Assembly (NCBI RefSeq): GCF_020177375.1
Contig: NZ_JAIWHV010000002.1
Span: forward strand, 310,001 to 374,000
Length of the DNA: 64,000 nt
Origin: Saliphagus infecundisoli
GTDB taxonomy: Archaea; Halobacteriota; Halobacteria; Halobacteriales; Natrialbaceae
Direction of reading: 5' to 3'
Shown: in pieces, positions 1 through 64,000 of the stretch
Position numbering within the stretch: position 1 is the first letter of the stretch
How the letters are laid out: the number at the start of each line of letters is the position of its first letter
Position numbers and translations under genes: made by a program
Notes under the pieces: generated by a model
What the model was told of the DNA's origin: nothing
Database searches by the model: none
The model's input: only the letters and a program-made list of their open reading frames with translations

Positions 1-1633
1 CCTCGGTGAAGACGTCCATCGGCTCAAGGGTCGCGCTCATCAGGATCCCGCCGCCGAAGGAGGCGAGCCGAGAGCCGATCGCGTCGCTGGGCACGCAGTT
101 GTGCAAGGCGAGCCGGCCGTTGTAGGCCCGGCGCCAGCTATCGGCGGGTTCCTCCTCGTTCCAGGTCCGCTCGAGTTCTACCTCCCGGAAGTACTCGGTG
201 TGATCCCGGCGGTACCACTCGCCGACGACGCGACCGACCGCGGGCGCCGCTCGCGACTTTTCCTCGCCCTCGGCCTCGTTGATGATCCGGGCGACGACCG
301 CGCCGACCGACTCCGTGCGGACCCACAGCTTCTCGCCGTAGCCCGCCTCGCGGGCCCACGCTGAGATCTCGTCCTCGGCGGGCACCTGGGGATCGCGAAG
401 CGGGATCTCCGCGTCCTCCAACTCCATCAGGTCGGACTTCCAGCCCCGGTGCTCGCCGTCGAGATGCGCCCGCACGCGCCGGTCGAGTTCCTCGCGCAGT
501 GCTTCCAAAAAATCGCGAACTGCTTCGATCTCGTCGGCCGAGACGTCCGAATCGTTCAGTTCCGCACGCACGAGGTCGGCGTCGGCGGTCTTCGACCCAC
601 TCTCTGTACTTCGCCCCTCGCGGTCGAACTCGAGGGGCTGGAGGACCCGCGAACACTCGGTGACGGCGTCCCTGAGCGAGGTGTCCGCGATCCCCTCGCT
701 CACGAGGTCCCGGACGCGGGGTTCGAGCATGTGGGCCTCGTCACAGACGACGAACGTCTCTTCGTTCAACAACTCGCCCGTGAACGCGCCGGTCGTCGTC
801 GGGTCGAAGGCGTGGTAGTAGTTGCCGATGACGACCTCGACCTCGGGGAGGGCCGCGCCCATGATCGAGTGGGGACACGAGCCATGGCGCATTCCCAGCG
901 AGACGAGTTCCTCGGGGGTGACGAGGCCGACATCGGTAAGGTCGAACGGGACCGCTTCGGCCCGCGAGCCGCCCTCGTCGCCCTCGTCGGGGAGGTCCTC
1001 CAGGTACTGGGCGTAGAACGGACAGTACTCGACGCCGCCGGCCGGGCCGCCGTCGTCGTACGTGGGGATCTCGGGAGGGTAGGAGGCGGTCTCGCCCGCG
1101 CTCTCGAGCAGTCGGATGCCCCCGTCGCTGCGACCGCTGTCGGCGAGCCCGGTCTGCTGGCTTCTGGCATCTGCCGCGAGAGAGCCCGCGGTGGTCGCCC
1201 CGCCCTCGCCCGTCAGGTCGCGGGTCCGCTCGCGGAGGTTCTCACACCGGTCGTACACCACGCCGTCGTCGAACTCTGCGACCCCCTCACGGTTGTACGG
1301 GCAAACGTCGGCCTTCCCGACGAGGGTCAACCCCGAAACGGGATCCCACTCCCCTGGAAGGTTCGCGTTGATCGTCTCCAAGTCCTCCTCGAACTGCCGG
1401 AGCTGTTGTTTGACGCTCGTGAGGACGACCACGCGCTCGTAGTCGCTGTCGGGGTCCCGGACGAGGTCGATCCCCGCCGAAAGCGCGAGCATCGTCTTTC
1501 CCGTACCGCAGGCTCCCTCGACGACCGTAAACCCGCCCTCGCGGGCGGTCTCGAGTGCGGTCTCGATCCCGTCTACCTGGTCCGCGTAGGGTTCGGCGTG
1601 GCCGAACACCTCGCGCCAGGAGCCCTCGCTCAT
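1..1633 (-). CDS. XPD/Rad3-like ATP-dependent DNA helicase (3' part beyond left edge)
   Basis: Superfamily 2 helicase of the XPD/Rad3/DinG type, expected to unwind DNA 5'-to-3' in nucleotide excision repair. I translated the reverse strand from the ATG at 1631-1633 (MSEGSWREVFGHAEPYADQV). Walker A (GACGTGKT) is near residue 40 and the Walker B box (VVCDEAH) near residue 290. Between them are four cysteines in the contexts DVCPYN, DRCENL, EYCPFY and GSCPHS, as expected for the XPD 4Fe-4S domain. The stretch between the second and third cysteine is long and low in complexity. The reading frame stays open to base 1, so the C-terminal helicase domain lies outside the window. Confidence 0.9.
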   Translation of the reverse strand, partial: MSEGSWREVFGHAEPYADQVDGIETALETAREGGFTVVEGACGTGKTMLALSAGIDLVRDPDSDYERVVVLTSVKQQLRQFEEDLETINANLPGEWDPVSGLTLVGKADVCPYNREGVAEFDDGVVYDRCENLRERTRDLTGEGGATTAGSLAADARSQQTGLADSGRSDGGIRLLESAGETASYPPEIPTYDDGGPAGGVEYCPFYAQYLEDLPDEGDEGGSRAEAVPFDLTDVGLVTPEELVSLGMRHGSCPHSIMGAALPEVEVVIGNYYHAFDPTTTGAFTGELLNEETFVVCDEAHMLEPRVRDLVSEGIADTSLRDAVTECSRVLQPLEFDREGRSTESGSKTADADLVRAELNDSDVSADEIEAVRDFLEALREELDRRVRAHLDGEHRGWKSDLMELEDAEIPLRDPQVPAEDEISAWAREAGYGEKLWVRTESVGAVVARIINEAEGEEKSRAAPAVGRVVGEWYRRDHTEYFREVELERTWNEEEPADSWRRAYNGRLALHNCVPSDAIGSRLASFGGGILMSATLEPMDVFTE

Positions 1634-1752
1634 CTCTCCGGAACTCGTCGTCGCTCGTCCATAGGGATGTCGGAGCCGACTGGGCGCGCCATCGGTCATA
1701 AACCCGCGGATCGGATGGAGTCGATGGGGCCGAAGCGGGTTCTCGCCGGATC

Positions 1753-2103
1753 TCAGCCGAACGAGTGGTTCGTCCGGCTCCGCTTGTCGTCACCTTCTGG
1801 GCCACTCCACACGATAACCGCACTCTGTGCCACGAAGAGGGCGGCGAGCGTCACGAGACAGAAGAACAGATCCGGACCGGACAATAGGTAGTGTAACGAG
1901 CCGAACAGCGTCACGACCACGCCGGCCTCGAGAGATCTCGTTCTCCAGGATTCCGCCTCGAGAGACTCCAAATAGAGCCCACCAACCCCCACGAGGAGCC
2001 CGGCCGAACCGGGAACCACTCCGGGTTCGATCCTCTCCGGCGCCGCGGCGACCATCACGGCGAGAAGAACTCCGGAGACCACGAGTGTCGTTCTCCCGTG
2101 CAT
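1753..2103 (-). CDS. small hydrophobic membrane protein, unknown function
   Basis: A 116-residue protein with about three to four hydrophobic segments (near residues 7-22, 30-45, 60-72 and 78-97) and a charged C-terminal tail (GDDKRSRTNH). No family is recognised. It is transcribed toward the XPD-like helicase and divergently from the DUF1684 gene. The 5' flank is AT-rich (a catcatatag stretch near 2123), which fits a promoter. Codon use matches the neighbours, so it is probably a real gene, but function cannot be inferred beyond membrane location. Confidence 0.6.
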   Translation of the reverse strand: MHGRTTLVVSGVLLAVMVAAAPERIEPGVVPGSAGLLVGVGGLYLESLEAESWRTRSLEAGVVVTLFGSLHYLLSGPDLFFCLVTLAALFVAQSAVIVWSGPEGDDKRSRTNHSFG

Positions 2104-2200
2104 GGTCGTCGTATCGTCACACCATCATATAGTCCTACCGACGCCAGGACTCACACCGATCGAACACAACCCCTTCCCGTTCCCGGCCGCTACCCGACGT

Positions 2201-2785
2201 ATGGCCGACGATCCGGAGTTCGACGTCGAGGGCTGGCGAACGGAACTCGAGGAGAAGCGCACGGAGAAAGACGAGTTCTTTTCAACCCATCCCCAGTCGC
2301 CGATCCCGCCCGAGGACCGCGAGGCCTTCGACGGGCTGGACTACTTCGAGCCCGATCCCCAGTACCGACTCGAGGCGACGGTTTCGATCCCCGACGACCC
2401 CGCGTCCGACCCGGTCTACATGGAGACGACGGCGGGTGGAGAGGTCCGCTATCTCCGAACCGTGGTGCTGACGATGGGCCTCGAGCGCGAAGAGCCCAAC
2501 CTCGCCGACGCGGAACTCGAACTCGCGGGCTACGAACAGGAGGGAACCGATGGCGCGCTGTTCGTCCCCTTCCGGGACAAGACGACCGGGCAGATGACCT
2601 ACGGGGGCGGGCGCTACATGGAACTGGAGGCCGAGGACGACCTCGCTGAGGGCGACTCGATCGTCGTCGATTTCAACCTCGCCTACACTCCTTTCTGTGC
2701 CTACAGCGAGACCTTCGCGTGTCCGCTTCCGCCCGAGGAGAACTGGCTCGAGGTCGCGATCCCCGCGGGCGAACGGTTCGAGTAG
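2201..2785 (+). CDS. DUF1684 family protein
   Basis: A 194-residue soluble protein of the DUF1684 family, which is widespread in bacteria and haloarchaea and has no established biochemical role. Recognisable elements are the N-terminal helix (WRTELEEKRTEKDEFF), the FEPDPQYRLEA stretch, and the C-terminal block with FVPFRDKTTG, GGGRYMELE, DFNLAYTPFCAYSETFACPLPP and ENWLEVAIPAGE. I chose the ATG at 2201 because alignment to the family begins there; the 33 codons upstream in frame are of poor coding quality and overlap the divergent gene. The final CPLPP...NWL block is the family's most conserved region. Confidence 0.85.
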   Translation: MADDPEFDVEGWRTELEEKRTEKDEFFSTHPQSPIPPEDREAFDGLDYFEPDPQYRLEATVSIPDDPASDPVYMETTAGGEVRYLRTVVLTMGLEREEPNLADAELELAGYEQEGTDGALFVPFRDKTTGQMTYGGGRYMELEAEDDLAEGDSIVVDFNLAYTPFCAYSETFACPLPPEENWLEVAIPAGERFE

Positions 2786-2804
2786 CGTTGCGGAACGGAC
2801 TGAT

Positions 2805-4157
2805 TTACTGCTCGGTGAGCACCGTGGTCCACTTTCCCATCGAGAGCACCAACTCGAGTCCCGTCTCCGTCTCCCGGAACTCCGCGAGCCACAGCGCCCC
2901 GTCTCCCGGGCGGACCGAGAAGACGTACCGGTCGTCACCGATCTCCTCCGGCGAGGCGGTGACGGAGAGGGCAAAGCCCTCCACCGTCAGCTCGATTAGT
3001 CCCATCCGAACGGGCTCGACGACCACTGTCTCGGCGTTCCGGTACGCTCCATAGGTCCCGGAAACGGTCTCGACCACCTCGGAGAGCTTTATCGCCCGGA
3101 CGCGGTCGGCGGGCTCCTCGCCGCAGGCGATCGCGAGGAGCGCCTGTCCGAGCGTGGCGGCCGGCGGCCCGTGACGGTTGAGCGCCAGCGCGACGCCGAG
3201 ACCGTCCTTCGGGAGGACGCCGATGTAGGCGCTTGCGCCGTCGATCCCACCCAGGTGGCTGGCAAGGAGTTGCTCGGCGAACTCGCCGATCTCCCAGCCG
3301 TAGCCGTACCCTCGCCGGCTGTCGTCGCTGGTCGGGAGCGGCGGCGACTGGAGGTTTGTCGCCTTCGCGAGGAGATCGGAGTCGAGTATCCGGCTCCCCT
3401 CTACCTCGCCGCCGTCGAGCACACACCGCCCCAGTCTGGTGAGTTCCCGCGGGGAGCTGATCAACCCGCCGGCCGATCCTGCACCACCGTCGTAGGTCTT
3501 CACCACCAGTTCCCCGTCGCGCTCGGCGTAGCCCGTCATCGCGTCGTCGTCGGTCCGGAGCGCGTCCGGGTCGAAGGTGGACCGTTCCATCCCGAGCGGA
3601 TCGAGGACCTCCTCGCCGACGTACCGGTCGTAGGGACGGCCGTCCACGGCCTCGATCAGCTCCCCGAGGACGAAGTAGCCCCCGTTGGAGTACATATATC
3701 GATCCCGGTCGAGGAGGCGCTGATCCGCTGCGCCCCTCACGTGCTCGAGCAGCCCGAGATCCTGCCCGTCGTCTATGGTGCCGTGGAGCGCCGAGAAGTC
3801 CCGCGGGATCCCCGACGAGTGCGAAAGCAGCTCTTCGACGGTGATCGGATCGCCGGGGACGTCGTCGAGGATCGGCACGTACGCCCCGATATCGCCGTCG
3901 AGATCGATCTCTCCCCGATCGATCAGCCGAAGCACCGCGAGGGCGACGACGGGTTTCGAGAGCGACGCGACCGAGTACAGCGTGTCGGGGGTCGCCGGTG
4001 CCCCAGACTCGACTTCCCGCTCGCCGAGGCCCGTTGCGACGCGGACTCCCTGCTCGTCGAAGACGACGGCGCTGACGCCGGGAACGTCCTCGTCCTCGCG
4101 CCAGTCGCCGAGAAACGAATCGATCCGGTCGGCCGTCGTCCGTGCCCTCTCTCCCAT
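2805..4157 (-). CDS. serine hydrolase, class C beta-lactamase/esterase-like
   Basis: A 450-residue member of the beta-lactamase-related family (EstB/AmpC/penicillin-binding-protein fold). The nucleophile motif SLSK (S-x-x-K) is near residue 68, the Tyr-containing second motif (YSNGGY) near residue 157, and an HxG-type motif (ASHLGGIDG) near residue 300. The last 120 residues form a beta-rich C-terminal domain like that of D-aminopeptidase or esterase relatives. No signal peptide or membrane anchor is visible, so it is probably cytoplasmic, acting on an ester or peptide substrate; the substrate cannot be deduced. It ends tail to tail 19 bases from the DUF1684 gene. Confidence 0.88.
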   Translation of the reverse strand: MGERARTTADRIDSFLGDWREDEDVPGVSAVVFDEQGVRVATGLGEREVESGAPATPDTLYSVASLSKPVVALAVLRLIDRGEIDLDGDIGAYVPILDDVPGDPITVEELLSHSSGIPRDFSALHGTIDDGQDLGLLEHVRGAADQRLLDRDRYMYSNGGYFVLGELIEAVDGRPYDRYVGEEVLDPLGMERSTFDPDALRTDDDAMTGYAERDGELVVKTYDGGAGSAGGLISSPRELTRLGRCVLDGGEVEGSRILDSDLLAKATNLQSPPLPTSDDSRRGYGYGWEIGEFAEQLLASHLGGIDGASAYIGVLPKDGLGVALALNRHGPPAATLGQALLAIACGEEPADRVRAIKLSEVVETVSGTYGAYRNAETVVVEPVRMGLIELTVEGFALSVTASPEEIGDDRYVFSVRPGDGALWLAEFRETETGLELVLSMGKWTTVLTEQ

Positions 4158-4253
4158 GCCCTTCGATCAACGAAGCTGACACATAGGTCTTGCCTGGGAC
4201 GGGAGACAGCACGAGGCCGAGGATACATACCACTGGACGCGCTCGCCTCGGGT

Positions 4254-4913
4254 ATGCGCGTCGGGCTCATCTCCGATATCCACGGCAACCGGGTCGCCTT
4301 AGAGGCCGTCCTGGCGAATATGCCGGACGTAGACCGACTGGTCTGTGCGGGCGACGTCGTCGGCTACAATCCCTGGCCCGCCGACTGCGTCGACGCCATG
4401 CGCGAGCGGGGGGTGCCGACGGTCGTCGGCAATCACGACGCCGCCGTCGTCTCGGGAACCGCCTTCCGGTTCAACGAGATGGCGAAAGCGGGCGTCGAGT
4501 ACGCCCGCCGGGAGCTCGACGACGAGCAGTTGGGATGGCTCGAGTCCCTCCCCGAGACGCGCCTGACCTGTGACGACCGGGTCAAACTCGTCCACGGCCA
4601 TCCCGACGATCCCGACCGCTACACCTATCCCGCGGACTTCTCGCCCCGACTGCTCGACGAGGAGGACGTCCTCGTCCTCGGCCATACCCACGTCCAGCAC
4701 GCCGAGAGCTACGGCGAGGGGATCGTCGTCAACCCGGGAAGCGTCGGCCAGCCCCGCGACGGCGACCCGAAGGCGGCCTACGCCGTCCTCGATCTCGACG
4801 CGATGGACGTGGACCTCCACCGGGTCGCCTACGACGTCGAGGCCGTCCAGCGGAAGATCCGGGAGGAGGGGCTGCCCGAACGGCTCGGGACGCGGCTCGC
4901 CCGCGGGAAGTAG
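4254..4913 (+). CDS. calcineurin-like metallophosphoesterase (YfcE/MJ0936 type)
   Basis: A 219-residue metallophosphoesterase. The metal-binding motifs appear in order: SDIHGN (D-x-H) at residues 7-12, GDVVGY near 36, VGNHD near 56, VHGHP near 115 and the GHTHVQH box near 144, followed by NPGSVGQPRDGDPKAAYAVLD, a signature of this subfamily. Relatives hydrolyse phosphodiesters with Mn2+ or Ni2+; the natural substrate is unknown. The ATG at 4254 directly precedes the first motif (MRVGLISDIHGN), and upstream in-frame codons are antisense to the hydrolase gene. Confidence 0.9.
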   Translation: MRVGLISDIHGNRVALEAVLANMPDVDRLVCAGDVVGYNPWPADCVDAMRERGVPTVVGNHDAAVVSGTAFRFNEMAKAGVEYARRELDDEQLGWLESLPETRLTCDDRVKLVHGHPDDPDRYTYPADFSPRLLDEEDVLVLGHTHVQHAESYGEGIVVNPGSVGQPRDGDPKAAYAVLDLDAMDVDLHRVAYDVEAVQRKIREEGLPERLGTRLARGK

Positions 4914-5023
4914 ACGGAGACGGGGTTCGACGGCCCTCGGCCGGTCTCTTTCGATTCCGGGCCCGCCCTGCACGCACGGACCGGCCCAACAGCTAACTGG
5001 GGGGAGGCCGTATCCGGCTTCGC

Positions 5024-5398
5024 ATGTCACTCAAACGGATGCTGAGCGGGGATCCATCCCGAAGTTCGTTGCTGTACATTGTCATCGGGGGACTCTCGCT
5101 CGTCAAGGCCGTCGCCCTCTACAACGACCGCGAACGGTTCCGCCGCGAGCTGACCGACGCCGCGCTCTTTCTCGGCGTCGGGCTCGTCCTCCGGCGGTAC
5201 GGACAACTGAAGGAGCAGAAACGCCAGGAACTTGAGTCACAGGTGCCCGGATGGCTCGCCAAGCGAGGGGGATCCGACGGATCGGAGCGCTCCGGCCCCG
5301 GCCTCCGTGCCCGCGCGAAAGCCCGGTTCGGCGACGAGCCCGAACCCGAGCCGACCTACCGCGAGCGCGCCCGCCAGGCCGTCTCCGACCGCCGTTAA
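5024..5398 (+). CDS. small membrane protein with basic C-terminus, unknown function
   Basis: A 124-residue protein with two hydrophobic stretches (residues 15-31 and 43-58), then a charged and proline-containing tail (RARAKARFGDEPEPEPTYRERARQ). No known family is recognised. It lies between the phosphoesterase and the convergent tryptophanase gene, overlapping the latter's stop region by a few bases (5395-5398). Probably membrane-anchored with a cytoplasmic tail. Confidence 0.6.
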   Translation: MSLKRMLSGDPSRSSLLYIVIGGLSLVKAVALYNDRERFRRELTDAALFLGVGLVLRRYGQLKEQKRQELESQVPGWLAKRGGSDGSERSGPGLRARAKARFGDEPEPEPTYRERARQAVSDRR

Positions 5399-6732
5399 CG
5401 GGGCCGTAGCTCCGCGGTGAAGTGGCGCAGTTCGGGGGTCGAGGGTTCGCTTACGATCTCGAGACCCCGAACGTTCTCCCGGTTCGTGACCGCCGCCGCG
5501 GCGTCGGCGACGTGCTCGAAGTGTTCTCGGTGGTAGCTCCGGCGGGGCACCGCCAGCCGCACGAGATCCGGCCGGTCGGCCCCCGGGAAGGCGAAGCTCC
5601 CGAGTTCGACGCCGCGGACGCCGCCCTCTCGATACAGTTCGCAGACGAACGTCTGGCCGGGGAATGCCTCCGGCGGGATATCGGGAAAGACCTCGCCCGC
5701 ATCGACGTACACCGCGTGGCCCCCGGTCGGCGTGTAGATCGGGACTCCCCGCTCCGCGAGGAGGTTGCCGAGCGTCCGGACGCGCTCGAGCCGTCCCTCG
5801 ACGTACCCTTCCTCGACGGCTTCTCGGAGGCCGACGGCGAGGGCGGCCATGTCCCGGCCGGCCATCCCGCCGTAGGTGGGAAACCCCTCGTAGAGGATCC
5901 CGCGTTGACGACACTGCTCGTGGAGGTCCTCCTCGCGGAGCGCGACGAACCCGCCCGCGTTCGAGAGCCCGTCCTTCTTGCCGCTCATCACGAGGGCGTC
6001 GGCGTAGGAGAGCTGTTCGCGGGCGATATCGGCGATCGGATCGCCCTCGAACTCGCCCTCGCGTGCGCGGACGAAGCCGGCGTTCTCGGCGAACCGGCAG
6101 GCGTCGATGACGAAGGTGGCACCGATCCTGTCAGCGAACTCGCGGACCCGGCGGGTGTTCTCGACGCTGACGGGCTGGCCGGCCGCCGAGTTGTTCGTGA
6201 TCGTGAGGATCACGACGGGGACGCGGTCGGCGCCGACCCGATCGACGACCTCGTAGCCCCGGTCGACCGAGAAGTTTCCTCGAAAGTCGCCCTCGCCGTC
6301 GGGGTCGAACGCGCCCGGCGCGGGGCAGTCGACCGGCTCGGCTCCCTGGTTCGCGACGTGGGCCCGGGTCGTGTCGAAGTGGGTGTTGTTGAGGACGACG
6401 TCACCCTCGGAGACGAGGCTGCCGTAGAGGACGTTTTCGGCGCCCCGTCCCTGGTGAGCGGGGACGATCCGGGGAAAGCCCATCACGTCCCGGACGCTTT
6501 CCTCCAACTGCTCGAAGCTCTCGGAGCCGGCGTAGGACTCGTCGCCGCCCAGCAGGGCAGCCCACTGGTCGGTGCTCATCGTTCCCGTCCCGCTGTCGGT
6601 CAGCAGGTCGACGTAGACGTCCCTGCTCGCGAGGTTGAAGACGTTGTAGCCCGCGTCCTCTATCGCCCGCTCCCGGCGCCCGCGGGAGGGCAGCTCCGTC
6701 CGCTCGACCATCGACGACCGGTAGGCGACCAT
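5395..6732 (-). CDS. tnaA: tryptophanase (tryptophan indole-lyase)
   Basis: PLP-dependent beta-eliminating lyase that splits L-tryptophan to indole, pyruvate and ammonia; tyrosine phenol-lyase is the close alternative. Family landmarks are the N-terminal MVERTELPSR, DLLTDSGTGTMS, the glycine-rich PAHQGRGAEN, ITNNSAAGQPVS, the FVIDACRFAENAGF block with the PLP-contacting Asp, and SGKKDG with the Schiff-base lysine near residue 265. I start at the ATG at 6732 (MVAYRSSMVERTELPS), where family homology begins; an ATG at 6792 would add 20 residues. There is no tryptophan permease gene next to it. It follows the DUF1616 gene on the same strand by about 100 bases, so co-transcription is possible. 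Confidence 0.88.
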   Translation of the reverse strand: MVAYRSSMVERTELPSRGRRERAIEDAGYNVFNLASRDVYVDLLTDSGTGTMSTDQWAALLGGDESYAGSESFEQLEESVRDVMGFPRIVPAHQGRGAENVLYGSLVSEGDVVLNNTHFDTTRAHVANQGAEPVDCPAPGAFDPDGEGDFRGNFSVDRGYEVVDRVGADRVPVVILTITNNSAAGQPVSVENTRRVREFADRIGATFVIDACRFAENAGFVRAREGEFEGDPIADIAREQLSYADALVMSGKKDGLSNAGGFVALREEDLHEQCRQRGILYEGFPTYGGMAGRDMAALAVGLREAVEEGYVEGRLERVRTLGNLLAERGVPIYTPTGGHAVYVDAGEVFPDIPPEAFPGQTFVCELYREGGVRGVELGSFAFPGADRPDLVRLAVPRRSYHREHFEHVADAAAAVTNRENVRGLEIVSEPSTPELRHFTAELRPR

Positions 6733-6832
6733 GGCCGTCCCTCGGTGGCCGGACAGTTCAACTTCCCTGTCGGAATCAGTCGGCGAGCGCACGGAACCGG
6801 CCGTTCGTGTCCAGACGTGGCGACGGGCTCGG

Positions 6833-8044
6833 TCAGCCGTCGTCCCCGCCCCCCGGCTCGATGCTCCCGGGCTCGACGTCGACCCAGAGGTGGACGTAGT
6901 AGTCGGTGGTCTCCGTCGAGAGCTCCGCGGGCACCTCGTCGGGGTACAACAGCCAGACCAGCCGGACGTCCTCGCCGGTCATCGTCGGCTCGACCTCGTG
7001 GGGGTGGTGCCAGCTCTCGTTGTGGGCGAGACGGGTCTCGAACCGGTCGAGTTCGTTCTGGTCGCGAACGACCGTCTCGTTGACGGTCGCGTTCGCGGCG
7101 GTTCCGTTTCCGGCCGTCTCGTTCCCGACCGTGTCGTTCTCGACCACCTCGACCTCCTGCTCGACGAGAACCACCGTGTAGTTGGTCGTCCGGTGTTCGT
7201 GGTTGTCGACGCCGACGATCACCTCGCTGCTCTCGCCGCGCTGGAACTCCTCGGGGTAGCCGTCGGCGACGAGCTCGCCCTCGTCGGTCTCGGTGAGGAG
7301 GTAGACCGCCGAGAACTGTTCGCCGGTCTGGGGGACCATCACCGCGTAGCCGACGCTCGCGACCGCCAGCAGGATCGAGGCCGCCAGCAGGATGTTCAGC
7401 GCCGCGTCGGCCCGCGAGTCGGGCCGGGCGATCTCGTCGCGACCGGCGGCGATCCACGCCCGGTAGGGCACCGCAAACCGCTCGTCGGCGGGGAGTTCCC
7501 GCCGACGGTGGGCCCCGACGGCGACGGCGATCAGCGTGAAGGCGCTGACGGCGACCATGATCGGCACCAGCCGGATCCCCCACGGCGTGAAGTTGAGCAC
7601 GAGCCCGATGAGGGGGACGACGGCGATCGAGAGCCCGAAGGAGAGCGCGACTCGCTCGATCCCGTCGATCCCCGAGCGGGCAGAGCGGCTCCAGGTCGCG
7701 CTGGCGTCCCCGTCGATCCCCGAGCGGGCAGAGCGGCTCCAGGTCGCGCTGGCGTCCCCGCCGTCTCCCTCCTCCTCGATCCCGGCACCGTCGGCGACCG
7801 GCGACTCCCCCTCCTCGGGGAACAGCGCCGCGACGAACGCGTAGCCGGGGACGAAGAGCACGAACGCGAGCCCGATCGGCACCCGGAGCGGCGTCTCGCG
7901 GATCACGGGCGCGAGCACCGCGACGTTGGTCGCGACGACCAGCGCGACCGCCGCGGCGAGGTCGGCCGGTAGCTCCCGGAGCCCTCGAGGAAGCGCGAGC
8001 CACAGCGTCCGGGGCGCGACCATCGGTAATCCGATCGGTCCCAT
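6833..8044 (-). CDS. DUF1616 family membrane protein
   Basis: A 403-residue integral membrane protein. Hydrophobic segments are near residues 30-48, 55-72, 128-142, 148-165 and 225-243, followed by an outward-facing domain of about 150 residues ending in WVDVEPGSIEPGGGDDG. The FVLFVPGYAFVAALFP stretch is typical of DUF1616 proteins, which in haloarchaea often lie among surface-glycan genes; their function is unknown. Here the neighbours are a glycosyltransferase, an alkaline-phosphatase-fold protein and a flippase. The loop between the first two and the next two membrane segments contains an exact 16-residue duplication encoded by 7664-7759. A second possible start lies at residue 8. Confidence 0.82.
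   Translation of the reverse strand: MGPIGLPMVAPRTLWLALPRGLRELPADLAAAVALVVATNVAVLAPVIRETPLRVPIGLAFVLFVPGYAFVAALFPEEGESPVADGAGIEEEGDGGDASATWSRSARSGIDGDASATWSRSARSGIDGIERVALSFGLSIAVVPLIGLVLNFTPWGIRLVPIMVAVSAFTLIAVAVGAHRRRELPADERFAVPYRAWIAAGRDEIARPDSRADAALNILLAASILLAVASVGYAVMVPQTGEQFSAVYLLTETDEGELVADGYPEEFQRGESSEVIVGVDNHEHRTTNYTVVLVEQEVEVVENDTVGNETAGNGTAANATVNETVVRDQNELDRFETRLAHNESWHHPHEVEPTMTGEDVRLVWLLYPDEVPAELSTETTDYYVHLWVDVEPGSIEPGGGDDG
7664..7759. repeat. exact tandem duplication, 2 x 48 bp, inside the DUF1616 gene
   Basis: Bases 7664-7711 and 7712-7759 are identical 48-mers, each beginning gtcgatccccgagcgggcag. The period is a multiple of three, so the frame is kept and the protein has two copies of DASATWSRSARSGIDG in a cytoplasmic or linker loop. 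Exact identity suggests a recent duplication or an unstable repeat number. Confidence 0.95.
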
Positions 8045-8095
8045 CGCCCTAAAAGTCGGTCGATCCTCGCGGATCGGCGGTGGCGGCCAGTCTGC

Positions 8096-9094
8096 TCAGA
8101 CCAGCCCCTCGTACAGCGCGAGATACCGGTCCGCGATCGCCTCGAGGGAGAACGCCTCGCTGCGGTCGGCCGCGTTCGCCCCGATCCGCTCGCGCAGCGC
8201 CGGCTCCTCGAGGCGCTCGATAGCCGCCACGAACCCCTCGAGCGATTCCGCCTTCAGGCAGTCCTCGCCGTCGACGAGCCACTCGTAGGTCGGGATCTCC
8301 CGGACCAGCGGCGGCTTTTTGCAGGCCATCGCCTCCAGGAGGGCCATCCCCTCGTTTTCGTTCTTGGTCGGGAAGTAGAAGACGTCGCCGGCGGCGAACG
8401 CGCCCCGCGGGTCCTCGATGTAGCCCGTAAATCGGCAGTTCTCGGGTGAGTTCGCGACGAGTTCGCGGGTCGAACGGGGCTGGAGGTATTTGTCGAGCGT
8501 GCCCCCCGTTGGATTGAGGTAGCCGAACCAGACGAAATCCAGGTGGGGCATCCGGCGGGCGGTCTCGACGAACGTCTCGACACCCTTGCGCTTGATGACG
8601 TGACCGAACATGAAGACGACGGGGGGCTCGAGGTCGTAGCGCTCCAGATACTCCTCGCGGAGGTTCGAAAAGCCCCGGAGGCGATCCGGGTCGAAGCCGT
8701 TCGAGATCACCGTCGTCGGCGTGTCGGTGTACGTTTCGACCACATCGCGGTTGTGCTCGGAGGGACAGACGAGGTGGTCGACCCGGCCGTAGGCGTATTC
8801 GAGGTAGGGCCGGAGGGGGACGGCGAGGGCGTTCGAGAGGACGAAGCTCTCCCGGAAGTCCTCGGCGGTCTGGTGGGCGTGTGCGACGACGGGGACCCCC
8901 CTCCGGCGGGCTCGTTCGGCGTAGTAGAGCGATCTGGGGCCCATGTTGTTGAGGTGGAGCAGATCGACCGACAGCGAGGGTTCGGTCGTGTACTCGATTC
9001 CCTGATCCTCCAGGATTCGGCGCTGGTTTCGCACCGACTCGGCGTGGCCGCCGGTGATCTGTGACTCCCACTCGAAGTAGTGGCTGACTCTCAC
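8096..9094 (-). CDS. GT4-family glycosyltransferase
   Basis: A 332-residue GT-B glycosyltransferase transferring a nucleotide-activated sugar to a lipid or glycan acceptor. The N-terminal half has HYFEWESQITGGHAESV with the donor-loop glycines and HAHQTAEDF. The C-terminal half has FGHVIKRKGVETFVETA, the hallmark of GT4, then FTGYIEDP and the E-x7-E-like nucleotide-sugar site (FYFPTKNENEGMALLEAMACKKP) near residue 255. The start is the GTG at 9094, giving MRVSHYF. It lies 50 bases from the DUF1616 gene and in the same direction as the alkaline-phosphatase-like gene upstream, suggesting a surface-glycan operon. Confidence 0.9.
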   Translation of the reverse strand: MRVSHYFEWESQITGGHAESVRNQRRILEDQGIEYTTEPSLSVDLLHLNNMGPRSLYYAERARRRGVPVVAHAHQTAEDFRESFVLSNALAVPLRPYLEYAYGRVDHLVCPSEHNRDVVETYTDTPTTVISNGFDPDRLRGFSNLREEYLERYDLEPPVVFMFGHVIKRKGVETFVETARRMPHLDFVWFGYLNPTGGTLDKYLQPRSTRELVANSPENCRFTGYIEDPRGAFAAGDVFYFPTKNENEGMALLEAMACKKPPLVREIPTYEWLVDGEDCLKAESLEGFVAAIERLEEPALRERIGANAADRSEAFSLEAIADRYLALYEGLV

Positions 9095-9229
9095 CCTCGG
9101 CCCCTCCTCGTCAGGCGGCCGTCGGCCCGCGCGGTCCGCCGGCTGCCGGCCGGCGACCGGTGCGGGCGAGACCGGCGGACGCGCGGCCGGCGGGTCACGG
9201 TCGGCGACCGGAACGCTCCCACGGCGCGA

Positions 9230-10093
9230 TCACCGGACCTCGAGCCAGGGGACCTCCACGAGCGGCGGGATGTGGGTCTCGACGTGGTGTTCCCAGACCC
9301 CCTGCTCGCCGAACGCCTCGCCGTGGTCGGCGGTCACGACGACCCGGCCGTCGAGTTCGGTGACCAGGTCGGCGACGGCCTCCAGGGCGATCCGGAGGTT
9401 CTCCTCGTAGAGGGCCATCGCGGCCGTCCGGGTCCCGTCCGTGAGGAGGTCGGCGGGGTCGAGCTCGAGCCAGAGGCCGACCTTCTGGGCGAACCCGCTG
9501 TCCTCGAGGCGCTCCTCGACTTTCGGGCGGATCGCGTTACCCAGCAAGGAGAGGGCGCCGGTGCCGCCGTCGGTGGCGGGCTCGCTCTCGGCCTCCTGGC
9601 GCTTGATCCCCTTCTGGATCTGCTTGAGTTTCCGGCCTTTCCCCCGCGAGAGGTAGGGGGCGTGGGGCTGCATGTAGTGGAGCACCGTCCGGTCGGCGTC
9701 CTCGACTTCCTCCTGGTGGTTCTCCAGGGCCTCCGCGAGCGCGCCGGGCGGGACGGTCCCCAACTCGTCGTCCCAGCCGCTCTTCCAGACGTCGATCACC
9801 TCCCGGATATGATCGCTCGCGGTCCACTCGTACTCACAGCTCGCCCCCCACTTGAGCTCGCTGAGAGGGATCCCCAGGTCGTTGATGAAGGGGTTGCCCG
9901 AGAAGTAGGCGATGTCGTGGTCGCCGGTGAACGTCCGGGAGGCCCACTCGGGGGTCGAGGAGCCGACGCTGCGTCGCTTCTCTACGTCTCCGTCGAGGTA
10001 GTCGTCGTAGACGTCCCTGAACACGTCGTACCGGCACGCGTCCAGCACCAGACAGTAGTCCCACCCTGACTCCAGAAAGCGCTGGTCGTCCAT
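9230..10093 (-). CDS. alkaline-phosphatase-superfamily (sulfatase-like) hydrolase or transferase
   Basis: A 287-residue protein of the alkaline phosphatase fold. The first metal-binding motif is YCLVLDACRYDVF near residue 14 (Asp ligand), and the second is VVVTADHGEAFGEQGVWEHH near residue 252 (Asp and His ligands). It is shorter than typical sulfatases (450-550) and resembles the short haloarchaeal proteins in glycan clusters that may hydrolyse or transfer phosphate or sulfate groups. No signal peptide is evident, so the active side of the membrane is unclear. The next 135 bases toward the glycosyltransferase are GC-rich and contain no recognisable gene. Confidence 0.85.
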   Translation of the reverse strand: MDDQRFLESGWDYCLVLDACRYDVFRDVYDDYLDGDVEKRRSVGSSTPEWASRTFTGDHDIAYFSGNPFINDLGIPLSELKWGASCEYEWTASDHIREVIDVWKSGWDDELGTVPPGALAEALENHQEEVEDADRTVLHYMQPHAPYLSRGKGRKLKQIQKGIKRQEAESEPATDGGTGALSLLGNAIRPKVEERLEDSGFAQKVGLWLELDPADLLTDGTRTAAMALYEENLRIALEAVADLVTELDGRVVVTADHGEAFGEQGVWEHHVETHIPPLVEVPWLEVR

Positions 10094-10242
10094 CGGTCGT
10101 CGGGGAGTCGTCGTCCGACCATTGTATTCTTTCCGTTAAACCGACGGTCGTCGCCCGCTCGCCACTGACTCGCGTGAATCCCCTGTCTTGTGGAGGGCTG
10201 TGGCCGGAGCGTTCTCCCGCCGAGGGCCCCAGTTGTGGCCCA

Positions 10243-10264
10243 AACCCGCTCCGGGTAGCGGGTT
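10243..10264. promoter_or_regulatory. 8-bp inverted repeat upstream of the flippase gene
   Basis: Arms aacccgct (10243-10250) and agcgggtt (10257-10264) are perfect complements around a 6-base loop. It lies about 60 bases before the flippase start in the 231-base divergent spacer (10094-10324), which otherwise shows no gene. It could be an operator or an RNA hairpin. Confidence 0.4.
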
Positions 10265-10324
10265 CCCGGTCCGGACCCGCCAGGAAAGCGGACCCTTCAA
10301 GTCCAATACGGTGCCGTACTCGCC

Positions 10325-11344
10325 ATGGACGAGCGGAACCGGCGGACGTACCTCCTCGGCGCGATCGGGGCCGTCGTGGTCCTCACGCTCCTGTTCGTCG
10401 CCGTCGGCGCCCGGCGGATCGCCGACTCCCTGCTGTCGGCCGATCCCGTCTTCGTCGCCGCGACCGCCGGCCTCGCGTGTTGCTGGCTCGCGGCCTGGGG
10501 GCTGATGCTCAGGACCGTCCTCGGCGCCCTCGGCGTCTCCCTCCCGCCGCCGCTGGCGGTCGCCGTCTACGCCGGGATCGTCTTCGGGAACAACGTCACT
10601 CCCTTCGGCCAGGCCGGCGGCGAGCCGGTCGCGGCCGCTCTCGTCTCGAAGGTGGCCGACGCCCGCTACGAGACCGGCCTCGCCGCCGTTACCAGCCTCG
10701 ACGTCCTGAACGTCGTCCCCTCGCTCTCGCTTGCCTTTCTCGGCGTCGGCTACTACGCGACCACCGCCGCCGTCGGCGAGCGCCTCGAGGCCGCCGTCCT
10801 CTCGGTGGCCGCCCTCGGCGTCGGCGTCGTGCTCGTCGCTACGGTCGTCTGGCGGCGCCGTCACGCGATCGCCACCCGGCTCCCGGCGGTCGTCGCCCCC
10901 CGCCTCGGCCGGCTGGGGGGAGAGCGGTTCGACCCCGAGGCGCTCGAGGCCGACCTCCGGGAGCGAACCCGGCGGTTCTTCGCGAACGTCGGCCGCGTCG
11001 CCACGAGCCGGCGCCGGCTGGCCGCCGCACTGGGCTTGTCGCTTTCGGGCTGGCTCTTCCAGGTCGTCGCGCTCGCGGCGGCGTTCGCCGCGGTCGGCCA
11101 CGCCGCCCCGCTCGCCGTGCTCGTCTTCGCCATCCCGATCGCGAACCTCGCCGGCGCGGCCCCGCTCCCGGGCGGGCTCGGCGGCATCGAGGCCGCGTTC
11201 GTCGCCGTCCTCGTCCCGACGACCGGGATCGAGCCCTCCGCCGTGACCGCGGCCGTCCTCGTCTTTCGGGGAGCCACCTACTGGCTCTCGACCCTGCTCG
11301 GCGGCGTCGCCGTCTCCGCGTTCGGCGTCCGGACGGTTCGGTAA
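10325..11344 (+). CDS. flippase-like integral membrane protein (UPF0104/LPG synthase TM-domain family)
   Basis: A 339-residue protein with about eight transmembrane helices, of the family sharing the membrane domain of lysylphosphatidylglycerol synthase (AglD-like C-terminal domain, UPF0104). Diagnostic elements are the GNNVTPFGQAGGEPVAAALVSK stretch (VTPxGxAGGEP, near residue 82) and the C-terminal AGAAPLPGGLGGIEAAFVAVL block (near residue 275). Relatives are proposed to move or modify lipid-linked sugars or lipids across the membrane, which fits the adjacent glycosyltransferase and phosphatase-fold genes. Its stop codon abuts the decayed radical SAM fragment that begins at about 11350. Confidence 0.85.
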   Translation: MDERNRRTYLLGAIGAVVVLTLLFVAVGARRIADSLLSADPVFVAATAGLACCWLAAWGLMLRTVLGALGVSLPPPLAVAVYAGIVFGNNVTPFGQAGGEPVAAALVSKVADARYETGLAAVTSLDVLNVVPSLSLAFLGVGYYATTAAVGERLEAAVLSVAALGVGVVLVATVVWRRRHAIATRLPAVVAPRLGRLGGERFDPEALEADLRERTRRFFANVGRVATSRRRLAAALGLSLSGWLFQVVALAAAFAAVGHAAPLAVLVFAIPIANLAGAAPLPGGLGGIEAAFVAVLVPTTGIEPSAVTAAVLVFRGATYWLSTLLGGVAVSAFGVRTVR

Positions 11345-11349
11345 CCTCG

Positions 11350-11892
11350 GTCGCGGTCGTGGCCCACGCGGTCCGTCGCGGTTTCCAGGCCCACCGCCAC
11401 ATCGGTCTCCAGGCCCTGTTCGGTGAAGTCCTCGACCGTCTCGCGGTCGACGAAGCCGGGCAGTGATTCGACGACGATGCGGTCGCGGTCGCCGAGCGCA
11501 GAAGCGATCGCCTGCCGGGTCTCCGCGGGTACCTCGCGCTCGTCGAGGAAGGAGCCGGAGGTGTAGATCTTCACCAGCCCGGAATCGCCATCGGTCTCCT
11601 CGGACTCGTGGTCGAGACAGTGCTGGATCTGGTCCATCAGGGCGTCGTGGGAAACCTGCTGCCCTCGACGGACTCGGCGACGTAGCCACACATCGTACAG
11701 CCGCCGGCGCGCGCCCAGCGACAGCCGCTGATGGTGAGGCTCTGGTAGACGCCGTCGGGCGTGTCGTCCTCGTCGATCCACACCCGGGTGTGCTCGTCGG
11801 GGTCGTAGCTCTGGTCGCTCTCCGCGCGGCTGTCGCGCATCGCTTCGGTGTGCGCGTCCATCCCCCGCCCGCGTTCGTACAACTTCGGGCGT
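11350..11892 (-). pseudogene. decayed fragment A of archaeosine radical SAM gene (RaSEA-like)
   Basis: On the reverse strand this matches the first ~155 residues of the intact RaSEA at 44875-45969: YERGRGMDAHTEAMRDSR, TRVWIDEDDTPDG, the cluster segment CRWARAGGCTMCGYVAESVEG, VSHDALMDQIQHCLDHE, LVKIYTSGSFLDEREV and TDVAVGLETATDRV. It is broken by a one-base insertion near 11880, a 12-base in-frame deletion just before the cysteine motif, and a one-base deletion near 11660. It stops abruptly beside the flippase gene, so the C-terminal two-thirds are missing. It cannot make a functional enzyme. Confidence 0.9.
11750..11888. repeat. direct repeat copy 1 flanking the 5'-nucleotidase gene
   Basis: This segment of fragment A is nearly identical to 13931-14059, apart from a few substitutions and a deletion of about nine bases in copy 2. 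Both copies have the same orientation, so a segment of about 2 kb carrying the 5'-nucleotidase gene is bracketed by direct repeats. Confidence 0.85.
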
Positions 11893-11963
11893 CTCCTGGT
11901 TCGATAGCAGGCACGAGCGTTGGGGGAGTAGTTCTCATCTATATATTCCACTCCGCTACGAAA

Positions 11964-11971
11964 TTTTATAA
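11964..11971 (+). promoter_or_regulatory. TATA box for the 5'-nucleotidase-family gene
   Basis: The sequence ttttataa lies 25-32 bases before the ATG at 11996 in an AT-rich patch (11940-11975), the spacing expected of an archaeal promoter with an almost leaderless transcript. The gene thus brought or acquired its own promoter. Confidence 0.6.
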
Positions 11972-11995
11972 TCGTACAACTCTGGGATCGAAACG

Positions 11996-13918
11996 ATGCT
12001 TCGAGACGATACGTACCGGCGACGCGACGTGCTGCGAACGGGTGGAATCGTGCTCGGCGGCTCCCTCCTGTCGGGGTCAGCGACGGCCGACGACGGCGAC
12101 GGAACGACGCTGACGCTCCTGTCGTACAACGACATTCAGACGGCGGCCGCCGAGGACGAGGACTTCCCACGGCTAGTGACACTCATCGAGGAGCGACGAG
12201 CGTCCGCCGACGGGCCGGTCGTCGTGGTCGGCGGCGGCGACCAGGTGGGACCGCACGCGCTCAGTCCGATCTCGCAGTGGCGCGCGCCGGTGGACGTGCT
12301 CAACGAGGTCGGGCCGGACGCGGACGTGATCGGGAACCACGAGTTCGACTACGGGTTCGACGCCATCTCCGACGTGACGGCCGACTCCGAGTTCCCCTGG
12401 CTGGCGACCAACCTCGTGACCGACGACGGCGAGGCGTTCGACGGGACCGAGTCGACGCAGGTCGTCGACCGCGGCGGCGTTCGCGTCGGGATCATCGGCC
12501 TCGCCGACGAGGGAGCGACGACCGGGAAGACGAATATCGACTTCGAGGCGGAGGGCGTCACCATCGAGGACTTCACCGAGACGGGCCCCGCGGAGGCACG
12601 GCGGCTCAGAGAGCAGGAGGACGTTGACGTCGTCGTCGCGCTCGCACACACAGGCGTCCCGGACGCGGAGGCGCTCGCCGAGGCGGACGCCGACGACGAC
12701 ATCGACGTGATCGTCGCCGGTGACGACGAGCTCCGCTATCCGCCGGAGACGACGAGTGGCTCCATCGTCTCCGAGGCGGAGGCGCGGGCGAACTACCTCA
12801 GCGAGATCGAACTGACGGTCGAGGGCGGCGAGGTGACCTCGTGGGACGGCGAACTGATCGAGGTCACGGACGACATCGCGAAGGATCCGACCGCCTCACA
12901 GATCATCAACGACTACCGCGCGGAGGTGAGCCTCGACTCGGTCATCGCCGAAACCGAAACGCCACTCGACGCCACGTTCTCGTCGAACTACCACCGCGAG
13001 ACGAACTACGGCAACCTGATCACCGACGCGATGCGCGAGCGGACCGACGCCGACGTCGCGATCACGAACGCCGGCGGCATCCGCTCGGACGCGGTGTACG
13101 GTCCCGGCGAGATCACCGGCGGCGACGTGTTCAACACCCTCCCGTTCCCGAATACGATCGTCACGCTGGAGCTCACGGGGGCGGAACTCGTCGAGACGCT
13201 GGCGAGCCAGATCGTCACCCTCGAGAGCGAGACCGGGCAGGATTTCGGCGAGGAGGTGTCCCAGCAGGTCAGCGGCGTGCGCTTCGAGTGGGTCCCCCAT
13301 GACGACGCGGAGCAGCTAGTTCGCGACGTGCGCGTCGGTGGCGAGGCGCTCGAGGCGGACGCGACCTACGAGGTCGCCGTCAACAACTTCATCGCCGACG
13401 GCGGGAGCGGCTACCCCCTCGAAGACAAGCCGATGATCGAGGACACCGACGAACTGCTCGCGACGAGCGTCGTCGAATACCTCAGGGAGCGTGATACCAT
13501 CGCCCCCACCGTCGAGGGCCGCATGCAGCGCGTCGACCGCGACCTGCCCGACGCCGCCGTGACCGTCGACGGAAACGGCAAGGTCGTCGAGCAGTTCGAC
13601 ACGCCCGACGACGTCGAGTCGGTCACGGGTAACACCGCCGCGGTGTGGTCGCCTGACGGGGAGCACGTCGACGCGGAGCACGTCGTCTTCGACGAGGACG
13701 ACGAGACGCTGGTCGTCCGCGCCGACGACGGCGCCCTCGCGGAGACGGTCGAAGACGCAGAGGACGGCGACGAAGTCCCGCTCGACCTCTACGTCGAGTA
13801 CGAGTCGAGCGAGTTCGACCACGTCTACTTCGAGCGCTCCCGGCTGAACGCCGACCTCGCGGCCACCGTTCGACGGCGCGGCCGGAGCCGTGCTTGCGGG
13901 GCACCCGGGAGTCACTGA
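11996..13918 (+). CDS. secreted 5'-nucleotidase/UshA-family protein with altered metal ligands
   Basis: A 640-residue two-domain 5'-nucleotidase homologue. The N-terminus has a twin-arginine-type signal (YRRRDVLRTGG then a hydrophobic stretch), predicting export. The metallophosphatase domain has YNDIQ near residue 44, GGGDQVGP near 80, GNHEFDYG near 114 and ALAHTG near 218, but the usual His of NDxH is Gln and the usual GHxH/GHxQ motif is replaced by GDDE near 242. The C-terminal nucleotide-binding domain is clear (NYHRETNYGNLITDAM, NAGGIRSD, GDVFNTLPFPN, VAVNNFIADGGSGYP). About 120 extra acidic residues follow, and the last 17 are arginine-rich and atypical, suggesting that the 3' end was altered by recombination. 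It lies between two radical SAM gene fragments. Confidence 0.85.
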   Translation: MLRDDTYRRRDVLRTGGIVLGGSLLSGSATADDGDGTTLTLLSYNDIQTAAAEDEDFPRLVTLIEERRASADGPVVVVGGGDQVGPHALSPISQWRAPVDVLNEVGPDADVIGNHEFDYGFDAISDVTADSEFPWLATNLVTDDGEAFDGTESTQVVDRGGVRVGIIGLADEGATTGKTNIDFEAEGVTIEDFTETGPAEARRLREQEDVDVVVALAHTGVPDAEALAEADADDDIDVIVAGDDELRYPPETTSGSIVSEAEARANYLSEIELTVEGGEVTSWDGELIEVTDDIAKDPTASQIINDYRAEVSLDSVIAETETPLDATFSSNYHRETNYGNLITDAMRERTDADVAITNAGGIRSDAVYGPGEITGGDVFNTLPFPNTIVTLELTGAELVETLASQIVTLESETGQDFGEEVSQQVSGVRFEWVPHDDAEQLVRDVRVGGEALEADATYEVAVNNFIADGGSGYPLEDKPMIEDTDELLATSVVEYLRERDTIAPTVEGRMQRVDRDLPDAAVTVDGNGKVVEQFDTPDDVESVTGNTAAVWSPDGEHVDAEHVVFDEDDETLVVRADDGALAETVEDAEDGDEVPLDLYVEYESSEFDHVYFERSRLNADLAATVRRRGRSRACGAPGSH

Positions 13919-13929
13919 CGAGACCCCGG

Positions 13930-14080
13930 ACGACGCCGTCGGGCGTGTCGTCCTCGTCGATTCAGACCCGGTGGGGTCGTAGCTCTGGTCGCTCTCCGCG
14001 CGGCTGTCGCGCATCACTTCGGTGTGCGTGTCCATCCCCCGCCCGCGTTCGTACAGTTCGGTCGCCAGCTCGCTGCTCAT
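13930..14080 (-). pseudogene. decayed fragment B of archaeosine radical SAM gene (5' end only)
   Basis: The reverse strand begins with an ATG at 14080 and encodes MSSELATELYERGRGMD, then THTEVMRDSRAESDQSYDP, after which a deletion destroys the DEHTRVWID part and homology ends near 13930. It resembles fragment A (11350-11892) much more than the intact gene at 44875-45969, so A and B derive from one duplicated sequence. The rest of the gap to the polymerase gene (14081-14231) contains no gene that I can recognise. Confidence 0.85.
13931..14059. repeat. direct repeat copy 2 flanking the 5'-nucleotidase gene
   Basis: Partner of 11750-11888, same orientation. It begins 12 bases after the 5'-nucleotidase stop codon. 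See the two pseudogene fragments for the alignment. Confidence 0.85.
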
Positions 14081-14231
14081 GGCTGAACTGGGCGGTGCGG
14101 GAGAAATCGACTTGGCAGGGCCGCCAGGGCCAGTACGGGCGCTCCTCCTCCTCGTCCAGACGAACCCTCGTGGGGTTGAAGCGCCATGATCGAGTACCCG
14201 GCGATCCTCGAGCACTGGTTCCAGGCGAACC

Positions 14232-17200
14232 TTAGTCGTCTTCTCCGGGACCTGGGCCCATGAAATCCGCAAGGCTCGTGGGCTTATTCTTGTCGTTCTC
14301 GAAGACGCTCTCCAAGGACTTCTCTAACACCTCGAGGCGCTGTTTCGTGTACTCCCGGCAGCCGTACTCCTCGGCGACGTCGATCGCGGTCTGCATGTAC
14401 TTGTTGACCGACCCCTGGTGGACGGTGAGGTTGACCTTCCCGCCACACTCCCGGCAGACCTCGGTCAGGGGCATCCGGCGGAACTTCGCCCCGCAGTCGA
14501 GACACCGGGTCTCCTGGCGCGAGAAGGCCCGGAGGTTCCCGATGAGGTCGGGCAGGAAGTGGTACTCGATCACCCGCTCTGCGACGTCGGTCTCGTCGAC
14601 CGCCCGGAGCTTCCGGGCGAGCTCGAGCTGGGCGTCCATCTTCTCCATCATCGAGCCCAGGGTCTTGTACGCGGAGAGGTCCGGTCCGAGCGCGATGTCG
14701 CTCGTGTCGTGGGTGTGGGCGAAGCCGGTGTACTCGCCGTCGGTGCCGACGCTTTCCTCGGCGATTCGCACGTTGACGGATTCGGGGTCGGCCATCTCCC
14801 GGGTCGCCTCGTAGAACTCGAGGGGATACTCGCTCACGACGTCCATGTTGTGGGCCTCGTCGTCGATCTCGGCGGGATCGATCCGCGAGGACATGACGAG
14901 GGGGGCGTCCATCTTCCCGCCGCGCTGGTCTGGCAAAAAACTCTCACTGAAGTTCAGGAGGCCGTCCATGAGCAACATGACGCAGTCCTCGTCGCCGTCA
15001 CAGTTCCGGCGCTTGGCCGCGTGAAAGTACGGATGTGCGTAGCCGACGGCGGCGCTCGTAAAGCCGATGACGCGGCCGACGGTCGCCGCGGAGGTGTGGG
15101 GGGCCATCCCGAAGACGAGTTCGCCGACGAGATCCTCCCGATCTTCTATCTCGTAGAAGGGCTCGAGCCCGTAGTACTGCGAAAGGAGGTCGTCGACGAA
15201 GTCCGCCGTCGCCATTACGTGGTCGGCGGCACCGTCCGAGAGAACGACGTCCTGGACCTTGAGTTCGACCAGTTGGTCCTCGTGAGTCAGGGGGTCGCCG
15301 TGGACGTCCTCTTCGTAGCCGAGTGCCTGCAACTGGCCGACATCGACGTCGAGTTCTCGCGCCCGGACCGAGGTCACGGGGAGGTCGGTCATGTCGTAGC
15401 GGACGGTGCCGTCCTTGAACGTGCTGACGTCGTGTTTCGCCCGAAGGATCCCCTTCTCCATCGGCTCGGGGACCCGATCCGCCGACATCATTCCCTTCAC
15501 CCCTTTGAGGATCTCGAATGCGCTCTCGCGTTCGCCGACCGACTCGAGGGCGTCGCGGTACTCGGCGTCGATGTCGATTTCCGTTGCCTCGACACAGGTC
15601 GCCTCCCGCTCGCAGCGGTCGCACTCGACCCGGCCGGCCTCGTCGGGCTCGATCCGCCGGTCGCAGTCGGGACAGCGGTAGTCGGCCTCGGTCCGGCTCT
15701 CACACTCCGGACACCGGTTCTTGTACGTCTCGGTGTGACATTTGGGACACCGGTTGCGGGCGACGTCCACCTCGACCACTCCCGGCGTGTCGGACATCGT
15801 CTCGGCGTGGCTGCCCGCCTTCGCGACGTCGCGCTGGGCGCCGCCGGCCTCCCCGATCGGGAACAGGGTGTGGACCGCCGGGCTGAGGTCCCGGCGCTCG
15901 GACTTCTCGGGGCGGCCCATCCTGTTGCCGATCCGGGTCGGGGCCCGCTCTCGCACTGTGAAGGGCGCGACCTCGTCGACGGCCTCGATGGCGTTCTCGC
16001 CGCCGTCCCACTCGCGGGCGCGTTCGGAGAGGTCCCCGTGGACCCACATGCGTTCGATCCGCGGCCCGTCGGGGGCGTCCTCGCCGTCCTCACCCGACGG
16101 ATCGGCGGCGACGCCGCCGTCGCCGATCGCCCGCTCGCTGTCTCCTCCACCAGCCCCGTCCGGTCTGCGAACCACGCAACCGAGCGACTCGACGAACGGC
16201 CGCCAGTCGTCGACCGTGATGCGGTCCTCGCGCTGTCGGTGTTCGATCACGACCGTCTCTAAGGCCTCCCGAACTGCCTCGTCCGGTTCGAGCACGAGCC
16301 GTTCGCCCGCGCGTTCGAGGCGACCGGCCGAGACCGCGTCGGCGAGCGCGTCGAACCCGTCGACCGGGAGGTCGTGCCACTGGTAGGTGTAGGTGGGATG
16401 AAGCGGCGCGTCGTACTCTTTGGCCCACTCGAGGGCGTTCGTGGCGGCCGGGGACTCGAGGTCGATCCCCGGATCGTCCGAGAGCGCCTGGACGTCCGCG
16501 CCCGCCGCCTCCATCTCCTGTTCCCACCACTCGACGGCGTAGCCCGCGGGCGCGAGTGGATGGTTGTTCTCGACGAACTCGCCGTAGTTGACGAGGTACT
16601 CGCCGGCGTCGATGATCGCCTCGACGCCGTTTTTCACCTCCCGGGCCTCCTCGACGCTATCGATCCGGCGGACGTCGCCGTTGGCGAGGCGAACGGTGGG
16701 GCCCTCGATGGAGTCGACGGGAACGACGCCGTGGGCCTTTCCGGGGCGTTCGGTCTTGATCTGGGTTCCCGTCGCGAGGAAGTCGTCGACGATGTGCATC
16801 GTCGCTGGGTGGACCCCGCCGGTCGCAAAGCCGTGATTTCGCGCCCGGCCGTACCGGAGGCGAAACCCTCCCTTCGCGCTGGGATGGGCGAAGACCGGCC
16901 GGCCGGCGATCAGGTCCCGGAGGAACTTCTCGGAGGGCTCCGCCCGGGGTGGTCCCACCGGTTTCGCCGGTTTCTCGGCGCCGTCCCCGTCGGCACCCTT
17001 CCCGTCTCCCGTCTCCTCCTCGTCGGCCTCCGATTCGTCCGTCTCCTCGCCGTCGGCGTAGTTGCCGTCGATCAGGTCCTGGAGCCAGGGCCAGTCGATT
17101 TCGTCTAACTCGCGGGTGTAGCGCTGGATCTTGGGGGCCTTCAGCGCGATCCCCTCGGCGAGGACGAGACACATCCCTCCGCGCGCGGAGTTGGTGTTTA

Positions 17201-17894
17201 CCCGTTCTATGTCCCGAAAGCCCGAGACCTCCTCGTCGCCCGTCGCCTCGCCGTCCAGCATGATCGGCAGGTTCTCGGCGATGAACTTCGCCTCCTTGGC
17301 CTTGGGGGTGTACTGGAGTCCGGTCTCCGAATCGTAGAGGGCGATCTCCTCGGCGTAGCGTTCGACCTCGTCGCTTCTGGCGACGTACTGATCGACGCCG
17401 ACGAGCGCGCGGGTGTAGTCGGCGACGAGCACGGAGAGTGCCTGGGCAGTGCCCCCCGCCGACCGGATCGGGCCCGCGTAGTAGACGTTGACGAATTCGG
17501 TGCCGTCGTCGTTCGTGAGGAGTTCGACCCGGTCGATCCCCTCGATGGGGGCGGCGACGACGCCCTCGGTGAGCAGGGCGACCGCCGTTCGGACGGCGCC
17601 CTCGACCTTTCCAGCCCGGGTCTCGTAGTCGCCGACCCGTCCCTCCGCGAAGTCCTCGGCGAGCGCCAGCGCGGCCTCCTCGCGGCTCATCTCGCCTTCG
17701 AGTTCGCGGACGCGTTCGGCGACGCCGTCGATCCCGAGGATGTTCTCGACTCGGTCGGCCATGTCGCGGGCGACGGGGATCTCGACTTCGGGCTCGGGGT
17801 CTTCCCCCCGTGATTTCGCCCGGTTTGCGATCTCGAGGGCCTCCTCCAACCCCCCTTCGAGCCGCTCGAAGTAGCGTTCGTCCTCGGGGCCCAT
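14232..17894 (-). CDS. polC: DNA polymerase D (family D) large catalytic subunit DP2
   Basis: The 1220-residue DP2 subunit of the archaeal replicative polymerase; it acts with the DP1 exonuclease subunit and PCNA. The N-terminal part has VYYAGPIRSAGGTAQAL near residue 140 and the region up to 560. A disordered acidic insert lies at about 280-320 and a second variable insert at about 555-590. A zinc-ribbon cluster of paired CxxC motifs is at about 715-770. The catalytic NCDGDEDC is near residue 963, and a C-terminal zinc site (CLDCGAKF...CRECGG) is near 1130-1155. There is no intein at the NCDGDEDC site, a known insertion site in some haloarchaeal homologues. The start overlaps the DUF296 stop by one base (TGATG). 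Confidence 0.97.
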   Translation of the reverse strand: MGPEDERYFERLEGGLEEALEIANRAKSRGEDPEPEVEIPVARDMADRVENILGIDGVAERVRELEGEMSREEAALALAEDFAEGRVGDYETRAGKVEGAVRTAVALLTEGVVAAPIEGIDRVELLTNDDGTEFVNVYYAGPIRSAGGTAQALSVLVADYTRALVGVDQYVARSDEVERYAEEIALYDSETGLQYTPKAKEAKFIAENLPIMLDGEATGDEEVSGFRDIERVNTNSARGGMCLVLAEGIALKAPKIQRYTRELDEIDWPWLQDLIDGNYADGEETDESEADEEETGDGKGADGDGAEKPAKPVGPPRAEPSEKFLRDLIAGRPVFAHPSAKGGFRLRYGRARNHGFATGGVHPATMHIVDDFLATGTQIKTERPGKAHGVVPVDSIEGPTVRLANGDVRRIDSVEEAREVKNGVEAIIDAGEYLVNYGEFVENNHPLAPAGYAVEWWEQEMEAAGADVQALSDDPGIDLESPAATNALEWAKEYDAPLHPTYTYQWHDLPVDGFDALADAVSAGRLERAGERLVLEPDEAVREALETVVIEHRQREDRITVDDWRPFVESLGCVVRRPDGAGGGDSERAIGDGGVAADPSGEDGEDAPDGPRIERMWVHGDLSERAREWDGGENAIEAVDEVAPFTVRERAPTRIGNRMGRPEKSERRDLSPAVHTLFPIGEAGGAQRDVAKAGSHAETMSDTPGVVEVDVARNRCPKCHTETYKNRCPECESRTEADYRCPDCDRRIEPDEAGRVECDRCEREATCVEATEIDIDAEYRDALESVGERESAFEILKGVKGMMSADRVPEPMEKGILRAKHDVSTFKDGTVRYDMTDLPVTSVRARELDVDVGQLQALGYEEDVHGDPLTHEDQLVELKVQDVVLSDGAADHVMATADFVDDLLSQYYGLEPFYEIEDREDLVGELVFGMAPHTSAATVGRVIGFTSAAVGYAHPYFHAAKRRNCDGDEDCVMLLMDGLLNFSESFLPDQRGGKMDAPLVMSSRIDPAEIDDEAHNMDVVSEYPLEFYEATREMADPESVNVRIAEESVGTDGEYTGFAHTHDTSDIALGPDLSAYKTLGSMMEKMDAQLELARKLRAVDETDVAERVIEYHFLPDLIGNLRAFSRQETRCLDCGAKFRRMPLTEVCRECGGKVNLTVHQGSVNKYMQTAIDVAEEYGCREYTKQRLEVLEKSLESVFENDKNKPTSLADFMGPGPGEDD

Positions 17895-18313
17895 CAGAGC
17901 CAGAGGTCGAGGTCGGTGGTCTCGTCGTGCGTGCGTTCGAGGGGCTCCTCGAAGACCCGGAGGTGAACCTCGCCGGCGAACACGGTCGCGCTATTCAGGT
18001 GGCCAGCCAGCGTCTCGCCGTCGGGTCGCGAGAGGACGGCGTGGGTGTGAGCGAACCGGTCGCCGTCGAGCCACGAGACGTTGCCGACACAGCTTGCGAC
18101 CTCGAGGGGTTCGTCGAACTCGACGGGTTCGTACTCCTTCGTGTCCTGGTCGTAGAACCAGATCTCGGCGTCGGAGACGGCGCCGAGGGCGGTAAACCAG
18201 CCCGCGTCGGCGTCCGCTTCGGCGGCCAGCGACTCGATCTCCCCGCGCCAGTCGGCGCCCGTCTCGAGGCGCGCGACGTACTCCGCGCTCGAGTCGACTT
18301 CCCGGTAGTCCAT
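17894..18313 (-). CDS. PPC/DUF296-domain protein
   Basis: A 139-residue single-domain protein of the PPC (plants and prokaryotes conserved, DUF296) family. It starts MDYREVDSSAEYVARLETGADW, contains the core ALGAVSDAEIWFYDQDTKEY and the conserved histidine motif HTHAVLSRPDG near residue 94, then GHLNSATVFAGEVHLRVF. Archaeal and bacterial members form trimers, and DNA-binding roles are known only for plant AT-hook fusions. The ATG at 18313 is chosen over an upstream in-frame ATG because homology begins there. Its stop overlaps the polC start, so the two are probably translationally coupled, which suggests a replication-linked role (inference). Confidence 0.88.
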   Translation of the reverse strand: MDYREVDSSAEYVARLETGADWRGEIESLAAEADADAGWFTALGAVSDAEIWFYDQDTKEYEPVEFDEPLEVASCVGNVSWLDGDRFAHTHAVLSRPDGETLAGHLNSATVFAGEVHLRVFEEPLERTHDETTDLDLWL

Positions 18314-18424
18314 ACTCACGCCACGGTGAACGTCGGCAAAAAGTTCGGGGTTCCGGTCGAACCGGTTCGCCCCACCGGCAGCGGGTGTAGACAGGAACGC
18401 CTCGCGTTCCGGCGCCGCTGTCAA

Positions 18425-18444
18425 CCAATTTTGCACATAATTGG
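18425..18444. promoter_or_regulatory. inverted repeat, candidate operator of the dpp operon
   Basis: ccaatt (18425-18430) and aattgg (18439-18444) form a perfect 6-bp dyad around 8 bases. It sits about 50 bases upstream of the presumed TATA box of the binding-protein gene, a position suited to a transcription factor. It is in the 212-base divergent spacer shared with the DUF296-polC operon, so it could act on either side. Confidence 0.45.
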
Positions 18445-18495
18445 ACGATAAGGGCCAGTAGTGGCTGTTTTCTGTGCGGGACGGGGAACGGAACG

Positions 18496-18501
18496 TTTAA
18501 C
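18496..18501 (+). promoter_or_regulatory. TATA box of the dpp operon
   Basis: tttaac lies 25-30 bases before the ATG at 18526, the normal distance for a leaderless haloarchaeal transcript. This also supports starting the binding protein at 18526 rather than at the upstream GTG/ATG codons. Confidence 0.55.
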
Positions 18502-18525
18502 AGATTGGTGACCAAGGACAGACCT

Positions 18526-20658
18526 ATGTCGCGGAAATCGACAATGGATCGGCGACGATTCCTCGAGGCAGCCGGCGGAACCGCAACCGCACTCGCGCTC
18601 GCGGGTTGTATGGGCGACGACGGTGGCAATGGTAACGGCAACGGGAATGGCAACGGAAACGGCAACGGGAACGGAAACGGCAACGGTAACGGGAACGGCA
18701 ATGGTAACGGCAACGGCAACGGCGAGGCCGACAACGAGACGGACGGCAACGAAACCGAGGGCAACGAGTCCGAAGGGGGCGACGGGGAGGACGTAAGCAA
18801 CGTCCAGAAGGCCCAGAACGCCTGGAACCGCGTCGAGCAGAACCCCAGCCCCGACGCCGAGGACGTCCGCAACGAGGCCTACGTCGCAATGGAGGAGGCC
18901 GTCAGGGACGACATGGTCCTGATGCCGCTGTACCACGGACTGAGCGAGCGGTTCTGGTACGACTGGGTCGACATCGAGCCGATGGGCCCGCTGGGGGGCC
19001 ACCATCAGGTGTACAACACCGCCGAGGTCGATACGAGCAACGAGAACAAAGACGAGAACGTTCTGCGGCTCATCAGCGGGACCGTCTCCACGCTCGATCC
19101 CATCGAGTCGACCGACACCGAATCGGCGTCGAAGATCGGGCAGGTCTACGAGGGGCTGACGACCTACCCCGCGGGCGTCACGGAGATGGAGAACCAGCTT
19201 CTAGAGAGCGTCGAGCTCTCCGACGACGAGACGACCTACACGTTCACGATCACGGAGGGCGTCGAGTTCCACGACGGGACGGAGCTGACCGCCCAGGACT
19301 TCGTCTACTCCTGGCGCCGGCTCGTCGAGTCGCCGAACAGCCAGCGGGCGAGTTTCGCCCTCAGTCCGAGCACCGGAGTCGGCATGGAACACGAGACCAG
19401 CGAGGACGAGGGCACCGGGCCGGCGAACGTCGTCCCCGAGTCCCTCGGTGTCGAGGCCGTCGACGACTACACCATCGAGATGTCCATCGTCGGGCCGAAC
19501 CCGTCGACCATGGACGTCCTCACCTACGACTCGTTCTCGGCCGTCCGGCAGGGCTACGTCGGCGACATTCCGGGCGTCGACGGCGAGGTCGACCAGGAGA
19601 CGTTCGCCACCGAGGACATGAACGGCACCGGGCCCTTCACGTTCGAGGAGTGGGTGCCCGAGGACGTCGTGAGCGTCACCAGCTTCGACAACTACCACGG
19701 CGAGGCGGCCAGCGTCGACGGCGTCGAGTGGCAGGTCATCGAGGACGCCGAGGCCATCTGGACGGTCGCCAACGAACGAAACGTCGACGTCTTCGGCATT
19801 CCGACGCCGTACTACGAGGAGGGGAACATCGAGGCCGAGGAGGACGACCAGGGACGACAGGTCGGAACCTACAGCTCCATCGAGAACGGCGACACGGTCA
19901 ACTACGTCGGCGTCTCGGACATCTCGACGTACTACTTCGCGTTCAACGTCGCCCAGACCGAACTCGCTCCCCGACAGGCGATCGCGTACATCACCAACCA
20001 CGAGTCGATCGTCCAGGAGGTCTTCGCCGGGCGCGGGACCGAGGCGTTCAGCTTCACCCCGCCCGCGCTGTGGCCCGAGGACGTCGTCGCCTACGATCAG
20101 TGGGTCGAGGACTGGCAGTACGGCGCCAACCAAACCGACCGTGAGTCGGCGACCCAGGTCCTAGAGGAGGCCGGCTACACCGAGGACGATCCGTACTCGA
20201 TCACGCTGACGACCTACGAGGACCCGACGTTCCAGGACGCCGCACGCCTCATCCGCGACCAGGCCTCCGGGACAGGCCTTGAGTTCGAGATCGAACAGGC
20301 CCAGTTCTCGACGCTCATCAGCCGCGGCGAGGAGGGGAACCTCCAGATGTACTCGCTGGGCTGGATCTGGAGCTGGACCTCCATCGCGTACGGCATGTTC
20401 GGCTTCGAGCCGGCCAACACCGACACCAGTCGCATGCCCGGCGAGGCCAACGGCTACTACCTCGACTGGCAGGCGGCCGCGGAGGGCGAACTCGAGACCG
20501 GCGGCAACGGCGGTGCCGGAAACGAGACCGGTGGGAACGAGACCGGCGGAAACGAGACGAACGAGACCGGTGGCAACGAAAGCGACGGCATGGACGCCGG
20601 TAACGAGACGAACGAAACCGGCGGCAACGAGACCGGCGGCAACCAAAGCGACGAGTAA
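18526..20658 (+). CDS. dppA: peptide-type ABC transporter substrate-binding lipoprotein (SBP family 5), apparently circularly permuted
   Basis: A 710-residue Tat lipoprotein: MDRRRFLEAAGG signal with lipobox LALAGC (Cys28), then about 16 Gly-Asn repeats (18627-18720) and an acidic sequon-rich linker. Residues about 91-170 (AQNAWNRVEQNP, EDVRNEAYVAMEEAV, MPLYHGLSERFWYDWVD) resemble what is normally the C-terminal end of family-5 binding proteins. Next comes the usual N-terminal beginning (ENVLRLISGTVSTLDPIES), the body (GVEFHDGTELTAQDFVYSWRR, MNGTGPFTFEEW), and the region that normally precedes the C-terminal segment (ANGYYLDWQAA). The protein then ends in a tail with nine N-x-S/T sequons. It is the first gene of an ABC operon and should capture oligopeptides or similar solutes outside the cell. 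Confidence 0.88.
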   Translation: MSRKSTMDRRRFLEAAGGTATALALAGCMGDDGGNGNGNGNGNGNGNGNGNGNGNGNGNGNGNGNGEADNETDGNETEGNESEGGDGEDVSNVQKAQNAWNRVEQNPSPDAEDVRNEAYVAMEEAVRDDMVLMPLYHGLSERFWYDWVDIEPMGPLGGHHQVYNTAEVDTSNENKDENVLRLISGTVSTLDPIESTDTESASKIGQVYEGLTTYPAGVTEMENQLLESVELSDDETTYTFTITEGVEFHDGTELTAQDFVYSWRRLVESPNSQRASFALSPSTGVGMEHETSEDEGTGPANVVPESLGVEAVDDYTIEMSIVGPNPSTMDVLTYDSFSAVRQGYVGDIPGVDGEVDQETFATEDMNGTGPFTFEEWVPEDVVSVTSFDNYHGEAASVDGVEWQVIEDAEAIWTVANERNVDVFGIPTPYYEEGNIEAEEDDQGRQVGTYSSIENGDTVNYVGVSDISTYYFAFNVAQTELAPRQAIAYITNHESIVQEVFAGRGTEAFSFTPPALWPEDVVAYDQWVEDWQYGANQTDRESATQVLEEAGYTEDDPYSITLTTYEDPTFQDAARLIRDQASGTGLEFEIEQAQFSTLISRGEEGNLQMYSLGWIWSWTSIAYGMFGFEPANTDTSRMPGEANGYYLDWQAAAEGELETGGNGGAGNETGGNETGGNETNETGGNESDGMDAGNETNETGGNETGGNQSDE

Positions 20659-20669
20659 CCCCGTTCCCC

Positions 20670-20751
20670 GGTTCTCGCGAACTGACGGCGGTGTCGGTCC
20701 TCGACCCGACGAATCGTCGGTTCGATTCCTGTGACCCGCTCGCGAGAAACC
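20670..20751 (+). ncRNA. intercistronic RNA stem-loop between dppA and dppB
   Basis: Outer stem: ggttctcgcga (20670-20680) pairs with tcgcgagaaacc (20740-20751) with one bulged base. Inside is a second hairpin: tcga-c-ccgacga (20701-20712) pairs with tcgtcgg-t-tcga (20714-20725) around a single central base and one mismatch. Such structures after a binding-protein gene often stop processive RNA decay or partly terminate transcription, which keeps binding protein above permease level. It has a T-arm-like ggttcgattcc but no tRNA fold. Confidence 0.5.
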
Positions 20752-20756
20752 GAGGC

Positions 20757-20763
20757 AAATATA
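20757..20763 (+). promoter_or_regulatory. possible internal TATA box before the dppB leader frame
   Basis: aaatata lies 24-30 bases before the ATG at 20787 and directly after the intercistronic stem-loop. An internal promoter here would allow expression of the permease genes independently of dppA. Confidence 0.4.
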
Positions 20764-20786
20764 CCCTTCCATCGTAACCAACTACT

Positions 20787-20831
20787 ATGATGAACACGGC
20801 GACCGTTTTCCAGGCAGGTGGGCCGCTGTGA
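20787..20831 (+). CDS. 14-residue leader mini-frame overlapping the dppB start
   Basis: Starts ATGATG and encodes MMNTATVFQAGGPL; its TGA overlaps the GTG start of dppB (GTGA). The TATA-like aaatata lies at leaderless distance. The simplest reading is translational coupling that delivers ribosomes to a weak GTG start. It may equally be chance, as no ribosome-binding site is seen. Confidence 0.35.
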   Translation: MMNTATVFQAGGPL

Positions 20832-21901
20832 GCCGCTGGCGGTACTTCTTCAAGCGGCTCGTGCTCATGGTACCGGTGCTCTTTCTGGTGATGACGCTCA
20901 TCTTCGTCGCGCTCCGAATGGGTCCGCTGGACCCGGTCGCGGCTATCCTCGGCCCCGAGGGGACCGGCGGGGACGCCCAGGCGATCCGGGAGAGTCTCGG
21001 GCTCGACCAGCCCCTCTGGCAGCAGTACGTCGAGTTCATCATCGGCCTGCTGACGTTCAACTTCGGCCAGTCGTGGGTCATCCAGCCCGGCCGGACCGTC
21101 ACGGAACTCGTCGGGATCTACGGCCCGCGGACGCTGTGGCTCGGCTTCTGGTCGATCCTCCTCCCGCTTTTCGTCGGGATCCCGCTTGGCTTCTACGCCG
21201 GGCTCAATCCCAACAGCTGGGGTGACTACGTCGCTTCGTTCGGCGGGATCGTCTGGCTCGCGATGCCGAACTTCTGGCTCGCGATCATGCTCCTCGCCGT
21301 CCTTCGCCAGACCGCCGGCGGCGCCGGCCCGCTGGGCTTCGACTGGTACACGTTCGGGCCGAACGTCGAGAGCCTCATCGGCACGCCGCCGCTTGATTTC
21401 CTGGGCACTACCTGGGGTTCGCTGGGGCCGCTCCCGATCCCCACCGGGTTCGACCCCGATCTCGGCGAGCTGCTGGTCGCGATCAAGGTGATCCTCCCGC
21501 CGGCGCTCGTCCTCGGATCGGCCTCGATGGCCGCGGAGCTCCGGATCGGCCGGACCGCCTTCCTCGAGACGATCAACTCGAACTACGTCGAGACCGCACG
21601 GGCCAAGGGGCTGTCGGGGCGGGTCATCGTCTGGAAACACGTCTTCCGGAACGCCCTGATCCCGCTGGTGCCGATCATCACGAACGAGGCGATCCTGCTC
21701 ATCGGCGGCTCGGTCATCGTTGAAACCATCTTCGGGATCAACGGGCTCGGGGCGCTGTTCTTCAACGCGGCCGTCCAGGCCGACCTTCCGCTCGCCGGAG
21801 CGCTGATCTTCATTTTCACGATCATCACCATCGGGCTCAACATCGTCCAGGACCTGCTGTACACGATCCTTGACCCGCGCGTGGGGTACGACCAACAATG
21901 A
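20828..21901 (+). CDS. dppB: ABC transporter permease, DppB/OppB type
   Basis: A 357-residue inner permease with six predicted membrane helices: TM1 at MVPVLFLVMTLIFVAL near residue 14, the others between residues 100 and 345. The first cytoplasmic region has the DppB signature (AIRESLGLDQPLWQQYVEF). The ATPase-contacting EAA loop is near residue 265 (ETARAKGLSGRVIVWKHVFRNAL). The GTG start at 20828 is supported by the family N-terminus MSRWRYFFKRLVLM. The ATG of dppC overlaps its stop (ATGA), so the operon is translationally coupled. Confidence 0.93.
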   Translation: MSRWRYFFKRLVLMVPVLFLVMTLIFVALRMGPLDPVAAILGPEGTGGDAQAIRESLGLDQPLWQQYVEFIIGLLTFNFGQSWVIQPGRTVTELVGIYGPRTLWLGFWSILLPLFVGIPLGFYAGLNPNSWGDYVASFGGIVWLAMPNFWLAIMLLAVLRQTAGGAGPLGFDWYTFGPNVESLIGTPPLDFLGTTWGSLGPLPIPTGFDPDLGELLVAIKVILPPALVLGSASMAAELRIGRTAFLETINSNYVETARAKGLSGRVIVWKHVFRNALIPLVPIITNEAILLIGGSVIVETIFGINGLGALFFNAAVQADLPLAGALIFIFTIITIGLNIVQDLLYTILDPRVGYDQQ

Positions 21902-23616
21902 GTTACGACTACGACGACGACCGAACGCTTCGCGAACGAATCGAGGCGAACCCGCGGCCGGCACTCGTCTGGCTCGCCGGGCTCGCCGTCTTGCTCGCGC
22001 TCGAGCTCGGGCGGGTCGCGCGCGCGATCGTCTACATCGGCTCCCTGACCCGCGGGTTTCTCGGCGGCGCCGCCGGCGTTCCCGGCACGGTCGCCGACAA
22101 CGTCGCGGGCTCGCTCGGCGGCGCCGCTGGCATCGTCGGGGCCGCGATCACGGCGCTCCTCTTGCTTGCCGTCGCCGCCGTCCTGATCAAGTGGCTGTTC
22201 GTCCCCGTCTCGCTGGTCAACCGGCTCGGGCTCGACACCGGCGAGGGCAGGGACGAGATCATCGAGCGGGGGCTGATCACGGTCGCCCTCGCCGTCGTCG
22301 CGGCGCTCGTGGTCTTCACGCCCGTCGGCGCCGCCCTCGAGGCCGCGATCGGCTGGCTTACCGACGCCCTCGAGTCCGCGGGGACGATCCAGACGCTGAC
22401 CCAGCGGGACACGATCCCGAACCAGGGGTATCGAACGCCGGGGGGCGGCTGGGAGGGAACGTTCCTCGGGCTCTCGCCGGCGGTGGCGTGGGCGATCCGC
22501 GTGTTCGTCATCTACGCCTACTCGTTCGTCGTCGCGGCCTGGCTCTGGAAGGGGTACGAGGTCTTCCGGGAGCACTACCGGGAGGCCGACTGGACGCCGC
22601 GAGACGACAGCATCAACCGGTTTCGGACCCACTACTGGGGGATCTTCGGGCTGGCGATGGTGTTCGCGTTCGTCGTGATGGCGATCTTTGCGCCCTCGCT
22701 GGGCCCGGTTACGGCGGAGGCGAACCTCTACTCGCCGTACGAATACGAGTTCCAGTATCTGGAGGGCGGCGAACTCCAGACGGTGACCCAGGGTGACGCG
22801 AACCTCGCGAGTCGCTCCCAGGGCGGCTCGGACAACGTCGGTCCCCTGAGCTACGACCAATACGACCGCTGGCATCCGGCCGGCACCAACCAGGACGGGA
22901 AGGACCTCTTTACCTTCCTGATGTACGGTGCCAGGACGTCGCTGGTGATCGGGCTCACGTCGATCGGACTGGCGACCGCGATCGCGTCCGCGCTTTCGAT
23001 GATCACGGCCTACTACAAGGGACTGGTCGACGTGCTGACTGTCGTCGCGAGCGACACGATCATCTCGATCCCCGCGTTCCTATTGATCCTATTGTTGAAC
23101 GTGCTGTTCGCGGAGGCGGATCACCCGATCATGGACATCTACAACGGCGGGTTCCTGCTCGCCCTGATCCTCGCAGGGGTGTACTGGCCGGGGCTGTGGC
23201 GGTCGATACGCGGGCCCTCCCTGCAAGTCGCCTCCGAGGAGTGGGTCGACGCGGCCAAGAGCTACGGCCAGAGCCCCGGAATGACGATGCGCAAACACAT
23301 GAGTCCGTACATCCTGACATACATCATGATCTACGCCTCGTTGATGCTCGGTGCGGTCATCATCGTGACCGCCGCCCTCTCCTTCCTCGGGCTGGGGATC
23401 AGCCCCCCGACCCCCGAGTGGGGACGAGCGGTCAGTGAGGGGCGGCAGTACATCTCGGGGTCGTCGTGGCACATCTCGACGATCCCCGGCATCATGATCG
23501 TCTTCGTCGTCACCGGCTTCAACGCCCTGGGTGATGGCATCCGCGACGCGATCGACCCCGAGAGCGAGGCCGGAGACGCCAGTGCCGACGCGGCCGCCAC
23601 GGGGGGTGGTGCCTGA
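21898..23616 (+). CDS. dppC: ABC transporter permease, DppC/OppC type, with long N-terminal extension
   Basis: A 572-residue permease, roughly twice the normal length of DppC (about 300). The C-terminal half is canonical: HPAGTNQDGKDLFTFLMYGARTSL near residue 320, then five helices, the EAA loop (EWVDAAKSYGQSPGMTMRKHMSPY) near residue 445 and the DPRL-equivalent end GDGIRDAIDPE. The N-terminal 230 residues add about four or five hydrophobic segments with no family that I recognise. Its stop overlaps the next start (TGATG). Confidence 0.9.
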   Translation: MSYDYDDDRTLRERIEANPRPALVWLAGLAVLLALELGRVARAIVYIGSLTRGFLGGAAGVPGTVADNVAGSLGGAAGIVGAAITALLLLAVAAVLIKWLFVPVSLVNRLGLDTGEGRDEIIERGLITVALAVVAALVVFTPVGAALEAAIGWLTDALESAGTIQTLTQRDTIPNQGYRTPGGGWEGTFLGLSPAVAWAIRVFVIYAYSFVVAAWLWKGYEVFREHYREADWTPRDDSINRFRTHYWGIFGLAMVFAFVVMAIFAPSLGPVTAEANLYSPYEYEFQYLEGGELQTVTQGDANLASRSQGGSDNVGPLSYDQYDRWHPAGTNQDGKDLFTFLMYGARTSLVIGLTSIGLATAIASALSMITAYYKGLVDVLTVVASDTIISIPAFLLILLLNVLFAEADHPIMDIYNGGFLLALILAGVYWPGLWRSIRGPSLQVASEEWVDAAKSYGQSPGMTMRKHMSPYILTYIMIYASLMLGAVIIVTAALSFLGLGISPPTPEWGRAVSEGRQYISGSSWHISTIPGIMIVFVVTGFNALGDGIRDAIDPESEAGDASADAAATGGGA

Positions 23617-24968
23617 TGGCCGTCGAGCAGACCGCCGAGCGGACGGGAACCCGCGAAGAGCCGATCGTCACCGTCCGAAACCTCCAGACCGCCTTCTTCA
23701 CCGACAAGGAGGTGATCCGGGCGGTCGACGGCGTGAACTTCGAGATCGTTCCCGGCGAGACCGTCGGCATCGTCGGCGAGTCGGGCTCCGGAAAGAGCGT
23801 CACGGCCCGCTCGATCATGGGGTTAGTCGACTCGCCGGGCCGGATCCTCGAGGGAAGCAGCGTTCGCTTCCACCACACCGACACCGTCCGGGAGTTCGCC
23901 GACCGGTTCCCCGGACGGACCGTCGACCTCGCGGCCGTCGCCGAGGGACGCGACCCGGAAGCGTTATTCGCCCACGACGCCGTCGGCGCGACGCCCTCCG
24001 CGTTCGGCTACGACGACGCGAGCGAGGCGTCCGTCGCGGACTTCGTCGCCGCCGGCTACGGCGAGGCCCTCGGGATCGACCCCGAGGACTGCGTGTTCAT
24101 CACGGAGGGGACGGTCGACGACCCCCTGGACGGGTTCGTCGAGATCACCCGCCTCTCGGGGGAGTCCCAGCGCGCAATGCGCGGCGGCCGGATCGCAATG
24201 GTGTTCCAGGATCCCCTGACGAGTCTCAACCCGGTTTACACCGTCGGCAACCAGATCGAGGAGGCTCTCGAACTCCACCGGGACCTCTCGGGCCGGGAGG
24301 CGACCCGCGAGGCCATCGACCTGCTCGAGGCCGTCGGGATCCCTGACGCCCGCCGGCGGGTCAACGAGTACCCCCACCAGTTCTCGGGCGGGATGCGCCA
24401 GCGGGCCGTGATCGCGATGGCCCTCGCTTGCGATCCCGAGGTCCTGATCTGTGACGAGCCGACGACCGCCCTCGACGTGACGATCCAGGCCCAGATCCTC
24501 GAACTGCTGGCCGACCTCCAGACCGACCGCGACCTCGGAATCATGTTCATCACCCACGACATGGGCGTCATCGCCGACGTCTCCGACCGCGTCAACGTCA
24601 TGTACGCCGGCGAGGTCGTCGAATCCGCCGCCGTCGAACCGCTCTTTGCCCAGCCGCGCCACCCCTACACGCGCGGGCTCCTCGAGTCGATCCCGGGCCG
24701 CCAGGAGGGCGGCCGGCTCCAGACCATCGAGGGGACGGTGCCGACGCCCAACGAGCCGGCGACCTACTGTCGCTTCGCGCCACGCTGTCCCGAACGCTTC
24801 GAGCCCTGCGATGAGGTCCACCCGGTCTCGGTGCCGGTCAACGACGAGGACGGGGACCACACCGCCGCCTGCCTGCTCTACCCCGAGGACGAGCCGCGCG
24901 AGGCGGCGGTTTCGAGCCACGAGGCCCGCGACGATTCGGTCCGCGAACAAGGGGGTGAGCGGCGATGA
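23616..24968 (+). CDS. dppD: ABC transporter ATP-binding protein, DppD/OppD type
   Basis: A 450-residue ATPase. Walker A is GESGSGKS near residue 52, the Q-loop is in [12 protein letters not shown] near 195, the signature is [15 protein letters not shown] near 257, Walker B is [13 protein letters not shown] near 277 and the switch histidine is in FITHDMG near 312. The C-terminal oligo_HPY region has [15 protein letters not shown]. About 70-80 extra residues (about 80-180) lie between Walker A and the Q-loop, replacing the short connector of bacterial OppD. The 3' end overlaps the dppF ATG. Confidence 0.93.
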
Positions 24969-26302
24969 GCCAGGAACCCGTCGAGACGACGTTCACCGAG
25001 CCCGGCGCGGACGAGGACGTGATGGTCGAGGTCCGGGACCTCCGGACCTACTACGGCGGCGACAGCATGTTCGGTGGACCGCCGGTGAAGGCCGTCGACG
25101 GCGTCAGCTTCGACATCAAGCGCGGGGAGACCCTCGGACTGGTCGGTGAGTCGGGCTGTGGGAAGACGACGCTCGGGCGGACGCTCGTCCAGCTCGAGTC
25201 GGCGACCGGCGGCGAGGTGTTGTTCGACGGGACCGACGTCACGGAGCTGTCGGGCAAGCAGCTCAAACAGTGGCGCCGGAACAGCCAGATCGTCTTCCAG
25301 GACCCCGACTCGAGTCTCAACGACCGGATGACCGTCGGCGAGATCGTCCGGGAACCCCTCGACGTCCACGACGTCGGGACGCCCCGCGAGCGCCGCCAGC
25401 AGGTCCGGGAACTGCTCGACACCGTCGGGCTCCAGCGCGAACACTACTACCGCTACCCCCACCAGTTCTCCGGGGGGCAACGCCAGCGCATCGGCATCGC
25501 CCGGACGCTCACCTTAGAACCCGACTTCATCGTGCTCGATGAACCCGTAAGCGCCCTCGACGTGAGCGTCCAGGCGGAGGTCATCAACCTCCTGGAGGAC
25601 CTCCAGGAGGAGTTCGGCCTCACCTACCTCTTCATCGCCCACGACCTCTCGGTCGTGCGCCACATCTGCGACCGGGTCGCGGTGATGTACCTGGGCAATA
25701 TTATGGAGTTGGGCCCGACCGAGGAGCTGTTCGCCGACCCCGCGAACCCCTACACCCACTCGCTGCTGTCAGCGATCCCCGAACCGGATCCCACGAGCGA
25801 CAGCGACCGGATCACGCTGTACGGGACGCCGCCGAACCCCCGCCATCCCCCCTCTGGCTGTCCCTTCAGCACCCGGTGTCCCGTCCGGATCCGTCCCGAC
25901 GAGTTCGCCCATCTCGACGACGAACTCTGGACGGCGATCAACACGCTCCGGGAGGTGCTCCGCGAGCGCGAACGGGCCGACCGCACGACCACCGACCGGA
26001 TCCGCGAGTTGCTCGGCCGCGAGAGCCGCTTCGGGACGATCGACGGGATCTACGAGGAGGTGTTCGGGGACGTCACGGTCCCGCCGGAGGTCGAGGAGCC
26101 CCTGGACGAGGCCGCCGACCACGTCCGGGCGGGTGACGAGGCGAGCGCCCTCGAGGTCCTCTTCGAGGCGTTCGGGGCCGTCTGTGAGGCCGAGGCGCCC
26201 GACTACTACACGGTCGGCGACACCGATCGAGAGAGCTTCTGTCACCGCCACGGCGACGAGTATCGCTCGCCCGCCGAGGTTTTAGACGAGCGCCACGGCT
26301 GA
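24965..26302 (+). CDS. dppF: ABC transporter ATP-binding protein, DppF/OppF type
   Basis: A 445-residue ATPase paired with the preceding one. Walker [10 protein letters not shown] is near residue 60, the Q-loop in [13 protein letters not shown] near 112, signature [15 protein letters not shown] near 166, Walker [14 protein letters not shown] near 186 and switch region FIAHDLS near 223. The oligo_HPY domain begins at [10 protein letters not shown] (near 296) and finishes only about 100 residues later ([10 protein letters not shown]...[10 protein letters not shown]). The intervening helical, charged insert is unusual compared with bacterial OppF. Last gene of the dpp operon. Confidence 0.93.
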
Positions 26303-26304
26303 CG

Positions 26305-26739
26305 ATGCCGACGGGAGCCGACGAGTGGACGCGGCGGCTCCGCGTCGCGGCGGTGGTCTGGATCGACGCCGTCGGCTACGCGGTGGTCGTGGCGGCGGTC
26401 TCGGTCGCCGCCGCCCTCGCCGCCGCCGTCGTCTCGGGTGGCGGCCTCGTCCGCGGGAAGGCGCTGCTCTTCGTCGTCGGCTTCGTCCTGATGGGGTACG
26501 CGACGATCCGGCTGTGGCCGACCTCGCCCGAGGACGTAGAGCGCGGGGTCGCCGACTCGATCCCGTCGCCGGGCGAGCGGACGCGGTTCCAGTCGCTGGT
26601 GCGGGCGTTGCCGCCGCTGCGATGGCTGCCCTCGCCGCCGCCCGGAAGCCAGCTCAGTCCCGCGGGGAAGCTCTTCCTCGGAAGCCTGCTGGTTCTGCTG
26701 GCCTCCTACCTGATGGAGACCGTTTTCGGCGTCGTCTGA
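26305..26739 (+). CDS. haloarchaeal membrane protein, unknown function
   Basis: A 144-residue protein starting two bases after dppF, so possibly in the same transcript. It has hydrophobic segments near residues 22-45, 52-68 and 122-140, with a proline-rich hydrophilic loop (RWLPSPPPGSQLSPAG) between. The tail (LFLGSLLVLLASYLMETVFGVV) is a membrane helix. I recognise it as a conserved haloarchaeal type without an assigned role. Confidence 0.65.
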   Translation: MPTGADEWTRRLRVAAVVWIDAVGYAVVVAAVSVAAALAAAVVSGGGLVRGKALLFVVGFVLMGYATIRLWPTSPEDVERGVADSIPSPGERTRFQSLVRALPPLRWLPSPPPGSQLSPAGKLFLGSLLVLLASYLMETVFGVV

Positions 26740-26777
26740 CTCGAAAGGTCTAACCGGCTCGTGGTCCGAATGCGGGT

Positions 26778-27299
26778 ATGAGCCAGCCCCCCGACGACGC
26801 GCGGATCCGCGAGCGCTCGGGCGCGGTCAACGAGGCCTGGGAGCGGACCATCGAGGAGACCGAACTGATCGCCGACGAGCGCCGCGAGCAGGGGTGGGAG
26901 GCGGTCACGATTCCGACCGTCCACACCTCGCCGACCGGCGAGCCCAGAGAGGCAGAGGATCAGCCCGGACTGGTCCACGTCGTCCCCGACAACCACGCCG
27001 AGGCGTTCACGGACGTCTTTGAGGCCGGCGAGTTCCCGGAGTTCGAGGTCTACCGCAACGAGGTCGAGGGAAACGTCTTCGTGGTCACCGAACTCGTCGA
27101 CCCCGAGACGAAGACGGTCGTCCTGATCCGTGGCCGGTACGACTTCTCGCTCGCGGAGGGAATGATCTCGGCGGCGATGGAAACGGAAGCCATCTACACC
27201 CACGTCAAGACGATCGACGGCACCCTTCTCGGCTCGATCCGCCACGAACTCCTCACCCCGTTCGTTCCGGGCCTAGAGCACGACGGCGACGAGAGCTAG
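26778..27299 (+). CDS. conserved haloarchaeal soluble protein, unknown function
   Basis: A 173-residue acidic protein with an N-terminal helical part (AVNEAWERTIEETELIADERREQGWE) and an alpha/beta body with ITIPTVHTSPTGEP-like and VLIRGRYDFSLAEGM stretches. No membrane segment, cysteine cluster or nucleotide-binding loop is seen. It resembles an uncharacterised haloarchaeal DUF family. It ends tail to tail, 34 bases from the next reverse-strand gene. Confidence 0.7.
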   Translation: MSQPPDDARIRERSGAVNEAWERTIEETELIADERREQGWEAVTIPTVHTSPTGEPREAEDQPGLVHVVPDNHAEAFTDVFEAGEFPEFEVYRNEVEGNVFVVTELVDPETKTVVLIRGRYDFSLAEGMISAAMETEAIYTHVKTIDGTLLGSIRHELLTPFVPGLEHDGDES

Positions 27300-27333
27300 C
27301 CGGTCCCGTCCCCGAAAAACCGCCTGCCGGGAG

Positions 27334-27510
27334 CTACCGCCACCGCAGCAGCGTCGGCGCCTCCGCGGCGGGCATCGAGAGCCAGGCGCCGTCGGCGGAG
27401 ATGTCGGCGATGACGAACGTCTCCTCGGCTGCGGCGGTGTCGATCGAACCGACGACGGTGTCGTCTTCTCCCGCGTCGCCGCCGGGCCGGACACCAGTAT
27501 CCGGTGGCAT
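27334..27510 (-). CDS. small haloarchaeal protein (58 aa), unknown function
   Basis: A short acidic protein (MPPDTGVRPGGDAGEDD...) ending in TFVIADISADGAWLSMPAAE-type beta-strand sequence, like small haloarchaeal DUF proteins. I choose the ATG at 27510 because a TATA box (tttatac on the reverse strand, 27534-27540) lies 24-30 bases before it; the longer frame from 27570 would run through that promoter. It is divergent from the CBS gene. Confidence 0.6.
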   Translation of the reverse strand: MPPDTGVRPGGDAGEDDTVVGSIDTAAAEETFVIADISADGAWLSMPAAEAPTLLRWR

Positions 27511-27533
27511 GTGTGTCCACTTATCATACCGAC

Positions 27534-27581
27534 GTATAAACGCGTCGGAACGGTTCGAGCGCTGAAACATGGGGTTTATAC
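27534..27581. promoter_or_regulatory. divergent promoter pair (two tttatac TATA boxes)
   Basis: The reverse-strand box tttatac at 27534-27540 serves the 58-residue gene, and the forward box tttatac at 27575-27581 serves the CBS-protein gene, each about 25-31 bases from its start codon. The forward gene also has ggagggg (27597-27603) just before its ATG at 27606. Confidence 0.65.
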
Positions 27582-27605
27582 TCGGTTTGGCCCTACGGAG
27601 GGGAC

Positions 27606-28457
27606 ATGAACGTGGCCGACGCGATGACGCCCCGCGAGGAGGTCGTGACCGCCGAGCTGCCGGGCACCCGGACGGACGTCCTCGAGTACCTCCAGGAGCG
27701 GGCGTTCTCCTCGGTTCCCGTCGTCAAGGAGACCGACGACGGCACCGAGTACCGGGGACTGATCTCGCGTGACGCCCTGATCGAACAGCCCGACGAGGAC
27801 CAGCTCGTCATGCTGATGGACGACGTGCCGACGACGACCAGAGACGCCAGCCTGGTGGAGGTCGCCGAGTTGATGGTCGGGGAGGTCGCTCGGCGGGTTC
27901 CCGTCGTCGACGGCGACTTCGAGGGAATCGTTACCGTCACCGACGTCGTCCACGCAATCGCGGCGGGCGACCAGCCCGTCGAGGCGGTCGTCGGCGACTA
28001 CGCGACCGAGGACGTAAACACCACCTACGAGGGCGCGCCGCTGCCGGTCGCCGAACGCGAACTCTCCTACGCGAACGTCCCCTACACCATCGCGCTCGGC
28101 GACGACGGCCGGATGCGCGGCCTCCTCACCGAAGTGGACGTCCTCGACGTCGCTCGGATCGTCGAAGGGGAAGAGGAGACGGGGGACAACTTTCCCGACC
28201 AGGACTCCGAGTGGTCATGGGAGGGGATCAAGGCCGTCGGAAGCCGCTACTTGCCGACCCGAAACGTCGAGATCCCCGCCGAGCCCGTCTCGAGTTTCAT
28301 GACCGACGACGTCGTCACGGTCTCGGCCCGCAAGTCCGTCCAGGAGGCTGCCCAGCTCATGATCAGCAACGACATCGAGCAGATCCCGATGGTCAGCGGC
28401 GACCAGCTCGTCGGCATCGTCCGTGACGTCGACCTGCTTCGGGCGCTGCGGGACTGA
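27606..28457 (+). CDS. four-CBS-domain protein
   Basis: A 283-residue protein made of four CBS motifs, that is two Bateman modules, with no catalytic domain. The first begins VADAMTPREEVVTAELPGT, the second near residue 80 (MDDVPTTTRDASLVEVAELM) ends with a GIVTVTDVVHAIA strand, and the last near residue 230 (SSFMTDDVVTVSARKSVQEAAQLM) ends QLVGIVRDVDLLRAL. Such proteins bind adenosine nucleotides and regulate partner proteins; the partner is not evident here. Start and promoter are well supported by the TATA box and purine-rich site. Confidence 0.9.
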   Translation: MNVADAMTPREEVVTAELPGTRTDVLEYLQERAFSSVPVVKETDDGTEYRGLISRDALIEQPDEDQLVMLMDDVPTTTRDASLVEVAELMVGEVARRVPVVDGDFEGIVTVTDVVHAIAAGDQPVEAVVGDYATEDVNTTYEGAPLPVAERELSYANVPYTIALGDDGRMRGLLTEVDVLDVARIVEGEEETGDNFPDQDSEWSWEGIKAVGSRYLPTRNVEIPAEPVSSFMTDDVVTVSARKSVQEAAQLMISNDIEQIPMVSGDQLVGIVRDVDLLRALRD

Positions 28458-28575
28458 CTCGCCAACGGGCGCGAGACGCCGACGACTGTCGGGGCGTCGA
28501 CGGGCGCGGCGCCGTGTGGACCGTTGGCTCCCCCTCGAAACTGATTTTTGTGCGGGGGGCCGACGGGAGGACACG

Positions 28576-28653
28576 ATGACAGTAGCGCCCGACTCGCGGC
28601 CTCGAACGCCGCGAGCGACCCACCGCCAGCGGCCGTCACCGAACCATGTCTGA
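28576..28653 (+). CDS. 25-residue mini-frame overlapping the glyS start
   Basis: ATG at 28576 preceded at 5 bases by gggagg (28565-28570), a good ribosome-binding site that glyS itself lacks. It encodes a basic, Pro/Arg-rich peptide (MTVAPDSRPRTPRATHRQRP...) and stops 8 bases inside glyS in another frame. It could be a leader peptide or simply noise. Confidence 0.3.
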   Translation: MTVAPDSRPRTPRATHRQRPSPNHV

Positions 28654-30394
28654 GGACACCGGCGAGAAGGTAGTCGAGCTCGCCAAGCGACGGGGGTACT
28701 TCTTCCGGTCCTCGTCGGCCTACGGCGGCGTCGGCGGCTTCTACACGTTCGGCCCCCAGGGCGCTGCCCTGAAGGGCAACGTCGAGGAGGCCTGGCGCGA
28801 CCGGTTCGCCGTCGGCGAGGGCCACATGGAGATCGACGCGCCGACGATCATGCCCGAGCCGGTCTTCGAGGCCTCGGGTCACCTCGACACGTTCGACGAC
28901 ATGTTGGTGGAGTGTCCCGACTGCGGCGAGAGCAGCCGGGCCGACCACGTCGTCGAGGACAACACGGAGTACGAGGACGCCGAAAGCCTCCCAATCCCCG
29001 AGGTCGAGGAAATCGTCGCCGAGTACGAGCTCTCCTGTCCGGAGTGTGGCGCACCCCTCGCGGGCGCCGCCATCGAGGAGTTCAACCTCATGTTCGAGAC
29101 GCAGGTCGGCCCCGGCGACGGCCAGCCGGGCTACCTCCGGCCGGAGACCGCCCAGGGCATCTTCGTCGAGTTCCCCCGGCTGAAGGAGTACGCCCGCGGC
29201 CAGCTTCCGTTCGGCGTCACCCAGGTCGGCCGGGCGTACAGAAACGAGATCAGCCCCCGCCGGTCGATCATCCGGACCCGGGAGTTCACCCAGGCCGAAC
29301 TCGAGCTGTTCGTCGATCCAGAGGGCGACGGCCCGGACCTCTCGGCGGTCGAGGACGTCCCGGTCCGGCTGTATCCCGCGAGCGAGCAACAGGCCGACGA
29401 GGGCGACGAGGTCGAGACGACCGTGGGCGAGGCGGTCGCCGACGGCACGATCGCCGACCCCTGGGTCGCGTACTTCCTCGGGGTCGCTCGCGAGTGGTAC
29501 GAGTCGGTGGGCGTCGACATGGATCGCTTTCGCTTCCGCCAGCACCTCGCGGGCGAGCGCGCCCACTACGCCGCCGACTGCTGGGACGCCGAGGGCGAGG
29601 TGGGAGGCAACTGGATCGAACTCGCGGGCTTCGCCCACCGGGGCGACTACGACCTCTCGAAACACCAGGCCCACAGCGACGAGCGCTTCACGGTCTTCCG
29701 GCAGTACGACGAGCCAAAGACCGTCGAGCGCGCCGAGGTCGACCCCGACATGAGCTATCTCGGTCCCGAGTTCGGCGGCGACGCGGGGGACGTCGTCTCT
29801 GGCCTGGAGGAGCTGGCCGAGCGGGACCGGGCCGCTTTCGAGGATGAGACCGTCACCGTGGAGGTCGACGGCGAGAGCCACGAGATCCCCGTCGAGAAAA
29901 CCGGCTTCGCCGTCGAGGAGCGCACCGAATCGGGCGAACACGTCGTCCCGCACGTGATCGAACCCTCCTTCGGCGTCGACCGACTCGTCTACACGATCCT
30001 AGAGCACGCATATCGCGAGGACGAGGTCGACAGCGAGGAACGGACCTACCTCGAAGTCGACCCCGAGGTCGCGCCCACCTTCGTCGGCGTTTTCCCCCTC
30101 CAGAGCGACGCCGAACTCGAGAGCGAGGCCGAGGGGATCGCGGCGTCCCTGCGGGCGGAGGGTCTGTCGGTGACTTACGACGACTCGGGCGCGATCGGGC
30201 GCCGGTACCGCCGCCAGGACGAGGTCGGCACACCCTTTTGTGTCACCGTCGACTACGAGAGCCGGGAGGACGGCGCAGTAACGCTCCGGGAGCGCGACTC
30301 CACCGACCAGGTCCGGCTCCCGATCGACGACCTCCCGGGGACGCTGTCGGCGCTGCGGGAGGGCGACCTCGAATTTGGGGAGCTTTCGGGCTGA
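28646..30394 (+). CDS. glyS: glycyl-tRNA synthetase
   Basis: A 582-residue archaeal/eukaryotic-type alpha2 class II synthetase that charges tRNA-Gly. Motif 1 region is ALKGNVEEAWRDRFAVGEGHMEIDAP; a zinc-type CPDCGES...CPECGAP pair is near residues 90-135; LRPETAQGIFVEFPRL and the motif 2 loop GRAYRNEISPRRSIIRTREFTQ are near residues 165-215; motif 3 is HVIEPSFGVDRLVYTIL near 438. The anticodon-binding domain follows from residue 470 (VAPTFVGVFPLQSD to the end). Length and order match the family. Confidence 0.97.
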   Translation: MSEDTGEKVVELAKRRGYFFRSSSAYGGVGGFYTFGPQGAALKGNVEEAWRDRFAVGEGHMEIDAPTIMPEPVFEASGHLDTFDDMLVECPDCGESSRADHVVEDNTEYEDAESLPIPEVEEIVAEYELSCPECGAPLAGAAIEEFNLMFETQVGPGDGQPGYLRPETAQGIFVEFPRLKEYARGQLPFGVTQVGRAYRNEISPRRSIIRTREFTQAELELFVDPEGDGPDLSAVEDVPVRLYPASEQQADEGDEVETTVGEAVADGTIADPWVAYFLGVAREWYESVGVDMDRFRFRQHLAGERAHYAADCWDAEGEVGGNWIELAGFAHRGDYDLSKHQAHSDERFTVFRQYDEPKTVERAEVDPDMSYLGPEFGGDAGDVVSGLEELAERDRAAFEDETVTVEVDGESHEIPVEKTGFAVEERTESGEHVVPHVIEPSFGVDRLVYTILEHAYREDEVDSEERTYLEVDPEVAPTFVGVFPLQSDAELESEAEGIAASLRAEGLSVTYDDSGAIGRRYRRQDEVGTPFCVTVDYESREDGAVTLRERDSTDQVRLPIDDLPGTLSALREGDLEFGELSG

Positions 30395-30448
30395 CCGCCC
30401 GACCGCGGTACCGACGAACTGATTACCCGGGCCGTAGAGGGGCGAGCC

Positions 30449-31024
30449 GTGGCTGACGAACTCAAACGCCGACTGGTCCACGCCAGCGGCTCCGGGCTGG
30501 TCGCGCTCTACTTGCTGGCCCGCTTTCTGGACCTCCCGTTGACGTGGCCCCGATTCCGGCTCCTGATGGCTGTCCTTGCGGCCGGCGCGCTCGTCCTCGA
30601 ATTCTTCAGGCTGTACGTCGGTCTCGACTGGCGGATCTACGACGTCCTCACCCGCGACTACGAGCGGGACAACCCCGCCGGCTACGCCCTCTACCTGATA
30701 AGCATGGCCGCGGTCGTCCTCGTCTTCGAACCCGAGATCGCCCTCCCCGCAATGCTCATGCTCGCGATCGGCGATCCGGTCAGCGGCGCGGTTTCGGCGG
30801 ACCGCTTGGAGCGGGTCAAGCCCCCGAAAGTGCTCCTGGCGATGTTTTCGGTCTGTACGCTGCTCGCCGTTCCCTTCCTGCCGACGACGGCGGCGCTCGC
30901 GGCGGCCGCCGGCGCGACGGTCGCCGACGGGGTGACGCTGCGGATCGCCACCTACGTCGTCGACGACAATCTGACGATCCCGCCGTACGCGGCGATCGCG
31001 GCCTGGCTCGCGCTCGCGGCCTGA
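30449..31024 (+). CDS. dolichol-kinase-like (CTP-dependent lipid kinase family) membrane protein
   Basis: A 191-residue polytopic protein starting at GTG 30449. It has the family opening ELKRRLVHASGSGLVALYLL and a membrane-embedded core (ALPAMLMLAIGDPVSGAV near residue 110, then ADGVTLRIATYVVDDNLTIPP near 155). The DPVSG and DN motifs correspond to the conserved acidic residues of dolichol and phytol kinases and phosphatidate cytidylyltransferase-like proteins. In haloarchaea such a protein would phosphorylate a polyprenol used in glycosylation; this is inferred. Confidence 0.78.
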   Translation: MADELKRRLVHASGSGLVALYLLARFLDLPLTWPRFRLLMAVLAAGALVLEFFRLYVGLDWRIYDVLTRDYERDNPAGYALYLISMAAVVLVFEPEIALPAMLMLAIGDPVSGAVSADRLERVKPPKVLLAMFSVCTLLAVPFLPTTAALAAAAGATVADGVTLRIATYVVDDNLTIPPYAAIAAWLALAA

Positions 31025-31064
31025 ACCGGGAACGCTTTTCGGCCCCGCGCCCCCACGACCGGTC

Positions 31065-31277
31065 ATGCCGACCGTCTCGGGCCACGAGATCGACGGACCG
31101 ACGGCGTGGCGGATCGCCGTCCTCGCCGTCGTCGTCTGCGGGTTCGTCCTCGCGTACCTCTCGACCGGACGCATCGCGGTGTCGATCGTCCTCGGATTCC
31201 TCGCCGCGATCGGTATCGCCGTCGCCGTCGCGGCCGTCTCCTCGCTTTCCCGGGCGATCCAGCGCGGGCTCCGGTGA
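31065..31277 (+). CDS. 70-residue membrane protein, unknown function
   Basis: Two hydrophobic helices (residues 16-32 and 37-58) after a polar start (MPTVSGHEIDGPTAWR) and a short basic tail (RAIQRGLR). The stop directly abuts the TspO stop on the other strand. No family recognised. Confidence 0.6.
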   Translation: MPTVSGHEIDGPTAWRIAVLAVVVCGFVLAYLSTGRIAVSIVLGFLAAIGIAVAVAAVSSLSRAIQRGLR

Positions 31278-31748
31278 TCAGTTCAGCCGCCAGAGCTCGA
31301 AGTTCAGGACCGTCGCGAACGTGATCCAGGCGAGGTAGGGGACGAGCAGCGCGGCCGCACGTCGATCGACCCGGGCGAAGGCGGCGATCGTCGCGACGAC
31401 CAGGACCCAGAGCGCGACGATGATCCCGAGGGCGACCCCCTGCGCCTGCAGCGAGAAGAAGGCGGGCGTCCAGGCGACGTTGACGAGCATCTGGAGCGCG
31501 AACAGGGAGAGCGCGAGACGGCGGCCGTCGCCCGTCCGCTCCCAGACGAGCCAGAGGGCGATCCCGAGCAGCGTAAAGAGAACCGTCCAGACGACGGGAA
31601 AGGCGATCTCGGGCGGGTAGATGGCGGGCTTTTCCAGACTCTCGAACCAGGGGGTGTCGGGCGAGGAGACGAGGCTCGGGGCGGCACCGACGGCGTTTAC
31701 CGCCAGGACGGCCGCGACGAGCCGACCGGCGCTCCGGGCGGAGGCCAT
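31278..31748 (-). CDS. tspO: TspO/MBR (translocator protein) family
   Basis: A 156-residue protein with the five transmembrane helices of TspO/MBR, the bacterial and mitochondrial tetrapyrrole/sterol-binding protein. Family hallmarks are WFESLEKPAIYPPEIAFPVVWTVLF near residue 34 (WxxxxKPxxxPPxxxFxxxW), the helix with NVAWTPAFF near 95 and the end LVPYLAWITFATVLNFELWRLN. In haloarchaea it has been associated with light or redox-linked physiology, but its ligand is unknown. Confidence 0.92.
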   Translation of the reverse strand: MASARSAGRLVAAVLAVNAVGAAPSLVSSPDTPWFESLEKPAIYPPEIAFPVVWTVLFTLLGIALWLVWERTGDGRRLALSLFALQMLVNVAWTPAFFSLQAQGVALGIIVALWVLVVATIAAFARVDRRAAALLVPYLAWITFATVLNFELWRLN

Positions 31749-31872
31749 GCCGGAAGTAGGCGACGACCGGGCAAAGGACTGCCGACGGACACCGGCGGGG
31801 TCCTCCGTGGAGCGCGTTCACTTCCGCTCCGGTCCGGGAACGCTTAACCTCGCGGGGCCCGAAATCGGCCCG

Positions 31873-34287
31873 ATGGCAGCGACCGAGGAGGAGCCGCCGA
31901 CGATCGACCACCCGCTGCTCGCGCCGGGGGTCTTGGAGCGCCGGCTCTACCAGCTCCGGCTCGCGGGGACCGCGTGCGAGGACGACACCCTCGTCTGTCT
32001 CCCGACGGGGCTGGGGAAGACGACGGTGAGCCTGCTCGTGACCGCCCGCCGGCTGGAGGAGGTCGGCGGAACCGCCCTCCTGCTCGCGCCGACGAAACCG
32101 CTCGTGACCCAACACGCCGAGTTCTATCGGGAGGCCCTCGAGGTGCCCGACGAGGAGATCGTCGTCTTCACCGGCGAGGTCAGTCCCGACGACCGGGCGG
32201 AGCTGTGGGCCGAGGCGACCGTCGTGATGGCGACCCCGCAGGTCATCGAGAACGACCTCGTCGGGAGCAGAATCTCCCTCTCCGACGTCACTCATATCAC
32301 GTTCGACGAGTGCCACCGCGCGACCGGCGACTACGCCTACAACTACATCGCCGAGCGCTACCACGCCGACGCCGACGACCCCCTCGCAACCGGCATGAGC
32401 GCCTCGCCGGGCGACGACGAGGAGGCCATCCTCGAGGTCTGTGAGAACCTCGGCCTCCGGGAGGTCGAGGTGATGACCGAGGAGGACGCCGACGTCTCGG
32501 AGTTCACCCACGACACCGACGTCGAGTGGGAGCGCATCGAGCTTCCAGACGAAGTCCTCGCGATCCGGGACGCCCTGAACGAGGTCATCACCGACAGGCT
32601 GGAGAAACTGAAGGAACTCGGGGTCGCCCGCTCGACCCAGCCCGACCAGTCCCAGAAGGATCTCAACCGGATGCGCGCCGAACTCCAGAAGCTGATCAAC
32701 AACGACCAGTCGGAGGGCTACCAGGGGATGTCCGTCCACGCCGAGGTGATGAAGCTCCGCCAGGCCGTGACGCTGGTCGAGACCCAGAGCGTCGAGGCCC
32801 TCAGGAGATACTTCGAACGCCAGCGAAACCAGGCGAAGACCTCGGGGGCCTCGAAGGCGAGCCAGCGCCTCGTCAGCGATCCCAAAGTTCGGGAGGCGAT
32901 GCGCAAAGCCGAGAGCTTCGACGAACTCCACCCCAAGTACCGCAAGACGCGGATGCTGCTGGCCGAGACTCTCGGTCTGGAGGGCGGCGACCGCGTCATC
33001 GTCTTCACCGAGTCCCGGGACACGGCGGAGGCACTGACCGAGTTTCTGAACACCAGCTTCGACGCCCGGCGATTCGTCGGCCAGGGCGACCGCGAAGGGT
33101 CGGATGGAATGACCCAGATCCAACAACAGGAGACCCTGGACGCCTTCCGCGCGGGGGAGTTCGAGGTGCTGGTCTCGACGTCCGTCGCAGAGGAGGGCCT
33201 CGACGTCCCCGACGTCGATCTCGTCCTCTTCTACGAGCCGGTGCCGACCGCGATCCGCTCCATTCAACGGAAGGGGCGGACGGGCCGCCAGTCGGAGGGC
33301 CGGGTCGTCGTCCTGATGGCTGAGGACACCCGCGACGAGGCCTACTTCTGGATCTCGCGGCGACGCGAAAAGGAGATGGAGTCGGAGCTGCGCGAGCTAA
33401 AGGGGATGGCGAGCGAGCTCGAAGCGGAGTTGGACGACGCCCAGCAGTCGCTGTCGGCGTTCGACGCGGAGGCGTCGGCGGGAGGCGGCGACGGGGGGAG
33501 CGAGGGCAGCGACGGCGGCGGAGCCGAGCGCGCCGACGGTCCGGAGGGCCAGCCCGGCCTCCAGGCGTTCGCTCCCGACGACGATCCGGACGAGGAGCCG
33601 GTCGAGCCGGCGGAGACGACGGTCCCCGAGGGCGAGGGAATCGAGGTCGTCGCCGACAGCCGGGAGATGGATGCGAACATCGCCCGCGAACTCTCGAAAC
33701 GCGAGGGGATCGAGGTCCGCCTCGAGACTCTCGAAGTAGGGGACTACGTCCTCTCGGATCGCGCGGTCGTCGAGCGCAAATCGACGGCGGACTTCGTCGA
33801 TTCGCTCGTCGGCGGCGACCGGTCGGTGTTCGAGCAGGTCGGCGCGATGGCCAGGGGCTACGGCCGGCCCATCGTCGTCGTCGAGGGCGAGGGGCTGTAC
33901 GAACAACGCGATATCCACCCGAACGCGGTTCGGGGTGCGCTCTCCTCGCTCGCGGTCGATTTCGGGGCGAGCGTCCTGCGAACGGAGGACGAAGCCGATA
34001 CGACCGAACTGCTCGCGGTGATCGCTGGGCGCGAACAGGACGCGAGCGACCGGGAGGTCTCCGTCCACGGCGAGAAGGGCGCGAAGACGCTCGGCGAACA
34101 ACAGGAGTACGTCGTGAGTTCGATCGCCGAGATCGGCCCCGTCACCGCCCGCGCGTTGCTCTCGGAGCTGGGCAGCGTCGAGGCCGTGATGGACGCCAGC
34201 GAGGCGGAGCTACGGGACGTCGAGGGCGTCGGCGAGGTCACCGCCGAGCGGATCCGCGAGGTCGTCGGCAGCGAGTACGCCGGGTGA
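31873..34287 (+). CDS. hef: Hef-type helicase/ERCC4 nuclease for replication-fork repair
   Basis: An 804-residue archaeal XPF/FANCM homologue acting on stalled forks. The N-terminal SF2 helicase has Walker A PTGLGKTT near residue 44, DECHRATGDY near 138, the middle helical insert at about 230-350 and motif VI QRKGRTGRQSEG near 470. A disordered acidic linker (about 530-590) leads to the ERCC4 nuclease with VERKSTADFVDSLVGG near 635 (the ERKxxxD active site), and a C-terminal helix-hairpin-helix pair (SIAEIGPVTARALL and VEGVGEVTAERIREVVG). The ATG at 31873 is the first with homology; upstream in-frame codons run antisense to tspO. Confidence 0.95.
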   Translation: MAATEEEPPTIDHPLLAPGVLERRLYQLRLAGTACEDDTLVCLPTGLGKTTVSLLVTARRLEEVGGTALLLAPTKPLVTQHAEFYREALEVPDEEIVVFTGEVSPDDRAELWAEATVVMATPQVIENDLVGSRISLSDVTHITFDECHRATGDYAYNYIAERYHADADDPLATGMSASPGDDEEAILEVCENLGLREVEVMTEEDADVSEFTHDTDVEWERIELPDEVLAIRDALNEVITDRLEKLKELGVARSTQPDQSQKDLNRMRAELQKLINNDQSEGYQGMSVHAEVMKLRQAVTLVETQSVEALRRYFERQRNQAKTSGASKASQRLVSDPKVREAMRKAESFDELHPKYRKTRMLLAETLGLEGGDRVIVFTESRDTAEALTEFLNTSFDARRFVGQGDREGSDGMTQIQQQETLDAFRAGEFEVLVSTSVAEEGLDVPDVDLVLFYEPVPTAIRSIQRKGRTGRQSEGRVVVLMAEDTRDEAYFWISRRREKEMESELRELKGMASELEAELDDAQQSLSAFDAEASAGGGDGGSEGSDGGGAERADGPEGQPGLQAFAPDDDPDEEPVEPAETTVPEGEGIEVVADSREMDANIARELSKREGIEVRLETLEVGDYVLSDRAVVERKSTADFVDSLVGGDRSVFEQVGAMARGYGRPIVVVEGEGLYEQRDIHPNAVRGALSSLAVDFGASVLRTEDEADTTELLAVIAGREQDASDREVSVHGEKGAKTLGEQQEYVVSSIAEIGPVTARALLSELGSVEAVMDASEAELRDVEGVGEVTAERIREVVGSEYAG

Positions 34288-34306
34288 GTTCTCGTCTCCG
34301 ACCGCA

Positions 34307-35158
34307 TCAATCGCCCGCGTCGGAAGGGACCCCCTCGCCGTGGTCGGCGGGGATCGAAACCCCGCCGGCGCCGTCCTCGAGCCGGGCGACGAGGCGGCGG
34401 GCCGCGTGGACGGAGCCGACGCCGAGGGCGACGCCGGCCACGACGTCGACCAGCCAGTGGATGCCCAGGTACATCGTCGAGAGGACGACGCCCGATCCCA
34501 CGACCGCGGCGATGGGGTACCACCGGGGGTACTCCCGGCGGGACCACCACGCGAAGCAGACGACGACGACCGCGAGCGACGTGTGCAGCGACGGGAAGAC
34601 GTCCGTGTTCGCCGACATCGCCGCCGTGAGGTCCTGGGTCGCCGGGTAGGCGACGTACATCAGCCCCTCGACGGAGGCCAAGTGGTTCCGCGGGCCGTAG
34701 GCGATGACGAGGGTGTAACAGATCGCGCCGACCACGTAGTTCAGGAGGTACGCGACGAGGAGTTCCTTGAGACGGCGCCCGGTGGGCGAGAGGAAGTAAA
34801 GCACCGGCGCGGTCGCGATCAGAAACGGGAACCCGAACATGTACATCGCCGCGAAGAACTCCAGGGTCGCTCCGGGGACGACCTCCTGGAACGCGGGGAC
34901 GAACCCGCCCTCGATGGCGTGGAGTTCGTCAGTGACGTCCCAGCCCAGTGCGCGCGAGATCCGCAGACTGTAGCCGTCCGTCGCCCGCTTGGCCAGAAAG
35001 CAGACGGCGGCGGCCCCGAGATACGGCGAGACGTCCCGGAGCCGATCTCCGACGCCGACCGAGCGGAGCTGTCGGGGGGTCAGACAGAGCGCACACGTCA
35101 TCGACAGCCCGGTGAGGACGACCAGGACAGTCAGCACCGCGATCGGGATGAACGCCAT
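34307..35158 (-). CDS. PAP2-family membrane phosphatase
   Basis: A 283-residue protein with about six or seven membrane helices. The PAP2 motifs are the arginine-containing YGPRNH near residue 155, PSLHTSLAV near 191 (motif 2 with the catalytic His) and the downstream STMYLGIHWLVDVVAGVALG near 230 (motif 3). Relatives act on phosphatidic acid, undecaprenyl diphosphate or as inositol phosphotransferases; substrate is unknown. A TATA box (tttaac, reverse strand, 35186-35191) lies 28-33 bases upstream. Confidence 0.85.
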   Translation of the reverse strand: MAFIPIAVLTVLVVLTGLSMTCALCLTPRQLRSVGVGDRLRDVSPYLGAAAVCFLAKRATDGYSLRISRALGWDVTDELHAIEGGFVPAFQEVVPGATLEFFAAMYMFGFPFLIATAPVLYFLSPTGRRLKELLVAYLLNYVVGAICYTLVIAYGPRNHLASVEGLMYVAYPATQDLTAAMSANTDVFPSLHTSLAVVVVCFAWWSRREYPRWYPIAAVVGSGVVLSTMYLGIHWLVDVVAGVALGVGSVHAARRLVARLEDGAGGVSIPADHGEGVPSDAGD

Positions 35159-35185
35159 ACGTCATCCGATCGGCCGACCCACTCA

Positions 35186-35191
35186 GTTAAA
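35186..35191 (-). promoter_or_regulatory. TATA box of the PAP2 gene
   Basis: Reverse-strand tttaac, 28-33 bases before the ATG at 35158, in an AT-rich patch of the spacer 35159-35254. Confidence 0.45.
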
Positions 35192-35254
35192 GATACCTAT
35201 TACGAACGACATGTAGCGGCGCGCTTCGGAGCCGGCGCGTGCGGGCCCCGCCGA

Positions 35255-35986
35255 TCAGCGAAGCGCCGCGAGCGCCTCGCTCGCCTCGCGGGCGGCCGCG
35301 AGACACTCCTTGGCGTAGCGGGGATCGTCGGTCGCCGCGGCCTCCGCCGAAAAGCGCTCCAGGGCGGCGATCAGCGACTCGCGGGCGTCGGCCTCGCTCC
35401 CGCCGGCGGGAGTCCGGTCGGCAGCCGGTTCCGTCGGGGCCCTCGACGCTCCGGACCGATCCGGGGGGGAGGCGTCCCGGGAGGGCGTCGCCCGCGGTCC
35501 GCCCCGGTCGGCCCGCTGACCCGGGTCCGACGGACTCGTCTCGGGGCGGTTCCCGTGGGGCGGAGTCGCCCGCTCGTCGGCTCCGGCCGGGGCTGGCTCG
35601 GATCCCCCCGACTGGCCCCCGGGTTCGGCGGCCCGACCCTCCTCGCCCTCGCCCGGGCTCGAGACGTCGATCTCGGTCGCCCCGCCTGCGTTCCCGGGCC
35701 CCGTTGGGGCTCCCTGCCCCTGAAGCTTTCCTCCGGCCTGGTTCTCTGCCTCCTCGACGCCGGTGCCCTCGACGCCCTCGGGTCCGCCGTGACAGGACGG
35801 ACAGAAGGTGACGCCGTTCTGGCGAAAGAGGGGGTCGCCACAGGTGCCACAGTGGGTGTTGGTCATCGTCGCACCCTTCAGGAGGAGGTCGCTCATCCGC
35901 TCGGTCGCCTGCCGGTCTTCGGCGTCGTCGCCGTACTTCTCCCGGAGCTTCTCGCGTTCGGCCTCCTTGTCGAACTCGTCGCTCAT
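35255..35986 (-). CDS. SSSCA1/ZNRD2-type zinc-ribbon protein with long disordered tail
   Basis: A 243-residue protein. The first 60 residues fit the Sjogren-autoantigen-like family: helical DEFDKEAEREKLREKYGDDAEDR, TERMSDLLLKGATMTNTHC and a CxxC...CPSC zinc ribbon near residues 45-65. Next is about 110 residues of Gly/Pro/Glu-rich, presumably unstructured sequence, and a C-terminal helical bundle from residue 195 (LIAALERFSAEAAATDDPRYAKE). The function of archaeal members is not established. The ATG at 35986 is chosen because it opens the family domain. Confidence 0.8.
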   Translation of the reverse strand: MSDEFDKEAEREKLREKYGDDAEDRQATERMSDLLLKGATMTNTHCGTCGDPLFRQNGVTFCPSCHGGPEGVEGTGVEEAENQAGGKLQGQGAPTGPGNAGGATEIDVSSPGEGEEGRAAEPGGQSGGSEPAPAGADERATPPHGNRPETSPSDPGQRADRGGPRATPSRDASPPDRSGASRAPTEPAADRTPAGGSEADARESLIAALERFSAEAAATDDPRYAKECLAAAREASEALAALR

Positions 35987-36104
35987 ACGCGCCGGGACGG
36001 GCTCGAGCGTCGAAAAACCTCCGGCCCCTCGCGGGGGGATTGCGTGGAGCCACGAGAGTAGGCACATCCGACCCTATAAGACCCCTCCGGGCGAACGTCG
36101 GGGC

Positions 36105-36494
36105 ATGGATTCGGGGTTACTGCCGGACGAGATCGCAGAGCGCATCGTGACGACCTCCCGGACGGCGGTCGGCGACAGCCTCCGGTCGGTGACCTACTTC
36201 ACCCGCGACGACTTCGAGCAGCTTTATCTCCGAAGCGACCTGGAGCGCGACGCCGACCTCTCGACGTTCATCGGCCACGAGTGGCGCGGCTTCAAGACGG
36301 CCCAGACCGCCTACGAGGGCTCCGAGCTCGGGGATTATCGCTACACGATCCGCGTCTTTGACAACGGCTTTCTCATCCGGGTCACCTCCGACCGCGAGGG
36401 CGTGTTCGCGACGACCGATGGGCTCACGATGAAGGACTTCGAGGAGGTCGCGACCGCCCTCCGGTCGGTGCTGGCGGAGCGAGACCGGCCGTAG
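36105..36494 (+). CDS. conserved haloarchaeal protein, unknown function
   Basis: A 129-residue soluble protein (MDSGLLPDEIAERIVTTSR...) with predicted alpha/beta elements: a strand-rich middle with YRYTIRVFDNGFLIRV, and a helix at the end (TMKDFEEVATALRSVLAER). No motif or known family beyond haloarchaeal conserved proteins. Confidence 0.68.
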   Translation: MDSGLLPDEIAERIVTTSRTAVGDSLRSVTYFTRDDFEQLYLRSDLERDADLSTFIGHEWRGFKTAQTAYEGSELGDYRYTIRVFDNGFLIRVTSDREGVFATTDGLTMKDFEEVATALRSVLAERDRP

Positions 36495-36535
36495 GAGCGC
36501 AAGGTCCTTGGCCGAACCGACCCTCGATGGGAGCG

Positions 36536-37033
36536 ATGACCGACGACTCTGCGGACGCGTTCGCGCGCCACGAGGCCTTCGAGCGCCGTGAGGACGACCG
36601 GGAGGGGTACGACCTGACGACGACCGTCCTCGAGACGGCGGTCCGGCCCCACGAGGAAGTCGAGATCACGGTGACGGTGCCGAGCCTGGACGCCGCCGTC
36701 GCCGGCGAGACGGTCGCCGACGTCGTCGCCGACGGCTGGTTCGAGACCCTCGAGCGTCGCCTCGCCGACGCCTACCGGGTCGCAAGCGGGGAGGGCGAGG
36801 GGCCGACGGTCGAACGCGGCGCCCGCGAGATCCGGGTCCGCTTCGCGTACGACTCCCCGCGGCCGGCCGCCGACGCGAAGGCGCTGATCGAGTACGTCGA
36901 GGGCACCTACGTCCAGGGGCTGATCCCGGGCTACGAGTATCGCGGGCCGGCCGGGGCGCTCCTCTCGGCCGCCAAGGAACGGGGCGAGCAGGGGGCGGAG
37001 TCGGCCGGGGAGGGATCGGAGCCGCCGGTCTGA
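36536..37033 (+). CDS. haloarchaeal DUF5813-like protein
   Basis: An acidic protein of about 165 residues ([20 protein letters not shown]...). Its core has [40 protein letters not shown] and the C-terminal FVQ-like [20 protein letters not shown]. It resembles a family confined to haloarchaea whose role is unknown. An ATG three codons upstream (36527) is an equally plausible start. Confidence 0.68.
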
Positions 37034-37081
37034 GATCGTGTATCACGGGCGCTTTTGGTGGTGGATCGCCCTGGGGGGACC

Positions 37082-38134
37082 ATGGTCGCACGCGCCGGGC
37101 GGTCCGAACGGACCGCACTGGGGATTTTCGCGCTCACAAGCGTCGCCCTCGCCGTCGCCGTCGTCCTGCCGTACGTCCAGTACGTCCTGCTCGGGGCCCT
37201 GCTCGCGTACGTGCTCGCGCCCGCCCAGCGGAGCTTGGAGAGTCACGTGGGTTCGACGACCGCGGCCGTGGGCCTCATCAGTGCCGTGGTCGTCGTTCTC
37301 ATCCTCCCGGTCGTCTACGTCCTCGTGGTGGCGATCCGGCAGGCCTCCGGGCTCCTGGGCGCGGTCCAGCAACAGGGGTTCGACCCGACGGCGATCGAAC
37401 GCCAGCTCGAGGGGAGCGGCTACCGGATCGACCCCGACGTGCTCCGGACCGCCGTCGCCGACTACGAGGAGGAGATCGGGACGGGGATCCAGGGGCTGGT
37501 GACGGGCGTCTTCGACGTCGTCGGGGGGATCCCCGCGATCGTCTTCGGGCTCACGGTCACCGTCTTCGTGCTCTTTTCGCTGCTCCGGGACGGCGACCGG
37601 CTGATGGGGTGGCTCCGCGAGGTCGCCCCGGTCCGGCCGGCGGTCCAGGCCGAACTGCTCGCGGAACTCGACCGGCTGATGTGGGCCTCGGTCGTCGGCA
37701 ACGTCGCCGTCTCGGCGATTCAGGCGATCGCGCTGGGGGTCGGCCTCTGGGCGCTCTCGGTGCCGGGGGTCGTCTTTCTCACCGTCGTCACCTTCGTGCT
37801 CGCGCTCCTGCCGCTGATCGGCGCCTTCGGGGTCTGGGTCCCGGTCTCGGTCTACCTGCTCGTGATCGGGCGGCCGGGAGCCGCCGCCGCCCTCGTCGTC
37901 TACGGCTCGCTGGTCAGCGCCTCGGATACCTACCTCCGGCCCGCGCTCATCGGCCGGAGCGGCCCGCTGAGCGCGGCGGTGATCGTCGTCGGCATCTTCG
38001 GGGGCGTCTCCGTGTTCGGCGCCGTCGGCCTCTTCGTCGGCCCCGTCGTCGTCGGCGCCGCGAAGGTCGGGATCGACCTCTACGCCCGCTACGGCCTCGA
38101 GGGGCTGGGGACGCCCGCCCCCGACGATCCGTAG
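37082..38134 (+). CDS. AI-2E/YdgG-type transporter family
   Basis: A 350-residue membrane protein with about eight helices of the AI-2 exporter (UPF0118, YdiK/TqsA) family. The N-terminal pair of helices ([28 protein letters not shown]), the amphipathic soluble part at about 100-150, and the C-terminal cluster ([19 protein letters not shown] and [24 protein letters not shown]) are typical. Transport of AI-2 itself is not implied; relatives exchange Na+ or Li+ for protons. It immediately precedes the L39e operon. Confidence 0.85.
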
Positions 38135-38185
38135 TCCCGACGCGGGCGGAGGCGGCCGAGCGGGCGGTAAGCGGGATGGACAAGA

Positions 38186-38192
38186 TTTTATG
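38186..38192 (+). promoter_or_regulatory. TATA box of the L39e-L31e-IF6 operon
   Basis: ttttatg lies 26-32 bases before the L39e ATG (38218) in a clear AT patch of an otherwise GC-rich spacer. The transcript should be almost leaderless. Confidence 0.6.
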
Positions 38193-38217
38193 CCGGCGCG
38201 GGCTACGAGTGGCCACT

Positions 38218-38370
38218 ATGGGCAAGAAATCCAAGAGCAAGAAAAAGCGGCTCGCGAAGCTCGAAAACGAGAACAGCCGCGTCCCGGCGTGGGTCATGCT
38301 CAAGACCGACATGAACACCCGGCGCAACCCCAAGCGGCGTAACTGGCGGCGCAACGACACCGACGAGTAA
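38218..38370 (+). CDS. rpl39e: 50S ribosomal protein L39e
   Basis: Fifty residues, basic ([21 protein letters not shown], then [29 protein letters not shown]). The WVMLKT and [11 protein letters not shown] blocks are the L39e signature; it binds in the polypeptide exit-tunnel region of the large subunit. L31e starts three bases after its stop, the usual archaeal gene order. Confidence 0.96.
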
Positions 38371-38372
38371 CC

Positions 38373-38651
38373 ATGAGCGCCAGTGACTTCGAGGAACGCG
38401 TCGTCACCGTTCCCCTCCGCGACGTCAAGAAGGGGGCGAACCACGAGGCCGCCGACCGGGCGATGACCATCGTCCGCGAGCACATCGCGAAACACTTCGC
38501 GGTCGAGGAAGAGGCCGTCCGCCTGGATCCCTCGATCAACGAGGCCGTCTGGGCCAACGGCCGGTCGAACCCGCCACGGAAGCTCCGGGTTCGCGCCGCG
38601 CGGTTCGACGAGGCCGGCGAGGCCGTCGTCGAGGCCGAGTTCGCCGACTAA
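38373..38651 (+). CDS. rpl31e: 50S ribosomal protein L31e
   Basis: A 92-residue ribosomal protein near the tunnel exit: [39 protein letters not shown] and [23 protein letters not shown] are diagnostic. The IF-6 start lies five bases after its stop. Confidence 0.96.
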
Positions 38652-38656
38652 CCCGC

Positions 38657-39322
38657 GTGCTTCGCACCACATTCGCCGGCTCGTCGTACGTCGGCGTCTT
38701 CGCGAGCGCGACGGAAAGCGCCGTCCTCGTCCGTCCGGACGCCGACGAGGACGTCATCGAGTCGATCGCCGACGAACTCGCGGCCCCCGCGGTCGCGACG
38801 ACCGTCGGGGGCTCCTCGACGGTCGGCGCGCTCGCGACCGGCAACGAGAACGGCCTGCTCGTGAGCAGCCGCGTCCTTGAGTACGAACGCGACCGACTCG
38901 AGGAGGCGATCGATCGGCCGATCACGGAGCTGCCGGGCTCGATCAACGCCGCCGGGAACGTGGTCCTCGCCAACGACTACGGCGCCTACGTCCATCCCGA
39001 CCTCCCGCGGGAGGCAATCGGGGCGATCGAGGACGCCCTGGAGGTCCCCGTCGAACGCGGCGACCTCGCGGGGGTCCGAACGGTGGGGACGGCCGCGGTC
39101 GCCACCAACCGGGGGGCGCTCTGTCACCCGAAGGCCACCGACGCCGAACTCGACGCCGTCGAGGAGGCCCTGAACGTCCGCGCGGACGTCGGGACGATCA
39201 ACTACGGCGGTCCCCTGGTGGGCTCGGGCCTGCTCGCGACCGAGGCCGGCTACGTCGTCGGCGAGGGGACGACGGGACCGGAACTGGGCCGGATCGAGGA
39301 CGCGCTCGGCTACATCGACTGA
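38657..39322 (+). CDS. eif6: translation initiation factor IF-6 (aIF6)
   Basis: A 221-residue five-fold pentein that binds the 50S subunit and blocks premature subunit joining. It has a repeated pseudo-fivefold structure with motifs such as [67 protein letters not shown] and [21 protein letters not shown]. The start is GTG 38657, giving [10 protein letters not shown]. Confidence 0.95.
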
Positions 39323-39377
39323 CGGCCGATCCCGACGGAAGGGAAGATTCTTCCGACTGCCCGCCGCAGGTAGGCGT

Positions 39378-39449
39378 ATGAGTACGATCCAGCAGATCGA
39401 GGAATCACGACGCCAGTTCCGGACCGTCGTCGGGGTGTCCGACCGATGA
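39378..39449 (+). CDS. 23-residue mini-frame overlapping pfdA, where L18a usually lies
   Basis: Encodes MSTIQQIEESRRQFRTVV-type sequence; the TGA overlaps the pfdA ATG (ATGA). In many haloarchaea the gene for ribosomal protein L18a (LX, about 58 residues) sits here, but the 123-base gap is too short for it. It may be a remnant, a leader peptide or noise. Confidence 0.35.
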   Translation: MSTIQQIEESRRQFRTVVGVSDR

Positions 39450-39913
39450 GCGGCCGACAGGAGCTCCAGCAGCTCTCCCAGCAACTCGAGGAGGTCGAAG
39501 GCGAGATCGAGGGACTCCAGGCGACCGTCGAGTCCATCCGGGAAGAACAGAACGAGGCCGACGAGGCGATCGAGGCGATCGAGACCCTCGAGTCGGGCTC
39601 GACGGTTCAGGTCCCCCTCGGCGGGGGCGCCTACGTCCGCGCGGAGGTCGCCGACATCGACGAAGTGATCGTCGAACTCGGCGCCGACTACGCCGCGGAG
39701 TTCGAACAGGAGGGTGCGATCGACGCCCTCGAGAGCAAACAGGAGAACCTGGAAGACCGGATTGAGGAGGTCACCGAACAGATCTCCGAGCTCGAAGCCG
39801 AGAGCGCCCAGCTCGAACAGCAGGCCCAGCAGGCCCAACAGCAGGCGATGCAACAGCAGATGCAACAGATGGGCGGTCAGGGCGGCGGGCCGGGCGGTCC
39901 CGACGAGCAGTAA
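39446..39913 (+). CDS. pfdA: prefoldin alpha subunit
   Basis: A 155-residue chaperone subunit that holds nascent proteins for the thermosome. It has the alpha-type pattern: N-terminal coiled coil (LQQLSQQLEEVEGEIEGLQ), a central beta region (SGSTVQVPLGGGAYVRAEVAD) and a second coiled coil rich in Glu/Gln (QISELEAESAQLEQQAQQAQ) ending in a Gln/Gly/Met-rich tail. Confidence 0.93.
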   Translation: MSGRQELQQLSQQLEEVEGEIEGLQATVESIREEQNEADEAIEAIETLESGSTVQVPLGGGAYVRAEVADIDEVIVELGADYAAEFEQEGAIDALESKQENLEDRIEEVTEQISELEAESAQLEQQAQQAQQQAMQQQMQQMGGQGGGPGGPDEQ

Positions 39914-39922
39914 CCGCCAGCC

Positions 39923-41386
39923 ATGTTCGATAGTCTAAAGGAGAAGCTCGGGAGCTTCCGCGACGACGTCGAGGAGACCGCTGAGGAGAAGGCCGAGCCG
40001 GTCGAGGAGGGCGAGACCGACGCGGAGACGCCGAACGCGGACCCGGAAGCGGAGCTTCCAGAAACGGACCCCGACGTCGGGGTCGAGGGAACCGACGCGA
40101 CGACCGGAGCCGGGACAGAGCCGGACTCCGAGGCGGAACCCGGGTCGGGAGAACGCGCCGACCTCGACGCGGAGTCGGGGACGGACGAACCCGATCCCGG
40201 CCGGGAGTCGGCGCCCGTCGCCGGCCCCGGCGAGTCGGGACCGACGCCGGCGGGCGAAACCGAGACGGATGCCGAGAGCGCGGACGCGACGGCCGCGGCC
40301 GCCGACTCCGGAACGGCCGTCGAGGACGCCCCGGAGGGCGGTTCCGAGCCGTCGATCGACCCCGATCACGGCGTCGCGGGCGAGGACGACCTCACCGGGG
40401 AGGCCGAAGCCGCCACGCACGACGGCGAGGTGTCGGCCGACGCCGACGAGAGCGAAGGCGGGGACGACCCCGAGGAGGACGTCGAGGAGTCGAACGCCAC
40501 CGGCTTCGGCCGGAAGGCCCGCTCGCTCGTCCGCGGGAAGTTCGTCATCGAGGAAGAAGACGTCGAGGAGCCCTTAGAGGACCTCGAGCTCGCGCTCCTC
40601 TCGAGCGACGTCGAGATGGGAGTCACGGAGGAGATCTTAGAGAACATCCGCGAGGAGCTGATCGGCGAGACCCGGCGGTTCCGGGAGTCGACCGGCGAGG
40701 TCGTCGAGGACGCACTGAGGGAGGCGATTCACGACGTGATCAGCGTCGGCCAGTTCGATTTCGAGCAGCGGGTCGCCGACGCCGACAAGCCTCTCGTGAT
40801 CGTCTTTACGGGCGTCAACGGCGTCGGAAAGACGACGACGATCGCGAAGCTGAGCCGGTACCTCGAGGAACGGGGCTTCTCGTCGGTGCTCGCCAACGGC
40901 GACACCTACCGGGCGGGCGCCAACGAGCAGATCCGCGAGCACGCCGCGGCCCTCGATCGGCGCCTGATCGCCCACGACCAGGGCGGGGACCCCGCGGCGG
41001 TGCTGTACGACGCAGTCGAGTACGCGGAGGCGAACGACGTGGACGTGGTTTTGGGGGACACCGCGGGTCGGCTCCACACCGACGAGGGGCTGATGGACCA
41101 ACTCGAGAAGATTGATCGGGTGGTCGGTCCCGACATGGCGATCTTCGTAGACGAGGCGGTCGCGGGCCAGGACGCGGTCAACCGCGCCCGGGAGTTCGAC
41201 GCGGCCGCCCCCTTCGACGGCGCCGTCCTGACGAAAGCCGACGCCGACTCCAACGGCGGCGCGGCGATCTCGATCGCCCACGTTACCGGAAAACCAGTCC
41301 TTTTCCTGGGGACCGGCCAGGGGTACGACGACCTAGAGCGGTTCGATCCCGACCGGATGATCGACCGGCTGCTGGGCGAGGAGTAG
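39923..41386 (+). CDS. ftsY: signal recognition particle receptor FtsY
   Basis: A 487-residue SRP GTPase. The first ~190 residues are an extremely acidic, low-complexity A domain. The NG domain follows: FVIEEEDVEEPLEDLELALL in the N domain, then the GTPase with G1 GVNGVGKTTTIAKL near residue 300, DTAGRLHTDEGLMDQL (G3) near 380, LTKADADSNGG (G4) near 436 and the C-terminal FLGTGQGYDDLERFDPDRMIDRLL. It docks ribosome-SRP complexes to the membrane and is co-located with pfdA as in other haloarchaea. Confidence 0.96.
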   Translation: MFDSLKEKLGSFRDDVEETAEEKAEPVEEGETDAETPNADPEAELPETDPDVGVEGTDATTGAGTEPDSEAEPGSGERADLDAESGTDEPDPGRESAPVAGPGESGPTPAGETETDAESADATAAAADSGTAVEDAPEGGSEPSIDPDHGVAGEDDLTGEAEAATHDGEVSADADESEGGDDPEEDVEESNATGFGRKARSLVRGKFVIEEEDVEEPLEDLELALLSSDVEMGVTEEILENIREELIGETRRFRESTGEVVEDALREAIHDVISVGQFDFEQRVADADKPLVIVFTGVNGVGKTTTIAKLSRYLEERGFSSVLANGDTYRAGANEQIREHAAALDRRLIAHDQGGDPAAVLYDAVEYAEANDVDVVLGDTAGRLHTDEGLMDQLEKIDRVVGPDMAIFVDEAVAGQDAVNRAREFDAAAPFDGAVLTKADADSNGGAAISIAHVTGKPVLFLGTGQGYDDLERFDPDRMIDRLLGEE

Positions 41387-41469
41387 CCGACGGCGCCGCG
41401 AGATACACGTTCGTGCATCCTCCGAGCGACCCGAAAGCGTTTTTGAGCACGCTCGCGGGGGTTCGAGTA

Positions 41470-41721
41470 ATGACCGCCTACACCGCGACGGTGACGGTCC
41501 GGCTCAAACGCGGCGTCCTCGACCCGGAGGCCGAGACAACCCGGAAGGCCCTCGAGCGACTGGGGTTCGACCTCGAGGAACTCCGGGCGGCCGACCGCTT
41601 CGAGATCGACCTCGATGCGGACTCCGAGGAGGAGGCCGGAGAGCGGGCCGAGAAGATGGCCGAGCGGCTGCTCGCGAACCCGACGATCCACGACTACAGC
41701 GTGGAAGTCGAGGGGCGATGA
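41470..41721 (+). CDS. purS: phosphoribosylformylglycinamidine synthase subunit PurS
   Basis: An 83-residue PurS subunit (MTAYTATVTVRLKRGVLDPEAETT, LERLGFDLEEL, FEIDLDAD) that links the PurQ glutaminase to PurL in de novo purine synthesis. The start at 41470 follows the family N-terminus; the longer GTG frame (41413) adds unrelated sequence. The final TGA overlaps an ATG (ATGA) that opens the first of two mini-frames leading to purQ. Confidence 0.94.
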   Translation: MTAYTATVTVRLKRGVLDPEAETTRKALERLGFDLEELRAADRFEIDLDADSEEEAGERAEKMAERLLANPTIHDYSVEVEGR

Positions 41722-41756
41722 CCCGGGCGGTCGCGGTATCGAGGTGGCGGCTGTGA
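41718..41756 (+). CDS. 12-residue mini-frame between purS and purQ
   Basis: ATG 41718 overlaps the purS stop; encodes MTRAVAVSRWRL; TGA 41754-41756 overlaps the GTG of the next mini-frame. It resembles the PurQ N-terminus (MTVAVV) in its first residues. Confidence 0.3.
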   Translation: MTRAVAVSRWRL

Positions 41757-41815
41757 CGGTCGCGGTCGAGACGACGACGCCCGTCGGTCCCAACACCGGA
41801 GGGTGGCAACTGTGA
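41753..41815 (+). CDS. 20-residue mini-frame overlapping the purQ start
   Basis: GTG 41753, encodes MTVAVETTTPVGPNTGGWQL; its TGA overlaps the purQ GTG at 41812 (GTGA). The segment tgtgacggtcgcggtcg at 41752-41768 is repeated exactly at 41811-41827, so the purQ 5' end has been partly duplicated. Confidence 0.3.
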   Translation: MTVAVETTTPVGPNTGGWQL

Positions 41816-42486
41816 CGGTCGCGGTCGTCCGCTTCGGCGGCTCGAACTGCGACCGCGACGCCGCACGCGCGCTCTCGTATCTGGGGATCGAAAACGAAGT
41901 CGTCTGGCACGAGGACGGGCTCTCGGAGGACGTCATGGGTGTCGTCCTTCCCGGGGGATTTTCCTACGGCGACTACCTCCGGGCGGGGGCGATGGCGGCG
42001 CGCTCCCCGATCATGCGGGAGGTCCGGGAGGCCGCCGACGCGGGGGTTCCGGTGCTCGGGATCTGCAACGGCGCCCAGATCGGCTGCGAGTCGGGGCTGA
42101 CTCCCGGCGCGTTCACCACCAACGAGAGCGCGCGCTTCCAGTGTGAGCCGGTCCACCTCCGGGTCGAACGTGCCGACACGCCCTGGACGGCCCGCTACGA
42201 GGCGGGCGACGTGTTGGAGATCCCCATCGCCCACGGCGAGGGCCGCTACGAGATCCGCGAGGACCGTCTGGCCGAACTCGAGGCCGACGACCGCGTCCTC
42301 TTTCGGTACTGCACGCCCGAGGGCGAGGTGGCACCGTCTTCGAACCCGAACGGCTCGCGGGGTGCGGTCGCGGGCGTCCTCGGCGAGCGCGAGACCGTGG
42401 CGGTGTTGATGCCCCACCCCGAGCGGGCGACGCTGCCCTCCGTCGGCACCACCGACGGCGGGGGAATCCTCCGTGGGTTCGCCTAA
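41812..42486 (+). CDS. purQ: phosphoribosylformylglycinamidine synthase subunit PurQ (glutaminase)
   Basis: A 224-residue class I glutamine amidotransferase supplying ammonia to PurL. The catalytic Cys is in VLGICNGAQIG near residue 84, and the His/Glu pair is in MPHPERATLP near residue 202. The oxyanion-region motif GVVLPGGFSYGDYLRAGAMAA is near residue 43, and the N-terminus MTVAVVRFGGSNCDRD is canonical. GTG 41812 is preferred over GTG 41803 because the family begins there and its stop/start overlap matches the upstream chain. Confidence 0.95.
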   Translation: MTVAVVRFGGSNCDRDAARALSYLGIENEVVWHEDGLSEDVMGVVLPGGFSYGDYLRAGAMAARSPIMREVREAADAGVPVLGICNGAQIGCESGLTPGAFTTNESARFQCEPVHLRVERADTPWTARYEAGDVLEIPIAHGEGRYEIREDRLAELEADDRVLFRYCTPEGEVAPSSNPNGSRGAVAGVLGERETVAVLMPHPERATLPSVGTTDGGGILRGFA

Positions 42487-42534
42487 GGGCCACGAGCCGG
42501 TCCGTCTCTCCGAGCGCGCGAATTTTCCAGGTGG

Positions 42535-42540
42535 TTTAAG
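42535..42540 (+). promoter_or_regulatory. TATA box before the sensor kinase
   Basis: tttaag lies 28-33 bases before the ATG of a mini-frame at 42568 and about 50-55 bases before the kinase ATG at 42591. A start at GTG 42540 would be inside the promoter, so I reject that start. Confidence 0.4.
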
Positions 42541-42567
42541 TGAACCGCGGTCCTGACCCGACGGAAG

Positions 42568-42594
42568 ATGAGCGACGGACGACGGTACCGATGA
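42568..42594 (+). CDS. 8-residue mini-frame overlapping the sensor kinase start
   Basis: Encodes MSDGRRYR; TGA overlaps the kinase ATG (ATGA, 42591-42594). It begins 28 bases after the TATA box start, at leaderless position, so it may translate first and couple to the kinase. Confidence 0.3.
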   Translation: MSDGRRYR

Positions 42595-44873
42595 CAAGAC
42601 CGGCACGCGTCCTCTCCGTGGGCCCGTCCTCGCGGGAGGTCGTCGCCGAGGTCTTCGGGAGCGTCGACTGCGTCCGGACGCTTGCCGCGTGTCTCTCGGC
42701 CCTGGAGGGCGACGGCTACGACTGCGTCGTCGTCGATTCCTCGCTGCCCGACGCGACCGGACCCGAAGTCGTCGAGGCGATCCGGGAGACGCGTCCGGGC
42801 GTCCCGCTCGTGGTCTGGACCGACGGAACGGACGTGCTCGCGGGCGAGGTGATCGCAGCGGGTGCGGACGGCTACGTCCCGAAGTCGGCGGGGGTCGGGA
42901 CGCTCGCCGAGCGGGTTGCCGGGGTGACCGAGCGGGTGGCGACCGGCCTCGACTCCGGGGCGGACGATCTCGACGACGCATACGCCTCGGGGATCGTCGA
43001 GGCGATCGGCGACGCCATCTGCGTGCTCGACCGGGAGGAGGTCATCCGCCGGGTCAACGACACGCTCGCCTCGCTTTCGGGCTACCCGCGCGAGGAACTC
43101 GTCGGCGCACACGTCTCGACGATGCTCACCGCGGAGAGTTTGGAGCGGGGACGAAGCGAGATCGCGACCCTGAGAGCGGGCGAGCAGTCCGCCGTGACCT
43201 ACGAGCAGACCATCGAGACCCGGTCGGGCGAGCGGATTCCCTGCGAGGTGACGGCAGCCCTGCTCCGGGAGGGAGGTGCGGTCATCGGGATCGCGGCGGT
43301 CATCAGGGACGTCCGCGACAGAGTCGAGATCGAACGGGAGCTGTGGGCCCGAAGGCGAAAGACGACCGCGCTCCACGAGGTCGCCTCGACCCTGGAGGAC
43401 TGTGGCAGCGAGGCGGAGGTGTTCGAGACGGCCGTCGCGGCCGCCGAGGAGGTTCTGAACTTCGACGTCTGTGCGATCGACCGCGTCGAGGGCGACCGGC
43501 TCGTGAAGGCGGCGCTCTCCTCGAAGCTGACGGACGCCGACATTAGGCAGGAGTTCTCGATCGACGAGGGGATCGTCGGGAAGACCTACCGGAACGGGCG
43601 GACCTACCGGATCGGCGACGTCGCGGCGGACCCGGACGCCGAACCCGTCGAGGAGAAGTTCCGGTCGGTGTTGAGCGTCCCGATCGGCGAGTGGGGCGTC
43701 TTCCAGACCGTTTCGACCGAACCCGACGCATTCGACCGGAGCGACCGGGAGCTCGCCGAACTGCTCGTCGCCCACGTCGCCGACGCCCTGGATCGGATGG
43801 CCTTCGAGTCGCGCCTTCGCGAGGAACGCGACCGGTTCGCCGCACTGTTCGAGAACGTCCCCGACGCGGTCGCGAGCGTCCGTCATGAGGGAGACGAGGC
43901 GATCGTCGAACGGGTCAACCCCGCCTTCGAGCGGGTCTTCGGCTACGACGAGTCGACGATCGCCGGCGAACCTCTCGATCGGTTCGTCGTTCCCGACGGG
44001 GACGACGAGGAGGCCGAGGCGGTCAACCGTGCGGGCGCCGACGGCGCGGTCGTCGAGCGGGAGGTCCGCCGGCGGACGGCGGCGGGGATCCGCGAGTTTC
44101 GCCTCGAGATCGTCCCGATCGAGACCGACAGGGAGACGAGCCGCTCGTTCGGCGTCTACACCGACATCACCGAACGGAAACGCCGCCGGCAGCGTCTCGA
44201 GGTGTTGAACCGCGTGCTCCGCCACGATCTCAGAAACGGACTGAACGTCATCGACGGCTCCGCCGTGACCCTCGCCGAGTCCGTCGACGACGACGATCGG
44301 GAGTACGTCGAGACGATCCGCGAGCGCGCGGGCGACCTCCTCGAGCTCGCCGAGACGACCCGCGACATCGAGCGGAGCTTCGATCGCGCCCCCGCGGCTG
44401 CGGGCCCGGTCGACGTGGTCGCCGCCGTCAGGGAGGGGATCGACCGGGCCACGGCGACGGCTCCCGGGGCACGGATCGAGGCGTCGCTTCCCGATCGGGC
44501 CGAAGCGCGTGCGGGCGGGGTCTTGTCGACGGCGATCGCCCACGTGATCGAGAACGCCGTCGAACACGCCGGCGAGGCGCCGACGGTCGAGGTTCGCGTC
44601 GAGACGACCGACGAGACGGTCACGATATCGGTCGCCGACGACGGTCCGGGCGTCCCGGAGGTCGAACGCGAGATCCTCGCGGGCGGGGAGATCACCCAGC
44701 TCCGCCACGCCAGCGGGCTGGGGCTGTGGCTCGTCAAGTGGGCCGTCGGCCAGTCGGGCGGTGAGCTCTCCTTTTCGGAGAACGACCCCCGCGGGACGGT
44801 CGTCACGCTCGAGGTGCCCGCCGCCGACCCGCCGGGAGAGCGCGCGACCGGCGGACCGGACAGGGCGGGCTGA
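42591..44873 (+). CDS. PAS/GAF/PAS sensor histidine kinase with receiver-like N-terminus
   Basis: A 760-residue cytoplasmic kinase with no membrane segments. Residues 1-120 resemble a response-regulator receiver (YDCVVVDSSLPDATGPEVVEAI with the Asp, then VVWTDGTD and DGYVPKSAG with the Lys). The PAS domain at about 130-245 (AIGDAICVLDREEVIRRVND) is followed by GAF (about 270-420, with FETAVAAAEEVLNFDVCAID and IVGKTYRNGRTYRIGDV) and a second PAS (about 425-545). The phospho-acceptor His is in LRHDLRNGLNVI near residue 545, and the ATPase has IENAVEHAGEAPTVEV and GPGVPEVEREILAGGE near 650-705, with SGLGLWLVKW. It is tail to tail with RaSEA, and no cognate regulator is adjacent. Confidence 0.9.
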   Translation: MTRPARVLSVGPSSREVVAEVFGSVDCVRTLAACLSALEGDGYDCVVVDSSLPDATGPEVVEAIRETRPGVPLVVWTDGTDVLAGEVIAAGADGYVPKSAGVGTLAERVAGVTERVATGLDSGADDLDDAYASGIVEAIGDAICVLDREEVIRRVNDTLASLSGYPREELVGAHVSTMLTAESLERGRSEIATLRAGEQSAVTYEQTIETRSGERIPCEVTAALLREGGAVIGIAAVIRDVRDRVEIERELWARRRKTTALHEVASTLEDCGSEAEVFETAVAAAEEVLNFDVCAIDRVEGDRLVKAALSSKLTDADIRQEFSIDEGIVGKTYRNGRTYRIGDVAADPDAEPVEEKFRSVLSVPIGEWGVFQTVSTEPDAFDRSDRELAELLVAHVADALDRMAFESRLREERDRFAALFENVPDAVASVRHEGDEAIVERVNPAFERVFGYDESTIAGEPLDRFVVPDGDDEEAEAVNRAGADGAVVEREVRRRTAAGIREFRLEIVPIETDRETSRSFGVYTDITERKRRRQRLEVLNRVLRHDLRNGLNVIDGSAVTLAESVDDDDREYVETIRERAGDLLELAETTRDIERSFDRAPAAAGPVDVVAAVREGIDRATATAPGARIEASLPDRAEARAGGVLSTAIAHVIENAVEHAGEAPTVEVRVETTDETVTISVADDGPGVPEVEREILAGGEITQLRHASGLGLWLVKWAVGQSGGELSFSENDPRGTVVTLEVPAADPPGERATGGPDRAG

Positions 44874-44874
44874 C

Positions 44875-45969
44875 TCAGCGGACGAGGGGCTGGTTGTAGC
44901 CCGTCTCGAGGCTCATCACGGCGTCCCAGGTCGCCTCGCAGTCACAGGAGACCTGCTCGAACACCGAGGGGTCCTGACGGAGATCGAAGTCCTTGATCGC
45001 GGTCTGGACGCGGTCGTCACACTCCCCGCAGTTGTGGGCGCCCCGGTCGGAGCCGTGGCCGACGGGGTCGGAGACGACGATGGCGTCGGCGTCGGCTGTT
45101 TCCTCCAGAACGTGGGCGACCGACCAGAGCCACGGCGGCCGGTAGCCGTCCCGGAAGTGCAGATCGTCGACCATCGTGTAGCGCTGGACGTTACACGGGT
45201 TCATCGAGACGGTGTGACAGCCCGGAACCTCGCTACAGCGCTCGATCGAGGAGATCATGTCCGCGACCGCCTCGGGCTCGGCGAGGAAGGGCGGTTTCAT
45301 CAGGAGGTAGGCCTTGATTCCGGCCGTGGCGTCGGCCTCGGCGTCGGCCACGGCGGCCTCGGCGCAGGCGTCCTCGAAGTCGGCGAACTCGAAGTACTTG
45401 TTGACGCAGTCCTGGCGCACCCGATCGGTCGCGGTCTCGAGGCCCACGGCGACGTCCGTGTCCAGGCCGTGCCCGGTGAAGTCGGCGATCTTCTCTCTCT
45501 CGACGAAGTCCGGCAGGCTCTCGACGACGATCCGCTCGCGGTCGGCAAAGGCGTCGGCGATCGCCTTCCGGGAACGTGCGCCGACCTCCCGTTCGTCGAG
45601 AAAGGAGCCGGAGGTGTAGATCTTGATGAGGTCGGCGGGCTCGTCGGCCTCCTCGGCTTCGTGATCGAGACAGACCTGGATCTGGTCCATCAGGGCGTCG
45701 TGGGAAACGCTGCCGCCCTCGACGCTCTCGGCGACGTAGCCACACATCGTACAGCCGCCGGCGCGGGCCCACCGACAGCCGCCCGTGTTCAGGATGATCG
45801 TCAGGCTCTCCATGACGCCCTCGGGGGTGTTGTCCTCGTCGACCCAGACGCGGGTCGGCTCGTGGGGGTCGTAGCTCTCCTCGCGCCGGGCGCGGATCTC
45901 CCGCATCGCCCGGTTGTGGGCGTCCATTCCCTTCCCCTGCTCGTAGACCTCGGGCGTGGGTTGACTCAT
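44875..45969 (-). CDS. raSEA: archaeosine biosynthesis radical SAM protein RaSEA
   Basis: A 364-residue radical SAM enzyme that works with ArcS/TgtA2 to convert the glutamate-type intermediate on tRNA position 15 into archaeosine. The cluster motif is CRWARAGGCTMCGYVAESVEGG near residue 65 (Cys-x7-Cys-x2-Cys), and radical SAM barrel stretches include LIKIYTSGSFLDEREVG, RIVVESLPDFVEREKIADF and VAVGLETATDRVRQDCVNK. A further Cys pair (CGECDDRVQ and CDCEATW) lies near the C-terminus. It is intact and full length, unlike the fragments at 11350-11892 and 13930-14080. ctaaag (reverse ctttag) at 45993-45998 is a possible TATA box 24-29 bases upstream. Confidence 0.93.
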   Translation of the reverse strand: MSQPTPEVYEQGKGMDAHNRAMREIRARREESYDPHEPTRVWVDEDNTPEGVMESLTIILNTGGCRWARAGGCTMCGYVAESVEGGSVSHDALMDQIQVCLDHEAEEADEPADLIKIYTSGSFLDEREVGARSRKAIADAFADRERIVVESLPDFVEREKIADFTGHGLDTDVAVGLETATDRVRQDCVNKYFEFADFEDACAEAAVADAEADATAGIKAYLLMKPPFLAEPEAVADMISSIERCSEVPGCHTVSMNPCNVQRYTMVDDLHFRDGYRPPWLWSVAHVLEETADADAIVVSDPVGHGSDRGAHNCGECDDRVQTAIKDFDLRQDPSVFEQVSCDCEATWDAVMSLETGYNQPLVR

Positions 45970-46043
45970 TGCCGGAGAAAGCGCCCGCGGGCCTAAAGCG
46001 GCTTCGTCCCGCCGTGGCGGTTAAGCTCACTGGCGACGTACCG

Positions 46044-46310
46044 ATGCCCATGACACCGCTCCCGAGGCCGGCGAATCGACGGACCGACCGGCGGACGGCA
46101 CGGTCGGCGACGGAGGCACGCGTCGCGGAGCTTTCCGACCGCCTCGAGGCGACCGAACGGGATCTCGAGCGGCTCCGGAACGCCCTCGACGGCGTCGCCC
46201 GCGAACGGGGGACGTCGGTCACCGTGCCCTGTCGGTGCGGGCGGAGCCTGTTGCTCTACCGCGAGGGGATGCTCTCGTGTCCGAGCTGTGACTACCGGCG
46301 GCCGGTGTAG
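46044..46310 (+). CDS. small coiled-coil/zinc-ribbon protein
   Basis: An 88-residue protein: basic start, a short coiled coil (VAELSDRLEATERDLERLRNAL), then a zinc ribbon CRCGRSLLLYREGMLSCPSC. A ttaag box (46021-46025) lies 23 bases from ATG 46044 and 29 from the second ATG at 46050; either may be the start. Probable nucleic-acid or protein-binding role, not assigned. Confidence 0.65.
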   Translation: MPMTPLPRPANRRTDRRTARSATEARVAELSDRLEATERDLERLRNALDGVARERGTSVTVPCRCGRSLLLYREGMLSCPSCDYRRPV

Positions 46311-46507
46311 CCGTCCAGACGCACCGTCTTCGTCTCGTGGGCGCCACACGACGGACAGGCGTACTCGTACCGGACGCGGCTACCCGCGGCGGTCACCCGC
46401 CAGCCGCCGTCGGGGTCGCGGTGGCCACACGCCCGACATCGGAGTTCGTCGTCCTCGAGGCGTTGCCGGAGCCTGTCGAACGGCGAGCGCGCTCGTTGGA
46501 CTGCCAT
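46292..46507 (-). CDS. small zinc-ribbon protein (HVO_0649-like)
   Basis: Seventy-one residues (MAVQRARSPFDRLRQRLEDDEL) with two CxxC pairs (LRCRACGHRD and YACPSCGAHETK) forming one zinc ribbon, as in the small zinc-finger proteins common in haloarchaea. Its 3' end overlaps the preceding forward gene by 19 bases. The ATG overlaps the palindrome tatggtaccata at 46507-46518. A longer in-frame reading upstream runs antisense through the regulator gene and is not credible. Confidence 0.72.
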   Translation of the reverse strand: MAVQRARSPFDRLRQRLEDDELRCRACGHRDPDGGWRVTAAGSRVRYEYACPSCGAHETKTVRLDGYTGRR

Positions 46508-46518
46508 ATGGTACCATA
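46507..46518. promoter_or_regulatory. 12-bp palindrome at the zinc-ribbon start, in an AT-rich divergent spacer
   Basis: tatggtaccata (46507-46518) is a perfect palindrome overlapping the reverse-strand start codon. The spacer 46508-46585 is AT-rich (cattatcgatcataaag), as expected for divergent promoters. A role for the palindrome is not shown. Confidence 0.4.
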
Positions 46519-46567
46519 GATCATTATCGATCATAAAGCTATGCGTGGCCCCCATCTTTAGGCCCAC

Positions 46568-46583
46568 CCCTCCGTATGGAGGG
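46568..46583 (+). promoter_or_regulatory. hairpin burying the ribosome-binding site of the LOV-Bat gene
   Basis: ccctcc (46568-46573) and ggaggg (46578-46583) are perfect complements around a gtat loop. ggaggg is also the Shine-Dalgarno sequence, two bases before the ATG at 46586. Hairpin formation would block translation, so RNA-level control of the regulator is plausible. Confidence 0.5.
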
Positions 46584-46585
46584 TC

Positions 46586-48448
46586 ATGGCCAATATCGAC
46601 GGAACGCCCGGCGGACGGGGATCGGGCGAGCCGGGGGCCGCGCGCGCGGCGCTCGACTCGCTTATCGATCCGGTCGTGGCGGTCGAGGAGGGACGGCTGA
46701 GCTACGCCAACGCGGCCGCCGTCGAGGCGTTCGACCTCCCGCCCGACCCCGCGGGAGGGTCCGCGGCGGAGCTGGCGTGGTGGACGGCCGTCGAGCCCGA
46801 GATCCGGGAGGCGACGATCGGGACCGCCCGCGAGGTGTCGGGGGAGGCCCTTCCCGCGCCCGCGCGGATCCACCGCCAGGACGGCGGCGCGACGGTCACG
46901 TTCGACGGCGACGGCGGGCCGCCGGCTCGCGATCGGGCGGTCAAAGACCGCGCGATGAACGAGGCGCCCGTCGGGATCACGATCGCCGACGCCGAGAGTG
47001 AGGACGTCCCCCTGGTGTACGCCAACGAGGCCTTCGAGCGCGTGACGGGCTACCCCGTCTCGGAGGTCGTCGGGCAGAACTGCCGATTTCTCCAGGGCGA
47101 GGAGTCCGACCCCGAGGCGATCGAGGCGATGTGGCGGGCCGTCGAGGAGGCCGAACCCGTCACCGTCGAACTCGTCAACTACCGGAAGGACGGCACCTCC
47201 TTCTGGAACGAGGTGACGATCGCGCCCGTTCGCGAGGCGGGCGAACTGACCCACTTCGTCGGCTTTCAGAACGACGTCACCAAGCGCAAACGCGCCGAGC
47301 TCGCCCTCGAGCGCCGCACGGCCGAACTCGAACACGTCCTCTCGCGGATCGAGGGGCTGGTGCGGGACGTGACCGCCGCGGCCGCGGGCGCGACCGACCG
47401 GCCGACCCTCGAGACGGCGGTCTGCGAGCGGATCGCCGAGGAGGCGGGCTACGAGGGCGTCTGGATCGGCGAGCGCGACGCCGGCCGGGGGACGATCGAG
47501 GTACGGGCGAGCGCCGGGATCGATCCCGAGGCCCTCCCGCTGAACGCGGACCATCCGGCGCCCGAAGCGATCGGCGAGGGCGAGGCCCGTCTCGGCCCCG
47601 AGGAGGCCGCGTTCCCGCTGGTCCACAACGACGTCGAGTACGGCGTGTTGGTCGTCCGGGGCGGGGCGATAGACGACCGCGAGCGGGCGATCCTCTCGGC
47701 GCTTTCCCGCGCGGTCGCAAGCGGGATCAACGCCCGCGAGACGAGCCGTATCCTCGAGACCGACGCGATCGTCGCCGTTTCCCTCCGGATCGACGACCGG
47801 GGGTTCGCACCGGCGGCGCTCTCGGCGGCGGCCGACTGTCGCCTCGAGTACCGCCGCTCGACCCATCTCGCCGAGGAGCCCGCCGCCCTGTTTACCGTCT
47901 CGGGGGCGACGCCCGGGGCCCTCGAGGACGCCGCGGCGAACCTGGAGGGGGTCTCGGTCCGGACGGTCGTCGAGCGGGGGACCGAGGGGAGTCCGGAGCT
48001 GCTCGTCGAACTCAGGACCGAGGAGCCGGGGTTCGTCGAGTGGCTCTCGACCCGGGGCGGGGTCGTTCGCTCGATCTCCGCCGGGGACGGCGAGGCGGAC
48101 GTGGCCCTCGAGCTCCCGGCGGCGGCCGACGTCCGGGCGGTCGTCGAGGCGATCGAGGAGCGCCATCCGGGGACCGACACCCGGTCGATCCGCCGACACG
48201 AGCGGGCCGGCGAGACCCGCGCGGAGTTCGCGAGCCGGCTGGAGGCCGACCTGACCGACCGACAGCTCGCCGCCCTGCGGCGGGCGTATCTCGGGGGCTA
48301 CTTCGAGTGGCCCCGACCGACGACCGGCGAGGACCTCGCCGAGTCGATGGGGGTCGCCCGCCCGACGTTCCACGAGCACCTCCGCACCGCAGAACGGAAG
48401 CTGTGTGCGGCGCTCTTCGAGGGTGACGAGCCCGGAGACACGGCATAG
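46586..48448 (+). CDS. Bat-type transcription regulator with LOV domain
   Basis: A 620-residue regulator. Residues about 20-110 form a degenerate PAS-like region. Residues about 125-235 are a LOV-type PAS: the flavin-cysteine motif GQNCRFLQ is at 163-170 (Cys166), with NYRKDGTSFWNEVTIAPV and ending in FVGFQNDVT, all LOV hallmarks. A GAF domain follows (about 255-385, TLETAVCERIAEEAGYEGVWIGE), then a Bat-specific central region and a C-terminal HTH-10 helix-turn-helix (LTDRQLAALRRAYLGGYFEWP, GEDLAESMGVARPTFHEHL). Known family members activate bacterio-opsin genes; the target here is not visible. Light sensing is inferred from the motif. Confidence 0.92.
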   Translation: MANIDGTPGGRGSGEPGAARAALDSLIDPVVAVEEGRLSYANAAAVEAFDLPPDPAGGSAAELAWWTAVEPEIREATIGTAREVSGEALPAPARIHRQDGGATVTFDGDGGPPARDRAVKDRAMNEAPVGITIADAESEDVPLVYANEAFERVTGYPVSEVVGQNCRFLQGEESDPEAIEAMWRAVEEAEPVTVELVNYRKDGTSFWNEVTIAPVREAGELTHFVGFQNDVTKRKRAELALERRTAELEHVLSRIEGLVRDVTAAAAGATDRPTLETAVCERIAEEAGYEGVWIGERDAGRGTIEVRASAGIDPEALPLNADHPAPEAIGEGEARLGPEEAAFPLVHNDVEYGVLVVRGGAIDDRERAILSALSRAVASGINARETSRILETDAIVAVSLRIDDRGFAPAALSAAADCRLEYRRSTHLAEEPAALFTVSGATPGALEDAAANLEGVSVRTVVERGTEGSPELLVELRTEEPGFVEWLSTRGGVVRSISAGDGEADVALELPAAADVRAVVEAIEERHPGTDTRSIRRHERAGETRAEFASRLEADLTDRQLAALRRAYLGGYFEWPRPTTGEDLAESMGVARPTFHEHLRTAERKLCAALFEGDEPGDTA

Positions 48449-48461
48449 GACGGCACCGAGG

Positions 48462-48468
48462 TTTATAT
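48462..48468 (+). promoter_or_regulatory. TATA box of the DUF1328 gene
   Basis: tttatat, 23-29 bases before the ATG at 48491, in the short spacer after the regulator gene. Confidence 0.55.
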
Positions 48469-48490
48469 TCCCGGTCTCCGTAGGCGAGGT

Positions 48491-48685
48491 ATGTTCGATG
48501 CTATCACGACGATCCCGCTCCAGATCGGCGGCGGCGGCTTCCTCGAGCTGGCGATCGTGTTCTTCGTGCTCGCGATCATCGCCGCGGTCGTCGGGGCCCA
48601 GGGCGTCGCCGGGATCACGATGGAGATCGCACGCATCTTCGTGTTGATCTTCATCGTGCTCGCGATCATCTCGCTGGTGCTGTAA
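48491..48685 (+). CDS. DUF1328-family small membrane protein
   Basis: A 64-residue membrane protein ([20 protein letters not shown]...) with two helices ([16 protein letters not shown] and [19 protein letters not shown]), matching the size and pattern of DUF1328/YtjA-type proteins. The GAQGVAGI turn is characteristic. Function unknown; it has its own TATA box. Confidence 0.85.
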
Positions 48686-48725
48686 CGGGCGACACCCCTA
48701 CGATCCCCCGGGGCGAAGGGGAGCC

Positions 48726-49556
48726 ATGAGCGAGACGACGATCCGCGACCTCCAGTGGAAGTACGACGAGGGCGAGGCCCTGACGATGCTGACGGCCTAC
48801 GACGCCCCGATCGCCCGGTTGGTCGATCGGGGCGGAGTGGACATGATCCTCGTCGGCGACAGCGCCGGCCACAACCACCTCGGCTACGACGGCACTCTCC
48901 CCGTGACGATGGAGGACCAACTCTCCAATACTGCGGCGGTCGCCCGCGCGGCCGAGGAGGCGCTGGTGATCGGCGACCTCCCCTTTCTGTCCTACGGCAC
49001 CTCCCTCGAGAAATCGGTCGAGAACGCCGGGCGCTTCCTGAAGGAGGCTGGCGCCGACGCGGTCAAGTTAGAGACCGCGCCGGGCGGCGAGGCCACCGTC
49101 GAGGTCGTCTCCCGCTGTACGGAACTGGGCATCCCGGTCCAGGGCCATCTCGGGCTCACGCCCCAGCGAATGAACCAGCTCGGGGGCGCGGTGATCCAGG
49201 GCCGGGAGGGCGCGGAAAGCGCGGCCGCCGACGAGCTGGTCGAGACCGCTCACGCCCTGGAGGCGGCGGGGATCTTCTCGTTGGTGCTCGAGGGGCTCAC
49301 CGAGGCGGTCGCAAAGCGGATCTCCGAGGCCGTTTCGGTTCCGACGATCGGGATCGGGGCGGGCCGGCACGTCGACGGCCAGGTGCTCGTCATCACCGAC
49401 GTCCTGGGTCTGGGCGGCGAGGGCTACAGCCTCTCGAAGCAGTACGCCGACCTCGACGGCATCATCGAGGACGCGGTCGCCGACTACGTCGAGGACGTCG
49501 AGTCCGGGCGGTTCCCGGCTCGGGAGAACACCTACGAGCCGATCGACGAGCAGTGA
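48726..49556 (+). CDS. panB: 3-methyl-2-oxobutanoate hydroxymethyltransferase
   Basis: A 276-residue TIM-barrel enzyme making ketopantoate from 2-oxoisovalerate and methylene-tetrahydrofolate (or tetrahydromethanopterin) in pantothenate/CoA synthesis. Signature elements: TAYDAPIARLVDRGGVDMILVGDS near residue 24 (metal-binding Asp), GHNHLGYDGTLPVTMEDQ, VKLETAPGG, GHLGLTPQRMNQLGG near 140 and SVPTIGIGAGRHVDGQVLV near 208. It overlaps the next start (GTGA), so they are co-translated. Confidence 0.95.
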   Translation: MSETTIRDLQWKYDEGEALTMLTAYDAPIARLVDRGGVDMILVGDSAGHNHLGYDGTLPVTMEDQLSNTAAVARAAEEALVIGDLPFLSYGTSLEKSVENAGRFLKEAGADAVKLETAPGGEATVEVVSRCTELGIPVQGHLGLTPQRMNQLGGAVIQGREGAESAAADELVETAHALEAAGIFSLVLEGLTEAVAKRISEAVSVPTIGIGAGRHVDGQVLVITDVLGLGGEGYSLSKQYADLDGIIEDAVADYVEDVESGRFPARENTYEPIDEQ

Positions 49557-50485
49557 CTGGCGGCGAGACCGCGGGCGGCGAGGAGTTCGCTTTCGGGGAG
49601 GGTCCGGTGGCCCACGGGGAGGCGATCACCAACGGCGTCCGGCTCCACTATGCCGCCGCCGGACCCGCCGACGGCGACCTCGTCGTCTTGCTCCACGGCT
49701 TCCCCGAGTGCTGGTACACCTGGCGCCGCCAGCTTCCCGCGCTCGCGGCGGCTGGCTACCGCGTCGTCGCGCCCGATTTGCGGGGATACAACCGCTCGGA
49801 GAAACCGCGCGGGACCGATGCCTACCGCCTGCCGGAACTCGCCGCCGATATCGAGGGACTCGTCTCCGAACTCGGCTCCGAGGAGGCGTCGCTGGTCGGC
49901 CACGACTGGGGCGGGGTCGTGGCGTGGAAAGCGGCGATGGAGTACGATTCCGTCTCCCGGCTGGTCGTCCTGAACGCACCCCATCCGGTCGAGTACGTCC
50001 GCGGGCTCACCGCGGAGCAGGCGCTGCGATCGTGGTACGCCGCCGCGATCCAGCTCCCGTGGCTTCCCGAGGTTCTCCTCGGCGCCCGCGAGTGTCGGGC
50101 GATCGGGAGGGTCCTCCGGGAGGGACCCGCCGAGCCCGGCGCCTTCACCGAGCGCGAGATCGCCCGGTTCCGGCGAGCGGCCTGCCGTCCGGGTGCCATG
50201 GCGTCGATGCTTTCTTACTACCGGGCGTTCGCCCGCCACACCGTCCGCACGGAGCTTCGCGGACGACTCTCGCCGGTCACCAGCCCCGATCCAGTCGAGC
50301 CCGTGGCCGCCCCGACGCTGGTCTGCTGGGGCGAACGGGACGCCGCGCTCTCGACCGACCGGCTCGACGGACTGGACCGCTACGCCACGGACCTGCGGAT
50401 CGAGCGCTTCCCGGGGGCGAGCCACTGGGTCCACCGGGACCGTCCCGAGGAGGTGACGAGGGCGATCCTCGCACACCTTCCCTGA
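49553..50485 (+). CDS. alpha/beta-hydrolase, epoxide-hydrolase-like
   Basis: A 310-residue alpha/beta-hydrolase. The oxyanion motif HGFPECWYTWR is near residue 48, the nucleophile elbow is GHDWGG (Asp nucleophile, as in soluble epoxide hydrolases and haloalkane dehalogenases) near 117, and the catalytic His lies in ASHWVHRDRPEE near 293. The start is the GTG 49553, whose GTGA overlaps the panB stop. The physiological substrate is unknown; coupling to panB is noted but does not reveal it. Confidence 0.85.
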   Translation: MTGGETAGGEEFAFGEGPVAHGEAITNGVRLHYAAAGPADGDLVVLLHGFPECWYTWRRQLPALAAAGYRVVAPDLRGYNRSEKPRGTDAYRLPELAADIEGLVSELGSEEASLVGHDWGGVVAWKAAMEYDSVSRLVVLNAPHPVEYVRGLTAEQALRSWYAAAIQLPWLPEVLLGARECRAIGRVLREGPAEPGAFTEREIARFRRAACRPGAMASMLSYYRAFARHTVRTELRGRLSPVTSPDPVEPVAAPTLVCWGERDAALSTDRLDGLDRYATDLRIERFPGASHWVHRDRPEEVTRAILAHLP

Positions 50486-50755
50486 CTACACGACCTCGAT
50501 CCCGTTCCGTGCGAGCGCCTCCTCGGCGTCGTCCGTCGTTCCGGCGTCGGCGACGACCCGGACGGTGAGCGTGTGGGGCTCGAAGGGGGCTGCCGGCGGC
50601 TCGACGATCTCGCACCCCTCGATCCGCCAGCCGTCGAGCCCTTCGAGCGCCGACTCGACGCGCTCGCGGGCGTCGTCGCGGGCGGTCGTGTCGCTGCCGC
50701 TGTGGAGGGTGAGCCGGGCAGTCAGTGCCCGCACGTCGGCGTCGGCGGTGTCCAT
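50486..50755 (-). CDS. 89-residue protein, unknown function
   Basis: MDTADADVRALTARLTLHSGSD, then a helical/beta pattern (ERVESALEGLDGWRIEGCEIV) and ending DAEEALARNGIEVV. This looks like a ferredoxin-like alpha/beta RNA- or metal-binding fold, but no family is recognised. The start is the ATG at 50755; a much longer reading frame upstream runs antisense through sufS and is a shadow. Confidence 0.6.
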   Translation of the reverse strand: MDTADADVRALTARLTLHSGSDTTARDDARERVESALEGLDGWRIEGCEIVEPPAAPFEPHTLTVRVVADAGTTDDAEEALARNGIEVV

Positions 50756-50872
50756 GTGCCGGCCGTAGCCACCCGGCGGGGTTGAAGCTATGGATCCCGC
50801 AAGCGGGCCGTCGCGACCGCGTGCCCCCCTCGACCGAAGGAGTGTTTTGTCTTCGGCCCCTCCTTGTGGCCA

Positions 50873-52120
50873 ATGAGCCGGCAAACCGCCGAGACGGTAG
50901 ACGTCGAGGCGATCCGCGAGGAGTACCCGATCCTCGAGCGGGAGTTCGACGGCGAGGACCTCGTCTACCTCGACAACGCGGCCACGACCCAGACGCCCGA
51001 GCCGGTCGTCTCCGCGATGAGCGACTACTACCGGGAGCAAAACGCCAACGTCCACCGGGGGATCCACCACCTGAGCCAGGAGGCATCGGTCGCTTACGAG
51101 GACGCCCACGACCGCCTCGCCGAGTTCGTCGGCGCCTCCGGGGGTCGCGAGGAGATGGTCTTTACGAAGAACACGACCGAAAGCGAGAACCTCGTGGCCT
51201 ACGCCTGGGGAATGCGCGAACTCGGCCCCGGCGACGAGGTCGTTCTGACGGAGATGGAACACCACGCGTCGCTCGTGACCTGGCAACAGATCGCCAAACG
51301 AACGGGCGCCGACTGTCGGTACATCCGCGTGGACGACGACGGCCGACTCGACATGGACCACGCCGAGGAACTGATCGGCGAGGACACCGAGATGGTCTCG
51401 GCCGTCCACGTCTCGAACACTCTCGGCACGATCAACCCGGTCTCGGAGCTCGCCGACCTCGCCCACGCGAACGACTCCTATATCTTCGTCGACGGCGCCC
51501 AGGCGGTGCCCAACCAGCCCGTCGACGTCGAGGCGATCGACGCCGACTTCTACGCCTTCTCGGGCCACAAGATGGCCGGCCCGACGGGGATCGGCTGTCT
51601 CTACGGGAAATCCCACCTGCTGGAGGAAATGGAGCCCTACCTCTACGGCGGCGGGATGATCCGGAAGGTCACCTTCGAGGACTCGACCTGGGACGAGGTC
51701 CCCTGGAAGTTCGAGCCCGGCACGCCCCCCATCGCCGAGGCCGTCGGCATCCACGCCGCCGCCGACTACCTCGATGGTATCGGCCTCGAACGGATCCGCG
51801 AACACGAGAACGAACTCGTGACCTATGCCTACGATCGGCTCACCGAACACGACGACGTCGAGATCTACGGCCCCGAACCCGGTCCCGACCGAGGCGGACT
51901 GGTCAGCTTCAACATCGACGGCGTCCACGCTCACGACCTGGCCTCGATCATGAACGACCACGCGGTCGCGATCCGGGCGGGCGACCACTGCACCCAGCCC
52001 CTCCACGACGAACTGGGCGTCGCGGCCTCCGCGCGGGCCTCCTTCTACCTCTACAACACCCGCGAGGAGGTAGACGCCCTGCTGGAGGGGATCGACGACG
52101 CCCGTGAACTGTTCGCGTAG
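50873..52120 (+). CDS. sufS: cysteine desulfurase SufS
   Basis: A 415-residue PLP enzyme that takes sulfur from cysteine for Fe-S cluster assembly. The pattern is class II (SufS/CsdA): YLDNAATTQTPEPV near residue 31, HRGIHHLSQEA, EMEHHASLVTWQQIAK near 120, VDGAQAVPNQPVDV near 197, SGHKMAGPTGIG with the PLP lysine near 225, and the IRAGDHCTQP segment holding the reactive Cys near 362. The ATG at 50873 is chosen (MSRQTAETVDV). There is no adjacent SufBCD operon. Confidence 0.95.
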   Translation: MSRQTAETVDVEAIREEYPILEREFDGEDLVYLDNAATTQTPEPVVSAMSDYYREQNANVHRGIHHLSQEASVAYEDAHDRLAEFVGASGGREEMVFTKNTTESENLVAYAWGMRELGPGDEVVLTEMEHHASLVTWQQIAKRTGADCRYIRVDDDGRLDMDHAEELIGEDTEMVSAVHVSNTLGTINPVSELADLAHANDSYIFVDGAQAVPNQPVDVEAIDADFYAFSGHKMAGPTGIGCLYGKSHLLEEMEPYLYGGGMIRKVTFEDSTWDEVPWKFEPGTPPIAEAVGIHAAADYLDGIGLERIREHENELVTYAYDRLTEHDDVEIYGPEPGPDRGGLVSFNIDGVHAHDLASIMNDHAVAIRAGDHCTQPLHDELGVAASARASFYLYNTREEVDALLEGIDDARELFA

Positions 52121-52124
52121 AGAG

Positions 52125-52149
52125 CGTGCTTCGCCACGAGCGAAGCACG
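52125..52149. terminator. 9-bp hairpin after sufS (candidate terminator)
   Basis: cgtgcttcg (52125-52133) and cgaagcacg (52141-52149) pair perfectly around 7 bases, four bases after the sufS stop and in the convergent gap with the NifU-domain gene. No T-run follows, so RNA processing or stability is as likely as termination. Confidence 0.5.
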
Positions 52150-52211
52150 GAGATACGAACGGAGAGGAACGGCCCGGTCGGTCGACTCGAGACGAGTTCC
52201 CGACTGATGGC

Positions 52212-52577
52212 TTAGAGGTGGTCCTTGCCGGGGTTCGAGGAGCCCCAGTCGCCACGCCCGCCCTCGGTCCGGTCGACGCCCATGATCGACTCGGCCTGGT
52301 CGGGACCGCCGAGGCTCTCGCGGGCGTCGGGCACCCGGATCGTCACGTCGTCGATCTCGGGCCACTGGATCAGTTCTGACTCGATGTTGCCCGTCGTCAC
52401 GTCGCTGACCGAACAGCCCTTGCAGCCGCCGCCGAGTTCGACGATCACCTCGCCGCTCTCGGGGTCGGCCTTCCGGACGGCGCTGGTTCCCCCGTGCATC
52501 TGAATGATCGGCATCTCTCGAGCGAGCCAGCGCTCGACGCGCTCTCTGAGCGTCGCCTCTCCCTCGGAGTCACTCAT
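52212..52577 (-). CDS. NifU C-terminal-domain (Nfu-type) Fe-S protein
   Basis: A 121-residue Nfu-type scaffold or carrier for Fe-S clusters. The core has MPIIQMHGGTSAVRKADPESGEV, VIVELGGGCKGCSVSDVTTGNIE with the CxxC cluster ligands near residue 53, and a C-terminal acidic/glycine-rich tail. Its convergent partner is sufS, so the pair plausibly work in the same pathway although they are on opposite strands. Confidence 0.88.
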   Translation of the reverse strand: MSDSEGEATLRERVERWLAREMPIIQMHGGTSAVRKADPESGEVIVELGGGCKGCSVSDVTTGNIESELIQWPEIDDVTIRVPDARESLGGPDQAESIMGVDRTEGGRGDWGSSNPGKDHL

Positions 52578-52638
52578 CGCCCCCTCTAGGGAATCGACGG
52601 GTGAATAGTTTCGGGTCCGCACGCGGTTCGCGGGCGGG

Positions 52639-54408
52639 TCACCGGTCCCCGGCGTCCTCGCTCGCCCCGCCGGACCCACGCAGGCGGAGCCATGCGAGGA
52701 CCGCCGCGCCGCCGGCGGCGACGCCCACGGTGACCGCGGCCCCGATCTCGAGGCTGGGGAGCCCGTTCCCGCCGTCGGCGTCGGCGGCCGATTCGTTCCC
52801 CTCCTCCGGCGGCGCGTCAGTTCCGTTCTCCCCGTCGTCGGTTTCACCCTCGCCGTTGCTCCCCCCGCCCTCCGCCTCGGTTCCGGCGTCGTCGCCGCCC
52901 GCTCCCTCCTCGTCCCCTTCTGCGTCGGTTTCGGTTTCGTTTTCGGTCCCGGCGGCCCCGTCCTCGCTGTCCGTGCTCTCGCCCTCGAGCGAGGCCGGGA
53001 ACGTGTAGAGTGCGCCCTCCGTGGGTGCGTTCGGCACCAGCGGCGTCGAGGGCGCGACGACGATCCCGTCGGCGGCGTGGGCGGTCCAGAACGCCGCCCG
53101 CTCGCGGTCCTCGAAGCGGGCGATCTCCGCCGGATTCGCGGGCTCGCTCACGTCGTGAACCGAGACCCCGCCGCGATACCAGGAGGCGTAGAGCCGGCCG
53201 TCCCGGAGCGAGAAGTTGTGGGAGGTCGTCCACTCGCCGGCCGCGTAGGAGGCATCCTCCGTCGGCGGCGCCTCGATCGTCGCCAGGTGGTCGATCTCCG
53301 CCCGGTCGCTCGCGTCGTAGAGGTCGATCCCGCCGCTGCCCTCGGGATCGCCCGCCTCGGCGGCCCAGGCCTCCCGGCCGACCGCGAGCAGGTCGCCCGC
53401 GAGCCGCGCGTGGTGGTCGTTGCCCGGGAGGGTCTGCTGGGCCTCGGTGACGCCCGTCGCGGGGACCTCGAGCTGTGCTTCGACGTCGGTCTCGGCGACG
53501 TGGCCGACGTACGACGGGCTCGTGGGATCGCTGACGTCCACCAGGTAGGTGCCGGCGTTCCAGTAGGCGAGCACGGCGATGTCGTCCGAGAGGGTGACGT
53601 CGTGGAGGTACCACAGAAAGGGGTCGACGTCCGCCCACCGGGACTCGTGGTCGAGCAGGGACCAGCGGCCGACCTCGCGGGGCTCGTCGCCGCTCACGTC
53701 CACGATCACGAGCGGGTTCCGTTCGCCGTCGTTGCCGACGAGATAGCAGTAGCCCTCGTGGAGCGTGGAGTTGTGGATGTGGAAGTCGGTCTCGTACGCT
53801 CCGAGGGGCCGGGGACCGGCGGGATCGCTCACGTCGTAGAGCGCGAAGCCGGTGAAGACGTCCCGGGCCGGGTTCGCGGGCCCCGGGACGACGAGCCGGT
53901 CGCCCGCGACCGAGAGGTCGAGGATCTCCGTGAGCGCCTCGCCGGCGTCGGCCGTTCCGGCGCCGGCGGTATCGTTGCCCTCGGGGTCGCCGTCCTCCCC
54001 TGCGGTGTCGTTCCCGCCCGATTCCGCCGTCCCGTCGTCATCGCCGTCGCCGTCCTCGCTCGCGTCGTTCTCCCCGCCACCGGTCGGATCCGAGGGGTTC
54101 CCGCCGACGTCCCCGTTCGCGCCGTCGCCCTCGAGCAGGTCGCCGTCGACTATCCGGAGTCCGCGTCGCTCGGCGAGCAGCTCCGGCTCGGCGGGATCCG
54201 CGAGGTCGACGACCGCGAAGCCGTCGACGGTCGCGACGTAGGCCGTCCCGTCGCTTACGACCGCCTCGGCGGCGCCCGTCAGCCGGTGCCGACCGAGGGG
54301 CTCCCAGTCCGCCTGGACGCCGTTTCCGGTGGCCGGCCGGGACGCGAGGCCGGCGGCCGTGGCCGAGGCGGGGACCGAGGCGAGGAGCGCCCGCCGGGAG
54401 AGATCCAT
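52639..54408 (-). CDS. LVIVD-repeat beta-propeller surface protein
   Basis: A 589-residue exported protein. A Tat-like signal (SRRALLAS...) is followed by propeller blades with LVIVD-type repeats (FAVVDLADPAEPELLAER, FALYDVSDPAGPRPLG, LVIVDVSGDEPREVGRW, YLVDVSDPTSPSYVG, GGVSVHDVSEPANPAEIAR). A disordered acidic insert lies between blades at about 95-150, a second Asp/Glu/Gly-rich linker at about 490-545, then a C-terminal membrane anchor (IGAAVTVGVAAGGAAVLAWLRLR). No enzyme motif; presumed cell-surface binding or structural role. Confidence 0.85.
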   Translation of the reverse strand: MDLSRRALLASVPASATAAGLASRPATGNGVQADWEPLGRHRLTGAAEAVVSDGTAYVATVDGFAVVDLADPAEPELLAERRGLRIVDGDLLEGDGANGDVGGNPSDPTGGGENDASEDGDGDDDGTAESGGNDTAGEDGDPEGNDTAGAGTADAGEALTEILDLSVAGDRLVVPGPANPARDVFTGFALYDVSDPAGPRPLGAYETDFHIHNSTLHEGYCYLVGNDGERNPLVIVDVSGDEPREVGRWSLLDHESRWADVDPFLWYLHDVTLSDDIAVLAYWNAGTYLVDVSDPTSPSYVGHVAETDVEAQLEVPATGVTEAQQTLPGNDHHARLAGDLLAVGREAWAAEAGDPEGSGGIDLYDASDRAEIDHLATIEAPPTEDASYAAGEWTTSHNFSLRDGRLYASWYRGGVSVHDVSEPANPAEIARFEDRERAAFWTAHAADGIVVAPSTPLVPNAPTEGALYTFPASLEGESTDSEDGAAGTENETETDAEGDEEGAGGDDAGTEAEGGGSNGEGETDDGENGTDAPPEEGNESAADADGGNGLPSLEIGAAVTVGVAAGGAAVLAWLRLRGSGGASEDAGDR

Positions 54409-54451
54409 GTCCGCGCTCCGGGCGGGCGAGCAATAAGCGTGGGGCTCTCCC

Positions 54452-55420
54452 CTACCCGAGCAGCCGCCGGTCGCCGGTGCCCTCAGTCATCGCGCTCGCG
54501 AGGGCGCCCTCGACGACGACGTCGTCGCCGAGGTCGGTGACGGTAATCTCGGGGACGTTCGTCATCACGCTGTCGCCGACCCGCTCGCGGATCGGATCGA
54601 CGACCTGCTCGGGGTTGTTCAGGGCGACGGCGCCGCCGAAGGAGACGACGATGGGGGCAAAGGAGTGGACGACGTTCGTCACCCCGAGGGCGTTCCAGTC
54701 GGCGACCCGCTCGATGGTGCGCTCGGCTACGGGATCGCCCTCGGCCGCGAAGACGTCTCGGGCGGTAAACGACTCCGACTCGAGGGGAAGCTCCGTTGAC
54801 AGTCCCTCCTCGGCGGCGAGCATCGCCGCGTAGTCGGGGATGTTGTTGCCCGAGCAGTAGGCCTCCCAGTGGCCGTCGTGGCCACAGCCACAGGGCATCC
54901 GGCCCGCGGGGTCGACGACGCAGTGGCCGACCTCGCCGGCGTTGCCGTCCCAGCCGCCGAGAATCTGGCCGTCACAGCAGACGCCGGCGCCGATCCCCGA
55001 GGAGATGGTGATGTAGACCATGTCGTCGGGGTTGCGATCGGAGTGAAAGCGTTCGCCGATGACGCCGGCGTTGGTGTCGTTGTGGAGGTAGACGTCCTCG
55101 GAGCCGATCAGCTTCCCGATCGGGCCGGTCAGGGGGATCCGCCCGACGGTGTCGGGGAAGTTCGCGGGGCCGACGACGGCGCCCTCCGCGAGGTCGAACG
55201 GGCCGATCGAACCGATGCCGGCCGCCCGGATCGCCTCGGAGGCGACGCCCGCGTCGTCGATGGCGCCACGGACCGTCGCCAGGACCGCCTCGGTGACGTC
55301 GATTCCCGTGGGCCCCTGGGGGGTCTCCGTGCGGGTGGAGCCGATGACCGTCCCGTCGTCCTCGGCGACGACGGCCCGGACGTTGGTCGCCCCGAGGTCG
55401 ACGCCGGCGTAGTAGTCCAT
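54452..55420 (-). CDS. ROK-family sugar kinase (glucokinase-like)
   Basis: A 322-residue ATP-dependent hexose kinase of the ROK family. Motifs: phosphate loop DLGATNVRAVVAEDDG near residue 8, LHNDTNAGVIGERF with the catalytic Asp near 112, ISSGIGAGVCCDG near 138 and the zinc motif GHCVVDPAGRMPCGCGHDGHWE near 165. The presence of the ROK zinc site (CxCGxxGHxE variant) suggests activity on glucose or a hexosamine; exact sugar uncertain. Confidence 0.92.
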   Translation of the reverse strand: MDYYAGVDLGATNVRAVVAEDDGTVIGSTRTETPQGPTGIDVTEAVLATVRGAIDDAGVASEAIRAAGIGSIGPFDLAEGAVVGPANFPDTVGRIPLTGPIGKLIGSEDVYLHNDTNAGVIGERFHSDRNPDDMVYITISSGIGAGVCCDGQILGGWDGNAGEVGHCVVDPAGRMPCGCGHDGHWEAYCSGNNIPDYAAMLAAEEGLSTELPLESESFTARDVFAAEGDPVAERTIERVADWNALGVTNVVHSFAPIVVSFGGAVALNNPEQVVDPIRERVGDSVMTNVPEITVTDLGDDVVVEGALASAMTEGTGDRRLLG

Positions 55421-55497
55421 CCGTGCCAGTTAGAGGGGCACGGCCCCACTTAACTGCACATCTTTATCCGCCCGCGAGTGAGTCGTTCGCACTCCGC

Positions 55498-55947
55498 CTA
55501 CTCGCCACGGACGAACGTGACGGGACACGGCGAGGAGAGCAGTACCTCCTGGGCGGTCGAGCCGAAGACCGCCTTCCCCGCGGGCGAGCGCGAGCGCCCG
55601 CCGACGACGACCCGGTCAGCATCGACCTCCCCCGCGAGGTCGACGATCGAGGAGCCGTGGTCGCCGACGGCGCCGTGGACCTCGTAGTCGACGCCGGCGT
55701 CGTCGAGCCGGTTACCGATCTCCCGGATCGTCGCGTGCCGGGAGGCGACCTCGTCGGGATGGATGTCGAGGTCGGCGTCGAAATCGAGCCGGTCCAACAC
55801 GTCCTCGTACTCCGACTCGGTGAAGACGTGTGCGAGGTCGACCGTCGCGCCGGCCGGCCCCGCGACCTCGACGACCGCGGCCGCGAGTTCGTCCGTTCGA
55901 TCCGCGTCGCCCGGTCCGACCGCCAGCAGGATCGTCTCGAGTGCCAT
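55498..55947 (-). CDS. universal stress protein (UspA family)
   Basis: A 149-residue UspA-fold protein. MALETILLAVGPGDADR begins the first strand, and the C-terminal GAVGDHGSSIVDLAGEVDADRVVVGGRSRSPAGKAVFGSTAQEVLLSSPCPVTFV contains the G-x2-G-x9-G(S/T) ATP-binding pattern. It is divergent from the SDR gene. Confidence 0.93.
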   Translation of the reverse strand: MALETILLAVGPGDADRTDELAAAVVEVAGPAGATVDLAHVFTESEYEDVLDRLDFDADLDIHPDEVASRHATIREIGNRLDDAGVDYEVHGAVGDHGSSIVDLAGEVDADRVVVGGRSRSPAGKAVFGSTAQEVLLSSPCPVTFVRGE

Positions 55948-56016
55948 ACTCTCTCCCTGCGTCTCGACCGGCTTAGTTCATTTGTCGGCCCGTCGACGAC
56001 TTCGGGCATCGCGCCG

Positions 56017-56022
56017 TATAAA
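56017..56022 (+). promoter_or_regulatory. TATA box of the SDR gene
   Basis: tataaa lies 24-29 bases before the ATG at 56046. The 98-base divergent spacer with UspA (55948-56045) otherwise shows no gene. Confidence 0.65.
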
Positions 56023-56045
56023 CCGCCGCCGTCCCACCTCCCGCT

Positions 56046-56786
56046 ATGGACGACACAGCCCTCGAGGGTCGGACCGTCCTCGTCACCGGCAGCGCCCGCG
56101 GTCTCGGCCGGGCGATCGCGCTCGCGGCGGCCGACCGCGGGGCGAGCGTCGCCGTCCACTACCACTCGAGCGCCGACGCGGCCCGCGAGGTCGCGAGCGA
56201 GGCCGACGAGCGCGGGGCGGCGGCGACGACGGCGGTCCAGGGTGACGTCACCGATCCCGAGAGCGTCGACGGGCTGTTCTCGGCGGTCGAGTCCGATCTC
56301 GGGCCGGTGAACGGGCTCGTCAACAACGTCGGCGATTTCGCGCCGGCCCACTGGGAGGACCTCGATCTCGCGACCTGGAACCGGGTGATCGAGACGAACC
56401 TCAACGGCACTTACCTCTGTGCGAAGCGGGCGCTGCCGGCGATGCGCGAGGCGGGCTTCGGCCGGATCGTCAACGTCGGCTACGCCTCCGCGGAGAAGGG
56501 CCTCGTCGCCCCCGAGAACTTCCCGTACTTCGTCGCGAAAGCCGGCGTCCTGATGTTCACCCGGATGCTTGCCGCGGACACCAGCGAGGACGGGATCACC
56601 GTCAACGCCGTTTCGCCGTACGTGATCGAGAACAGCGACGTCTTCCCCGAGGACCTGCCCCGTGGCCGGCCCGCGGCCTTCGCGGACGTCGTCCGGCCCG
56701 TGCTCTTCTTCCTCGACGCCGATAGCGACTACCTGAGCGGCGAGAACGTCGAGGTCGACGGCGGCTGGCTCCCCGAGGACGTGTAG
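56046..56786 (+). CDS. short-chain dehydrogenase/reductase (FabG-like)
   Basis: A 246-residue NAD(P)-dependent oxidoreductase. The Rossmann motif TGSARGLGRAIAL is near residue 14, the NNVGDFAP (NNAG-like) near residue 96, the active-site Ser in NVGYASAEKG near 142 and YFVAKAG (YxxxK) near 161. The FVDGGWLP-like end (NVEVDGGWLPEDV) is normal for FabG types. Substrate unknown. Confidence 0.92.
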   Translation: MDDTALEGRTVLVTGSARGLGRAIALAAADRGASVAVHYHSSADAAREVASEADERGAAATTAVQGDVTDPESVDGLFSAVESDLGPVNGLVNNVGDFAPAHWEDLDLATWNRVIETNLNGTYLCAKRALPAMREAGFGRIVNVGYASAEKGLVAPENFPYFVAKAGVLMFTRMLAADTSEDGITVNAVSPYVIENSDVFPEDLPRGRPAAFADVVRPVLFFLDADSDYLSGENVEVDGGWLPEDV

Positions 56787-56878
56787 TCGGCGGCCGCGCG
56801 TTGTCGGCCCCGTCCGGCCGCCGACAGGTGTTCGAAAGCGAAACGCCGATTGGCCCCGGTCACATCGGTACCCACGTA

Positions 56879-57310
56879 ATGAGCGATCCCGCGGACATCC
56901 ACAGCGGAACGATCCCCGAGTCGTACGTCGAGATCCTAGAGAAGAAGGCCTTCGGCCACGTCGCGACCCTCGAGTCCGACGGCTGGGCGCAGGTCACCCC
57001 GGTCTGGGTCGACCACGACGACGGCGAGGCGCTCCTCTTCAACACGCTCGAGGGCCGCAAGAAAGAGCGGAACATGCGCGAGGACCCCCGCGTCACCGTC
57101 TCGGTGACAGATCCGGACGACCCCTACCGCTATCTCTCGATCCGGGGCGAGGCCACGATGACCGAGGAGGGCGCCGACGACCACATCGACATGCTCGCGG
57201 AGAAATACATGGACGTCGAGGAGTACCCCTACCGGGACGGCGAGGAGGGCTCGCGCGTGATCGTCCGCGTGCCGGCCGACCGCGTCGTCACGCGAGGCGG
57301 CAACGAGTAG
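56879..57310 (+). CDS. pyridoxamine 5'-phosphate oxidase-like (PNPOx) protein
   Basis: A 143-residue split-barrel flavin-binding protein. The core has YVEILEKKAFGHVATLESDG, VTPVWVDHDDGEALLFNTLEGRKKERNMREDPRVTVSV and YRYLSIRGEATMTEEGA, the pattern of F420- or FMN-dependent PNPOx-like families. Start ATG 56879 is chosen because upstream residues are outside the fold. Cofactor cannot be settled from sequence. Confidence 0.88.
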   Translation: MSDPADIHSGTIPESYVEILEKKAFGHVATLESDGWAQVTPVWVDHDDGEALLFNTLEGRKKERNMREDPRVTVSVTDPDDPYRYLSIRGEATMTEEGADDHIDMLAEKYMDVEEYPYRDGEEGSRVIVRVPADRVVTRGGNE

Positions 57311-57388
57311 TCACGGGGACGACCCCATCGCAACCGCGGACGTAGCTGCAGGCAGCCGACTTATTCTCCCCCTCTTCGAACGACGGGC

Positions 57389-57637
57389 ATGGCACGAACG
57401 CTGACCGACGACGACGTCGGCAAGAAAGTGATCGACGCGGAAGAAAAGGAACTCGGCATCGTCGCGAAAGTGGAACACGAGCGGGCCGCGGTCGATCCGA
57501 ACCCGAGCGTCGCCGAACACGTCATGGCGAAGATCGGCTGGGAAGGGGAAGACGAGGAGGACTACACCGTCACCGAGGAGATGATCGACCGCTTCGACGA
57601 GGGCAACGACGAGATCATTCTCCGCGGGAACCTCTAG
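57389..57637 (+). CDS. PRC-barrel-like small protein
   Basis: An 82-residue acidic protein (ARTLTDDDVGKKVIDAEEKELGIVAKVEH...) with the strand pattern of PRC-barrel domains, ending in MIDRFDEGNDEIILRGNL. Such domains occur in RNA-processing and photosynthesis proteins; role here unknown. Confidence 0.7.
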   Translation: MARTLTDDDVGKKVIDAEEKELGIVAKVEHERAAVDPNPSVAEHVMAKIGWEGEDEEDYTVTEEMIDRFDEGNDEIILRGNL

Positions 57638-57681
57638 CACCTGGATCGTTCCCGGAGTACCACCCGACCGTACCGCCGCGT

Positions 57682-57701
57682 TACTGAACTCGAGTTCAGT
57701 A
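57682..57701. promoter_or_regulatory. perfect 20-bp palindrome, candidate operator or terminator
   Basis: tactgaactcgagttcagta reads the same on both strands. A related gagtttcag follows at 57719-57727, and a TATA-like cttatg at 57734-57739 lies 27-32 bases before the ATG at 57766. This layout suggests a regulated promoter for the small membrane protein gene; alternatively it is a terminator for the PRC-barrel gene. Confidence 0.55.
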
Positions 57702-57765
57702 GGACGGGCTACAGAAATGAGTTTCAGATTACACTTATGCCGGGTCGGTACGTGGAACCACATGT

Positions 57766-58023
57766 ATGAGACCTCGAGGCATCCACCCCGGCACGGATCG
57801 CTCCCCGCTCGAGACCGCCGCCGTCGCCTCGGCGACGGTCGTCGCGTTCTTCGGGCTCATGGTCGCCGTCTCCTACCCGCTCCCGGCGGCGGCCGCCGTC
57901 TTCGGCGCCGTCGTCGCACTGGCGGTTCCGCGGGCGGTCGCCGCGGCCCGAGCGCGGGTCGCCGTCGACCTCCCGGACGCCGACCCCTCGGCCCGGACCG
58001 GGAGCCACGGCCGCCGCTCCTGA
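57766..58023 (+). CDS. 85-residue membrane protein upstream of uvrA
   Basis: [19 protein letters not shown] followed by two hydrophobic helices ([16 protein letters not shown] and [15 protein letters not shown]) and a basic C-terminal tail. No known family. It precedes uvrA by 113 bases on the same strand and follows the 20-bp palindrome, so it may be under palindrome-dependent control. Confidence 0.55.
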
Positions 58024-58136
58024 CGGCGACCGCGTCGGCCGCGGGAGCCGCGTCGAACCGTCGGACGAACCACTTTCGCCCCGGTGGCGTACGCAACCGA
58101 CAGCCCTTCATTACTCGGTCCGCTGTAACCCGGTAG

Positions 58137-61100
58137 ATGAGCACGGAGTACATCGAGGTGCGGGGTGCAGAGGAGCACAACCTGCAGGACCTCGACGTGG
58201 AGATCCCCCGCGAGGCCCTGACCGTCGTCACGGGGCTGTCGGGGTCGGGGAAGTCCTCGCTCGCCTTCGAGACGGTGTACGCCGAGGGCCAGCGCCGGTA
58301 CATCGAGAGCCTCTCGGCGTACGCCAGAAACTTCCTGGGCCAGATGGACAAGCCCCAGGTCGAGACCGTCGAAGGACTCTCCCCTGCGATCAGCATCGAC
58401 CAGAAGAACGCCGCGAACAACCCCCGGTCGACGGTCGGCACCGTCACCGAACTCCACGACTACCTCCGCCTGCTGTACGCCCGCGTCGGCACGCCCCACT
58501 GTCCCGAGTGTGGCCGCGAGGTCGGCGAACAGAGCGCACAGAACATGGTCGAGCGCATCCTCGAGCTCCCCGAGGGGACCCGCGCGAAGATCGCCGCGCC
58601 CGTCGTCCGCGACCAGAAGGGCGCCTTCGAGGACCTCTTCGACGAACTCGTCTCGGAGGGCTATGCCCGCGTCGAGGTCGACGGCGAGGAACACGACCTG
58701 ACGACCGACCGCCCCGACTTAGACGAGAACTACGACCACACGATCGACGTCGTCGTCGACCGGGTGACGGTCAGCGCCGAGGACCGCCCCCGGATCGTCG
58801 ACAGCGTCGAGACCGCCCTTGACGAGGCGGAGGGCGTCCTGAAGCTGATCCTCCCCGACCCGCCCGAGGAGGCTGATCTCGGAAACGAAGCCCGCTCGAC
58901 GGGCGCGCTCGGCGACGCGGTCGCGGAAGAGGACCGCACGGTCGTCGAGTTCTCGAAGGACCTCGCGTGTACCCACTGTGGGATCGACGTTCCCGAACTC
59001 GAAACCCGGTCGTTTTCCTTCAACTCCCCCCACGGCGCCTGTCCCGAGTGCGAGGGGCTGGGCGAGACCAAGGAGATCGACGAGAGCCTCGTCGTCGTGG
59101 ACGAATCGAAGCCGCTGAAGTCGGTGTTCGAACCCTGGAGCTACAACCGGTCGTACTACCGGACCAGACTGGACGCCGTCGCGGAGCACTTCGACCTCCC
59201 GCTCTCGACGCCCTTCGAGGACCTCGACGAGGAGACCCAGCAGGCGTTTCTCTACGGTACCGACGAGGAGGTGCTGTTCAAACGCCAGACGAAGAACGGC
59301 ACCCGGCGAAAGCGCAAGCGGTTCGAGGGGATCATCCCAAATCTCGAACGGCGCTACCTCGAGACCGACTCCGAATCGACCCGCGAGCACATCGAGGACT
59401 ACATGGGCGCGACGACGTGTCCGGTCTGTGAGGGCACCCGGCTCCAGCCGGCCTCGCGTGCGGTGCTCGTAGACGACACCGCGATCACCGAGGTCAACCG
59501 GATGAGCATCGGCGACGCCCGCGAGCGCTTCGAGGCGATGGAGGCCGACCTCACCGAACGCGAGAAGGTGATCGCCGAGGAGATCTTAAAGGAGATCCGC
59601 GCCCGCCTCGGGTTCATGTGTGAAGTCGGGCTCGAGTACCTCACGCTCGACCGCGAGGCCGCCACTCTCTCGGGCGGCGAGAGCCAGCGCATCCGACTCG
59701 CGACCCAGATCGGGTCGGGGCTCGTCGGCGTGTTGTACGTGCTCGACGAGCCCTCGATCGGGCTCCACCAGCGCGACAACGACCGCCTGCTCGACACCCT
59801 CCAGGAACTGCGGGACCTGGGCAACACCCTCCTGGTGGTCGAACACGACGAGGAGACGATGCGCCGGGCGGACAACGTCATCGACATGGGCCCCGGCCCC
59901 GGCTCGCGGGGCGGCGACGTCGTCGTCAACGGCCCCGTCGACGAACTGAAAGCCTGCGAGGACTCCATCACCGGCGACTACCTCTCGGGGCGTCGGGCGA
60001 TCCCGGTCCCCGAGGACCGCCGCGAGCGAGCGGGCGAGTTGACGATCCGCGGGGCCCGCCAGCACAACCTCGCGGACGTCGACGTCTCGCTTCCCCTGGG
60101 CTGTTTCACCGCGATCACCGGCGTCTCCGGCTCCGGGAAGTCCACCCTGATGCACGACGTCCTCTACAAGGGCCTCGCCCGCCGGATGAACGACAACACC
60201 TCGGTGATCCCGGGCGACCACGATGGCCTCGACGGCCTCGATGCGATCGAGACCGTCAGGCTGATCGACCAGAGTCCCATTGGGCGCACTCCCAGGTCGA
60301 ACCCGGCGACGTACACGAACGTCTTCGACTACGTCCGGGACCTCTTTGCGGAGACCAAACTCGCCCAACAGCGGGGCTACGAGAAGGGCCGCTTCTCCTT
60401 TAACGTCAAAGGCGGGCGCTGCGAGGAGTGTGGCGGGCAAGGGACGGTAAAAATCGAGATGAACTTCCTCTCGGACGTCCACGTCCCCTGTGAGGCCTGT
60501 GACGGCGCCCGGTACAACGACGCGACCCTCGACGTGGAGTACAAGGGGAAGACGATCGCCGACGTCCTCGAGATGGAGGTCGGCGAGGCCTACGACTTCT
60601 TCGAGGCCAACTCCCAGATCCGTCGCCGGCTCGAGCTCCTGAAGGACGTCGGCCTCGACTACATGACGCTCGGCCAGCCCTCGACCACCCTGTCGGGGGG
60701 CGAGGCCCAGCGGATCAAACTCGCCGAGGAACTGGGGAAGAAAGACACCGGCGAGACGCTGTACCTGCTCGACGAGCCGACGACCGGGCTCCACAGCGAG
60801 GACGAGCGCAAACTGATCGACGTCCTCCACCGGCTGACCGACGACGGCAACACCGTGGTCGTCATCGAGCACGAACTCGATCTCGTCAAGAACGCGGATC
60901 ACGTCGTCGACCTCGGTCCCGAGGGCGGCGAGCACGGGGGGCGCGTCGTCGCGACGGGTACCCCCGAGGCGGTCGCCCGGACCGAGGACTCCCACACCGG
61001 CAGGTATCTCCGGGACCTGCTCCCGCGGGTCGATATCGAGGGCCCCCGGAGCGGCGACGACCGCCCGGAGCCCGCGGCGCCGACGATGGACGACGACTGA
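58137..61100 (+). CDS. uvrA: UvrABC excinuclease subunit A
   Basis: A 987-residue ABC-type damage sensor. First ATPase: Walker [21 protein letters not shown] near residue 31, interdomain zinc finger ([11 protein letters not shown]...[12 protein letters not shown]), signature [16 protein letters not shown] near 514 and Walker [14 protein letters not shown]. Second ATPase: Walker [14 protein letters not shown] near 662, the UvrA zinc finger ([15 protein letters not shown] and [10 protein letters not shown]) near 762-790, signature [15 protein letters not shown] near 851 and Walker [15 protein letters not shown]. Haloarchaea acquired UvrABC from bacteria (established), and it works beside the archaeal XPD-like and Hef proteins. 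Confidence 0.97.
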
Positions 61101-61173
61101 CCGGGTCCGATGACGCTCGCCACGAACGGCGGTCGGTCCGCACAGTTATGAGTGCTCGCAGACACGTCGATAC

Positions 61174-61554
61174 ATGGCTCGGCGACGCCCGATGTTGGTT
61201 GGCGGTGCGGTACTGATCGCCGTTGCCGTCGTGGTGACTCCCGCCGACGGTCTTCCGACGACATCGCTCGAAATCGTCGGGGGCGTCTGTCTGGCCGCTT
61301 CGGGCCTCCTCCTCGTCCTCGGAAACGTCCTCGATTCGGTCTCGGTCGGCCCGCTGACTCTCCTCTGGTACGGGCTGATCGGATCGGGGTTCGTCAGCCT
61401 CGGGGGATACGTGCTCACGGGCGTGTTCGCGTCCACCAGCGGCAGTCTCGTGTTCGGTGTCCTCCTTCCGACCACCGCCGGTCTCTGTCTCTGCTGGATC
61501 GGTGTCCAGTACGCCCGCGGCTCGGAGCGCGTCGGGCTGGAGCCGGAGGTCTGA
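61174..61554 (+). CDS. small four-helix membrane protein, unknown function
   Basis: A 126-residue protein (MARRRPMLVGGAVLIAVAVVV...) with four hydrophobic helices, charged loops and no recognised family. It follows uvrA on the same strand after a 73-base spacer; linkage to repair is not supported. Confidence 0.6.
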   Translation: MARRRPMLVGGAVLIAVAVVVTPADGLPTTSLEIVGGVCLAASGLLLVLGNVLDSVSVGPLTLLWYGLIGSGFVSLGGYVLTGVFASTSGSLVFGVLLPTTAGLCLCWIGVQYARGSERVGLEPEV

Positions 61555-61609
61555 GCCCTACTGGGACGAGCGGGCGAAGCTTTCTCACCGCCGGCCGCGT
61601 ACCCCGCGT

Positions 61610-62593
61610 ATGGCACGGATCCACGCGGCGATGGACGAGGTGCTCGTGAGCTACGAGGACGGGGAGACTACCCGCCGTCTGGAGGGCTTCGACCTCGAGT
61701 GTTTGGCATGCTCGCCCGACGAGCCTGACCGCGTGTTCGTGGGAACCTTCGAGAACGGGCTCCAGCGTTCGACCGACGGCGGGCGATCGTTCGAGCGCCT
61801 CGAGGCCGACTTCGTGAGCGACGCAGTGCTCTCGCTTGCCGTGAGCCCGCACGACCCCGATACGGTCTACGCCGGCACCGAACCGAGCCGGGTCTACCGA
61901 AGCGATGACGGCGGCGGGAGCTGGACCCGTCTCGAGGGGATCGCCGATCTCCCCTCCGAGGAGGAGTGGTACTTCCCGCCCCGTCCGGACACCCACCACA
62001 CCCGCTGGATCGAGGTCGATCCCTTCGATCCCGACCGCCTCTACGTCGGCATCGAGGCCGGCGCGCTCTTGGTGAGCCCGGACGGCGGCGAGACGTGGCG
62101 CGAGCGCCCGCCGGGGTCGCGCCGGGACAACCACAGCCTGGCGACCCACCCCGGCCGGGAGGGTCGGGTCTACTCGGCCGCGGGCGACGGCTTCGCGGTT
62201 TCGGATGACGGCGGCGACTCCTGGACCCACCCACAGGAGGGACTCGATCATCGCTACTGCTGGTCGGTCGTCCCCGATCCCGACGACCCCGACCTAGTCC
62301 TTCTCTCGAGCGCGAGCGGCGCCTCCTCGGCTCACACCGCCGAGCGCGCGGAGGCCTACGTCTACTGCTGTGGGGGCCTCGGTGGGCGGTGGGAGCGCCT
62401 CGAGGGGGAGTTCCCGACGGGCGAGGGCGTCGTCCGGGCGGAGTTCTCGACCCACGGCGGTGTGGTCTACGGCGTGACGAATCGTGGCGTCTTTCGCTCC
62501 CCCGATTTCGGCGACTCCTGGGAGCGCGTCGGGCTCGAGTGGGACGAGGACCTGGAGGCGTTGGCGCCGCGGGGGTTCGTCGCCGTTTCCTGA
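61610..62593 (+). CDS. BNR/Asp-box beta-propeller protein
   Basis: A 327-residue protein with five Asp-box repeats typical of sialidase/photosystem-assembly-type propellers: RSTDGGRSFERL near residue 54, RSDDGGGSWTRL near 96, VSPDGGETWRE near 155, VSDDGGDSWTH near 198 and RSPDFGDSWERV near 301. No signal sequence or catalytic residues are seen, so a binding or scaffold role is more likely than a glycosidase. The start ATG 61610 opens the first strand. Confidence 0.85.
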   Translation: MARIHAAMDEVLVSYEDGETTRRLEGFDLECLACSPDEPDRVFVGTFENGLQRSTDGGRSFERLEADFVSDAVLSLAVSPHDPDTVYAGTEPSRVYRSDDGGGSWTRLEGIADLPSEEEWYFPPRPDTHHTRWIEVDPFDPDRLYVGIEAGALLVSPDGGETWRERPPGSRRDNHSLATHPGREGRVYSAAGDGFAVSDDGGDSWTHPQEGLDHRYCWSVVPDPDDPDLVLLSSASGASSAHTAERAEAYVYCCGGLGGRWERLEGEFPTGEGVVRAEFSTHGGVVYGVTNRGVFRSPDFGDSWERVGLEWDEDLEALAPRGFVAVS

Positions 62594-62786
62594 CTACCGG
62601 TTCGACCCGGCACCGATGGCGATATCTTCAGGATATATAATTTTATTAATTTTTCCTAATCGACTTTCCCGGAGAGCATATTTTCAGTAGTATCGCCGTA
62701 TGAGTTACGATGGGTGGCAATTTAGACTCGTAAACGAACGCATGAGCAACATATCTCCGTGGAAGCGGCCGCTCGTCAATCAATAA
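62594..62786. other. AT-rich spacer before the second binding-protein gene
   Basis: Much more AT-rich than the rest of the window, particularly 62625-62770, with runs such as tataattttattaattttt, a small dyad (atatc-ttcag-gatat), and no coding frame. It may hold regulatory sites, a terminator for the BNR gene, or a fragment of transferred DNA. Confidence 0.5.
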
Positions 62787-62788
62787 GC

Positions 62789-62795
62789 TTTTATG
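62789..62795 (+). promoter_or_regulatory. TATA box of the second substrate-binding protein gene
   Basis: ttttatg lies 22-28 bases before the ATG at 62817, consistent with leaderless expression. Confidence 0.6.
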
Positions 62796-62816
62796 AAAGT
62801 GGGCTTCTGTTAGCGT

Positions 62817-64000
62817 ATGCCGCGACGATTTCACGATCAACGGGACGACGAAACGGTTATCAACCGCCGACAGTGGCTCGCTGCTCTCGGCGTCGGCGGG
62901 GTCGGCGGTCTCGCCGGCTGTATGGGCGGCGACGGTGGTAACGGAAACGGCAATGGGAACGGAAACGGCAATGGGAACGGAAACGGGAACGGAGACTCGA
63001 ACGAGAGCACCGAGGAGACGGAGACCGGGAACGAAACGAACGGGACCAACGAGAGCGACGGCGGAAACGAGACCAACGAGAGCGATGGCGGGTCGGGCGA
63101 GCCCACGATGTCGGAGTCCTACGACACCGTCACCTCCGCGTCGTTCGAGACCCTCAACCCGATCTACAACACAGAGGACGGCGCGGGGGACGCGATCGGT
63201 TACGCCCTGGATATGGGCTACACCTTCGACGGGAACAGCGAGTACTTCCCTCTGCTGTACGACATGTCCACCGAGGACGGCTCCGTCTGGACGTTCACCG
63301 TCCGCGAGGGCCTCGAGTTCAGCGATCCCTACGGCGAGGTGACCGCCTCGACGTTCGTCTATCTCATCCAGGAGGTCCACCAGAGCGAGTGGGCGGCGAC
63401 CGCGGCGGCGACCTCCTGGGCCGGCGTCGAGGTCGAGGAGACCGGCGACTACGAGTTCCAGGCGACGCTTCCCGAGCCGAGCCTGCTCTGGCCCGAGAGC
63501 TACGACCCGCTGCTGTACCCCATCCCCCAGGACCTCCTTTCGCCCTACGTCGAGGAGGAGGACGCCGAAGGCCTCCAACAGGACGAGGAGCTCCTCGAAC
63601 TCCAGTTCACCGGTAACCTCGGCGCGTACGTCCTAGACGAGTGGAACCGCGGCGCCGGGACGAGCTACAGTCGCAACGAGAACTACTACATCCAGAACAT
63701 CGAGGAGGGTCCCGACAGCTTCAGCGACGCGCCGTACTTCGAGAGCGCCACGATCAGCGTCGTCGAGGAACAGGCCTCCCGCCTCGGTGCCCTGGAGACC
63801 GGGGAGGCCGACTCCGCCGGGATCCCACCGGAACGCGTCGAGGAGTTCCGGAACCTGGATGGAGTCCAGGTCAACGAGATCCCACAGCCGTACAACACGA
63901 TCCTCTCGGTCAACATGCGCGACAACGGCTGGAACGCCGGTCCCGGGAACCTCTTTCGGCACATCCCGTTCCGGCAGGCGCTCAACGTCGCCGTCAGCAA
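62817..64000 (+). CDS. second peptide-type ABC substrate-binding lipoprotein (3' part beyond right edge)
   Basis: Family 5 solute-binding protein with a Tat lipoprotein signal (NRRQWLAALGVGGVGGLAGC, lipobox Cys at residue 35), a Gly-Asn linker (62937-62993) and an acidic linker with six N-x-S/T sequons. The body is the usual order: SYDTVTSASFETLNPIYNTEDG, FTVREGLEFSDPYGEVTASTFVYLIQE and LQFTGNLGAYVLDEWNRGAGTSYSRNENYY. Unlike the dppA protein at 18526, the C-terminal-type segment is not moved to the front. The window ends inside the gene. Likely the start of another peptide-transport operon. Confidence 0.9.
   Translation, partial: MPRRFHDQRDDETVINRRQWLAALGVGGVGGLAGCMGGDGGNGNGNGNGNGNGNGNGNGDSNESTEETETGNETNGTNESDGGNETNESDGGSGEPTMSESYDTVTSASFETLNPIYNTEDGAGDAIGYALDMGYTFDGNSEYFPLLYDMSTEDGSVWTFTVREGLEFSDPYGEVTASTFVYLIQEVHQSEWAATAAATSWAGVEVEETGDYEFQATLPEPSLLWPESYDPLLYPIPQDLLSPYVEEEDAEGLQQDEELLELQFTGNLGAYVLDEWNRGAGTSYSRNENYYIQNIEEGPDSFSDAPYFESATISVVEEQASRLGALETGEADSAGIPPERVEEFRNLDGVQVNEIPQPYNTILSVNMRDNGWNAGPGNLFRHIPFRQALNVAVS

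Follow-up and report, generated by a model that had tools for sequence, protein, structure and literature searches.

A natural circular permutation in a DppA/OppA-like binding lipoprotein of a haloarchaeal ABC importer operon, as judged from sequence

Natural circular permutations are usually old and appear as two distant groups of proteins. Among substrate-binding proteins, OpuAC and ProX, small cluster F-type proteins that do not belong to family 5, are permuted relative to each other, and we know of no reversal to the original order for the permuted DNA methyltransferases and saposins/swaposins. The latter two are textbook natural circular permutations by duplication (PMC3320104) in folds other than that of the protein described here, and the glycine betaine-binding family, which a search for permuted proteins reported (PMC2395249), has in common with it that circular permutation occurred among substrate-binding proteins. 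Nearer to the present case is a sugar-binding lipoprotein of Treponema pallidum, Tp0684 (MglB-2), whose chain is circularly permuted and for which the authors suggest a possible link between topology and membrane tethering (PMC4990184). Tp0684 and the protein described here are both natural circular permutations of an ABC binding lipoprotein. Tp0684, however, is a cluster B sugar binder in which N-lobe strands moved to the C terminus and the permuted part is poorly similar, whereas the family described here belongs to cluster C, carries a C-terminal segment at the N terminus at about 60% retained identity, and includes both orders within one close family. A literature search, thin in subscription journals, returned no report of permutation in family 5 binding proteins or in those of haloarchaea.

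The reference proteins for cluster C (PF00496) are DppA and OppA of Escherichia coli; a match to PF00496 and sequence searches of the PDB (DppA 1DPP/1DPE and 8Z1Z) place the protein analyzed here in their family. It is encoded in a window, by which we mean the whole 64,000-nucleotide stretch of Saliphagus infecundisoli DNA that was analyzed, and its operon is made up like that of the DppABCDF importer. Unlike DppA and OppA, it has the C-terminal segment at the N terminus, is predicted to be lipid anchored, and has Thr and Ser in place of the clamp residues. We consider it very probable that it is a naturally circularly permuted, cluster C DppA/OppA-like lipoprotein of an ABC importer, for which the fold, a shift of the lipid tether to lobe 2, and an origin by duplication are inferred.

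Order of segments in the window protein

The gene for the permuted family 5 solute-binding lipoprotein was recognized from its open reading frame, PF00496, and its order relative to homologues, and runs on the forward strand from an ATG at 18526 to 20658; the list of open reading frames gives an alternative TTG start at 18505, from which the protein counts 717 residues and which is used for numbering below. PF00496 matched with an E value of 1.3e-64 and 219 bits (cut-off 32.4) over residues 228 to 630 (profile positions 2 to 356 of 368), so that the displaced segment is invisible to Pfam. The N terminus carries a Tat-type signal (MDRRRFLEAAGG) followed by the lipobox LAGC (18544 to 18609), in which the cysteine is residue 35. 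The Pfam TAT_signal match was weak (13.9 bits, under the cut-off), but the twin arginine and the lipobox are present, and the spacing between them fits the haloarchaeal Tat lipoprotein rule of 12 to 21 residues between the second arginine and the cysteine (PMC2945643). Haloarchaeal lipoproteins are mostly exported by Tat and carry their lipid anchor at the N terminus (PMC2945643). We conclude that the protein is by these sequence features a haloarchaeal Tat lipoprotein, with lipidation predicted.

Between the anchor cysteine and the first domain segment lies a Gly-Asn repeat linker of 66 residues with three sequons (18610 to 18807). The earlier note, made by a model from the sequence alone, had proposed that the region after this linker resembles the usual C terminus of family 5 proteins, at about residues 91 to 170 counted from the ATG, and that the usual N terminus starts only behind it. 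A segment profile was built from 43 normal-order homologues only, with 200 shuffles as a control. The profile matched residues 102 to 172 at 110 bits, the best of the shuffles reaching 11.3, and the segment is 61 to 68% identical over about 70 residues to the C termini of close normal-order homologues such as L094, L095, and L096. In the numbering from the TTG, the displaced segment spans the 74 residues 102 to 175 (18808 to 19029), and its usual place is the C terminus of the protein. A junction of nine residues, DTSNENKDE (19030 to 19056), leads from the old C terminus to the old N terminus, and the body of the fold follows as residues 185 to 660 (19057 to 20484), from VLRLISGTVSTLDPIES through GYYLDWQAAAE, the point at which an unpermuted chain would run on into the displaced segment. 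Both halves of the proposal are borne out, as is the placement of the body end immediately before the displaced segment's usual site, which agrees with the homologues.

In the standard chain the C-terminal segment comes last, and in the window protein nothing of it follows the body. The earlier note had named, as evidence against its reading, a complete normal C-terminal segment at another place in the protein; the profile search found none, its only other match scoring -3.3 bits. What follows the body is, as the earlier note had described, a sequon-rich tail; it has 57 residues with nine N-x-S/T sites (20485 to 20655), and among the permuted homologues this tail is seen only in the window protein, and its repeat composition resembles that of the N-terminal Gly-Asn linker. 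The second binding protein in the window (at 62817) has the ordinary order. We conclude that, on its sequence matches, the window protein is a member of family 5 and cluster C by descent and a variant in topology.

Homologues in both orders

Homologues were searched in 60 relatives and then in 392 genomes of the order, and when the body and the C segment were compared by blastp with open reading frames, nearly all homologues fell into one of two arrangements. In the first, the whole query matched in one colinear stretch, the best such homologues being 52 to 62% identical. In the second, query residues 78 to 557 matched first and residues 1 to 77 directly downstream. The shared pieces are about 50 to 70% identical between the two orders and are joined oppositely, and the closest normal-order homologues, at 59 to 60% identity in the body, are as close as the permuted ones. 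Moreover, the profiles of the permuted and normal groups align across the whole body with 54% identity (E value, 4e-200).

A search with three segment HMMs, two for the body (s1 and s2) and one for the displaced segment (s3), returned 105 distinct proteins with all three. All 105 are cyclic rotations of the same segments: 54 are normal (s1-s2-s3), 46 are of the window type (s3-s1-s2), five are s2-s3-s1, and a noncyclic order occurred in none. Many genera are represented among the 45 haloarchaeal genomes that encode the 46 window-type proteins, which answers two points raised by the earlier note, whether the order is unique or shared by a clade and whether the gene is correctly assembled. Homologues thus carry the same two pieces in opposite order ahead of the same downstream operon, as expected from the circular permutation that had been proposed.

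The ends of the pieces are equally regular. In normal-order proteins the body runs to GYYLDW, a link of about 6 to 12 residues follows, the closing segment begins with KAQ.AWE, and the stop comes a few residues past YN..L. Window-type proteins have the signal and linker, after which the chain begins a few residues ahead of KAQ.AWE; the junction between old C and old N terminus measures 3 to 14 amino acids in permuted members, and those other than the window protein finish at most about 11 residues past the body. The old termini are therefore joined, and the new ones fall within the short stretch that separates YYLDW from KAQ in normal-order homologues, which we take to be a loop in three dimensions. 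We conclude from these comparisons that the standard fold's last 74 or so residues come ahead of its remainder and that this order is common to a large clade of haloarchaeal orthologues.

Three observations go beyond the earlier note: the sharing of the order by a large clade, a second permutation with another breakpoint, and normal-order genes inside the permuted clade. The second permutation is the s2-s3-s1 type, found in the window protein's own family in five proteins (L156, L157, L158, L159, and L172, from genomes G089, G093, G155, G096, and G054, respectively); it is cut about 130 body residues earlier than the window type, and its members form one clade (SH-aLRT, 99). One window-type protein (L088:764-3688, genome G227) has a kinase-like domain fused to its N terminus (PF00069; E value, 2e-5, under its cut-off) and is encoded away from any dpp operon; it is possibly a receptor.

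A third arrangement belongs to a more distant family. A PF00496 search of the genome that contains the window returned a protein on contig C33 in which profile positions 287 to 363 lie upstream of positions 2 to 286 in one open reading frame, and Pfam and NCBIfam scans agree, residues 2 to 135 (of 590 scanned) matching positions 378 to 511 of the SapA model. The gene for such a differently permuted family 5 binding lipoprotein (L173:4885-6786; C33 pair at G000:C33:180884-183666) extends into the start of a gene for a PAP2 phosphatase (L173:6783-7667). Matches to the C33-type binding protein were found in 211 of 293 haloarchaeal genomes, including Natronorubrum bangense and Haloferax gibbonsii, and in the loci checked (L134 to L145, N. 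bangense, and Hfx. gibbonsii) the binding protein is paired with PAP2, often in tandem copies. No ABC permease was seen beside the pair at the loci where annotation was read, and the pair may be a two-gene module rather than an importer. The named examples that were looked at are annotated just as "ABC transporter substrate-binding protein." That this family was permuted independently is suggested by its different cut and its distant relation.

History of the permutation

A gene tree was computed on sequences restored to a common order. The window-type genes and four normal-order genes form one clade (SH-aLRT, 97 to 99; 100/98 in the more careful tree), with the normal-order genes L101 and L104 near its base at weak support. 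The normal-order genes L094 (genome G085) and L095 (genome G304) lie deep inside the permuted clade, and in a tree of the adjacent permeases (DppB plus DppC) L094, L095, and L101 again fall inside the clade of permuted operons. Approximately unbiased (AU) tests, in which the groups were chosen after the tree was seen and the p values are guides only, rejected a clade of all permuted genes alone (p = 0.0035), the permuted clade with L094 but without L095 (p = 0.019), and the permuted clade with L095 but without L094 (p = 0.039); the permuted clade with both was not rejected (p = 0.456). The nested position of L094 and L095 requires either reversion or repeated gain, and the simplest account of the sequences would be one gain and two reversions, with at least three parallel gains at the same cut also possible.

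Parallel gains are the alternative to be taken most seriously, and we regard them as a real possibility that nevertheless falls short of being probable. On this account the window-type permutation arose several times at the same cut, and the nested genes of G085 and G304 are unpermuted survivors rather than reversions. A single loop may be the sole tolerated cut, at least one other independent permutation is present in the family, and the basal order of the permuted clade is weakly supported (70/57), all of which would suit repeated gain. Against this, the permutation would have had to arise at least three to four times at identical breakpoints, compared with one gain and two losses; in addition, the clade that unites the permuted genes with L094 and L095 survived the AU test, and the permease tree places both genes inside as well. 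Recombination with a normal-order donor was also considered for L094 and L095, which show no clear trace of such a donor: in window-by-window identity comparisons, body and C segment are nearest to permuted relatives nearly throughout, except in short stretches, such as columns 275 to 425 of L094, where a normal-order sequence equals or exceeds them in closeness. A tree of the C segment alone has 74 columns, too few for resolution.

The permuted order probably originated in an in-frame partial tandem duplication, after which the first body was lost and the gene was truncated past the second, with the signal and linker unchanged. Comparable events with other cuts took place in other parts of the family, and within the permuted clade the normal order is seen again in two lineages. 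Neither duplicated C segments within genes (C-body-C or another intermediate) nor permutation relics in the 900-bp flanks were found. The missing C-body-C intermediate is what speaks for a different route, in which the gene split in two and the parts fused again in the other order, but separate genes for the C segment or the body are likewise absent among the 105 proteins and in the flanks, and we consider this route unlikely. Two further readings have next to no probability: an unrelated N-terminal domain that resembles a C terminus in a protein that lost its own, for which the silence of Pfam and poor structure models might be cited, is refuted at the sequence level by the identity to normal-order orthologues and the score of the normal-only profile given above; and an assembly or annotation artefact, conceivable because Gly-Asn repeats can confuse assembly, is ruled out by independent genomes, several with the order on single-contig chromosomes (G005, G058, G145, and G385).

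Operon, ligand, and lipid tether

Directly downstream of the window protein, on the same strand, are two permease and two ATPase genes of one operon: a DppB-type permease (20828 to 21901), read as an open reading frame conserved downstream of both orders, a DppC-type permease (21898 to 23616), a DppD-type ATPase (23616 to 24968), and a DppF-type ATPase (24965 to 26302). This gene order, from the binding protein through DppB, DppC, DppD, and DppF, accompanies binding proteins of either kind, and the four genes lie directly downstream in most relatives as they do in the window. For pairs of permuted genes, dN/dS is 0.03 to 0.20 in the displaced segment and 0.10 to 0.29 in the body. The conserved operon and the low dN/dS indicate that the permuted proteins are maintained. 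We conclude that the permuted order is kept by purifying selection and is linked to an intact permease/ATPase operon. From the gene content, the permuted proteins are most likely the binding subunits of ABC importers, a function that the permutation probably left unchanged.

E. coli DppA clamps the ends of dipeptides through R383 and D436 in precursor numbering (PMC12136057). These residues (R355 and D408 of the mature protein) align to Thr and Ser in the normal-order profile, so that the label of a dipeptide-binding protein is not justified, and the aligned residues suggest that the ligand is probably something other than an ordinary dipeptide. At the site of the DppA aspartate, permuted members carry GW.WSW or a sequence close to it. 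In the window protein, GWIWSW (20359 to 20376) takes the place of the GW..D site of DppA (D436), as it does in normal and permuted members of the subclade.

The position of the cut in the fold was read from a related protein. Cluster C proteins build lobe 1 from both ends of the chain and lobe 2 from the part between, with about 40 residues at the C-terminal end belonging to lobe 1; in E. coli YejA, lobe 1 comprises residues 1 to 286 and 540 to 579 and lobe 2 residues 287 to 539 (PMC10924461). By these boundaries, a chain opened about 75 residues ahead of its C terminus is cut within lobe 2; the profile-to-PDB alignment to DppA ends about 25 to 30 positions short of the cut, so its position in the fold is an extrapolation. 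Mapped in the same way, the cuts of the second and third types would likewise lie in lobe 2. AlphaFold2 gave a mean pLDDT of 45.7 and a pTM of 0.33 for the permuted form from an alignment with only four outside homologues, and the normal-order control, with the same thin alignment, was no better (mean pLDDT, 51); models of this quality carry no weight for or against the fold. The permuted chain would take the usual two-lobe clamshell, with both old termini in lobe 1, where a linker of 3 to 14 residues could bridge them. With the cut in a loop of lobe 2, the N-terminal lipid tether would enter lobe 2 instead of lobe 1, and the protein would still capture its ligand and hand it to the permease as before.

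Because haloarchaeal lipoproteins are mostly anchored at the N terminus, each of the permutations would place the tether on lobe 2, where the normal order has it on lobe 1. We tentatively suggest, as a doubtful extension, that the haloarchaeal family 5 fold was re-cut repeatedly, by at least three independent permutations in lobe 2 loops together with reversions, and that these were favoured for the tether shift. If so, the shift would alter the way in which the permease meets the tethered clamshell. Standard domain models overlook the displaced piece. In the haloarchaea, both orders coexist at 50 to 60% identity in one orthologous operon family; the same family adds a second rotation, a sister family a third, and normal-order genes are nested in the permuted clade. 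Circular permutation thereby becomes directly testable in its steps and its reversibility, and natural pairs of permuted and normal proteins allow the position of the lipid tether in a binding protein to be tested.
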